Source: an uncultured Thiotrichaceae bacterium (lineage in GTDB: Bacteria; Pseudomonadota; Gammaproteobacteria; Thiotrichales; Thiotrichaceae). Taken from it: 36,000 bases of DNA. How positions within the stretch are numbered: position 1 is the stretch's first letter; each line of letters opens with the position of its first letter. Both the position numbers and the translations under genes were made by a program. Location of the stretch: the NCBI GenBank assembly GCA_902727985.1, contig CACVAY010000084.1, forward strand, positions 43,686 to 79,685, read 5' to 3'. The notes under the pieces were generated by a model. That model was not told the origin of the DNA. It did no database searches and was given only the letters and a program-made list of their open reading frames with translations. Positions 1 through 36,000 of this stretch are shown one piece after another.

Positions 1-1025
1 GTTTGGCGGATACCGATTGAGAAACCATCTGCATCACCACCTGCGTCAGCAGCTGTACCGTCTGAACGACCGTATGTACCCATTTGATACAATGTGTTAC
101 CAGCTTCACCATCAATAGTTGAATACTGAGCATACACTGTTGTGCTCTTGCTAAACGCATGATCATAGCCAATTGAAAGCATGGTAGCTTCATCAGACTG
201 CACATCGCCATCAGCTACATAGTATTGACCTTTGATTGTACCTGCAGAAGATACTTTAGAAGCAGCACCAAGACCTACGATGTCACGATCAGAACCGCTT
301 ACGCCAGCTTCATCAGCTATTGCTTGATACATACCCACTACTTTAGTGTTACCCATCTTGTAAGTAGCACCTAAACGGTATGAAGACTCATCCTCAACGG
401 CAGTCGCGATTGGAGCACCATTCGCATCTGTATCATACCATTCTTTATTATGACTTTCGAAAGCAGCAAGCAGAGAAAGTGGGCCAGAAGCGTAAATACC
501 GCTCAAACTTAGTGCCCCTCTATCATCACCGCCATTTTCAGTTACATATGCAAGCATACCTTGGAAACCACCCATTTTAGGTGTTTGGTAAGCAACTACA
601 TTGTTAGGACGTATATCCCAGTTAGCGCCTTTACCACGAGCAACCATATTGTAGTTAGAACCGATCTGTGTAGACCAACCCAAGTCAAGCTTACGGCCAA
701 CGGTTTTGTAAGGCGTGTCGTGACGACCAACCAAAACTGCACCAAAACCACCCGCCAGGCCAACAACCTGGTTACGATTGCTAAGGTTAGCACCGTTACC
801 ACCTGTGTCTGTACCGAACTCAGCTTTGTAGATACCCTTCATGCCACCAGCTAGGTCAGCAGAACCTTTGATACCGATACGTGAAGAGTTTGAAGATACA
901 GATGTGCTTTCAATAGCACCATCTACTGCATCAATAGACCCGTGAAGCTGCCCGTAAAGTGTTGCGTCAGCTGCTGCTGTTGCAGATAAACCAGCAGCTA
1001 TTGCCAAAACTAGTAATTTTTTCAT
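1..1025 (-). CDS. Gram-negative general porin, 3' end cut by the window edge
   Basis: Outer-membrane diffusion channel. The ATG at 1025 follows a GAGGAG ribosome site (1034-1039) eight bases upstream. The product opens with a clear signal peptide (MKKLLVLAIAAGLSATAAA, cleavage before DATLYGQ), then the usual porin opening with a SSRIGIKG segment, a GGxGAVLVGRHDTPYK strand-loop and alternating amphipathic strands. The frame is open through position 1 for 341 codons and the last visible residues are GFSIGIRQ. Porins of this family end in a G(M/I)RH-x-F type strand, so probably only two or three codons are missing. No homotrimer or specificity claim can be made from sequence alone. The gene has its own promoter and two palindromes upstream. 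Confidence 0.93.
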   Translation of the reverse strand, partial: MKKLLVLAIAAGLSATAAADATLYGQLHGSIDAVDGAIESTSVSSNSSRIGIKGSADLAGGMKGIYKAEFGTDTGGNGANLSNRNQVVGLAGGFGAVLVGRHDTPYKTVGRKLDLGWSTQIGSNYNMVARGKGANWDIRPNNVVAYQTPKMGGFQGMLAYVTENGGDDRGALSLSGIYASGPLSLLAAFESHNKEWYDTDANGAPIATAVEDESSYRLGATYKMGNTKVVGMYQAIADEAGVSGSDRDIVGLGAASKVSSAGTIKGQYYVADGDVQSDEATMLSIGYDHAFSKSTTVYAQYSTIDGEAGNTLYQMGTYGRSDGTAADAGGDADGFSIGIRQ

Positions 1026-1067
1026 AATATTGACTCCTCATAGTCATTTAGAAATCCAACCGTTGTT

Positions 1068-1096
1068 AATATAGTTCGACTGATGTCATTAATCAA
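1068..1096 (-). promoter_or_regulatory. Sigma70-type promoter of the porin gene
   Basis: On the minus strand TTGATT (1096-1091) and TATATT (1073-1068) are separated by exactly 17 bases. This places the start of transcription near 1061 and gives a leader of about 36 bases. The match is good (4/6 and 5/6) but rests on inspection only. Confidence 0.6.
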
Positions 1097-1100
1097 CAAC

Positions 1101-1117
1101 CATCTTTTCAAAAGATG
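1101..1117. promoter_or_regulatory. Perfect palindrome just upstream of the porin -35 box
   Basis: CATCTTTT-C-AAAAGATG is a perfect 8+1+8 inverted repeat ending five bases from the proposed -35 hexamer. That is a normal place for an activator or repressor of porin expression. The regulator is unknown. Confidence 0.4.
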
Positions 1118-1157
1118 AGCCTAATATGCACCCCTTGTTGCCTTATTGCAACATTTT

Positions 1158-1197
1158 TTGATAATACCCCCTAAAAAAACACAACACGTATTATCAA
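1158..1197. repeat. 10-bp perfect inverted repeat upstream of the porin promoter
   Basis: TTGATAATAC (1158-1167) and GTATTATCAA (1188-1197) are perfect inverted copies with a 20-base spacer. They lie in the gap between the porin promoter and the gcvP terminator. They could be a second regulator site or a hairpin; the sequence does not decide. Confidence 0.4.
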
Positions 1198-1219
1198 CAA
1201 AGCAGAAAAAACAAGCTAA

Positions 1220-1260
1220 GCATATAAGAAATAAACACTTATCATTTACTTCTTATACGC
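1220..1260 (-). terminator. Terminator-like hairpin after gcvP
   Basis: A 16-bp stem (1260-1245 with 1235-1220) and a nine-base loop start 25 bases after the gcvP stop codon, followed downstream on the minus strand by a run of six T about eight bases later. All 16 pairs form in minus-strand RNA using two G-U wobbles. In plus-strand RNA those two become A-C mismatches, so the structure fits the gcvP transcript. Confidence 0.6.
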
Positions 1261-1284
1261 AAAGCAGCCTTACTTAGCTACACT

Positions 1285-4170
1285 TTAGCGATAAGAATCA
1301 ACCGTTGGGCAAGAACAAACGAGATTACGATCCCCGTAAACATTGTCTACACGATTCACTGTCGGCCAATACTTGCTTGTAGACAACACTCCTGCTGGAA
1401 GAATCGCCTCTGTCTGAGAATATGGACGCTCCCACGTGTTGGTAATATCAAACAAGGTATGCGGTGCATTGACTAATGGGTTGTTATCCGCAGGCCACTC
1501 ACCCGCTTGAACCTTATTGATCTCATCACGAATAGCAATCATGGCATTACAAAAACGATCCAACTCATAAAGATCTTCTGATTCTGTTGGCTCAATCATA
1601 AGTGTTCCCGCAACAGGGAATGACATTGTTGGCGCATGGAAGCCATAATCCATTAAGCGTTTCGCGATATCTTCTTCCGTTACCCCCGATTCTGCTTTGA
1701 TTGGACGGATATCAATAATACATTCGTGCGCAATCATGCCATTCGCACCGCGATATAAAACAGGATAATGCGCTTCGAGACGTTTCCCAATATAGTTAGC
1801 ATTAAGAATGGCAATCTCCGTTGCGCGCTTCAGACCCGCTGCCCCCATCAACTTGATATATACCCATGAAATCGGGAGGATTGCTGCGCTCCCATAAGGT
1901 GCAGCCGATACCGCGCTATTATCTGCGTCAACACCATCCACACTATTAACCGCATGATTGGGTAAGAAAGGCGCTAAATGTGATTTTACACCGATTGGCC
2001 CCATACCTGGCCCGCCACCACCATGTGGAATACAGAACGTTTTGTGTAAATTCAGATGTGACACATCAGAACCAAACTTACCTGGCTTAGATAAACCTAA
2101 CTGAGCATTTAAGTTCGCACCATCCATATAGACCTGCCCACCATTCTCATGAATGATTTCGCAGACTTTCACTATCTCTTCTTCAAAGACACCGTGCGTC
2201 GATGGATAAGTTACCATCACACACGATAAATTATCTTTGTTCGCTTCAGCTTTTGTACGGAGGTCTTCTACATCGATATTGCCGTTATCATCACACTCAA
2301 CAATGACCACTTTCATTTGCGCCATAATCGCTGACGCTGGATTCGTACCGTGTGCAGAGCTTGGAATTAAACACACATCACGATGCTCTTGCCCAAGGCT
2401 TGCATGATAACGACGAATCGCTACCAAACCTGCATATTCACCCTGAGCGCCTGAGTTAGGCTGCATTGACATATCGTCATAACCCGTCACCTCAATCAGC
2501 CAATCTTTTAATTCCTGGATCATTTGACGATATCCCACCGTTTGCTCATTCGGTGCAAACGGGTGAATATCTGCAAACTCAGGCCACGTAACGGGGATCA
2601 TTTCACTGGTGCTGTTTAGCTTCATGGTGCAGGAGCCCAGTGGAATCATGCCATGCGCCAATGAAAAGTCTTTATTTTCAAGACGCTTTAAGTAGCGCAA
2701 CATTTCTGTTTCAGAATGATGCGTATTGAAGACTTCATGTGTAAGGAATTGACTGGTACGTCTGGCACCATCTGGAATACTACTCGTGGTTTGCGCAGCA
2801 ACGTCAAGATCAGCAAGCGTTAAACCATGCCCTTCCCCAAGAATGACATCGAATAACTCTTCCACATCAGCTGACACTTTCCGCTCATCAAGACTGATTC
2901 CTAATTTATCCGCATCAATAACACGAAAGTTGATACCCGCTTCCGTTGCCCGCTGATTAACAGCCTGCTGATCACTAACTACAATAGTCAAAGTATCAAA
3001 CCAACTGTCATTCACTAACTCAATACCTTTTTGCTTCAGACCCAAGGCAAGAATCGTGGTTAGGCGATGAATACGCTGAGCAATGGTGTTTAAACCTTTG
3101 GGACCATGATAAACCGCATAGAATGAGGCCATATTGGCTAACAAAGCCTGAGCAGTACAAATATTCGATGTGGCTTTTTCACGACGGATATGTTGCTCAC
3201 GTGTTTGCATTGCCATGCGTAAGGCTTGATTGCCTTTACTATCAATCGATACACCAATAATACGGCCTGGCATCGTACGTTTGAATTTATTACGAGTTGC
3301 AAAGAACGCCGCATGCGGCCCTCCATACCCCATTGGCACACCAAAACGTTGCGCCGACCCCATCACAACATCCGCCCCCATTTCACCTGGCGATTTAAGC
3401 ATCACCAAGCTCATTAAGTCTGCAGCCACACATACCAAGGCTTTATTATCATGTGCCTTTTGTATGATTGTCTCCAAGTCACTCACTTCACCCGTGCTAC
3501 CTGGATATTGCACAAGCACACCAAAGAACTCATCTTTTTCCAGCTCGGTCGTTACATCACCGACAAGCAATTCAAAATCAAAATATTGGGCGCGGGTTTT
3601 AAGTACGTCAATCGTTTGAGGATGCACATCAGGAGCAATCAAGAATTTATTCGTCTTTAAACGGTTTGATCGCTTACAAAGCGACATCGCTTCCGCCGCT
3701 GCCGTCGCCTCATCTAACAGGGAGGCATTGGCAATCTCCATACCGGTAAGATCTGTCACCATCTGTTGGAAGTTTAATAAACCCTCTAAACGACCTTGTG
3801 AAATTTCTGGCTGATAAGGCGTGTAGGCCGTATACCAGCCAGGATTTTCCAATACATTACGTAAGATAACGGGGGGTACAACGGTGTCGTAGTAGCCCAT
3901 ACCGATATAGGACTTTGCAATCTTATTTTGCTTTGCCAGATCGGCAAGATACCCAAGGACTTCCGGCTCAGAGAGACTTCCATCGAGTGCTAAGGGTTCC
4001 TTCGTATGAATACTGGCAGGAACTGTTTTTTTAACTAGCTCATCTATACTAGATATATTCAATGCCGCCAGCATCTTCTCAATCGCGTCCGTTTCTGGAC
4101 CAATATGGCGACCAACAAAATCATCGTGTTGTGCTAGAACGTCTAACGAACGGGTATCTTGATTACTCAT
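1285..4170 (-). CDS. gcvP: Glycine dehydrogenase (decarboxylating), P protein
   Basis: Pyridoxal-phosphate enzyme of the cytoplasmic glycine cleavage system; it decarboxylates glycine and passes the aminomethyl group to lipoyl-GcvH. At 961 residues it is the single-chain form (not split into two subunits), with both homologous halves present. The first opens with a [10 protein letters not shown] segment. The second carries [18 protein letters not shown] near residue 708, whose lysine binds PLP. The ATG at 4170 gives the normal N-terminus; only a weak AGAAAG ribosome site is visible. Unusually for a gcvTHP operon, a T-tailed hairpin (4191-4216) and a REP-like element separate it from gcvH, so it may have its own promoter or be fed by readthrough. 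Confidence 0.97.
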
Positions 4171-4190
4171 AATTTCTTTCTACATAAATG

Positions 4191-4216
4191 AAAAAAGCCA
4201 ACGCTAAGTGGCTTTT
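4191..4216 (-). terminator. Intrinsic terminator between gcvH and gcvP
   Basis: On the minus strand AAAAGCCA, an eight-base loop and TGGCTTTTTT form a short stem followed by T residues, the classical shape. It ends only about 20 bases before the gcvP start codon, so complete termination here would uncouple gcvP from gcvTH. Confidence 0.6.
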
Positions 4217-4225
4217 CTGGTTTCA

Positions 4226-4278
4226 GGAGCGACTAAAACATTCTTTAACTGTTTTTGCACGACTGAAGCCGCGCTCCC
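4226..4278. repeat. REP-like element in the gcvH-gcvP gap
   Basis: GGAGCG (4226-4231) pairs with CGCTCC (4272-4277), and the right arm contains GACTGAAGCCGCGCTCCC. This resembles REP elements common in gammaproteobacteria, with the GGAGCGCGGCTTCAGTC type core. It shares the 11-mer CTGAAGCCGCG with the hairpin at 32465-32480. REP family membership is from memory. Confidence 0.45.
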
Positions 4279-4340
4279 AATCCATTTATAGACATGGATT
4301 AGAACATCAGTATATTCATGACAAAATGGGAAACATTTTG
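4279..4340. repeat. Two further small hairpins in the gcvH-gcvP gap
   Basis: AATCCAT/ATGGATT (4279-4285 with 4294-4300) and CAAAATG/CATTTTG (4322-4328 with 4334-4340) are perfect 7-bp inverted repeats. With the REP-like element and the terminator they make this 220-base gap highly structured. No function is assigned. Confidence 0.35.
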
Positions 4341-4392
4341 CCTTAGTTAATCATGATGAAGTATGCGCCACATACCCCACCGTGATGACCAA

Positions 4393-4779
4393 CTATGCTT
4401 CAGCTTCTTCCGTGTAGGCTTCTGGTGTTAATAACTCACCAAGGTCTTCCATAGAATCAAGCTTCATAGTGAAAATCCAACCTTCACCGTAAGGATCTGT
4501 ATTCACAGTTTCTGGAGCGTCGTCCAATGCTTCGTTGACCTCTGTAACTTCACCCGTAAGAGGTGCATACATATCAGATGCTGCTTTTACAGACTCCAAA
4601 ACACCCGTTGCATCATCTGCACCGTATTCTGTATCAATTTCAGGAAGTTCAACGAATACGATATCGCCCAATAGTTCCTGTGCGTGGTCGGTAATACCCA
4701 CCGTCACTGTACCGTTACCATTGTCACGAACCCATTCATGGCTTTTCGTGTATTTTAAATCGTCAGGGATATTACTCAT
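4393..4779 (-). CDS. gcvH: Glycine cleavage system H protein
   Basis: Lipoyl carrier that shuttles the aminomethyl arm between GcvP, GcvT and dihydrolipoamide dehydrogenase in the cytoplasm. The product has 128 residues, the standard length. It has the opening [14 protein letters not shown] and the lipoylation motif [13 protein letters not shown], with the modified lysine at residue 65. The ATG sits two bases after the gcvT stop codon and its AGGAGG ribosome site lies inside the end of gcvT, so the two are translationally coupled. Transcription probably ends largely at the hairpin beyond 4216 rather than continuing fully into gcvP. Confidence 0.97.
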
Positions 4780-4781
4780 GG

Positions 4782-5891
4782 TTATGCCTCCAAAAGGGAT
4801 TTTCCGTTACGAACAAACATCGGCTTAACAACGTTAGCCTTTAGTTGTTTGCCGCGAATTTCAACTGTACAAGTATCACCGATATCAACGGGTACTCGTG
4901 CCATAGCAACTGCTTTTTTTAATGTCGGTGAAAATGTACCACTGGTAATTTCACCTTCACTACCATTATCTGTAATCACTTTTTGGTGTCCACGTAAAAC
5001 ACCACGGCCTTCTAATACAAGACCCACAAATTTTTGTGTTTTCTCTGCCGCCTTTTCTTTTGCTAATGCTGTACGGCCAATAAAGTCGCGATCCTCCGGT
5101 TGCCACGCAACGGTCCAACCCAGCCCTGAGATTAAAGGAGAGGTTGTTTCATCCATATCAGTACCATAGAGGTTCATTCCCGCCTCAAGACGCAAGGTAT
5201 CGCGCGCGCCTAGACCAATAGGTTCAATGCCTGCCGCTTTGAGTGCATCCCATAGCTCAGCAGCCTCTTCATTAGGCACCATGATTTCGAAACCATCTTC
5301 ACCCGTATAACCCGTACGTGCGTAAAAAGTTTCACCCATTGGATATGCGTAAAAAGGTTTAAGTGCATCGACTTTTTCTGCGGTTTCAGCATCTAACAAG
5401 CCCAACGCTTTCGCTCGGGCATTTGGCCCTTGTACCGCAATCATTGCAAGGTCATCACGCTCCGCAATATCAACGGAAAAGTTTTCAACTTGTTTGGTAA
5501 TCCAGGCAAGATCTTTATCACGCGTTGCAGCGTTAATAACCATGCGATAGTGAATATCGGAGAGATAATAGACAATGAGGTCATCAATCACACAACCGTC
5601 CTCATTGAGCATACAACTGTACAGCGCCTTACCTGGCTCTTTTAGTTTGGCGACATCGTTAGCGATAAGGTGGCGTAGGAATGATTTAACATCTTCCCCC
5701 GTAAAATCGACGACGACCATGTGTGACACATCAAACATGCCGGCATCAGTGCGCACTTGATGATGTTCTTCAAGTTGTGAGCCATAGTGAATTGGCATCT
5801 CCCAACCAGCAAAATCAACCATTTTGCCACCTGCTTCGAGGTGCTTGTCATAGAGTGCAGTCTGTTTAGGGGTATTTTCCGTATCGGTCAT
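4782..5891 (-). CDS. gcvT: Glycine cleavage system T protein (aminomethyltransferase)
   Basis: Transfers the methylene group from aminomethyl-lipoyl-GcvH to tetrahydrofolate and releases ammonia. The product has 369 residues from the ATG at 5891, with KTALYDKH-like and [16 protein letters not shown] opening segments, the DVSHM strand, and a C-terminal barrel ending in [14 protein letters not shown]. The frame stays open further upstream, to a possible start at 5990, but that stretch is the 3' part of the glycine riboswitch and its expression platform. GGAGAG at 5900-5895 supports 5891 as the true start. It is the first gene of gcvTH and is controlled by the riboswitch. Confidence 0.97.
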
Positions 5892-5925
5892 TTTCTCTCC
5901 AGTTGCCTTTTTACGGGCGTACAAA

Positions 5926-5956
5926 GGGGTAATCTGCTGTTGCAGACTTCCGCCCC
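5926..5956 (-). promoter_or_regulatory. Expression-platform hairpin of the glycine riboswitch
   Basis: On the minus strand GGGG, then AGTCTGC-AACA-GCAGATT, then CCCC form a strong stem between aptamer II and the gcvT ribosome site. Its 5' GGGG touches the P1 strand of aptamer II at 5956, so the two can compete. This is the likely switch, though whether it acts on transcription or translation cannot be read off. Confidence 0.5.
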
Positions 5957-6148
5957 TCTGTCCTGAAACCTGAGAGATTCCCTCTTGCAAGGTTACTACC
6001 CTTCGGTGGACACACGGTTGTGCATCGCTCTCCAGAGTCGAATGAAATCGGTGTGTAGATCTCTAAACAAGCAGTCCTGGTACCTGAGCGTTTCCGGACG
6101 TGTTGCGCCTTCGGTGTTTTCGTCGTTGCGAAAACTCTCCTGCTTGTT
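5956..6148 (-). promoter_or_regulatory. Tandem glycine riboswitch upstream of gcvT
   Basis: Two glycine aptamers are visible on the minus strand. Aptamer I (6148-6066) is closed by a 9-bp P1 (CTGCTTGTT with AACAAGCAG in plus-strand notation) and contains GGAGAG, ACACCGAAGG and a CTCAGGTACCAGGAC core. Aptamer II (6037-5956) has P1 CTCTG/CAGAG, GGAGAG, CCACCGAAGGGT and CTCTCAGGTTTCAGGAC. About 28 bases link them. These conserved blocks are diagnostic for the gcvT element. Glycine binding normally turns on glycine cleavage genes. Confidence 0.95.
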
Positions 6149-6156
6149 AAATTCGC

Positions 6157-6172
6157 TGGGTAACTATACCCA
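6157..6172 (-). promoter_or_regulatory. Probable gcvT promoter -10 region within a palindrome
   Basis: Minus-strand TATAGT (6167-6162) lies about 14 bases ahead of aptamer I, which is the right distance for a transcript starting near 6155. It is centred in the inverted repeat TGGGTA-TAGT-TACCCA. No convincing -35 box is seen, so the call is tentative. Confidence 0.4.
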
Positions 6173-6429
6173 AGCATACTTATAAAAACTATTTTTTTTG
6201 CTTCGATATGGTCAAACCTTAACCAAAAAGACGGCTTCAGGTACAAGCTATTTACATTTTGGGATATTCGACATAATCGTACACATCACCAACAGCACTC
6301 ATGAATTATTTTTATTGACACTCAGGTTCTGTTAAGACTCAGTAATCTAGAATGAATCGGCAACAAAAAAACCACAAACACAACAAAACTCCGATAAACG
6401 TATCAAAAAAACAACAAAAATCACTTAAC

Positions 6430-6471
6430 TTGATTTAAATCAACTATAGATTTAGATAATTAGAATATACT
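6430..6471 (+). promoter_or_regulatory. FNR/Anr-type class II promoter of the 3D-domain gene
   Basis: TTGATTTAAATCAA (6430-6443) matches the FNR/Anr consensus TTGAT-N4-ATCAA perfectly. TATACT at 6466-6471 is a 5/6 -10 hexamer. A start of transcription near 6478 puts the centre of the FNR site at about -41.5, the standard class II activation position. The same gap (6173-6535) also carries the upstream side of the divergent gcvT promoter; no gene is seen in it. Confidence 0.65.
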
Positions 6472-6535
6472 TATATTCAAATTTAGCTCTAGGATCTCGT
6501 TTCATACAGATACATATTTGAAACCACATGAAGCC

Positions 6536-7021
6536 ATGAAAAAATATATAACCAGTAGTGTCATATTACTCATAACTTTAATGATGTTTACGAAACCTGC
6601 TCTTGCAGAACAACCAAAAGATTCACTGCATGAGAAGATATTTTCTAACTTTGAAGATAATAAGCACATTAAGTTAGTCCAGTATCTTTACAAGATGACT
6701 TATAAGAAACGCAGCCTTCAAGTCACTGCGACTGCCTATACCTCACACAAAAACCAAACAGACAGCACGCCAGATATTGCAGCTTGGGGAGACCGCTTAA
6801 CACCAGACATGAAAGTCATCGCAGTCTCACGGGACCTACTTAACGAATACGGGCTCACTCGTGGAAGCCACGTTAGAATAATAGGTCTACCTGGCAAATA
6901 CGTGGTTCTCGACAAAATGAATAAGCGCTGGAAAAAGAAAATAGATATTTATATGGGGAAAGATTTAAACAAAGCATTCCAGTGGGGACAAAAAAAAGTC
7001 ATTATTGAATGGGCTTCATAG
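6536..7021 (+). CDS. Secreted 3D-domain (double-psi beta-barrel) protein
   Basis: Exported protein of 161 residues with a signal peptide (MKKYITSSVILLITLMMF...ALA, cleaved near residue 24). Residues 62-159 form a 3D domain, named for three conserved aspartates, seen here near D86 (WGDRL), D126 (VVLDKM) and D137 (KIDIYMG), after a TATAYTS strand. The fold is shared with RlpA and MltA and usually points to peptidoglycan interaction or lytic activity; the substrate here is unknown. A TTG nine bases further into the leader side (6518) is in frame, but ATG 6536 gives a normal signal peptide; neither has a strong ribosome site. The FNR-type promoter suggests induction at low oxygen. Confidence 0.8.
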   Translation: MKKYITSSVILLITLMMFTKPALAEQPKDSLHEKIFSNFEDNKHIKLVQYLYKMTYKKRSLQVTATAYTSHKNQTDSTPDIAAWGDRLTPDMKVIAVSRDLLNEYGLTRGSHVRIIGLPGKYVVLDKMNKRWKKKIDIYMGKDLNKAFQWGQKKVIIEWAS

Positions 7022-7042
7022 AACAAGCCCCACACTCCCAAT

Positions 7043-7081
7043 AAAAAGGGCGGAACATGATCAACATGTTCCGCCCTTTTT
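7043..7081. terminator. Strong bidirectional terminator between the 3D gene and yggT
   Basis: A perfect 17-bp stem (7043-7059 with 7065-7081), GC-rich in its middle, has a five-base loop, A5 on one flank and T5 on the other. It serves the convergent 3D-domain gene and yggT. Confidence 0.95.
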
Positions 7082-7106
7082 ATATCCGCTTATAAAAAAT
7101 GACTTT

Positions 7107-7655
7107 CTACAAGCCAAACCCATTCAGTAAAATCAGGACAATTTGCAAGCCTAGAATCACTACTAAAGGCGACAAATCAACCATTGCAACAGGCGGAATA
7201 ACTCGTCTTACAGGTCGCAACAAGGGATCTGTCAGACTGTTCAAGATTGGCACAATAGGATTCCCATGCGCCGAACCAACCCAACTAATGATCGCCTGGA
7301 TAATCAAAGCAATGATATAAATCCACACAATCATTCGTAACAAGTCGCCGAGAATCAACTTAACTAAGTTTTGATCCATAAAACTTGCACCAGCAATAAG
7401 CGACATTAAAAACACTTCTAACGCTTTCAGTCCTAGCGATGCAACAACGGCAGATGTATCGACTTTTCCAACGGAAGGAATAAATCGACGCAGAGGAATA
7501 ATCACCGGATTCGTAATTTTGATAATAAACTGTGAAATCGGATTATAAAAATCCGCCTTCGACAAGCCCAACATCATGCGTACTAACAATAATGTTATGT
7601 AAAGATTGAACAACGTACTTACAAGAAATACAAGAACGTCCTGCAGTGCTCCCAT
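7107..7655 (-). CDS. yggT: YggT family integral membrane protein
   Basis: Inner-membrane protein of 182 residues with two tandem YGGT units, each having hydrophobic helices followed by a conserved NP-IxxP-LRR(F/V)IPxxG/A-VDxSxxV motif (NPVIIPLRRFIPSVGKVDTS near residue 49 and DPLLRPVRRVIPPVAMVDLS near 142). Biochemical function is not established; E. coli yggT has been linked to osmotic or ion stress tolerance. It lies downstream of proC and yggS in the same direction, a common gammaproteobacterial order, with 68 bases to proC. Confidence 0.92.
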   Translation of the reverse strand: MGALQDVLVFLVSTLFNLYITLLLVRMMLGLSKADFYNPISQFIIKITNPVIIPLRRFIPSVGKVDTSAVVASLGLKALEVFLMSLIAGASFMDQNLVKLILGDLLRMIVWIYIIALIIQAIISWVGSAHGNPIVPILNSLTDPLLRPVRRVIPPVAMVDLSPLVVILGLQIVLILLNGFGL

Positions 7656-7723
7656 TAAACCAACTCCTTAATCTAGATTTTGGGCATAATAATGCCTAAC
7701 TTTTTCCTAATTGAAACGAATAT

Positions 7724-8536
7724 TTAACCTTGTGCAAGCTCTCTTGCCCTTTCCTTTGCCGCAGACATCGCTTGAGCCACCATTTCTGGCAACTGTTTTT
7801 CCGTCAAAACAGCCAGCGCAGCAGCGGTTGTTCCCCCTTTTGAAGTCACTTTTTGGCGTAAGATAGCGACATCATCGTCACTTTCAAGCGCCAATTTTGC
7901 GGACCCCAAAGCGGTTTGCAATACAAGCAGACGCGCTTGCTGCTCGTCAAGCCCTAGCTCTTTTGCTGCAGTTTGCATCGCCTCCATAAACAGGAAAAAA
8001 TATGCAGGGCCACTTCCAGAGACCGCTGTTACCGCATCTAATTTTGCTTCATCTTCTAACCAGATGGTAATGCCCACGGAACGCATCACCATTTCAGCGA
8101 GACTTCTTTGTTCATCCGAGACTGCAGGGCTTGCGAATAACCCCGTTGCTCCAGCCTGTACCAAAGCAGGGGTATTCGGCATACAGCGAACTGTTGAAAT
8201 TTCATCTCCCAACCACTCACGCATACTTGCAAGGGTGACTCCGGCAGCGATCGAAATAATGAGCAGCTTTTGCTCCTGAACACTATTACTGATGGACTCA
8301 CACACTCGCTGAAAAATCTGTGGTTTTACAGCTAACACAACAATATCCACACCCTCTATTGCCAATACATTGTCAGTGAAGCCTTCAATATTGGAAGAGT
8401 ACTGATAAATGGTAGCTAACTGCTCGACATCTGGATCAGAGACTCGGATTTGCATATCTGTCGAATCTTGTATTAACCCAGCAACTAAACTACGAGTCAT
8501 ATTCCCCGCACCGATAAACGTAATGATTTTTTTCAT
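7724..8536 (-). CDS. proC: Pyrroline-5-carboxylate reductase
   Basis: Last step of proline synthesis: reduces pyrroline-5-carboxylate with NAD(P)H in the cytoplasm. The 270-residue length is typical. The N-terminus shows the Rossmann motif FIGAGNMTRSLVAGL. The middle has VRCMPNTPALVQAGATG, and the C-terminal helical domain has AVSGSGPAYFFLFMEAM and KVTSKGGTTAAAL, all hallmark proC segments. It follows yggS by 35 bases and is probably co-transcribed with it and yggT. Confidence 0.97.
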   Translation of the reverse strand: MKKIITFIGAGNMTRSLVAGLIQDSTDMQIRVSDPDVEQLATIYQYSSNIEGFTDNVLAIEGVDIVVLAVKPQIFQRVCESISNSVQEQKLLIISIAAGVTLASMREWLGDEISTVRCMPNTPALVQAGATGLFASPAVSDEQRSLAEMVMRSVGITIWLEDEAKLDAVTAVSGSGPAYFFLFMEAMQTAAKELGLDEQQARLLVLQTALGSAKLALESDDDVAILRQKVTSKGGTTAAALAVLTEKQLPEMVAQAMSAAKERARELAQG

Positions 8537-8571
8537 AATTTTTTCACATTCCTTTTTTAAACGGCCAGTCT

Positions 8572-9264
8572 CTAAATCGCCAAGCGAGCACCGAAGATTG
8601 CTGTACCAATTCTTACCATTGTCGCACCTTCTGCGATCGCCGCTTCCATATCATTAGTCATCCCCATTGATAAGGTATCTAATGCAAAGCCTTGTGCATT
8701 AAGGGATTCGTATAATTCACGAACCTGCGCAAAAGCCATGCGCTGCGCTTGGAAATCCTTTGTCACTGCTGGAATTGCCATTAAACCGCGAATACACAAA
8801 TGTTCAAGCGTTGACATCTCCTCCATCAGGGGGAGAACTTGATCAGGCAATAAACCTGACTTGCTGCTTTCTTTGCTGATATTAACTTGTAGACAAACCT
8901 GCAAGGGAGATTGATCAACGGTACGCTGTTCATGCAAGCGTTTCGCTATTTTCAAACGATCAACGGAATGTACCCAGGTTGCATATTCTGCGACCCATTT
9001 AGTTTTATTCGACTGCATCGGGCCGATGTAATGCCATTCTGCTGCTTTTACACTTTCCTGTTGAGCCTTCTCCGCCATTTCTTGTGCATAGTTTTCACCA
9101 AATGCGACTTGCCCGCAAGCCATGGCCTCCTCTATATCCTCAAGAGGCTTAGTTTTACTTACTGCCAGTAATTTAACACTATTTTCAGATCGTTGATAAC
9201 GCTGCTCTGCCTCGCGTATTCGTCTGCCGATTATCTGGAGGTTGTCACAGATTATCTCACTCAT
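8572..9264 (-). CDS. yggS: YggS/PLPBP family pyridoxal-phosphate homeostasis protein
   Basis: Cytoplasmic PLP-binding protein that buffers vitamin B6 and affects amino-acid pools; it has no known catalytic turnover. The product has 230 residues with an alanine-racemase-like N-terminal barrel fold. The PLP lysine is in LLAVSKTKP (K37). FGENYAQE, WHYIGPMQSNKTK and LSMGMTNDMEAAIAEG(A)TMVRIGTAIFG are all family signatures. It is divergent from pilT, the usual gammaproteobacterial arrangement, but here a palindromic element separates them. Confidence 0.95.
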   Translation of the reverse strand: MSEIICDNLQIIGRRIREAEQRYQRSENSVKLLAVSKTKPLEDIEEAMACGQVAFGENYAQEMAEKAQQESVKAAEWHYIGPMQSNKTKWVAEYATWVHSVDRLKIAKRLHEQRTVDQSPLQVCLQVNISKESSKSGLLPDQVLPLMEEMSTLEHLCIRGLMAIPAVTKDFQAQRMAFAQVRELYESLNAQGFALDTLSMGMTNDMEAAIAEGATMVRIGTAIFGARLAI

Positions 9265-9292
9265 ATGCTAGTTTGTCCGTTCAGAATAACAA

Positions 9293-9439
9293 TAAGGGTA
9301 GCTCTATTAATCAGGATTTTTGTTCGAGAGCAAGGCAGATGATTTTTGAGAACCGCTATGTACACAAAGTACATGAGGATCGCAGAAAAGCATCCAACGC
9401 CGCAATCGGGCAAAAAGACTATGAATAGAGATACCCGTA
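9293..9439. mobile_element. MITE-like 147-bp imperfect palindrome upstream of pilT
   Basis: The ends TAAGGGTAGCTCTATTAAT (9293-9311) and the complement of 9421-9439 (TACGGGTATCTCTATTCAT) match at 16 of 19 positions, and both begin with TA. Similarity continues inward (TTTTTG-TT/CC-CGA; GATG-A/C-TTTT) to a perfect central hairpin ATGTAC-ACAAA-GTACAT at 9358-9374, which is the exact midpoint. The whole unit can fold as one long hairpin. It encodes nothing. Size, terminal repeats and TA ends suggest a non-autonomous element of the IS630/Tc1 type; that parentage is inference. Confidence 0.65.
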
Positions 9440-9460
9440 AAATAAAGAATAAGAATCGCT

Positions 9461-10513
9461 ATGGATATTACACAACTTCTTGCCTTCGGGGTTAAAAATA
9501 AAGCGTCTGATTTACACCTTTCAGCAGGCCTACCACCGATGATTCGTGTAGATGGTGATATGCGCCGCATTAATATGCCCGAACTTGAGCATAAAGATGT
9601 GCATGACATGGTGTATGACATCATGAATGATAATCAACGCAGAGACCTTGAGGAAAAATGGGAAACGGATTTTTCCTTTGAATTGCCAGGCGTTGCACGC
9701 TTTCGTGTCAATGCTTTCAATCAAAACCGTGGTGCAGCTGCGGTATTTCGTACCATCCCAAGTGAGATTCTTACTTTAGAAGCCATTAACGCTCCACCTA
9801 TTCTCAAAAAACTGTCCATGAAACCTCGCGGACTGGTCTTGGTAACTGGCCCAACCGGATCAGGTAAATCAACCACCCTCGCAGCGATGATTGATTATAA
9901 GAATGCTACTGAACATGGTCACATTCTAACGATAGAAGATCCGATTGAATTTGTGCATGAAAGCAAGAAAAGCCTAGTCAATCAACGTGAAGTGCATCGT
10001 GATACCCAAGGCTTTGATGCAGCTTTACGCTCAGCCTTGCGTGAGGATCCTGACACCATTCTAGTTGGCGAAATGCGTGATCTGGAAACCATTCGACTCG
10101 CTCTATCTGCTGCTGAAACGGGCCACCTGGTATTTGGAACACTCCATACCACCAGTGCCCCAAAAACTATTGACCGTATTGTGGACGTATTCCCTGCGGC
10201 AGAAAAAGAGATGGTTCGTTCAATGCTGTCAGAGTCTTTGCAGGCCGTTATCTCACAATCACTATTAAAGAAAGTCGGTGGCGGACGGGTTGCTGCCCAT
10301 GAAATCATGATCGGCACTCGCGCTATCCGCAGCATGATTCGTGAAAACAAAATCGCACAAATGAAATCCACACTGCAAACCAGCTCTGGTGAAGGCATGC
10401 AGACACTGGATCAATGCTTACAAGATCTGGTCACTATGGGCATGATCACGCGTCAGGATGCAATTGCTAAAGCTGACAACCCTGAAGCATTCCGTCAAGG
10501 TGCAATGGTATAG
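9461..10513 (+). CDS. pilT: Type IV pilus retraction ATPase PilT
   Basis: Cytoplasmic hexameric ATPase that drives pilus disassembly for twitching and DNA uptake. The 350 residues are the standard size. It shows the N-terminal PAS-like region with ASDLHLSAGLPP, Walker A GPTGSGKST near residue 133, Asp box IEDPIEF, Walker B ILVGEMRD, His box TGHLVFGTLHT, and the PilT-specific AIRNLIRE-type motif (AIRSMIRE), which its two downstream paralogues lack. The start follows the palindromic element by 21 bases and has only a weak purine-rich leader. It is the first of three tandem retraction-type ATPases. Confidence 0.97.
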   Translation: MDITQLLAFGVKNKASDLHLSAGLPPMIRVDGDMRRINMPELEHKDVHDMVYDIMNDNQRRDLEEKWETDFSFELPGVARFRVNAFNQNRGAAAVFRTIPSEILTLEAINAPPILKKLSMKPRGLVLVTGPTGSGKSTTLAAMIDYKNATEHGHILTIEDPIEFVHESKKSLVNQREVHRDTQGFDAALRSALREDPDTILVGEMRDLETIRLALSAAETGHLVFGTLHTTSAPKTIDRIVDVFPAAEKEMVRSMLSESLQAVISQSLLKKVGGGRVAAHEIMIGTRAIRSMIRENKIAQMKSTLQTSSGEGMQTLDQCLQDLVTMGMITRQDAIAKADNPEAFRQGAMV

Positions 10514-10523
10514 GATTTCAGAT

Positions 10524-11681
10524 ATGGATAAAGATAGTGCCATTCAATATGTACACAGCCTCATGCATGCGATGCTGGAGAAGGAAGGATCGGATTTATT
10601 TATTGCCGTTGATGCTCCCCCAAGCATTAAGCTGAATAATGAAGTGGTTCCTTTGTCCAATCAAAAACTAACGCCAGAACAAGCACGGGTTCTCGTTCGG
10701 TCAATTATGAATGATCGTCATTTGAAGGCGTACGAACGTGATTTGGAATGTAACTTTTCTATCAGTTTGCCTGAAGTTGCGCGCTTTCGTGTCAATGCCT
10801 TTACTCAGCAAGAACATGCGGGCATGGTACTGAGACATATCCCTACAGAAATTCCCCATATTGGAAAACTAGGCCTCCCTCCAGTGATGAAAGAACTCAC
10901 CACCACAAAGCGAGGCTTGATTATCATGGTGGGAGCAACAGGCTCAGGTAAATCAACCACATTGGCCTCTATGGTTGGCTACCGTAATCAAAATACTGCC
11001 AGTCATATTGTTACCATCGAAGACCCTATTGAGTTTATCCATAAAAATAATAAATCCATCATTACTCAACGTGAAATTGGTATTGACACCCTTGACTATG
11101 ATATCGCTCTGAAAAATACACTTCGGCAAGCACCCGATGTTATTCTTTTAGGTGAGGTTCGTGACCGGGAAACCATGGAATATGCCATTGCCTATGCGGA
11201 GACGGGTCACCTTTGCATGACCACCTTGCACGCTAATAATACCAACCAGGCGATTGACCGTATCATCAATTTTTTCCCTGAAGAGCGCCGCCAACAATTA
11301 CTGATGGATCTTTCTTTGAATTTGAAAGCCATTATTTCTCAGCGTTTAACACGACGTGCTGATGGCAAAGGCCGCGTCCCTGCTGTTGAAATATTAATTA
11401 ATTCACCCTTGATGAGTGATTTAATTCTCAATGGCAGCGTCGGAGAAATGAAAGAACTCATTGCCAAATCTAACGAGCAAGGCATGTGTACTTTCGACCA
11501 AACACTATTTCGCCTTATTGACTCTGGACTAATTACCTTCAAAGAAGGCTTACGACATGCAGATTCGATTAATGACCTCCGTCTACAGCTTAAGCTCAAT
11601 AGCAAGAACGCCTCTAAAGATGACGTTTTCCGCGGCACCGAAACAATGTCGATGGAAGATGTGCCCGAAACCTTTTTTTAA
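10524..11681 (+). CDS. pilU: PilT/PilU-family retraction ATPase, first PilU-type copy
   Basis: Paralogue of PilT of 385 residues; PilU acts as an accessory retraction motor that depends on PilT. It shows GSDLFIAVDAPPSIK near the N-terminus, Walker A GATGSGKST, IEDPIEFIHKNNKS, Walker B ILLGEVRD, His box TGHLCMTTLHA, and LSLNLKAIISQRL. The PilT AIRNLIRE motif is replaced by PLMSDLILNGSVGEMKEL, which is PilU-like. The start chosen is ATG 10524 rather than an earlier in-frame codon inside pilT, because AGGA overlapping the pilT stop lies eight bases upstream and the N-terminus then matches the family. It is ten bases from pilT, in the same operon. Confidence 0.93.
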   Translation: MDKDSAIQYVHSLMHAMLEKEGSDLFIAVDAPPSIKLNNEVVPLSNQKLTPEQARVLVRSIMNDRHLKAYERDLECNFSISLPEVARFRVNAFTQQEHAGMVLRHIPTEIPHIGKLGLPPVMKELTTTKRGLIIMVGATGSGKSTTLASMVGYRNQNTASHIVTIEDPIEFIHKNNKSIITQREIGIDTLDYDIALKNTLRQAPDVILLGEVRDRETMEYAIAYAETGHLCMTTLHANNTNQAIDRIINFFPEERRQQLLMDLSLNLKAIISQRLTRRADGKGRVPAVEILINSPLMSDLILNGSVGEMKELIAKSNEQGMCTFDQTLFRLIDSGLITFKEGLRHADSINDLRLQLKLNSKNASKDDVFRGTETMSMEDVPETFF

Positions 11682-11688
11682 ATAAGCT

Positions 11689-12870
11689 ATGAAAATAACC
11701 CCCTACCTTGAGGCGATGGTCAAACAAGACGCATCCGATCTTTACCTGACTACTGACGCACCTGCCTGTTTAAAAATCATGGGCAGCTTACATCCTCTGA
11801 CTAAAGAAACCATGCGCGAAGGCAACATCGCCGTACTTGCGCAAGATCTGTTAAGTGACGAAGAATGGAAGATCTTCCAAACAGAAAAAGAAATGAATAG
11901 AGGCCTTTCTATCAAAGATCTTGGTCGATTTCGCACGAATATTTATTTCCAACGCGGCGAAGTGTCAATGGTCATTCGTCATATTCGCTCTGAGGTTCAA
12001 AAACCTGAAGACTTGAATATGCCAGCGGTGTTGAAAGATTTAGTCATGGGAGGAGAAGGCTTGATTCTTTTTGTTGGCTCAACTGGCTCAGGCAAATCAA
12101 CATCGATGGCATCCTTGATCCAATACCGGAACTTAAATCATGCGGGCCATATACTAACCGTTGAGGATCCAATAGAATTTGCTTTCAAGCATGAAAAATC
12201 AATTATTGGACAACGCGAAGTTGGTTACGACACACTGAGCTATCAAAATGCCATGCGCGAAGCCATGCGCGAAGCACCTGATTTGATCATGATCGGGGAA
12301 ACACGCGATACTGAAACGATGGAAGCTGTCATGGGCTTTGCCGATACTGGCCACTTGGTTATCTCAACACTGCACGCCACGAATACCACTCAGGCATTAG
12401 AGCGTATTCTATACATGTATCCACCTGAGCAAAAAAGCCGTATCCTGATGGATCTATCTCTCAACCTGAAAGGCATTGTTGCGCAACGATTGGTTCCTGA
12501 TACAAAAGGCGGGGTTGTGCTTGCATCTGAAGTGCTGGTAAATACACCTTTCATTTCTGAAACTATTCGTAATGGAAACTTTCCCAATATTCAAGAACTG
12601 TTAGAAAAAGGCAAGAGCGATGGCATGCACACCTTTGATCAATCTTTGTTAAAACTCTATCGTCACGGCGCAATTACTCGTGAAAAGGCACTTGAGCATG
12701 CAACTTCACGTAATAACCTTGATTGGCAGCTAAACTTCGAAAACAAAAAAGAGAAGCAAAACAGTGAACCCTATACAAGCTACACGGGGGGGACAAAAGA
12801 AGAGCAGGCGAAAGAATCAGCGAAAACAACTCACGACATTTCCAGAGAGGCATTGCCTGAACTGAATTAA
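11689..12870 (+). CDS. PilT/PilU-family ATPase, second PilU-type copy
   Basis: Third retraction-type ATPase in the cluster, 393 residues, seven bases after pilU. It has all nucleotide motifs: ASDLYLTTDAPACLK, Walker A GSTGSGKST, VEDPIEFAFKHEKS, Walker B IMIGETRD, His box TGHLVISTLHA, LSLNLKGIVAQRL. It therefore looks catalytically intact. It is PilU-like in the region after the core (VNTPFISETIRNG). About 45 C-terminal residues are polar, Lys/Glu/Ser/Thr-rich and probably disordered, which differs from its neighbour. Role: a further accessory motor, perhaps specialised by conditions or pilin type. The ribosome site is weak, suggesting coupling to pilU. Confidence 0.9.
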   Translation: MKITPYLEAMVKQDASDLYLTTDAPACLKIMGSLHPLTKETMREGNIAVLAQDLLSDEEWKIFQTEKEMNRGLSIKDLGRFRTNIYFQRGEVSMVIRHIRSEVQKPEDLNMPAVLKDLVMGGEGLILFVGSTGSGKSTSMASLIQYRNLNHAGHILTVEDPIEFAFKHEKSIIGQREVGYDTLSYQNAMREAMREAPDLIMIGETRDTETMEAVMGFADTGHLVISTLHATNTTQALERILYMYPPEQKSRILMDLSLNLKGIVAQRLVPDTKGGVVLASEVLVNTPFISETIRNGNFPNIQELLEKGKSDGMHTFDQSLLKLYRHGAITREKALEHATSRNNLDWQLNFENKKEKQNSEPYTSYTGGTKEEQAKESAKTTHDISREALPELN

Positions 12871-12889
12871 AGCAAAAAAACAACCAAAG

Positions 12890-12917
12890 AAAACCGCACT
12901 TTCAAAGTGCGATTTTC
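12890..12917. terminator. Bidirectional terminator between the pil cluster and prkB
   Basis: CGCACTTT-C-AAAGTGCG (12895-12911) is an 8-bp inverted repeat with A residues before it and TTTTC after it on both strands. It closes the convergent pilTU and prkB transcripts. Confidence 0.75.
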
Positions 12918-12940
12918 TTACTGATTATCAAGCGTAAAAT

Positions 12941-13828
12941 TTATCGTTTATCCATCATGTCATGAATGATTGGCGTCAAGATAATTTCCATTGCCATTCC
13001 CATCTTGCCTCCAGGCACAACAATCGAGTTACGACGTGACATAAATGAATCAGGAAGCATATTCAATAAATATGGAAAATCGATTTTGAATTTTGCAGGT
13101 TCTTTGAAACGAATAACCACAAAACTCTCATCAGGCGTTGGGATATCACGTGCAATAAATGGGTTTGATGTATCAACGGTTGGTACACGTTGGAAGTTAA
13201 TATCCGTGTGTGAAAATTGAGGTGTGATGTGTTTAATGTAATCAGGCATCCTACGCAGGATCGTATCCACGATCGCCTCTTCAGAATAACCACGCTCGGC
13301 ACTATCACGATGAATCTTCTGAATCCACTCCAAGTTTACACTGGGTACAACACCAACCCCTAAATCAACATGCCTGGCAACATCATAACCATCACCCTGA
13401 ACCAAACCATGTAGCCCCTCATAGAAAAGAATATCTTTTCCTGTTTCTACATCTTCCCACGGTGTAAATTCCCCGGGAGCTTTATCACAACCGAGACGCT
13501 TATTATGCTCATCTGCTTCACTATCATTATGTAAGTAATAACGTTTTTTACCTGTCCCCGTTCTACCAAAGTTCTCGAATAAAGTTTCAAGTGCTTTAAA
13601 GTCATTCGACTCTGGACCGAAATGGCTAAAATTATTATTGCCTTTTTTTTCAGCTTTTGCTACTTCAACTTTAAATTGGGTGCGACTTAAACTATGAAAA
13701 CTGTCTCCTTCGATAATTGCTGGGGAAATTTCGTTACGTCGGAAAATATTCTCGAATGCACGCTTAACAAATGTTGTACCTGCACCCGATGAACCCGTAA
13801 CAACCACAATAGGATGTTGTGCTGACAT
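12941..13828 (-). CDS. prkB: Phosphoribulokinase, class I (prokaryotic)
   Basis: Phosphorylates ribulose-5-phosphate to ribulose-1,5-bisphosphate for RuBisCO in the Calvin-Benson cycle. The 295 residues match the octameric bacterial class I enzyme. P-loop GSSGAGTT is at residues 12-19, followed by the EGDSFHSLSR segment with the catalytic aspartate, HFGPESNDF, EFTPWEDVE, and FYEGLHGLV (Walker B). The start has AAGGAGC six bases upstream. No RuBisCO or other Calvin gene lies within 12 kb on either side, so it is a stand-alone locus. It indicates an autotroph or mixotroph unless the pathway has decayed elsewhere. Confidence 0.95.
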   Translation of the reverse strand: MSAQHPIVVVTGSSGAGTTFVKRAFENIFRRNEISPAIIEGDSFHSLSRTQFKVEVAKAEKKGNNNFSHFGPESNDFKALETLFENFGRTGTGKKRYYLHNDSEADEHNKRLGCDKAPGEFTPWEDVETGKDILFYEGLHGLVQGDGYDVARHVDLGVGVVPSVNLEWIQKIHRDSAERGYSEEAIVDTILRRMPDYIKHITPQFSHTDINFQRVPTVDTSNPFIARDIPTPDESFVVIRFKEPAKFKIDFPYLLNMLPDSFMSRRNSIVVPGGKMGMAMEIILTPIIHDMMDKR

Positions 13829-15065
13829 ATATAGCTCCTTAGAAAAAAGTAGTTTTAGAACCTGTGTAAACCTTTGCCGCTTTAGGAGTCATGAGAAATA
13901 AAATTAGACATATTCATCCACCACGTTTTGCGTGCAAAGATCTTTAAAATAAGTCGAGCGACAGAAATCTATCACCAGAAAATCTGATGACACCAAACCC
14001 ATTCGCTGTAATAGATAGGCAAATCTTCTTTATGTGCAATCGCTGAGAACTGCACCGAATTGGGACTGTGATAACAGAATAGGCATCAAATCAGACCAGC
14101 ATTCTACCTAAAAATGACAGAGATGCCATCAAAAGGAATAAATACCCCTTATAACAGCCTATCACTTTCAACCGCTCAATCACTGAAATCAAGAGACTTT
14201 GCTTAAAGAGTTTTGGTTTTTTCTCTCTTCACGTAAAAACACAAAGTGAGTAAATATTTCCCTACGCAGACCTGAGCAATAACCCCTTATTTAACCCTCA
14301 AAAAAACAACATTCGGCAAACCAACACATATTTTTTAGAACGAACCACGAATAGGATTAGCAGCGTAAATTCATCAACTTAAACTAAACACCAAAACCTA
14401 ACAGCAACATTTACCAGACAATCGGTACCCTTTCACAGACTAAGAAACAATTCTATGAATTTAATAAAATAAAAGACACTTATCCTACTTTTCCACAGAT
14501 TCTGTGGATAACTCTGTGTACAACTCTTTTAATAACGCCTCTCATCCGCAGTAGATCAAGGCGTTTATCACTTTCCGCCAAAATAGCGGGAAAACAATAT
14601 AAATATAATAATCAAACAGTTACGTATCTCAAGAAAAATTTAACGCATCCCAAAAGAAATTTTTGTCAACATTTTTTTACAAAAAATAGAGATGTGTATA
14701 AAGTCAAAACAGCTCGATAAATGAGCAACCACAACATCTTGTGTTTTACACTTAACTTAAACCAATATGAATTACCAATGAACAACGACTTAAGTACTAA
14801 TGGATATATTCTTAATCAACTATCAATCATAACCATTCAGACTGTCTTGAGCTATGCTTCTTCCCTGCGAAAAAAAATATTTTTCTATTTAATATCAAAA
14901 AGATAAAAGATTATACCTCATCCACACCAGATACACATTGGGCGACTAAATCGACATAAAAAGATAAACAGGGTGAACTACAAGCCAAAGCTTTAGATTT
15001 TCTCAATCCCATATCCACTGATTTCTGATAAACTGTGCGCTCAATTTTTATTCCTAACTCCCCCT
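13829..15065. other. 1.2-kb gene-free AT-rich region between prkB and rimO
   Basis: No open frame here has family features or a ribosome site. One 61-codon frame (14721-14906) is compositionally unlike a protein. The stretch must contain the divergent promoters of prkB (left end) and rimO (right end), but I could not pick either with confidence. Its middle holds the DnaA-box-like cluster described separately, plus two imperfect hairpins (AACGCCT/AGGCGTT, 14534-14566; TTTCCGC/GCGGGAAA, about 14573-14594) and a very AT-rich tract at 14594-14617. Confidence 0.6.
14489..14701. other. Cluster of DnaA-box-like 9-mers (candidate origin or DnaA-binding region)
   Basis: Two perfect TTATNCACA boxes occur on the minus strand: TTATCCACA at 14503-14511 and TTATACACA at 14693-14701. 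One-mismatch boxes lie at 14489-14497 (TTTTCCACA, plus) and 14515-14523 (TTGTACACA, minus), with another at 14918-14926. The first two form a perfect TCCACAGA-T-TCTGTGGA palindrome. The AT-rich tract 14594-14617 lies between. The core ACAGAGTTATCCACAG resembles E. coli oriC box R4. dnaA and the other usual origin neighbours are absent from the window. Confidence 0.4.
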
Positions 15066-16388
15066 ATGACTTCATCATCAAAACGAATTGGCTTTGTAAG
15101 CCTTGGCTGCCCAAAAGCACTGGTTGATTCTGAGCGTATCCTGACGCAACTCCGCACCGAGGGATATGAACTTTCCTCTACCTATGATGATGCCGATATG
15201 GTGGTTATTAATACCTGCGGCTTTATTGATGCTGCCGTACAAGAATCACTTGATACTATTGGTGAAGCGCTACATGAGAACGGCAAGGTTATTGTTACTG
15301 GTTGCCTTGGAGCTGATTCTGAGAAAGTGTTGAACGCTTATCCTGATGTATTAGCGGTATCTGGCCCACATGCCTATGAAGAAGTCATGGGTGCGGTACA
15401 TGAGCACTTACCTGCTCCACATGATCCCTTTACCGATCTTGTACCACCGCAGGGTCTGAAACTAACTCCCAAACATTATGCTTATTTAAAGATTTCTGAG
15501 GGCTGTAACCATAGCTGCTCCTTCTGCATTATTCCGTCGATGCGTGGCAAGCTGGATAGTTATCCGATTGGTAACGTCTTACAAGAGGCGGAAAACCTGG
15601 TTAATGCCGGTGTAAAAGAATTATTGGTGGTTTCACAAGATACTAGCGCCTACGGTCTAGATGTTAAATATCGCACTGGTTTCTGGAACGGCAAACCCAT
15701 TAAGTCACATATACAACAACTCGCAGAAGTATTAGGCGAGATGGGCGTTTGGGTACGTTTACATTATGTATACCCGTATCCACATGTAGACAACCTCATT
15801 CCCTTGATGGCTGAGGGAAAAATTCTTCCGTATCTAGACATTCCGTTCCAGCATGCAAGCCCACGTATTTTGAAAGATATGCGCCGCCCTGCTCACGCTG
15901 AAAAAGTATTAGAACGTATTCATAAATGGCGTGAGATATGCCCGGATATTGCCATTCGCAGCACCTTCATCACAGGCTTCCCTGGCGAAACCGATGAAGA
16001 TCATCAGACAATGCTCGATTTTCTGCAAGAAGCACAATTAGACCGTGTGGGTTGCTTCACTTACTCCCCTGTTGAAGGCGCTTCTGCAAATGATCTCGCC
16101 AATCATGTTCCAGAAGACATTCAGGAAGCACGCCTTGAAGAATTTATGCAGCTACAAGCGAAAATCAGTCACAAAAAACTCAATCAGAAAATTGGCCAGC
16201 GTTTAATAGTCCTAACCGATGACACGGAAGACAACATGACAATTGCCAGAAGTTATGCCGACGCACCTGAGATTGATGGCGTGGTATATATTGATGGTGT
16301 AGAGCTAGAACCCGGGCAATTTGCTGAAGTAGAGATTACACATAGTGATGAACATGATCTGTGGGGGAAACTGATTGAAAATCAGTAA
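15066..16388 (+). CDS. rimO: Ribosomal protein S12 methylthiotransferase RimO
   Basis: Radical-SAM enzyme that methylthiolates an aspartate of ribosomal protein S12. 440 residues. The N-terminal MTTase domain opens with [16 protein letters not shown] and holds the auxiliary-cluster cysteines C15, C51 and C80. The radical-SAM motif CNHSCSFC (C147, C151, C154) is followed by [13 protein letters not shown], typical of RimO rather than MiaB. A C-terminal TRAM region ends in HDLWGKLIE. It is the first of a rightward run rimO-accA-tilS. No strong ribosome site is present; the leader has CTCCCCCT before ATG. Confidence 0.97.
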
Positions 16389-16464
16389 ACACCCTTTATA
16401 GGGTTAGGCATGTAAGGATATTCCATGTAGAATCGCCCACAATAATGCAGGTGGAATTAAACGT

Positions 16465-17418
16465 ATGAATCCAGAATTTTTAGATTTTGAACAACCCATT
16501 GCTGAGCTTGAGGCAAAAATTGAAGAGCTACGTTATGTTGATAGCTCAGATGTCAACTTGGGTGAACAAATTGAACAACTTGAAAGCAAAGTTGATTCAC
16601 TAACAAAATCTATTTTTTCTAAACTGACACCTTGGCAAATTTCACAACTTTCTCGGCATCCAAAACGCCCCTATACCAACGATATTATCAAATTGTTATT
16701 CACTGACTTTCAGGAACTACATGGTGATCGCGCCTATGGGGATGACCCAGCCATTGTGGGTGGTTTAGCACGTTTTGAAGGCCGTCCCGTCATGGTTATT
16801 GGTCATCAAAAAGGCAAAGACACCAAGCAGAAAGTCTATCGCAATTTCGGCATGCCAAAGCCAGAAGGCTACCGTAAAGCCTTGCGTTTGATGAAAATGG
16901 CGGAGAAATTCCATATTCCTATTATTACCTTCATTGATACACCTGGTGCTTACCCAGGTATTGGTGCAGAAGAGCGTGGACAAAGTGAAGCCATTGCTCG
17001 TAATCTTTTCGAAATGGCAAAACTTCGCACCCCCATTATCGCCACCATTATTGGTGAAGGTGGTTCAGGTGGAGCATTAGCTATTGGTGTTGCGGATCGT
17101 GTAATGATTATGGAATATGGTACTTACTCGGTTATCTCACCTGAAGGTTGTGCATCAATCTTATGGAAAGATGCAAGCAAAGCATCAGATGCAGCTGAAG
17201 CACTCGGCATCACCTCTGATCGTTTGAGCAAACTTGGATTGGTTGACCAAGTCATTGCTGAACCTCTAGGTGGCTCACATCGTGACTACGAAGGCATGGC
17301 AGTTAATCTTCGAGAAGCACTGCAAAGCGGCTTGCGTGATATTAAAGCACTCAGCATGGATAAATTATTAGATCGCCGATATTCACGTTTGATGTCTTAC
17401 GGACAGTTCTCAGAATAA
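16465..17418 (+). CDS. accA: Acetyl-CoA carboxylase carboxyltransferase subunit alpha
   Basis: Alpha half of the carboxyltransferase that makes malonyl-CoA for fatty-acid synthesis; partner AccD is not in the window. The 317 residues are standard. Landmarks are the N-terminal [18 protein letters not shown] helix, the [18 protein letters not shown] segment, [17 protein letters not shown], and the catalytic core [19 protein letters not shown] with [24 protein letters not shown] precedes the ATG. It follows rimO by 76 bases containing only a weak ACCCT/AGGGT hairpin, and precedes tilS by 17 bases, a widely conserved accA-tilS pairing. Confidence 0.98.
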
Positions 17419-17435
17419 CTACTATGTGAGGAATC

Positions 17436-18740
17436 ATGGCTATCTTCGATTCCCAAACTGTTGTTAATAAATTACTTGATGCAGCTCCCAGCAAACAATT
17501 TTTGATCGGTTACAGTGGCGGCCTTGATTCTCACGTACTGCTACACTTTCTTAGCCAGGCAAGAAACCTCACCCCCTCTATTACGGTACGTTCCCTCTAT
17601 GTTGATCACGGCTTACAAGCAGAATCGCAACAATGGGCAACACATTGCCAAACGATTGCTGACTCATTAAACATTGACCACCAAACGACTCAACTTAACC
17701 TCCAACTTCAATCGGGTGAGAGCGTTGAGGCCGTTGCACGCAACGCTCGTTACCAAGCATTCTCAGACTCAATTCAAACCAATGAAATACTGCTGACTGC
17801 GCAACACCAAGATGATCAAGCGGAGACCCTGCTTCTCCAACTCATGCGTGGCGCCGGGTTAGATGGATTAAGTGCCATGCCCTATCGAAAAGAATTAGAA
17901 GCTTACACGCATATTCGCCCACTACTCGATCTGACACGCAAACAACTCGAAGAGTATGCCAACAAATTTCAGCTAGATTGCATTACTGACCCCAGTAATA
18001 CTGATACACGTTTTGATCGCAATTTTCTTCGCCAAAAAATTTTTCCAGCCTTACAAGAACGTTGGCCAACCATCTCGAATACGATCATGCGAAGCGCTTC
18101 TCATCTTTCAGAAAGTCGCACTCTGTTGGAAGATTATATACAGCTGGATATGCCAACATTTAGAGGTACTCGAACGAACACCTTATCTATCCAAGCACTG
18201 CAAACGACTTCTATCAATAAACAAAAAGCCATTATTCGTTACTGGATCAAAGAGCAAGGATTTCTAACACCCTCAAGTAGCAAGCTCACTCACTTGTTTT
18301 CAGATGTAATAAATGCCAAAGAAGGTTCAACCCCACTTCTCGAATGGAAAAATACTGAAATAAGACGCTTTCAAGATGATTTACACATTATAAACCCACC
18401 ACCCAAACTTTCCACAAACACTTGTTTTGAATGGGATATTCAGGGGAACCTAACCATTCCACCGATCGCCAAAACTCTATCTCCAACATCTTTAGGAGAC
18501 TTAGAAGAAGTTTTGCTCAAACAAAACTTTCCTGTTACCGTTCGCTTTCGACAAGGGGGAGAACGCATCAAAGCCCGCAGACAAGAACACTCCCAATCCG
18601 TTAAGAAACTACTACAAGCAGCGAATGTTCCACCATGGGAGCGCTCACGTATTCCCATGATTTATGCTGGAGAACAGTTGATTCAGGTAGTGGGTATTGC
18701 AACTATTGATAAACGAGATTTACTTGATGAAACACATTGA
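17436..18740 (+). CDS. tilS: tRNA(Ile)-lysidine synthetase
   Basis: ATP-dependent ligase that turns the wobble cytidine of tRNA-Ile(CAU) into lysidine, letting it read AUA. 434 residues. The PP-loop SGGLDS lies at residues 27-32. YVDHGLQAES, LLTAQHQDDQAETLLLQLMRGAGLDGLSAM and DPSNTDTRFDRNFLR follow, all TilS signatures. A C-terminal substrate-recognition domain includes VRFRQGGERIK and WERSRIPMIYAGEQLIQVVG. GAGGAAT precedes the ATG. The last 14 bases overlap the start of the next membrane-protein gene. Confidence 0.97.
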   Translation: MAIFDSQTVVNKLLDAAPSKQFLIGYSGGLDSHVLLHFLSQARNLTPSITVRSLYVDHGLQAESQQWATHCQTIADSLNIDHQTTQLNLQLQSGESVEAVARNARYQAFSDSIQTNEILLTAQHQDDQAETLLLQLMRGAGLDGLSAMPYRKELEAYTHIRPLLDLTRKQLEEYANKFQLDCITDPSNTDTRFDRNFLRQKIFPALQERWPTISNTIMRSASHLSESRTLLEDYIQLDMPTFRGTRTNTLSIQALQTTSINKQKAIIRYWIKEQGFLTPSSSKLTHLFSDVINAKEGSTPLLEWKNTEIRRFQDDLHIINPPPKLSTNTCFEWDIQGNLTIPPIAKTLSPTSLGDLEEVLLKQNFPVTVRFRQGGERIKARRQEHSQSVKKLLQAANVPPWERSRIPMIYAGEQLIQVVGIATIDKRDLLDETH

Positions 18741-19284
18741 AAGCATTTTCGAAAAGATCCTCTGGAGCAGCCGCTTTATGGTTCTCGCTGCTGTTATAGC
18801 CAGTCTCGCAGCCGCCGTTGCGATCATGTACATGGCAACCATTGATGCATGGCAAATGATCAGCCACCTTGGTCATTACAGCTCAACCACTGGCGAGGCG
18901 AAGCAAATTCTTCGTACCGAAACGGTCACCCATGCCGTCGAAATTATTGATGGCTATCTACTAGCAACAGTTCTGATTATCTTCTCACTGGGACTATACG
19001 AGTTATTCATTAGTAAAATTAAGGAAGCAGAAAAATCGGCTACAGCCTCTAAAATCCTTGTCATCCATAGTCTCGACGATCTAAAAAACCGCCTGGCAAA
19101 AGTGGTGCTGATGATCCTTATTGTGAAATTCTTCGAATATGCCAATAAGCTGCCTTTCGATAATGCCACCGACTTACTCTATCTTGCTGCGGGTATCGCA
19201 TTATTAGGCCTTGCTTTGTATCTTTCTCATGCAGCAGAACATCATCCTGCTGGCACTGATGACAAACACGATCATCACAGCTAA
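18727..19284 (+). CDS. YqhA/UPF0114 family membrane protein
   Basis: Inner-membrane protein of 185 residues and unknown biochemical role. The opening SIFEKILWSSRFMVLAAVIASLAAAVAIMYM gives the family's first helix. Two more helices (about residues 75-95 and 115-135) and a fourth near 145-165 (LLYLAAGIALLGLALYL) follow, with the family segment KSATASKILVIHSLDDLKNRLAKVVLMILIV split between them. The tail is His/Asp-rich (AEHHPAGTDDKHDHHS). The chosen ATG overlaps the tilS end by 14 bases; an earlier in-frame codon inside tilS would add an extension foreign to the family. It is likely translated by coupling to tilS. Confidence 0.8.
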   Translation: MKHIESIFEKILWSSRFMVLAAVIASLAAAVAIMYMATIDAWQMISHLGHYSSTTGEAKQILRTETVTHAVEIIDGYLLATVLIIFSLGLYELFISKIKEAEKSATASKILVIHSLDDLKNRLAKVVLMILIVKFFEYANKLPFDNATDLLYLAAGIALLGLALYLSHAAEHHPAGTDDKHDHHS

Positions 19285-19402
19285 TTATTTTCGAACACCC
19301 CCGTTTAAAACAGTGTCTCTTGACCCCATAAAACATGAGATGATAGCTTTGAGAAACATGTGCATTAAGGTGCACGAATTACTAATTTTATGAGGAACAG
19401 CC

Positions 19403-19768
19403 ATGAGCGTTGAAACAGTGAATCCTGAAACAGAAGATGATTCTCTACTCGTTTTTACTGACGCAGCAGCAGCGAAAGTTAAAACACTAATCGAAGAAGA
19501 AGATAACGATAGCTTAAAGCTACGTGTTTTCGTTAGTGGCGGTGGCTGCTCTGGATTCCAGTATGGATTTACCTTTGCTGAAACTATTGATGATGGCGAT
19601 ACAGTCGTTGAAAAAGCGGGTGTTAACCTACTCGTTGACCCGATGAGCTTCCAATACCTTGTTGGTGCAGAAATTGATTACACTGAAGGTCTTGAAGGTG
19701 CGCAATTCGTTATTCGCAACCCGAATGCAACAACAACGTGTGGATGTGGCTCATCTTTTAACGTTTAA
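19403..19768 (+). CDS. erpA: Iron-sulfur cluster insertion protein ErpA
   Basis: A-type carrier that delivers Fe-S clusters to apo-enzymes in the cytoplasm. The product has 121 residues with the three conserved cysteines of the family: C49 in [12 protein letters not shown] and C113/C115 in [10 protein letters not shown] near the C-terminus. ErpA rather than IscA is favoured by the [29 protein letters not shown] region and by the absence of other isc genes nearby. GAGGAACAGCC precedes the ATG. It stands alone, followed by a structured leader before kdsB. Confidence 0.94.
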
Positions 19769-19828
19769 CCATAAAACTTGCAAAGTGTGTTAAGTAAAAC
19801 GAAGCCTGTTTCGACACGATAACTACCC

Positions 19829-19881
19829 CCCACATTTTGCGATGAAAAATGTGGGAGCGTATTGTAAAATACCTCCCACAT
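19829..19881 (+). promoter_or_regulatory. Two mutually exclusive hairpins between erpA and kdsB
   Basis: Hairpin A pairs CCCACATTTT (19829-19838) with AAAATGTGGG (19846-19855). Hairpin B pairs ATGTGGGAG (19849-19857) with CTCCCACAT (19873-19881) and adds an inner GTATT/AATAC stem. They share the ATGTGGG strand, so only one can form at a time. This is an attenuator-like layout, but neither hairpin has a T tract, so a role in termination is not shown. Confidence 0.4.
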
Positions 19882-19936
19882 AATTATTTCAGCGCTCTCC
19901 TTCTGGGCAATTTCATCATTAGCACGCAACGCAACT

Positions 19937-20698
19937 ATGTCTACTGTTCATATCGTTATTCCTGCCCGCTATGGCTCATCTCGTTTACCTGGTAAACCAT
20001 TGAAACTCATCGCTGGCAAAACCATGATTGAGCATGTCTACCGACAAGCAGAAAAATCGGGCTTTGAGAGTATTATCGTCGCCACCGATGATCAACGAAT
20101 TGCCGACTGTGTTTCAGACTTCTCAGGCAATGCTATTATGACGCGCAACGATCACCCATCAGGTACGGATCGATTAGCCGAAGTCGCGACACTATCAGGC
20201 TGGGATGATGATGATATCGTCATCAATGTGCAAGGTGATGAACCTCTATTACCTCCCGAAACTATTCGCTATCTCGCTGAACTAACAGAAAACTCTAATG
20301 CACTGTTGAGTACATTGGCATGCCAAATTCACGAAGCTGATGATGTCTTCAACTCAAATATTGTAAAGGTGGTGATGGATCATCGCGGTTATGCCCATTA
20401 TTTTAGTCGCGCCCCCATCCCCTACAATCGAAATCATTTCGGTGAAAAATCATTAGGCGACACAGCCTATTATCGACACATTGGTATCTATGCCTACCGT
20501 GTTAAAACGCTTAAGAAGATCCCAACACTCAGCGCATGTCCATTAGAGCAGGCTGAATCATTAGAACAACTACGCCCGATGTATCATGGCATCGAAATTC
20601 AGGTCGGCATCCTTGAAAAAGCGCCACCTCATGGCGTCGATACTGCTGAAGACCTCGCGCATGTTGAAGCTATCTTAGCCTCGGCTAGCGACGATTAA
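19937..20698 (+). CDS. kdsB: 3-deoxy-manno-octulosonate cytidylyltransferase (CMP-KDO synthetase)
   Basis: Activates KDO with CTP for the inner core of lipopolysaccharide, showing an LPS-bearing outer membrane. 253 residues. Nucleotide-binding opening IPARYGSSRLPGKPL, IVATDD, MTRNDHPSGTDRLAEVA, VINVQGDEPLLPP and SRAPIPYNRN are all KdsB motifs, and the end contains PHGVDTAEDLAHVEAIL. No clear ribosome site is visible before ATG 19937. Its last 14 bases overlap the end of the convergent transglycosylase gene. Confidence 0.97.
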   Translation: MSTVHIVIPARYGSSRLPGKPLKLIAGKTMIEHVYRQAEKSGFESIIVATDDQRIADCVSDFSGNAIMTRNDHPSGTDRLAEVATLSGWDDDDIVINVQGDEPLLPPETIRYLAELTENSNALLSTLACQIHEADDVFNSNIVKVVMDHRGYAHYFSRAPIPYNRNHFGEKSLGDTAYYRHIGIYAYRVKTLKKIPTLSACPLEQAESLEQLRPMYHGIEIQVGILEKAPPHGVDTAEDLAHVEAILASASDD

Positions 20699-21452
20699 GC
20701 AACAGAGCAATATTCCATAAGTTAGGAATATATTCAGCGGCAACTCGCATTGATTTATCGTCCTTATTCCTCTTACTTTTCTCTACCAAATATGCGTAAA
20801 AGGTAGAGAATGATAATTCATGACCGTCATTCTCCATGGCAATCAACATCCGCTTTACATTGCCAGCCCCCCAATTAAACGCCACCAAAGTAAACATCCA
20901 CGATTCGGCCTCACTAAAACCTGCAACATGCTGGAAATAAAACTGATAGCGATGTATGTGAATGAAAGCGGCTTCAGTACTTAAGTGCTCATGTGTTTGG
21001 ATTTCTCGTACAGAAGAAATAATTAAAAGCGGTGATGCCTCTGGTAACCCCCGAATTTCCTGAATCACTTCAGGAATCATCTGCCAATAACCGTAATCAT
21101 GCTCAGGGTTTCCCACATCAGCTCGCCAACCTGATTCCAAATAGGCAATCAAAAAGACAAATGATGGCATATCATCGCGTATTTCTTTTTCCAAATAGGG
21201 GTAACAACGCTTATGTGCTTTCACATATTTATTCGTGCTCTTACCATTCTTCCATTGAATATTATTTTTGACCCGTTTACTGACTTTATTAAACATTTCC
21301 AGGCCCTCATCATAAAGACTCTCGTCAATGATCGAAGCCAAGGTATTATGATGAAGCTCTGAATAGTCGTGCAGCTTCTTTGCACCATAGGCAAACTCTG
21401 AGCTGAGTAAGTAAATCCAACCCAGTAAACATCCTGTAACTATTTTTTTCAT
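20685..21452 (-). CDS. SLT-family lytic transglycosylase
   Basis: Exported peptidoglycan lyase of 255 residues, predicted periplasmic. Signal peptide MKKIVTGCLLGWIYLLSSEFAYG; the Cys at residue 8 is inside the hydrophobic core, so it is not a lipobox. Residues 95-240 match goose-lysozyme-like SLT domains: catalytic Glu106 in IAYLESGW, then DYGYWQMIPEV in place of the usual GLMQ(M/I)MP, and LVAFNWGAGNV in place of AYNAGPG. MltD-like but lacking LysM repeats. An in-frame GTG at 21476 is possible, but ATG 21452 fits the signal peptide. It is convergent with kdsB and overlaps it by 14 bases. Confidence 0.85.
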   Translation of the reverse strand: MKKIVTGCLLGWIYLLSSEFAYGAKKLHDYSELHHNTLASIIDESLYDEGLEMFNKVSKRVKNNIQWKNGKSTNKYVKAHKRCYPYLEKEIRDDMPSFVFLIAYLESGWRADVGNPEHDYGYWQMIPEVIQEIRGLPEASPLLIISSVREIQTHEHLSTEAAFIHIHRYQFYFQHVAGFSEAESWMFTLVAFNWGAGNVKRMLIAMENDGHELSFSTFYAYLVEKSKRNKDDKSMRVAAEYIPNLWNIALLLNRR

Positions 21453-21614
21453 ACATTTTTTTTGATACTCAATCACAACACTACTTACCCCACTCTTAAA
21501 TATAAATGAGTACGTTCAACGCAGCTATTGCAACACGCTAGCAAACTGAGTAGTTGAGGCAGAGAATATGATAATCCCTTATACTGCACCACCCAATATT
21601 AGCGTCGATTAGCC

Positions 21615-22811
21615 ATGTCAGTTACCCACATCATTCTAAAAAAAGGCCGAGACAAATCCATTCGGGCAAAACACCCATGGATTTTCTCGGGAGCAATTCA
21701 GCATATCAAAGGAGAACCTGCTGCGGGAGATACGGTTGAAGTCTACTCACAGAATGGGGATATTTTAGGCTTAGGCGCTTGGTCACCAGAATCGCAAATT
21801 CAAGTTCGTATGTGGAAGATGGGCAAAGGTAAGATTGACCGCGAGTTCTTCAAACAACGCATCGAGTCCGCTCTCCAGCAACGTGCCACTATTGGTATCA
21901 CCCACTTGAATACCGCCTTTCGCATAATCAATGCGGAATCTGATGGCATTCCCGGCATGGTTGTCGATAAGATGGGGGACTGGATAATCATGCAATGCCT
22001 ATCAACAGGCGCAAACCATTGGAAGAATGACATTGCCGAAATCTTGATGGAATTAACAGGCTGCCGTGGCGTTTATGAACGTTCTGACGTTGCCATTCGT
22101 AAAAAAGAGGGCTTGCAAGAAACTAAAGGCTGTTTAAAAGGTGAAGAACCTCCTGCTCATATCGACATTCTTGAAGAAGGTCGTCATTACCGTGTCGATG
22201 TGGTTAATGGGCATAAGACTGGGTTCTATCTCGATCAACGAGACAATCGTTCTCTAGTCGGACACTACGCGAAAGAGAAAACGGTACTTAACTGTTTTTC
22301 ATACACTGGCGGGTTCGCCATTGCTGCAGCTTTAGGTAAAGCCAAGCATATCACCAGCATTGACGCGTCTTCACACGCACTCGAACACGCCCAACAAGCC
22401 TATGAACTCAACAAACTTGCTAGTAAACAAACAAAGAATATTTGTGGAGACGTCTTCAAGCTCCTTCGCGAATATGATCATGCAGGTAAGAGGTTCGACA
22501 TGATTATTCTTGATCCGCCGAAGTTTGCTGAAAACCGTAGCCAAATCAAAAAAGCGGCTCGTGGTTACAAGGATATTAACCGTCTTGGCTTTAAACTCCT
22601 AAACCCGGGAGGACTACTATTCACCTTCTCCTGCTCTGGACTTATTGACGCAAACCTTTTCCAAAAAATCGTTTCAGATGCAGCATTGGATGCAGGCTGT
22701 GATGGGCAAATCATTCATAAACTGGCACAAGCTAGTGACCATCCTACCCGTTTAGCATTCCCAGAAGGCTTCTACCTGAAAGGTCTCGTCTGCCAAAAAA
22801 TAATCTCATAA
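21615..22811 (+). CDS. rlmI: Class I SAM-dependent rRNA large-subunit methyltransferase RlmI
   Basis: Methylates a cytosine of 23S rRNA (m5C1962 in E. coli). 398 residues. The N-terminal PUA-like domain (about residues 1-75) shows HPWIFSGAIQHIKGEP and GDILGLGAWSPESQIQVRMW. A linker domain and a Rossmann methyltransferase follow, with FYLDQRDNR, NCFSYTGGFAIAAALG (SAM loop), IILDPPKFAENRSQI (motif IV) and FSCSGLID (motif with catalytic-type Cys). It is divergent from the transglycosylase across 162 bases. A TATACT hexamer at about 21579 may be its -10 box, without a good -35. Confidence 0.93.
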   Translation: MSVTHIILKKGRDKSIRAKHPWIFSGAIQHIKGEPAAGDTVEVYSQNGDILGLGAWSPESQIQVRMWKMGKGKIDREFFKQRIESALQQRATIGITHLNTAFRIINAESDGIPGMVVDKMGDWIIMQCLSTGANHWKNDIAEILMELTGCRGVYERSDVAIRKKEGLQETKGCLKGEEPPAHIDILEEGRHYRVDVVNGHKTGFYLDQRDNRSLVGHYAKEKTVLNCFSYTGGFAIAAALGKAKHITSIDASSHALEHAQQAYELNKLASKQTKNICGDVFKLLREYDHAGKRFDMIILDPPKFAENRSQIKKAARGYKDINRLGFKLLNPGGLLFTFSCSGLIDANLFQKIVSDAALDAGCDGQIIHKLAQASDHPTRLAFPEGFYLKGLVCQKIIS

Positions 22812-22949
22812 GTAATAATGGTAATCCAATCTATTTCCAATGATAATACACACGTACACAGCATAGGGGGCTTTGGTCTATCAATAAGACTCAATGTTAA
22901 GTCCTCCTTGCCCCCCTACTCTGGCTATTTAGAAATCATAGGAATCCAC
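22812..22949 (+). other. Leader region of the TlpA-like gene with a GGGGG/CCCCC stem
   Basis: TAGGGGGC (from 22864) and GCCCCCCTA (to about 22918) can pair with one bulged C and close a loop of about 38 bases upstream of the thioredoxin start. No T tract follows. The in-frame open stretch here shows no protein-family features and is taken as untranslated. Confidence 0.35.
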
Positions 22950-23405
22950 ATGTTTAAAACATCCATTATTGCTTTTTTCTTAGTATTTACAACGATGTTG
23001 AGTAACGCCATAGCTGAGGACGATGCCAAAGCAATTGATCTCACGCCTTACAAGGGAAAAGTTGTCTTAGTCGATTTCTGGGCATCTTGGTGCCCTCCCT
23101 GTCGTGAATCCTTCCCATGGCTAAATAAAACACATAGCGCTAAATCTGGAAGCGACCTTGTCATCCTCGGAGTGAATGTTGATGAAAACAAAGAAGATGC
23201 TGAGCAGTTTCTTAAAGAAAACAAAGCGCACTTCAAAATTATCTTTGACACTAAAGGACAGCATGCCACTTATTACAAACTTCCCGGTATGCCCACCACC
23301 TTGATTTTTGATCGTGATGGTAAATTAGTGCATCAACATGCTGGCTTCAAAACTAGTGAAATCAACGAATACGAAGCCACCATTGATAAGATCCTTGCTC
23401 AGTAA
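22950..23405 (+). CDS. TlpA-like periplasmic thioredoxin
   Basis: Thiol-disulfide oxidoreductase of 151 residues. Signal peptide MFKTSIIAFFLVFTTMLSNAIA, cleaved before EDDAK. It shows the thioredoxin strand VVLVDFWASWCPPCRESFPWL with active-site Cys48-Pro-Pro-Cys51, VNVDENKEDAEQFL typical of TlpA/ResA types, and the cis-proline loop LPGMPTTLIFD. The ATG at 22950 is chosen because AGGAA lies eight bases upstream and the signal peptide begins there, although the frame stays open for 44 codons further up. The partner is unknown. A thioredoxin of this type is often, from memory, linked to DUF4266-DUF3570-apbE, which here is 5 kb away. Confidence 0.88.
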   Translation: MFKTSIIAFFLVFTTMLSNAIAEDDAKAIDLTPYKGKVVLVDFWASWCPPCRESFPWLNKTHSAKSGSDLVILGVNVDENKEDAEQFLKENKAHFKIIFDTKGQHATYYKLPGMPTTLIFDRDGKLVHQHAGFKTSEINEYEATIDKILAQ

Positions 23406-23458
23406 TCATTTTTTATTTTATTATTGAGGCATCTTTAGCTTTCAAGGAAGCCCACCTT

Positions 23459-24088
23459 TTAGTCACTATAGCAAGCGCCAGTGCCGCCTAGTCCGCAATA
23501 GCCATTCGGGTTCTTGGCAAGATATTGTTGATGATATTCTTCTGCATAATAGAACTCAGGAGCAGGGATAATTTCTGTCGTAATCTCAGGGTAGCCTTTT
23601 TCAAGGAGGGTTTTCTGAAAAACGTCTTTGGAGGTTTCTGCTTGCTTTTGTTGCTCATCAGAATACGTGTAGATACCTGAGCGGTACTGTGTGCCACTAT
23701 CATTCCCTTGGCGCATACCTTGCGTGGGATTGTGTGCTTCCCAGAAGCATTTTAGCAACTCTTTGTAGCTAATTTTTTTCGGATCATAAGCAACCAACAC
23801 AACTTCATTATGGGCTGTTTTTCCTGAGCAAACTTCTTGATAAGTTGGATTCTTGGTAAAGCCTGCGCTGTAACCTACGGCTGTTGAGTAGACGCCAGTG
23901 AGTTGCCAGAATTTGCGTTCTGCTCCCCAAAAACAGCCCATCCCAAACAGGGCGGTTTGAATGCCTTCTGGAAAGGGAGGACTAATGGTTACATTATGGA
24001 TGAAATGAATGCCAGATATAGGCAATGCTTTATCTCTTCCGGGTAATGCGGTGTCAGCTGTTGGCATGGCGCTTTTATCAGTGAACAT
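23459..24088 (-). CDS. msrA: Peptide-methionine (S)-S-oxide reductase
   Basis: Repairs oxidised methionine with thioredoxin as reductant. The 209 residues belong to the long MsrA form with an N-terminal extension ([13 protein letters not shown]). Catalytic Cys52 is in [50 protein letters not shown] and [21 protein letters not shown] follow, with C198 and C206 as candidate resolving cysteines. No signal peptide, so cytoplasmic. AAAGGAC eight bases before the ATG supports this start, which overlaps the znuA end by 11 bases, so it is probably co-expressed with the zinc-binding protein. Confidence 0.95.
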
Positions 24089-25046
24089 GAGATTGTCCTT
24101 TACAAGATTTCAATTGCTCAAAAGTATAAGCTAATAGCCCAGCATAACCTTGGTGATTGTCTGGTAACTGCGCACCTTTTGGGTCAAGTATCACAATTTT
24201 GGTTTTATTGCCTTCAACCAAAGCATTCAAAAGTGCTTGATTGCTCTGTGGTGAAGCAACCAGGCAAACAATGTTATCTTCCAGCAAATGACCACGTAGC
24301 TCTTTCACCTGTTTGGCGCTGGGTGGAATACCTTCTTGAATATTGAGAGTACGTGGTGCAGTAACACCAAAGTAGTCTTGGAAGTATTGCCAGGCATCAT
24401 GGAAAACAGCATAACGTAATGTGGTATCGCCAAGTGTTTTAATGATGTGCTCTTCTGTTTGTTTGATATTGTCTTGCAAACGTTGCGCATTCTTGGTGTA
24501 GGCTTCCGCATGCGCTGCATCGAGTATTGAAAGCTCGTGGGCAATCTGCGCAATCAGAAGTCGAGCATTTTCTGGATTAAACCAGAGATGTGAATCAAGT
24601 TTAGTAGCATCCATTGTCTCCGTTTCATGAGCATCTTTATGAACGTAATTATGAGTATGACGCATGCGTGCTGGTAGCGCATGGATGCTCTTCAGTTCCA
24701 TCCAGGTAAGTACTTTTTTCCCTTCCAATGTTTTATTTAAAAAACGTTCCATATTTGGTGAAACACGAATCACCAGATCCGCTTTTTTGATGGTGCGTAG
24801 AGCGCTTGGTTTCAGAGTGTAATGATGAATATTTTGTGTTGCAGGGATGAGGAGTTTTGCTGAGGCGTGTTCGCCTGCAATTTCTTCTGCGATTAAGTGG
24901 ATGGGCAGAATCGTGGAGAGGATTTCTGGTTGTTTCTCAGCAAATGCTTGTGTGCCGATTGTAGACAGACAGAGCCATAAAAATAAGCGTACAATGTGGC
25001 TCTTTTTTAGCGTAAACAAGAATAATGACGGAGCAACTGGTTTCAT
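24078..25046 (-). CDS. znuA: Zinc ABC transporter substrate-binding protein
   Basis: Periplasmic zinc-capture lipid-free binding protein of cluster A-I. 322 residues. Signal region [20 protein letters not shown]. Likely zinc ligands are H74/H75 ([10 protein letters not shown]), H153 ([11 protein letters not shown]) and H216 (VFHDAWQYF), plus a His-rich loop near 130-140 ([12 protein letters not shown]) that is a ZnuA hallmark. The ATG at 25046 would make its first 22 bases overlap the divergent znuC start. A TTG at 25019 is the only in-frame alternative that removes most of the overlap, and neither has a good ribosome site. Zinc (Zur) regulation is expected, but I see no convincing Zur box. 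Confidence 0.92.
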
Positions 25047-25804
25047 TAACGAATATCGCCTTTTCGATTGGTGAACGCGTCATTCTGCATGATATTAGCC
25101 TAGAATTACAGCGTGGAAAGATTCTGACCATTATTGGGCCAAATGGTGCCGGAAAATCGACATTATTACGTATCTTATTGGGTTTAGAATCTAATTATAC
25201 GGGTAAAGTTGGACTAGCTGATGGTATAACTTTAGGTTACGTGCCTCAGAAAGTGGCAGTTGATCCACAGATTCCCTTGTCCGTTGAGCGTTTTTTGCTT
25301 TTGGCGTGTTCTACGATACCAGAGAGTTTTGCTACGACCTTGGAGCAAGTCGGTGTTGCCCATTTATTGCCACAAAAGGTAACAAGTTTATCGGGTGGTG
25401 AGTTTCAACGCGTCTTGCTTGCTCGTGCTTTATTACGTGAACCGGATTTGCTGGTTTTGGATGAACCTGCACAGGGTGTGGATATGCAGGGGCAGGCAAG
25501 TCTCTACGGCTTGCTGGATGAGTTGGTTGATGAGCATGGCTTTGGTGTTTTGATGGTGTCACATGATTTGCATGTGGTAATGGCAAATACCGATGACGTG
25601 CTTTGCCTGAATCAACATATATGCTGTAGTGGACATCCTGAGGCAGTAAGCCGTCATCCGGAATACATGCGCCTGTTCGGCGATCAGTCGACCGAAAACA
25701 TCGGTATCTATACTCACCATCACGATCATGAGCATGATTTACAAGGCAATGTGTGTCCACATGGGCATGAGTGTTCAAAGTTTGGAGATGAAAAACATGG
25801 ATGA
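25025..25804 (+). CDS. znuC: Zinc ABC transporter ATP-binding protein
   Basis: Cytoplasmic ATPase of the zinc importer. 259 residues: Walker A GPNGAGKST (38-46), Q-loop VPQKVAVD, signature LSGGE (122-126), Walker B LLVLDEP (142-148), and the H-loop in MVSHDLHVV. The last 35 residues form a His/Cys-rich tail (HHHDHEHD and CPHGHEC) that resembles a metal-binding extension. It is divergent from znuA with overlapping 5' ends, so the promoter must lie inside znuA coding DNA. It overlaps znuB by eight bases. Confidence 0.95.
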   Translation: MTEQLVSLTNIAFSIGERVILHDISLELQRGKILTIIGPNGAGKSTLLRILLGLESNYTGKVGLADGITLGYVPQKVAVDPQIPLSVERFLLLACSTIPESFATTLEQVGVAHLLPQKVTSLSGGEFQRVLLARALLREPDLLVLDEPAQGVDMQGQASLYGLLDELVDEHGFGVLMVSHDLHVVMANTDDVLCLNQHICCSGHPEAVSRHPEYMRLFGDQSTENIGIYTHHHDHEHDLQGNVCPHGHECSKFGDEKHG

Positions 25805-26579
25805 TTTTCTTCTGCGCGCTTTAACAGCTGGCATGATTGTTGCCATTCTGTGCGGGAGTTTGGGTGTATTTATTCTCTGGCGGCGTATGGCATATTTTGG
25901 CGATACGGTCTCACACGCTTCTATCCTTGGGGTTTCTCTTGGCATATTGATGGGTGTCAGCGTGAGCTTTGGGGTCATTGCAACGAGTATTGCGGTTGCG
26001 CTGGCGATGCTGTTGTTACGTCGCGATCAACGTTTCAGCAATGACACGGTGCTCGGTGTATTGGCGCATAGTGCATTGTCATTGGGGTTGGTGTTGATGG
26101 TTTTTGTCGAAGGACAACAAATAGATCTGAATGCCTGGTTGTTCGGTGATATTTTGGCCGTGACGAAAATAGACTTGATGATTCTTGCAAGTGTTGGCAG
26201 TATTCTACTGATTGTTCTAAGATTGATCTGGAAGCCGCTTCTCTCGATGTCAGTGAGTGAAGATTTGGCGAGAGTAGAAGGGGTGAATATCGCAGGCATA
26301 GGATTGACTTACACGTTGCTGGTTGCAATCACGATTGCCGTGGGAATCAAGGTTATCGGTGCGTTGTTGATTTCTTCGATGTTGATTATTCCTGCTGCCG
26401 CAGCCCGAAATCTGGCGAAGAGTCCGGAAGCTATGGTTCTCTACTCCATGTTGATTGGGGTAATTGCTGTGGTATCAGGCTTAAGCAGTTCCTATTTTTG
26501 GGATACACCCGCAGGTCCATCCATTGTCGTTGCTGCAACCTGTGTATTTATCGTGTTGCAAATGCTTCCCAAACGCTAA
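25797..26579 (+). CDS. znuB: Zinc ABC transporter permease
   Basis: Inner-membrane permease of the zinc importer, 260 residues with about eight hydrophobic segments. MDDFLLRALTAGMIVAILCGSLGVFILWRRMAYFGDTVSHASILG is the typical ABC-3 family opening. Other landmarks are LNAWLFGDILAVT and KVIGALLISSMLIIPAAAARNLAKSP near the C-terminal third. ATG 25797 is preferred over earlier in-frame codons inside znuC because GGAG is eleven bases upstream and the protein then begins at the family's normal N-terminus. The overlap with znuC (ATGGATGA) implies translational coupling. Confidence 0.95.
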   Translation: MDDFLLRALTAGMIVAILCGSLGVFILWRRMAYFGDTVSHASILGVSLGILMGVSVSFGVIATSIAVALAMLLLRRDQRFSNDTVLGVLAHSALSLGLVLMVFVEGQQIDLNAWLFGDILAVTKIDLMILASVGSILLIVLRLIWKPLLSMSVSEDLARVEGVNIAGIGLTYTLLVAITIAVGIKVIGALLISSMLIIPAAAARNLAKSPEAMVLYSMLIGVIAVVSGLSSSYFWDTPAGPSIVVAATCVFIVLQMLPKR

Positions 26580-26591
26580 GGAAAAACACTC

Positions 26592-27152
26592 ATGCAGAAT
26601 GTTGAACTCCCGTTAAAATCATTGTTTTTGATGCGCCATGCAAAATCTTCATGGTCGAGCGATGCTGCTGATGATTTTTCACGTCCACTCAATGAACGTG
26701 GAATGCGGGATGCCAAATGGGTCGCTGAGCTTTTTAAAAAACGGGATTGGCGACCTGAACGGATTGTCTATTCAGCTGCGAAACGAAGCACAGTAACCGC
26801 TGAATGCTTAGGGCAAACCTTTACTCAGGCGAAAGAGGTTATATCGAATGAAGGGCTTTATTTTGCACGGATGGAGCAACTTTTATCGGTGGCGACAGAA
26901 ACCCCTGAATCAGTGTCGCAATTATTGTTGATTGGTCATAACCCTGGCATGGAGCAACTGTTGATACATCTTTGTCCTGCATCTGAATACCAAGACAATG
27001 GTAAATTGCTCACAACGGCTAATGTCGTACATATTGGCTTAACGGGAACATGGTCTGAGCTAAGTCGTGACAAAGGACGGTGTCTTGAACATGTTCGTCC
27101 AAAAAGTATTGGCTACTTAAGCCAGGAACGCTACAGTACAGATCCCGTATAG
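26592..27152 (+). CDS. SixA-type phosphohistidine phosphatase
   Basis: Histidine-phosphatase superfamily protein of 186 residues. FLMRHAKSSW at residues 12-21 holds the catalytic RHG-equivalent (R15, H16). DDFSRPLNERGMRDA and LLIGHNPGMEQLL (second catalytic His) are the SixA-clade features. In E. coli SixA removes phosphate from histidine phosphocarrier domains; the target here is not evident. No signal peptide, so cytoplasmic. It starts 12 bases after znuB and may share its transcript. A small AGCTGG/CCAGCT hairpin follows at 27165-27181. Confidence 0.88.
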   Translation: MQNVELPLKSLFLMRHAKSSWSSDAADDFSRPLNERGMRDAKWVAELFKKRDWRPERIVYSAAKRSTVTAECLGQTFTQAKEVISNEGLYFARMEQLLSVATETPESVSQLLLIGHNPGMEQLLIHLCPASEYQDNGKLLTTANVVHIGLTGTWSELSRDKGRCLEHVRPKSIGYLSQERYSTDPV

Positions 27153-27164
27153 CACCTGAAAAAA

Positions 27165-27181
27165 AGCTGGAGACTCCAGCT
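27165..27181 (+). terminator. Weak hairpin after the sixA-like gene
   Basis: AGCTGG-AGACT-CCAGCT is a 6-bp stem preceded by A6 and followed by GGGCTTTC rather than a clean T run. It may be a weak terminator or only a pause site. Confidence 0.35.
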
Positions 27182-27235
27182 GGGCTTTCAACATAAGAAC
27201 AATATTCATTACAAATAAGAGAAAAGAGTAATCAC

Positions 27236-27811
27236 ATGCAATTATTTGGATCGTTATACGATAAGGTGATGGGCTGGTCTAAACATCGTCATGCACCGAA
27301 ATATCTTGCCGGGGTCAGTTTTGCAGAAGCATCATTTTTCCCAATTCCAGTTGCGGTTATGTTGCTGCCCATGGCGTTGGCAAAACCAGCCAAAGCATGG
27401 AACCTGGCTTTTATTACCCTGGTTGCGTCTGTATTAGGTGGTATTGCGGGTTATCTAATTGGTTGGGGGGCTTATGAGTTGGTTGAGCCATTATTTAGTC
27501 ACAAAGCCGATAAGCTTGAAGTAGCCAAGGACTGGTTTGCAGAATATGGTGTCTGGATTGTATTAATGGCTGGCTTTTCACCTGTTCCCTACAAAATTTT
27601 CACCATAACAGCCGGATTGCTATCAATGGCATTCATTCCTTTTGTTATTGCTTCGATTATTGGACGTGCATCACAATTTTATCTGATTGCATTCCTGGCC
27701 TGGAAATTTGGTCCAAGTATGGAGCCCAAAATTCGTCAATATATTGAGTGGTTGGGATGGCTAGTTGTGATTTTAATCAGCGCTTTACTCCTATGGATGA
27801 ATTTGCGTTAG
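27236..27811 (+). CDS. YqaA-family (DedA-like) membrane protein
   Basis: Inner-membrane protein of 191 residues belonging to the short DedA/VTT-related YqaA group. FAEASFFPIPVAVMLLPMALAKP forms the first re-entrant segment and GVWIVLMAGFSPVPYKIFTITAGLL the second, each with the Glu/Pro pattern of this superfamily. A C-terminal helix is IEWLGWLVVILISALLLWM. DedA proteins are linked to undecaprenyl-phosphate or phospholipid flipping; no direct evidence of substrate here. It is followed by a good terminator. Confidence 0.85.
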   Translation: MQLFGSLYDKVMGWSKHRHAPKYLAGVSFAEASFFPIPVAVMLLPMALAKPAKAWNLAFITLVASVLGGIAGYLIGWGAYELVEPLFSHKADKLEVAKDWFAEYGVWIVLMAGFSPVPYKIFTITAGLLSMAFIPFVIASIIGRASQFYLIAFLAWKFGPSMEPKIRQYIEWLGWLVVILISALLLWMNLR

Positions 27812-27835
27812 GGCGTGATGGTTTCTGGTACTGAG

Positions 27836-27872
27836 TCTTTCAATGCTGATTGAAAGAGTGCTAAGTTTTTAT
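27836..27872 (+). terminator. Terminator of the yqaA-like gene
   Basis: TCTTTCAAT-GCTG-ATTGAAAGA is a perfect 9-bp stem with a tetraloop, followed eight bases later by TTTTT. It lies between the convergent yqaA-like and apbE genes. Confidence 0.7.
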
Positions 27873-27897
27873 TGATGATGAGCGAACCGGTTTCTCT

Positions 27898-28800
27898 CTA
27901 CTGTTGAATCCAGAATGGTCGGCCTTGCGCTTGTAAGAAATTTTCAGCCAGACTGCCTTTTAACATCGCGAGTGTTGAAAGTATGCCTGCCTCTGTGCAG
28001 CTGGGTGCGGCGATGGTGACTGTGCTAGGAGAGTCTATAACCGGATAGCCAGTGAGTGCATTGATAATATGTCCGTAACGTTTGCCCTCATGGATAATTG
28101 CCTTATAGACGTCACCACTGGTAGCGATAGCGCCTGTTGTTAAAGGAATGGTTTTCCATATCTTACCACCACCTTCTTTGGTCTCAATGCCAATTTCCCA
28201 AGGGCGTTGATCCGCTCGTGGGCCTTTAGCAACAATATCTCCACCTAAATTAATCATAACGCTGTTACCGAGTGATTGATGCGCAATTGCCGCACAACGA
28301 TCTGCGGCATATTCTTTGCCAATTCCGCCGAAGTCTATTTGCATGCCTACTGGTAGGGTGATTTGTTGCTCAGTAATCTCAATGTGTTGCCAACCCACGT
28401 GTTTAAGTTGTTCATTAATTTGCGTTTGCGTGGGAATGTGTTGCTGGTCGAAATTCCAAATCTTTCGAAAGACACCACTGCTAATATCAAACATACCCCC
28501 ACTTTCTTGCCATAAGACATTGGCGAGTGTCAGCAGATGATAGGTTTCCGAATCGATATTCGTTATTTTTCCTTGGGCATTATTAATAATGCTGAGGGGA
28601 GAGCTGGGTAAATATCGCGAGTACTTCTGTTCAATTCGCCATGCTTCTTCGGCGATTTCATGCATGGCAGAGCGTGCTGTTGTGCTATCTGTGTTGTTGT
28701 CGACAAAAATTGCACAAGGGTTTGCCATGGCTCGGAAATGACCAATGTCGAGAGAGCCTTGTGATTCGAAACGTATCTGACCGAGGTGTTCGTTTGGCAT
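27898..28800 (-). CDS. ApbE-family FAD:protein FMN transferase, atypical and without signal peptide
   Basis: Enzymes of this family attach FMN from FAD to a threonine of target redox proteins. 300 residues. Family motifs present: DFGGIGKEYAADR (156-168), INLGGDI (184-190), WEIGIE, AIATSGDVYK, and YGHIINALTGYPV with H244. The C-terminal metal motif, normally ADA-L-S/A-T, reads E270-A-G-I-L-S-T276: the aspartate is Gly272, although Thr276 remains and a Glu sits two residues earlier. There is no export signal or lipobox, so it should act in the cytoplasm, unlike most ApbE proteins. It is last in the DUF4266-DUF3570-apbE cassette, 63 bases after DUF3570. No FMN-binding target protein is seen in the window. 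Confidence 0.9.
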   Translation of the reverse strand: MPNEHLGQIRFESQGSLDIGHFRAMANPCAIFVDNNTDSTTARSAMHEIAEEAWRIEQKYSRYLPSSPLSIINNAQGKITNIDSETYHLLTLANVLWQESGGMFDISSGVFRKIWNFDQQHIPTQTQINEQLKHVGWQHIEITEQQITLPVGMQIDFGGIGKEYAADRCAAIAHQSLGNSVMINLGGDIVAKGPRADQRPWEIGIETKEGGGKIWKTIPLTTGAIATSGDVYKAIIHEGKRYGHIINALTGYPVIDSPSTVTIAAPSCTEAGILSTLAMLKGSLAENFLQAQGRPFWIQQ

Positions 28801-28813
28801 GAGTCCCGGGGTT

Positions 28814-28856
28814 ACTTCCTACCTTTCATTTGATGAGAGAGAGAGAGATAGGAAGT
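28814..28856. repeat. (GA)7 simple repeat inside an inverted repeat, DUF3570-apbE spacer
   Basis: ACTTCCTA (28814-28821) and TAGGAAGT (28849-28856) are perfect 8-bp inverted copies. The 27 bases between them end in seven GA units (28835-28848). The structure fills most of the 63-base spacer and lies just upstream of the apbE start, which otherwise has no well-placed ribosome site. Slippage would change loop length only. Confidence 0.6.
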
Positions 28857-28863
28857 ATGTAGA

Positions 28864-30093
28864 TTAAAACTTTACGCCTGCTGAGAGCATTAGCGCATCG
28901 AAACCTGGGTTTGCATCTAAGCTTGCTTGCCCTGGCGTGAGTTCAACGTTAGTAGGATCTTGAGTGTAGTATTCCCCCGTTATACGCCAATCTCTATTTT
29001 TGTTGCCTTTCCAGCGGTAGGTTGCACCTAAAGTGTATGCAGCAAATTCTGCCAAACGATAGTCTGCTGAGGCATTGGCTGGTAAGGCTGCGGTAGCATC
29101 TAGCTGTGCCGTATAAAAATCTGCGGCGCCTTGATGATAGTAGCGGATATGCGGTTCAATGCTTTTCTTGTTGCCAAGATCAATACGGTATTTCGTATCC
29201 AATGTGACGGAGTCAATGCCCCAATCATCGGTGTGCAATCGGGCGGAACCTGTCACAACATGTTTATTGGAAACAGTGTGTTTAAGTGCTGCATAGAGAT
29301 TATGCCCAGTACGTGAGTCAGGGCGGGATTCATGCAGATTCTCAATAATTGTGCCAGAAGCATCAACACGGCTTACCCACTTATAAGGGTCATTAAGATA
29401 GCCATCAGCAACACTGACACTATAATTAAGCTGAAGAAGAGAGTTTTTTGAGAGAACTTGAGTGAGCCCAATCATTCCATCAAGGGTATTTTTGTCTTCG
29501 CTGCTTGCACCTTTTGTCGCACTGCCATCAGAGAAGGGAATCGGTGCATTGCCGACTGCTTCTACCGAGTCAGCTGCATAAGCTAAGCCCACTGACAGGG
29601 TTGTGTTCTTATCATTCAAGGTTTTTGAGAGACCACCTGATACGCCAAAGTGTAGGTAGTCATATTCTTTGGAAAAGGAAATACCTACATTGCTTCGAGA
29701 GTCTGCATTGAGTGGTTGATCCCAGTTAGCTGAAAGCGATACGCGAGTATCCTTAAACGTATCATCTAACGGTAATTCACCCGCTGGATGAGTGATAGTG
29801 CCATTTCCAGATGGAGAGGTAATGGTCTGGGCTGTAGTCGATGGTGCGACGCCGTTCGGTGATGCACCTGTTAGCGTATCTATGCCAGCATTAATGGTGA
29901 GTTTTTTGTCACTGTCTGTGGTTCGAGTGCCCTGATACTTGAGGCTGCCATCCTGCACGCGATCATCTGTTTCACCGTAGTACAATACTGCAGCTTCATG
30001 ATCCCAATCTGCTGCAGATACGGATGCTGCATTGGTTGCTGCCATGAGCCCTGCGGCGGCTAATGCCAGGCGATTATTCTGTGTTAGTTGCAT
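28864..30093 (-). CDS. DUF3570 outer-membrane beta-barrel protein
   Basis: 409 residues, predicted outer-membrane barrel of unknown function. Signal peptide ends ...ATNAASVSA before ADWDHEAAVLYYGETDDRVQ. The rest is long alternating strands (LTINAGIDTLTGASPNGVAPS, VSLSANWDQPL, VGISFSKEYDYLHFGVSGGLSK, ATYRWKG) and terminates in LMLSAGVKF, the C-terminal aromatic strand recognised by BAM. The ATG at 30093 lies within the stop region of the DUF4266 gene (10-base overlap), with GGAGG six bases upstream, so the two are translationally coupled. It is recognised from memory as DUF3570; the pairing with DUF4266 and ApbE supports that. Confidence 0.88.
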   Translation of the reverse strand: MQLTQNNRLALAAAGLMAATNAASVSAADWDHEAAVLYYGETDDRVQDGSLKYQGTRTTDSDKKLTINAGIDTLTGASPNGVAPSTTAQTITSPSGNGTITHPAGELPLDDTFKDTRVSLSANWDQPLNADSRSNVGISFSKEYDYLHFGVSGGLSKTLNDKNTTLSVGLAYAADSVEAVGNAPIPFSDGSATKGASSEDKNTLDGMIGLTQVLSKNSLLQLNYSVSVADGYLNDPYKWVSRVDASGTIIENLHESRPDSRTGHNLYAALKHTVSNKHVVTGSARLHTDDWGIDSVTLDTKYRIDLGNKKSIEPHIRYYHQGAADFYTAQLDATAALPANASADYRLAEFAAYTLGATYRWKGNKNRDWRITGEYYTQDPTNVELTPGQASLDANPGFDALMLSAGVKF

Positions 30094-30311
30094 CCGCAAC
30101 CTCCAGCACCAAATGAGCGACCACCACTGGTGGCTTCTTTTGAGAAATAGACATGATCGTCAGTGGCATCAATCAGACTGTCACTGCCAAAGGTCATCGC
30201 GGGTTTGGCAAGGTTGCCTCGTTCCCAAGGTTTTATATTCGTTGCACTACAGCTGATCATGCTCAAAGAAAGCATCACTAATATGATGGCGTTTAATAGT
30301 TGTTTAGGCAT
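30084..30311 (-). CDS. DUF4266 small lipoprotein with C-terminal GCGCN
   Basis: 75-residue predicted lipoprotein. Signal sequence MPKQLLNAIILVMLSLSMIS with lipobox MISC, lipid on Cys21. The mature part is only 55 residues: PWERG at 28-32, a polar middle (DSLIDATDDHVYFSKEATSGGRS), and a closing glycine-rich GAGGCGCN with Cys72 and Cys74. A C-x-C at the extreme end could bind metal or be chemically modified, but this is inference. The start is chosen for the lipobox; a longer in-frame extension upstream has no signal-like character. It is the first gene of the cassette and overlaps DUF3570. Ribosome site poor. Confidence 0.85.
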   Translation of the reverse strand: MPKQLLNAIILVMLSLSMISCSATNIKPWERGNLAKPAMTFGSDSLIDATDDHVYFSKEATSGGRSFGAGGCGCN

Positions 30312-30365
30312 TTTTAATTTATCTTGAATTTTAGTCACAAGTGCAACACATTGAAAAAGATGGGT

Positions 30366-30383
30366 CAGTGAGTACATTCACTG
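30366..30383. promoter_or_regulatory. Operator-like inverted repeat upstream of the DUF4266 cassette
   Basis: CAGTGA-GTACAT-TCACTG has perfect 6-bp arms around a GTAC-containing centre. It lies about 55 bases before the DUF4266 start. On the minus strand TTGTGT and TGTACT, spaced 17 bases apart, could be a promoter with the repeat over its -10 box. This is a tentative call. Confidence 0.35.
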
Positions 30384-30412
30384 GTCGACAAAAACACAAT
30401 GTGAGTCACCTT

Positions 30413-30590
30413 ATGACAAAGCACTATACTCATCTGACCCTGGAAGAAGGATACCAGATCGGGTCTGATAAAAAAGCTGGATTCTCTCCAACAACTATTC
30501 CACGGAATTTGATTAACTGTGCCCAATCTTGTCTGATATGCCAGTCTGCGACCTTGAATCGTGATAAGGGATTCCATAGTGTAGAGCAAG
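30413..30590 (+). pseudogene. Decayed N-terminal fragment of an IS30-family transposase
   Basis: The frame from ATG 30413 reads MTKHYTHLTLEEGYQIGS, then DKKAGFSPTTIPRNL, which matches the IS30 transposase N-terminus (YTHLTLEERYQI, then KAGxSQxxIAxxL) closely. Further on, CQSATLNRDKG is a plausible remnant of RHKSTISRExxRN. The frame ends at 30631 without any catalytic DDE domain, and no full inverted repeats were seen. This is a dead insertion remnant in the gap between the cassette and the amidase gene. The rest of that gap (30312-30683) holds only promoter-region DNA. Confidence 0.6.
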
Positions 30591-30683
30591 TAAGTTTGTT
30601 AACCATCTACACTTTTTTACTCAACAAATGACAGTATTAAGGCATACTAAGCAACACAAATGTTTATAACATTGGAGCGACTT

Positions 30684-31316
30684 ATGCGTTTATGGCTTGT
30701 TATTTTTCTTGGTTTATTGGTGTCTGCCTGTTCTCACCCCCCTACAGCGAATCAATCTAGCACTCAAGTGGCGCGTGCCGATGTTTTTATTCAAGCAGGG
30801 CATGAGGGACGCAGCAGTGGGAAAATGGGGTCAACATCCCAGTTTGGACGTGAAATTGACTGGACACCTGTTGTCGCTGATGCGGCCACGCATTATTTGC
30901 GGCAAGCCGGCTTTTCTGTGATTCGCGCTGATGCAAACTGGAAACAAAAAACCGATACAGATTTAGCATTGTTTATTCATTTTGATGGTAGTGCTAATCC
31001 ATGCGCAACAGGTGCTTCGATTGGCTATGATGATCCCTCAGATCGTCCAGCAGCCAATGCATGGAAACGCCTGTATTCACAATATTTCCGTTATCGCTGG
31101 CAACAAGATAACTTCACGAAGAACCTCAGCCAGTACTATATGTTTAAACACACCCGTACTCGTGATGCGGAACTGGTGTTAGAACTTGGTGCGATTGGAT
31201 GCCCTGAGCAAGCGTTATGGTTGCGGCCTCGTTTGCCACAACTAGGACAACTTGTTGCTCATTTTGCTGCGGAGCGTATGGGCTATGGTAACCGTATACC
31301 ACGACCTCAGATGTAA
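30684..31316 (+). CDS. Lipoprotein with a divergent N-acetylmuramoyl-L-alanine amidase (Amidase_3-like) domain
   Basis: 210 residues. Signal and lipobox MRLWLVIFLGLLVSAC, lipid on Cys16. The mature protein follows the Amidase_3 zinc pattern: H40 in FIQAGHEGR, E57 in FGREIDW, H99 in LALFIHFDGSAN, and the catalytic-type E167 in LVLELGAIGCP. ADANWK replaces the usual tR-strand. Peptidoglycan amidase activity is inferred from these four residues; identity to known amidases is low by eye, so another zinc hydrolase is possible. ATG 30684 is preferred because GGAG lies eight bases upstream. It is divergent from the DUF4266 cassette. Confidence 0.7.
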   Translation: MRLWLVIFLGLLVSACSHPPTANQSSTQVARADVFIQAGHEGRSSGKMGSTSQFGREIDWTPVVADAATHYLRQAGFSVIRADANWKQKTDTDLALFIHFDGSANPCATGASIGYDDPSDRPAANAWKRLYSQYFRYRWQQDNFTKNLSQYYMFKHTRTRDAELVLELGAIGCPEQALWLRPRLPQLGQLVAHFAAERMGYGNRIPRPQM

Positions 31317-31387
31317 CATATTTTTTGTTGAAAAATAACGACTTTTATATCTAAGCCTCATTCTATCCAGACTTGATCAGAAATTTT

Positions 31388-32398
31388 TTAAGCAACAAAC
31401 TCACCACAATTGGCTAGAAAAACGGTGGCATATGATCCCGCCGGCAATATAAATTTCAGTGCATATTCCTGATCCGATTGCCTTTGTAACACTACATTTT
31501 TTGGCAACACACGCATAGCACGACGATCTTGCTGTAAACCATTTCTCTCCAAACCATCACAGAGCGCTTCATGTTGTTCTGCAATACGTGTTTCCAGCGC
31601 TAACGCCTCATTCTTGGTTGGCAAAGCCCCTCTGCCCCATAGTGCTGCTGTCGGATGAATATCTAGCGAATCGACACGCGTTGGAATATCTGCTTCTCCC
31701 TCATCAACAAACCACGAATGACTGCCTTCAAACTGCAACACATCACCTGATACTGCCTGATTCCAGTTAGCTGCTTGCACTCGCGCATTGAGTATTTCAT
31801 TGAATAAATAAGAACGTGCCGCTGAGAGATACATGCTCTTTTGAGGTCGTTTTTTGGGTTTGAATTCTCCTGCAAACCATTTCTTGGCGTTTTCAATATT
31901 ATTCCCACCATGCCCAAAGCGTTGTGAGCCGAAGTAATTGGGCATCCCCTGCTCTGCCATTTTATTGACTGCTTGCTGGAAAGCTTCTGCATCTCCCGCG
32001 CATTCTCGTAAAACGAGGGTAAACTGATTGCCTTCTAATGCCCCACGGCGCAGTTTTTTGCTGTGTCGATGCTCTTCTAGCAATACCACACCTTCAGGCA
32101 GTTGCACGGCGATATCTTCAACCGTCCTGCCTGGTACATGCAAACTAAACCATTGCGTGGTTACCGCATTGCGATCTTTAAGACCTGCATAACCCACATC
32201 ACGTTTCTGAATACCTGCAATACGTGCTAGCTGACCCGCGACCCAATCTGTATTGGCTTCTCGTTTTTGGATTTTCAGCCATTGATGCTCACCTTCTCCA
32301 TCCATGGGGATGTTCATGATCTCATCTACCTGAAAGTCTTCTGGGGTTTTGCGAATTTTGCCTTGGAATGCGGTTTCGAAGAGTGGGGTAATGTGCAT
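31388..32398 (-). CDS. truD: tRNA pseudouridine(13) synthase TruD
   Basis: Converts uridine 13 of tRNA-Glu to pseudouridine. 336 residues. KTPEDFQVDEI near the start, RDVGYAGLKDRNAVTTQWFSL with the catalytic aspartate (in KDR), NYFGSQRFGHGGNNIENAKKW and an insert (TRUD) domain ending in FILPAGSYATVFLANCGEFV are all family marks. It is convergent with the amidase gene across 71 bases that hold no clear terminator, and is not in the surE-ispF operon where TruD is found in many relatives. Confidence 0.96.
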   Translation of the reverse strand: MHITPLFETAFQGKIRKTPEDFQVDEIMNIPMDGEGEHQWLKIQKREANTDWVAGQLARIAGIQKRDVGYAGLKDRNAVTTQWFSLHVPGRTVEDIAVQLPEGVVLLEEHRHSKKLRRGALEGNQFTLVLRECAGDAEAFQQAVNKMAEQGMPNYFGSQRFGHGGNNIENAKKWFAGEFKPKKRPQKSMYLSAARSYLFNEILNARVQAANWNQAVSGDVLQFEGSHSWFVDEGEADIPTRVDSLDIHPTAALWGRGALPTKNEALALETRIAEQHEALCDGLERNGLQQDRRAMRVLPKNVVLQRQSDQEYALKFILPAGSYATVFLANCGEFVA

Positions 32399-32464
32399 GA
32401 TTTTGATCTTTTTGAATGTGCGGGTGAGTTTACCTCATTGTGCTGGGGAATATGAGTGGCTTTG

Positions 32465-32480
32465 CGCGGCTGAAGCCGCG
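32465..32480. repeat. REP-like hairpin between truD and the antitoxin-like gene
   Basis: CGCGGC-TGAA-GCCGCG is a perfect GC-rich stem with a TGAA loop. It shares CTGAAGCCGCG with the element at 4226-4278. No T tract, so it is not a terminator. Confidence 0.5.
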
Positions 32481-32520
32481 GTTTCTTGGTGAGCTTTCTT
32501 TGATTTCATAAACCTCTACC

Positions 32521-32546
32521 TTGAAATATAACTACAATGTAACTAC
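32521..32546 (+). promoter_or_regulatory. Possible promoter/operator of the ribbon-helix-helix gene
   Basis: TTGAAA (32521-32526) and TACGCT (32544-32549) are spaced 17 bases. Between and over them lie two direct copies of TAACTAC (32529-32535 and 32540-32546), 11 bases apart start to start, about one helical turn. Ribbon-helix-helix repressors often bind such repeats to control themselves. Confidence 0.35.
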
Positions 32547-32586
32547 GCTTTTAGGAAAGAACGTCAACAATATGAGGGTTATGGTC

Positions 32587-32796
32587 ATGCGTGAAACTTA
32601 TGATTTTTCAAAGTCTGTTAAAAACCCCTATGCAAAACGGTTGAAGAAACAGATTACTATTCGACTTGATGAGGACACTATCGCCTACTTCAAAGACATG
32701 GCGGCAGATAAAGGTATTCCTTATCAAAGTTTAATTAATCTTTATCTACGCGATTGTGCTACGGAGCATCGCGAACTTCAGACCTCATGGAATTAA
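32587..32796 (+). CDS. Ribbon-helix-helix (CopG/BrnA-like) antitoxin-type protein, orphan
   Basis: 69-residue DNA-binding protein. YDFSKSVKNPYAKRLKKQITIRLDEDTIAYFKDMAADKGIPYQSLINLYL is the BrnA-type layout: short basic N-terminus, beta strand KQITIRL, two helices, with PYQSLIN in the turn. The ATG at 32587 is favoured by GAGGG nine bases upstream; 32581 is also possible. No BrnT-like toxin precedes or follows it: upstream is the truD promoter side, downstream is the end of recD. It may be an orphan antitoxin or a stand-alone regulator. Its upstream direct repeats may be its operator. Confidence 0.75.
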   Translation: MRETYDFSKSVKNPYAKRLKKQITIRLDEDTIAYFKDMAADKGIPYQSLINLYLRDCATEHRELQTSWN

Positions 32797-32854
32797 TTGA
32801 CAGACAAGCAAATATGACTACCTGCTCTGCCTAAGCAACGATTCCTGATGATAA

Positions 32855-34516
32855 TTACTGACTATTAACTACGAGCTTTTGGGAAAGGCCACTCGTTCTC
32901 TCTACACGCTGTTCTAGTGCTTGCTGGAAAATTTCTTTTTGCGCCGCTACCTGTACGTTTTCTTTGGCACGAGTGACGGCCGTATAGAGCAATTCTTTGC
33001 TGAGTAGCGGGTTCATTTGGTCTGGTAATACCATCAATACGGTTGCAAACTCTGAGCCCTGGCTTTTGTGGATCGTCATGGCAAAAGCTGTTTCATATTG
33101 CGGTAAACGCATGGGTAGAATGCGTTTCATTGAGCCGTCTTGCTGTTCGAAGAACACAGTAAGGGTTCTTTCTTCAGGCGGATACAGGCAAATACCAATA
33201 TCTCCATTAAACAGGCCAGTTGCGGGATCATTTTGCGTAATCATCACTGGCTTACCTGCATACCACCCCGTACGAATGTTGAAGCCTTCTTGATGCTGTA
33301 AGCGTCGTTCAAATGAAGCATTCAAGTTTTCTATACCCAGCTTGCCTCTACGCATTGCGCACAACACCTTGAAGCGATTGAACTGTGCGAATATCTCAGC
33401 TGGGTCGTGACTGCTTCTAACCGCTTGCAGATACGGTGCGTATTCTTGATGGAGATGTTCTAGCAAATCACCTTGCACACGGCGCACAGCTGCACATTCA
33501 TCACCTTCCAAGAGTTCCCACGCTCGTTGCGTGTCTTGTTGATTAATGGCTGTCGCGAAGTTTTTAATATCTTCCAGAAATCGATAGGATTTCTTTAATT
33601 CGGACGTGTGCTCTGGCAATGCCTGTGAGAGATCGGCGAGTACTGCGCCTGATTCAACGGATGACAGCTGATCCTTATCACCAAGCAAAATAAGTTGTGC
33701 GCTTGGCTTCAATGCATCAATGAGTTTACTCATCAATGACAGGTCAACCATTGAGGCTTCATCAATCACCACAACATCATGAATTAAGGGATTATCCGCA
33801 TGATGTTTGAAGTAAACAGAGTTTCTTTTCGCCCCTAGCAGGCGATGAATCGTTGATACGTCTTGAGGAATAGATTGCTTTACCTGTTCAGAAAAGACCT
33901 CATTTCCATCATTATCTGTTTTGTTTTTCCCACCAGCCAAGCTTTCTTGCAGACGCATCGCGGCTTTACCTGTGGGTGCTGCCATGCCGATAGACAAGTC
34001 ATAGCCATGCAGAGTTTGCAGAATCGCCAACACCTTCAGAACAGTGGTGGTTTTGCCTGTACCTGGCCCGCCCGTAATAATACTAAAGCGTTGTTGGGCA
34101 ACATTGATTGCGGCACGACGTTGCCAATCAATATCATCCTCGGAATCCTCTGCAAAATAGTGATTCACAATGTTCTGTAAATCATCGGCTGATGTAGCCA
34201 GACCATGAATACGCAGAGCAATTTGTTGCGCAAGGCGCGTTTCATAATGCCAATAGCGATAAAAATACAGACGATTATCTTCAACAATCAACGGCGTCTT
34301 TTCATCTTCAGAGACGCAATTCAGTGGCAATAGGAAGGCACGCTCTTCCTCGCTAATTTCGATACAACTATGCCCACTCGCCAATGCCGCTGAAACATTC
34401 TGCACTAAGCTATACAAGCGATCCCGCTCTGCCTTATCTGCCAAACCACTACGTTTTGCCAACATACTCGCTAGCGCAACATCAAGCCGTGAATAGCTCA
34501 CATCTTTTTCGATCAT
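32855..34516 (-). CDS. recD: Exodeoxyribonuclease V subunit alpha (RecD)
   Basis: 5'-3' helicase subunit of RecBCD, for double-strand-break repair and degradation of foreign DNA. 553 residues, slightly shorter than E. coli RecD (608). Walker A GGPGTGKTT near residue 149, GMAAPTGKAAMRLQES (motif Ia), VVIDEASMVDLSLM (II), LLGDKDQLSSVESGAVL (III), AMTIHKSQGSEF and LLYTAVTRAKENV (V/VI) are all present. The ATG overlaps the recB stop (ATGA), so translation is coupled. It is the last gene of a leftward recB-recD operon. Confidence 0.97.
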   Translation of the reverse strand: MIEKDVSYSRLDVALASMLAKRSGLADKAERDRLYSLVQNVSAALASGHSCIEISEEERAFLLPLNCVSEDEKTPLIVEDNRLYFYRYWHYETRLAQQIALRIHGLATSADDLQNIVNHYFAEDSEDDIDWQRRAAINVAQQRFSIITGGPGTGKTTTVLKVLAILQTLHGYDLSIGMAAPTGKAAMRLQESLAGGKNKTDNDGNEVFSEQVKQSIPQDVSTIHRLLGAKRNSVYFKHHADNPLIHDVVVIDEASMVDLSLMSKLIDALKPSAQLILLGDKDQLSSVESGAVLADLSQALPEHTSELKKSYRFLEDIKNFATAINQQDTQRAWELLEGDECAAVRRVQGDLLEHLHQEYAPYLQAVRSSHDPAEIFAQFNRFKVLCAMRRGKLGIENLNASFERRLQHQEGFNIRTGWYAGKPVMITQNDPATGLFNGDIGICLYPPEERTLTVFFEQQDGSMKRILPMRLPQYETAFAMTIHKSQGSEFATVLMVLPDQMNPLLSKELLYTAVTRAKENVQVAAQKEIFQQALEQRVERTSGLSQKLVVNSQ

Positions 34517-36000
34517 GCCGGCACTCCTCCCTCGAATACTTCCGCCAATGCTTCTAAAGTCGCCAAGCTTGGCATATCCTCAAAGACACCTTGCATGGGC
34601 TGCTCACGGAACATGCCCCGTACAAATAAATAACGTACGCCACCAAAGTGTTGCTCGAAGGAGTAATCAGGCAGGTGATGTTCTAAATGTCGATGCAAAA
34701 CCAAGGAATACAACCAATATTGCAAACCGTAATTGTGTTCATGCATTGCCGTTGTCATAGACACCATATCGTAACTATCCAGCGCGTTAGTTTTGTAATC
34801 CATGACATAATATCGGCCTTCAAACTCACAAATGAGGTCGATAAAACCATTGAGTTGCCCTGTCATTTCTTTCGCTGTAAGCGCTTGGTATGCAGGTGAA
34901 TCTGCCAACACATGATTGAGTTGTTGCGTATCTAAGTCTTGCACCTTGAAATAGAACGGCATTTCTTTGAGGCATTGCTGCTCTTCCAAATCAGCCAAGG
35001 TAAATGTGCCATCAGCAGATAATGGACTGCTGACCGTATTCACTAATAGCTCATTGATCAAGGCAGGATTGGGCTCATCCAGCGGCAATGAATATCGCAT
35101 ACACAATGATTCACGCTGTTTGAGATATTCTTCATCAAAGTTTTCTTGGGCTATTTGTTGGAAGGGGAAATTCTCTAACAATTCATGGATGACATTACCC
35201 GTATGTGAACCCCGCGGTAGTTCATCAGCAACCACTTCAGGGACTGCGACTTCTTGCTCGTCCGCTTTATCCAGCGGGATTTCAGGCATACTCGCGACAT
35301 ATTCATGCGAAGCAAGTGCGCTATAACTCGACATCACCCAATTCGTTTTCATAGGCTGTTGTGGCTCACGCTTACTCAGTACGCCATCATTGGAAGGCGC
35401 TTGATACGCCCCTTCCAGTGGCTGTTCTGTTTCTAACAGTCGGTAGTGAATACCTAGCGCATCTTTGGCGCAATAATCTTGTAGTCGCTCTTCGTAACTA
35501 TCCCCCTCGAAAGCATCCAGTAAATGATTAATCGTGGATGCCAGACTTGCAGCAGTCGCCTTTTGTTCAACATACGTTACATAGCAACGGTATTTTGCCC
35601 GTGTCAGCGCCACATAAAGCAAACGCATTTTTTCTTCTCGCGTCTCCTCTAGCATTTGTTTTTTTACGGCATCCTTATCAACACCCCCTAGATCACACAC
35701 CAACTCATCGTTGATATACGCGGTATAGGATTTGATGGTATTAAAGAGTGTGACGGTCTTCCAAAGCGTTGGGCAAAACACAATCGCATATTCAAGCCCC
35801 TTTGAGGCGTGAATGGTGCTGATCTTGATTGCTTGCTCATCACTCTCAAGACGCATTTCCCGCTCTTGCGATTTATCATCTTCAGCCTGAGAAATTTGCT
35901 CAGACAACCATTGCAGACATTGCGTCATACCCAGTTTTTCTTCTAAGGCCTGCTGTTGCACTAATTCCAGAAGATGCTGAATATTGGTCATGCGACGTTC
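34513..36000 (-). CDS. recB: Exodeoxyribonuclease V subunit beta (RecB), 5' part beyond the window
   Basis: C-terminal 495 residues of the 3'-5' helicase-nuclease subunit of RecBCD. Helicase motifs V and VI are seen (IKISTIHASKGLEYAIVFCPTLW and RLLYVALTRAKYRCYV). The nuclease domain follows, with GNVIHELLENFPF, and GFIDLICEFEGRYYVMDYKTN holding the catalytic Asp-Asp-Lys triad residues. The frame is open to 36000 with no start, and E. coli RecB has about 1180 residues, so more than half lies outside. ATGA overlap with recD. Confidence 0.97.
   Translation of the reverse strand, partial: ERRMTNIQHLLELVQQQALEEKLGMTQCLQWLSEQISQAEDDKSQEREMRLESDEQAIKISTIHASKGLEYAIVFCPTLWKTVTLFNTIKSYTAYINDELVCDLGGVDKDAVKKQMLEETREEKMRLLYVALTRAKYRCYVTYVEQKATAASLASTINHLLDAFEGDSYEERLQDYCAKDALGIHYRLLETEQPLEGAYQAPSNDGVLSKREPQQPMKTNWVMSSYSALASHEYVASMPEIPLDKADEQEVAVPEVVADELPRGSHTGNVIHELLENFPFQQIAQENFDEEYLKQRESLCMRYSLPLDEPNPALINELLVNTVSSPLSADGTFTLADLEEQQCLKEMPFYFKVQDLDTQQLNHVLADSPAYQALTAKEMTGQLNGFIDLICEFEGRYYVMDYKTNALDSYDMVSMTTAMHEHNYGLQYWLYSLVLHRHLEHHLPDYSFEQHFGGVRYLFVRGMFREQPMQGVFEDMPSLATLEALAEVFEGGVPA

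Follow-up and report, generated by a model that had tools for sequence, protein, structure and literature searches.

The intergenic region between prkB and rimO in the 36,000-nucleotide stretch of DNA analysed here (hereafter the window, G000:C84:43686-79685, from an uncultured Thiotrichaceae bacterium) harbors an element at positions 14489-14701 (+) that is probably a DARS of the DARS2-like type, i.e. a predicted IHF-dependent DnaA-reactivating site. The positions of its three-box core, of a putative IHF site (+107 from box II) and of a fourth DnaA box (+190 from box II) are conserved at the level of sequence across the family and the class. An earlier note on this DNA had proposed either a displaced oriC or a DnaA-titrating or regulatory site; the latter alternative is supported by our analysis and could be sharpened to a DARS-type site by the core geometry, the spacing conserved in family and class, and the match to a profile of class elements.

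Architecture of the prkB-rimO element

The gap is flanked on the left by a divergently oriented prkB-type phosphoribulokinase gene (NF011997; 12941-13828, -) and on the right by rimO (TIGR01125; 15066-16388, +). With a length of 1237 bp, an AT content of 65.3% and no open reading frame of at least 80 amino acids, it agrees with the previous description as a gene-free, AT-rich region. At 9461-12870 the window carries three consecutive genes for PilT/PilU-like ATPases, named by eye from their translations.

All boxes reported earlier, two perfect matches to TTATNCACA and three with one mismatch, were recovered. Box I (TTTTCCACA, one mismatch, 14489-14497, +) stands head-to-head with the perfect box II (TTATCCACA, 14503-14511, -), 14 bp away, and has the position and orientation of box I in Escherichia coli DARS1 and DARS2, while box III (TTGTACACA, one mismatch, 14515-14523, -) follows box II in tandem 12 bp further on. 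A perfect IHF consensus (AATCAAACAGTTA, 14610-14622, +) is located at +107 from box II, within the class peak of +105 to +108, and the fourth, distal box (TTATACACA, perfect, 14693-14701, -) at +190, within the class peak of +186 to +193. The AT-rich tract noted amid the boxes was likewise found, with 68.6% AT between boxes III and IV, and the remaining one-mismatch box (14918-14926, +) lies outside the conserved element. At the +72 place, where many class elements have a Fis consensus, the window features an imperfect dyad, TTTCCGC-7-GCGGGAA (14572-14592), which is not itself a Fis consensus; none was detected there or elsewhere in 14401-15038. The host genome encodes a Fis homologue (43% identity over residues 21-97) as well as IHF-alpha and Hda.

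The chance rate assumed previously, one perfect box per approximately 33 kb, turned out to be too low, since simulations yielded 2.07 perfect boxes per 36 kb; two in the window are therefore the background number, which is what a chance cluster of DnaA boxes would lead one to expect. Two perfect boxes within 440 bp occurred in 12 of 300 simulations, while two perfect boxes together with at least five boxes in total within the same distance occurred in none of the 300. The unusual aspect is hence the clustering of the boxes and not the number of perfect ones. The core geometry, which the earlier note had missed, is a stronger point than the clustering: the arrangement of boxes I and II 5 bp apart with box III 3 bp beyond box II was found once in the window, with two mismatches, and in none of 100 shuffles. 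A chance cluster retains a vanishingly small probability in view of these simulations and shuffles, and the conservation of the spacing across family and class, described below, already refutes it.

Position relative to the replication origin

Two observations initially made a displaced oriC attractive: conservation of the cluster upstream of rimO is limited to the family, and no perfect boxes were present within 1.5 kb upstream of dnaA, the true cluster being located just past that limit. DnaA boxes, an IHF site and an AT-rich tract, all found in the window, would also be compatible with an origin. The GC-skew check that had been suggested for this reading, however, placed the switch of the window's genome at C110:54,527 near dnaA and not at the cluster. 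The skew on contig C110 changes from negative to positive between about 50 and 55 kb, with a raw minimum at 54,527 and a fourfold-site minimum at 48,384, while C84 lacks a lasting switch, its skew being negative on both sides of the cluster except for one positive stretch at 65-75 kb. On the basis of the skew on C84 and C110, the displaced oriC was rejected for the window's genome. The element is, as expected of a DARS, intergenic and not the origin, and it does not lie at the GC-skew switch, where an oriC would be expected.

A gap of 415 bp at C110:54552-54966 (L210), located 2 kb from dnaA, contains four perfect DnaA boxes and several imperfect ones close to the consensus, together with an IHF consensus, a cluster denser than that in the window. 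This gap is likely the true oriC of the genome, with other genes separating it from dnaA. It resembles the window element in having DnaA boxes and an IHF site, but differs in its box layout, in its location at the GC-skew switch and in matching the class profile introduced below over no more than 26 bp (E = 0.38). As a side observation, the 10 kb of positive GC skew on the otherwise negative contig C84 (window positions ~21300-31300) span msrA-like and znuABC-like genes, whose names were assigned partly by eye, and possibly represent an inversion or an acquired segment.

Relatives gave a similar or an ambiguous picture. In G008 the skew switch lies beside dnaA at C1:966-967 kb, with none around rimO on C4, which speaks against an origin at rimO. 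In G016, dnaA and rimO are 39 kb apart with four perfect boxes at each; the raw minimum (3,902,827) lies at dnaA, whereas the fourfold-site minimum (3,938,029) is situated ~3 kb from the rimO cluster and would favor an origin there. As the two minima point to different loci, the skew of G016 is ambiguous, and the skew samples of G018 were too flat to be informative. Taken together with the distinct oriC candidate on C110, we consider a displaced chromosomal origin in the prkB-rimO gap highly improbable.

Conservation in the family and across the class

The family relatives are named Thiotrichaceae, Leucothrix, Cocleimonas and Thiothrix. Regions upstream of rimO were compared in 22 family genomes (G handles) and in 15 chosen named loci; the two sets overlap through shared assemblies, and the counts out of 22 refer to the G handles only. 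The core was found upstream of rimO in 13 of the 22 genomes. In all 13 the distal box is perfect, on the same strand and located at +188 to +201, and in nine an IHF site matching the consensus perfectly lies at +106 or +107. Nine of the 22 genomes, among them G019 with a contig that ends early, have no core upstream of rimO, which counts against the DARS assignment; all nine show a core match elsewhere in the genome. In G016, another of the nine, the boxes are present upstream of rimO, but box I is displaced by one base. Among the named loci, only L083-L106 and L134 have a core upstream of rimO, with none in L107-L133 or L135-L162. When the search covered the entire genome, the core pattern was detected in 57 of 63 family genomes and the box-IHF-box arrangement in 34 of 63, with 0/63 for the reversed-pattern control of the core and 0/63 for the control of the arrangement.

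A promoter region through which DnaA regulates prkB and/or rimO, without any role in the DnaA cycle, would account for a site between divergent genes, and the prkB-rimO adjacency is indeed conserved in much of the family. The distance of the element to rimO, however, varies while its internal spacing is fixed, and other families carry the element away from rimO: of 20 class loci inspected with 3 kb of context, eight adjoin priA (two of them confirmed as PriA) and none adjoins rimO or prkB. We therefore regard the promoter reading as improbable.

Several family genomes contain further copies. G006, G009, G018 and G020 have a core at priA as well, and the order in G020 is rimO - core - prkB - core - priA; the two DARS cores flanking prkB in this genome (L427:3607-8928) suggest a possible origin of the rimO copy from the priA copy. 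In genus g7 two tandem copies of the rimO module are separated by about 400 bp (L010, L013 and L018, from G022, G016 and G011, respectively), and each copy has a pair of perfect boxes spaced by about 190 bp. Some family genomes (G008, G014, G018, G011 and G022) have four to six DARS cores, compared with one in the window's genome at an equal cutoff, and in L271 (G023) DARS-like cores overlap on both strands, 12 bp apart.

Beyond the family, the core was present in 116 of 143 evenly drawn gammaproteobacterial genomes (reversed control 1/143). One hundred class cores outside the family were collected from these matches, 20 as loci and 80 in list order, passing over later entries as well as certain repeat or overlapping copies; the flanks of these 80 were unseen at selection, and neither IHF, Fis nor the distal box was a selection criterion. 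The cores are not fully independent, as some genomes contribute two or more. Between -100 and +380 of box II, 31 perfect IHF (+) sites were counted around the 100 cores, 29 of which fall at +105 to +108, along with 67 perfect same-strand boxes. A distal perfect box at +186 to +201 follows 60 of the 100 cores; 18 cores have both this box and the IHF site, and 71 at least one of the two. Allowing one mismatch, and leaving out three cores of incomplete length, an IHF site at +104 to +109 was found for 67 of 97 cores (control window mean 1.0) and a distal box at +186 to +193 for 71 of 97 (control 0.47). A perfect Fis consensus at +72 is present in 36 of the same 97, and 45 of all 52 perfect Fis matches lie at +66 to +80.

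A profile built from 98 class elements, two being omitted for incomplete length, matched the window at 14488-14703 with E = 2.2e-12, and reversed sequences gave no match. The same profile recovered E. coli DARS1 (E = 1e-6) and DARS2 (E = 0.003), while its match to datA was confined to 21 bp (E = 0.075). When restricted to the non-core part, the profile found four other family elements but missed that of the window, which counts against the DARS assignment; consequently, for the outer half of the window element the argument depends on exactly where the IHF site and the fourth box are placed.

Relation to E. coli DARS1, DARS2 and datA

DARS were reportedly defined in a paper by Fujimitsu from 2009. 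Their mechanism has been worked out chiefly in E. coli, in which DARS2 is considered to determine when initiation occurs. Excerpts of PMC5742627, PMC10380432 and PMC8682772 describe as their common feature a three-box core with opposed boxes I and II; the core spacing is equal in DARS1 and DARS2, box I being opposite to II and III (PMC5742627, in part), and the head-to-head pair is functionally essential (PMC10380432, in part). In NC_000913.3, both E. coli elements place box II (-) at +14 and box III (-) at +26 relative to box I (+). The core in the window has the identical geometry, with box I opposite to boxes II and III and gaps of 5 and 3 bp. The resemblance to the surroundings of E. coli oriC R4 claimed earlier is better taken as resemblance to the DARS1 core.

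DARS1 (bioD-uvrB intergenic region, core NC_000913.3:813107-813141) shares the core geometry and was the top E. coli scorer against the class profile, with an alignment extending beyond the core. It differs in lacking an IHF site within one mismatch, the best being at +107 with two mismatches, and in having just a one-mismatch box at +209. DARS2 (rppH-mutH intergenic region, core NC_000913.3:2969135-2969169) likewise has identical core offsets, and in both DARS2 and the window the distances from box II are about 80-107 bp to IHF and about 190-197 bp to a perfect DnaA box. Particular to DARS2 are IHF sites at +79 (-) and +95 (+), 3 bp apart, a Fis site at +131 past IHF, and a distal box at +197 on the opposite strand, whereas the window has its perfect IHF consensus at the set distance of +107, no Fis consensus and a distal box on the strand of box II, and the typical class element consists of the core, Fis at +72 before IHF, IHF at +107 and the box at +190. 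For DARS2, a second core candidate at L252:1452 with six mismatches was dropped in favor of 1136, which has the adjacent IHF sites 3 bp apart that are described in excerpts of PMC4245941. According to the same excerpts, moving the DARS2 IHF site by 5 or 10 bp revealed that distance and bend direction matter, a result that fits the rigid spacing seen in the window and the class elements. They also state that E. coli DARS2 requires Fis (PMC4245941), so the absence from the window of Fis sites corresponding to FBS2-3, with a dyad in the usual place, counts against a DARS and makes the element DARS2-like only, not DARS2 proper.

The main rival is a datA-like element, as box-IHF-box is also the plan of datA. 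In this reading the IHF bend would fall between boxes II/III on one side and the distal box on the other, and the DnaA complex would hydrolyse ATP or merely be withdrawn from oriC by titration. In reverse complement, datA reads box 4 (+), box 3 (-), IHF (+) at +93 and box 2 (-) at +162; the order and orientation, with boxes 2 and 3 flanking one IHF site, are those of the window, where the corresponding spacings are 107 and 190, and this shared arrangement counts against the DARS assignment. Minimal datA, as given in the available part of PMC10380432, comprises 187 bp with one IHF site. In datA, on the other hand, the head-to-head pair is separated by 3 bp and lacks a third box, whereas the window and DARS have a 5-bp gap with box III 3 bp on, and the spacings of datA are shorter. 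The class profile fits DARS1 and DARS2 better than datA, for which similarity beyond single boxes was not found apart from the 21-bp stretch, and many class elements have a Fis site, an ingredient of DARS2. A datA-like function thus appears unlikely, though it deserves consideration.

If the element acts as a DARS, as we favor, E. coli work suggests that ADP-DnaA on boxes I and II would interact head to head via the AAA+ domains and that box III would stabilise the ADP-DnaA complex. The IHF bend may then let DnaA on the distal box or, in the window, a dyad-bound protein, and in many relatives possibly also Fis, contact the core, upon which ADP would leave and the freed DnaA would reload ATP ahead of the next initiation at the oriC located elsewhere.

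DARS-like sequences are known in other proteobacteria, according to excerpts of PMC10380432 and PMC6090056, which cite Fujimitsu 2009. Our literature searches returned no description of the class layout nor of a DARS at rimO or priA, which is weak evidence of absence, and the novelty of the class layout is uncertain. A wider reading, plausible but held with slightly less than even confidence, is that most Gammaproteobacteria possess a standard DARS of ~215 bp (core I-II-III, Fis at +72, IHF at +107, fourth box at +190), often located by priA and ancestral, from which E. coli DARS1, without an IHF consensus, and DARS2, with the order of IHF and Fis swapped, would be derived. The Thiotrichaceae-like lineage would have a copy at prkB-rimO, whose Fis site would have given way to another dyad in the species of the window, suggesting a different partner protein. 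If this holds, a rigid element with another order of Fis and IHF in many families would reveal what in the E. coli mechanism is of general validity, its pattern could find DARS in most gammaproteobacterial genomes, and clusters of DnaA boxes away from dnaA would often be DARS, not origins.

Follow-up and report, generated by a model that had tools for sequence, protein, structure and literature searches.

The DUF4266, DUF3570 and apbE genes of the window (the whole stretch of 36,000 nucleotides analysed here), together with a displaced thioredoxin gene, probably form a cytosolic-ApbE version of the known thioredoxin/DUF4266/DUF3570/ApbE flavinylation system, in which an outer-membrane barrel would be flavinylated before export and would then take part in an electron relay. 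We put the probability of this reading at about 60%. The central step of it, that a dedicated ApbE branch in the cytosol, its metal ligand moved by the changes Asp to Gly272 and Gly to Glu163, loads FMN on the unfolded barrel precursor ahead of Sec, for display on the extracellular side, is in our judgement slightly better than an even chance. The gene set, the FMN motif, the enzyme class and the lack of a signal peptide are read from sequence, the barrel and its topology come from a structural model, and flavinylation of a DUF3570 protein has been published for another organism. The cassette is a known but little-studied kit; the new part is the enzyme class and the proposed place of flavinylation.

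A preliminary description of this DNA placed the three adjacent genes on the minus strand at the positions in Table 1, and matches to Pfam PF14086, PF12094 and PF02424 confirm them. It took the cassette to be uncharacterised, but clusters of a thioredoxin-like protein, DUF4266, DUF3570 and ApbE, with or without DsbD, were described by Meheust et al. (2021, eLife 10:e66878; PMC8238504). The window is like the "DsbD systems" of that paper in having the same four families, with the FMN motif in DUF3570 and the CxC end in the adjacent DUF4266, an end that is also noted in PMC8238504. The window differs in that the thioredoxin gene is inverted and displaced by several kb and that DsbD is not in the cluster; the paper reports 316 clusters without adjacent DsbD. 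The single DsbD of the genome is on another contig, not adjacent to the cassette. The DUF3570 of Chlorobium luteolum was flavinylated on coexpression with its ApbE, and mutation of two [S/T]GA[S/T] serines to alanine abolished flavinylation (PMC8238504). The coexpressed DUF3570 was truncated to remove the signal peptide and, under denaturing conditions, was isolated from the insoluble pellet (PMC8238504), so that export is not needed for a chain to be modified. Two FMN motifs are present in the C. luteolum protein, whereas the DUF3570 of the window has one. The consulted sections of PMC8238504 do not mention a signal-less ApbE, a change of metal ligand, the topology of the barrel or two classes of DUF3570.

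Table 1. Coordinates of the cassette features in the window.
Feature	Position	Strand	Evidence and remarks
DUF4266 lipoprotein, 75 aa	30084..30311	minus	PF14086, 74 bits, E 1.5e-20; lipobox SMISC; ends FGAGGCGCN
DNA of the conserved G-G-C-G-C-N-stop tail	30084..30104	minus	overlapped by the DUF3570 ATG (30093)
DUF3570, 409 aa, signal peptide and modelled 16-strand outer-membrane beta-barrel, predicted flavinylation substrate	28864..30093	minus	PF12094, 388 bits, E 6e-116; stop at 28864, ATG at 30093
FMN-attachment motif D72-T-L-T-G-A-S78 of DUF3570, predicted acceptor Ser78	29860..29880	minus	motif rule PMC12052999; DUF3570 mutagenesis PMC8238504
FAD:protein FMN transferase of the ApbE type, lacking a signal peptide	27898..28800	minus	PF02424, 222 bits (cut-off 25.6), E 1.1e-65
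TlpA-like periplasmic thioredoxin (FWASWCPPC), displaced fourth cassette member	22950..23405	plus	E 2.3e-61 to partner profile; Pfam Redoxin/AhpC-TSA/Thioredoxin

The recurrent association of these families, put forward in the preliminary description, holds in a survey of Gammaproteobacteria. DUF3570 is on the same strand and immediately downstream of DUF4266 at 96 of 96 DUF4266 loci, an association far above chance, and DUF4266 is present in 90 of the 369 genomes of a class-level draw, about one quarter of the gammaproteobacterial genomes sampled. The end of DUF4266 and the start of DUF3570 share 10 nt (ATGCAACTAA), which makes the suggested translational coupling of these two genes plausible, and the identical ATG/stop offset is seen in 56 of 156 DUF4266-DUF3570 pairs. 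The cassette is patchy in the window genome's own family, being found in 6 of 63 genomes and 5 of 8 genera and in none of the 5 other genomes of the same genus, which suggests loss or transfer. One draft genome of this family (L138) has its DUF3570 split over two frames and its ApbE, of the KE class defined below, over three, by decay or assembly error.

Of the 95 loci surveyed, 86 encode a TlpA-like thioredoxin close by, usually immediately upstream of DUF4266, although this thioredoxin cluster includes a few spurious frames and a few members that lie at a distance. The loci with a thioredoxin near DUF4266 include some from the window genome's own family (L090, L139 and L141). In the window this slot is empty. 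A profile of the DUF4266-adjacent thioredoxins finds the displaced gene with E 2.3e-61, the next best candidate locus scoring 1e-11, and the encoded protein has a signal peptide and CPPC. Loss of the thioredoxin from this genome was rejected, since the counterpart lies inverted in the same window. Thus, the three genes previously described are real, but as a cassette they are incomplete and this thioredoxin is the fourth member. Zinc uptake genes (24078-26579) lie in the interval that separates the thioredoxin gene from the rest of the cassette, with a ZnuA-like gene on the minus strand and ZnuC/ZnuB-like genes on the plus strand. The ZnuA-like and ZnuC/ZnuB-like genes meet head to head with about 20 nt in common, and MsrA adjoins ZnuA; the Znu names are read from the sequence, and MsrA was identified by Pfam.

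The DUF4266 protein is, as first described, a 75-residue lipoprotein with a GCGCN tail; its lipobox is SMISC and its C-terminus is GAGGCGCN. The GGGCGCN tail is exact in 145 of 161 DUF4266 relatives, where it always forms the last residues. In DNA, the degenerate GGCGCN-stop pattern has a single occurrence in the 3.5-Mb genome, in the DUF4266 gene studied here. The single-chain model of DUF4266 has a pLDDT of 64, and below 50 in the tail, with the mature chain mostly unstructured. This low-confidence model is consistent with, and not evidence for, a flexible tether reaching from the inner leaflet into the barrel. The CXXCH haem motif is absent from the three translated proteins (DUF4266, DUF3570 and ApbE).

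The preliminary description saw no flavoprotein target with an FMN-attachment motif. However, residues 72-78 of DUF3570, DTLTGAS, are an exact match to the rule D-x-x-[ST]-G-A-[ST] quoted in PMC12052999. The barrel is thus the predicted answer to the suggestion, made in the same description, that one of the two partners is itself modified. AlphaFold2 with 57 sequences gave a DUF3570 model with a pLDDT of 90.5 and 16 long strands. The best structural matches of the model are outer-membrane barrels, with Z up to 22.5; these neighbours are mixed outer-membrane proteins, with no specific functional relative among them. The model and the lipobox of DUF4266 agree with the earlier view of an envelope cassette made of a lipoprotein and an outer-membrane barrel. 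In known outer-membrane barrels, the C-terminus is periplasmic. When the C-terminus of the modelled DUF3570 is set accordingly, every long loop is extracellular and every periplasmic turn is short, and the FMN motif closes strand 3 at the outer, extracellular rim. Furthermore, 28 of the 29 residues that are at least 95% conserved are on the extracellular half of the modelled barrel (P 6e-5). The simplest reading of this model is an outward-facing flavin site. Since the modelled topology puts the motif at the extracellular end, an enzyme in the periplasm would not reach Ser78 once the barrel has folded, and FMN attachment should precede folding.

Alignment at the motif separates two classes of DUF3570: the motif reads [DE]..[ST]G[AS][ST] in class I, and D.[IV][ST]SASIDV or something very similar in class II. 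The FMN-motif form is carried by about half of the loci that were read, and culturable Shewanella, Marinobacter and Acinetobacter are among them. The signal peptides of class I barrels, judged by hydropathy, are weakly hydrophobic, with a median best 10-residue value of 2.05, compared with 2.69 for class II barrels and 2.80 for the partner thioredoxins, which would fit slow, post-translational export. Tat export of a pre-loaded barrel was rejected, as just 8 of the 89 signal peptides of class I have an RR-type motif, and that of the window's protein has none. Cysteine occurs in two thirds of the class I barrel signal peptides, typically in ATCSLL, and is absent from the DUF3570 of the window. 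Class II cassettes (SASIDV, usually without apbE) were seen at L058, L116, L125 and about 44 other loci, and they tend to have extra conserved upstream genes on the same strand, which encode a small barrel-like protein, an SH3-plus-barrel-like protein and a lipoprotein of about 900 aa. Very long DUF3570 proteins (about 870-970 aa, motif DTWSGATP) are found in relatives of Nitrosomonas, Methylobacter, Methylomonas and Crenothrix (L243, L251, L252, L253 and L262), with two in tandem at L253.

The ApbE of the cassette, which matches the ApbE structures 1vrm, 4xdt and 6nxi in the PDB, was rightly described as atypical. Like the canonical periplasmic ApbE/Ftp enzymes of E. coli, V. cholerae and T. 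pallidum, it is of the FMN transferase family and has the conserved Lys162, Ser228, His244 and Thr276. Unlike them, it has no signal peptide, has the variant KE163/Gly272 (GGIGKEYA, TEAGILST) in place of KG and Asp, and carries AMxxPC at the start of the core (here the conserved AMANPC). In the alignment, Glu163, which is invariant in this class, replaces the Gly after the active-site Lys, while the Asp of the ADALST motif, the metal-ligand position of E. coli D280, has become the likewise invariant Gly272. Across the ApbEs aligned, KE pairs with Gly and KG pairs with Asp; 18 entries of "KE with Ala" look like register errors of a regular expression, to judge from three examples and from the alignment, which has Gly in those members. 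In E. coli Ftp, D280 is one of the ligands at metal site 1, and the second metal is bound by E169 (PMC4767422). By our reading of the alignments and of the numbering in PMC4767422, D280 corresponds to Gly272, and E169 to the residue that precedes the Glu163 position. Because Glu163 adjoins this second-metal position, a relocated metal ligand is plausible. The loss of the Asp could mean an altered activity and makes canonical catalysis less likely, while the family membership stands.

None of the KE-class ApbEs inspected has a signal peptide, as judged by hydropathy, or a lipobox, whereas KG/Asp ApbEs, including those in the same genomes, have one. A mis-called start that hides a signal peptide was rejected, as just six sense codons separate the upstream in-frame stop from the ATG; there is no hydrophobic stretch, and the relatives are likewise without a signal peptide. 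The ApbEs of Chlorobiales relatives also belong to the KE class. From these sequence features, the cassette ApbE, which is of a distinct branch, appears to stay inside the cell. If so, the cytosol is the only place where it could attach FMN. A cytosolic ApbE without a signal peptide is also found in Klebsiella pneumoniae, but its substrate is the soluble cytosolic fumarate reductase (PMC12052999), whereas the only evident substrate in the window is exported to the outer membrane. Our literature search, in which a single paper named DUF3570 or DUF4266, found no description of a distinct signal-less KE163/Gly272 ApbE class tied to motif-bearing DUF3570.

The occurrence of this ApbE class follows the motif in DUF3570. 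A signal-less KE-class ApbE is present at 34 of 45 class I loci (motif D..[ST]G[AS][ST]) and at 0 of 46 class II loci (P 9e-16, for loci that are not phylogenetically independent). When extra ApbE loci in these genomes were scored by profile search, the class I genomes without a local apbE had a KE-class ApbE elsewhere in 8 of 8 tested (416-468 bits), and the class II genomes had canonical ApbEs only in 8 of 8 tested (at most 176 bits). From the side of the enzyme, DUF3570 is present at 70 of 80 KE-class ApbE loci, and at 46 of the 50 with long flanks. Where a KE-class locus has no DUF3570, or a distant or cut one, 9 of 11 genomes encode DUF3570 elsewhere. Two alphaproteobacterial loci, L236 and L245, have a KE-class ApbE in genomes with no DUF3570 detected. 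The tie of the enzyme to a motif-bearing barrel supports the link to flavin proposed in the preliminary description, and argues against its counter-case of an ApbE that serves only an Nqr/Rnf-type protein. The genome also has two FMN-bind proteins and a separate second ApbE of the lipobox type on contig C127. That the latter belongs to an Nqr/Rnf operon was rejected, because the genes around it are unrelated.

Could the signal-less ApbE reach the periplasm by another route and flavinylate DUF3570 there before folding, as canonical ApbEs do? Characterised ApbEs of exported targets act in the periplasm, and the motif would be reachable in an unfolded periplasmic barrel. However, the KE-class ApbEs inspected lack the export signals that canonical ones in the same genomes have, some KE-class frames open just 10-20 residues or so before the conserved core, and FAD is made in the cytosol; we regard this route as unlikely. 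We give a similarly low weight to the idea that enzymes of the KE/Gly class do not transfer FMN to DUF3570; they would instead modify some cytosolic protein or catalyse another reaction, and their link to DUF3570 would be of a different kind. The metal-ligand Asp (E. coli D280, PMC4767422) is Gly throughout the class, cytosolic ApbEs for cytosolic fumarate reductase exist (PMC12052999), and 2 of the 11 genomes just mentioned have no DUF3570 at all. Against this, Thr276, His244, Ser228 and Lys162 are kept, the invariant Glu163 is next to the second-metal residue of E. coli Ftp, and the class occurs with the D..[ST]G[AS][ST] form of DUF3570, in trans as well as locally. The lipoprotein as the ApbE product, the other alternative of the first description, is very improbable: for all the extreme conservation of its C-terminus, the DUF4266 alignment has no conserved [S/T]GA[S/T] motif, for which reason we rejected it as the FMN acceptor, while the barrel has the motif and belongs to a family that is a proven substrate in the published work (PMC8238504).

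In the reaction sequence that we favour, the signal-less ApbE would take FMN from cytosolic FAD and attach it to Ser78 of the DUF3570 precursor before export, and the weakly hydrophobic signal peptide would allow time for this flavinylation. The flavinylated precursor would then cross by Sec and fold as a 16-strand barrel, with the FMN at the extracellular end. To our knowledge, there is no precedent for an FMN-bearing chain passing through Sec. Subsequently, in an extension of the proposal of Meheust et al., DsbD would reduce the periplasmic TlpA-like thioredoxin, the thioredoxin would reduce the CxC pair in the glycine-rich DUF4266 tail, and from the tail electrons would reach the FMN and finally an extracellular acceptor, for which iron is one candidate. 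The direction of this relay could be reversed.

A different electron path is a possibility that we hold to be well short of even, though clearly less remote than the two alternatives for the enzyme. The FMN barrel might work in the oxidising direction, or it might be a transporter, with its FMN and the CGC lipoprotein gating it or loading a metal; either would compete with the relay only, and is compatible with cytosolic flavinylation. The invariant GGGCGCN tail is a possible metal-binding site, zinc uptake genes are nearby in the window, and VIT1 iron transporters are present in some of the clusters described in PMC8238504, which leaves the function of the system open. However, the thioredoxin at 86 of 95 loci and the DsbD of published clusters point to a thiol-based supply of reductant, and no zinc-uptake family is among the conserved neighbours listed in our survey. 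The favoured outward relay can be compared with the porin-cytochrome conduits of the MtrAB type, in which an outer-membrane barrel and a redox partner transfer electrons outward. The cassette is similar in combining a barrel with a redox partner and in its proposed direction of transfer, but it has no CXXCH and would use flavin and thiols instead, its modelled barrel has 16 strands, and the partner is a small lipoprotein rather than a cytochrome.

In the general view, exported proteins acquire their redox cofactors once export is over, or take them along in the folded state through Tat. If our reading is correct, an FMN-loaded chain bound for the outer membrane by way of Sec would depart from this rule, and loading before export would explain how ApbE is supplied with FAD. 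The cassette is also a candidate cytochrome-free route for electrons across the outer membrane, and it is directly testable, as the culturable Shewanella, Marinobacter and Acinetobacter carry the form with the FMN motif.
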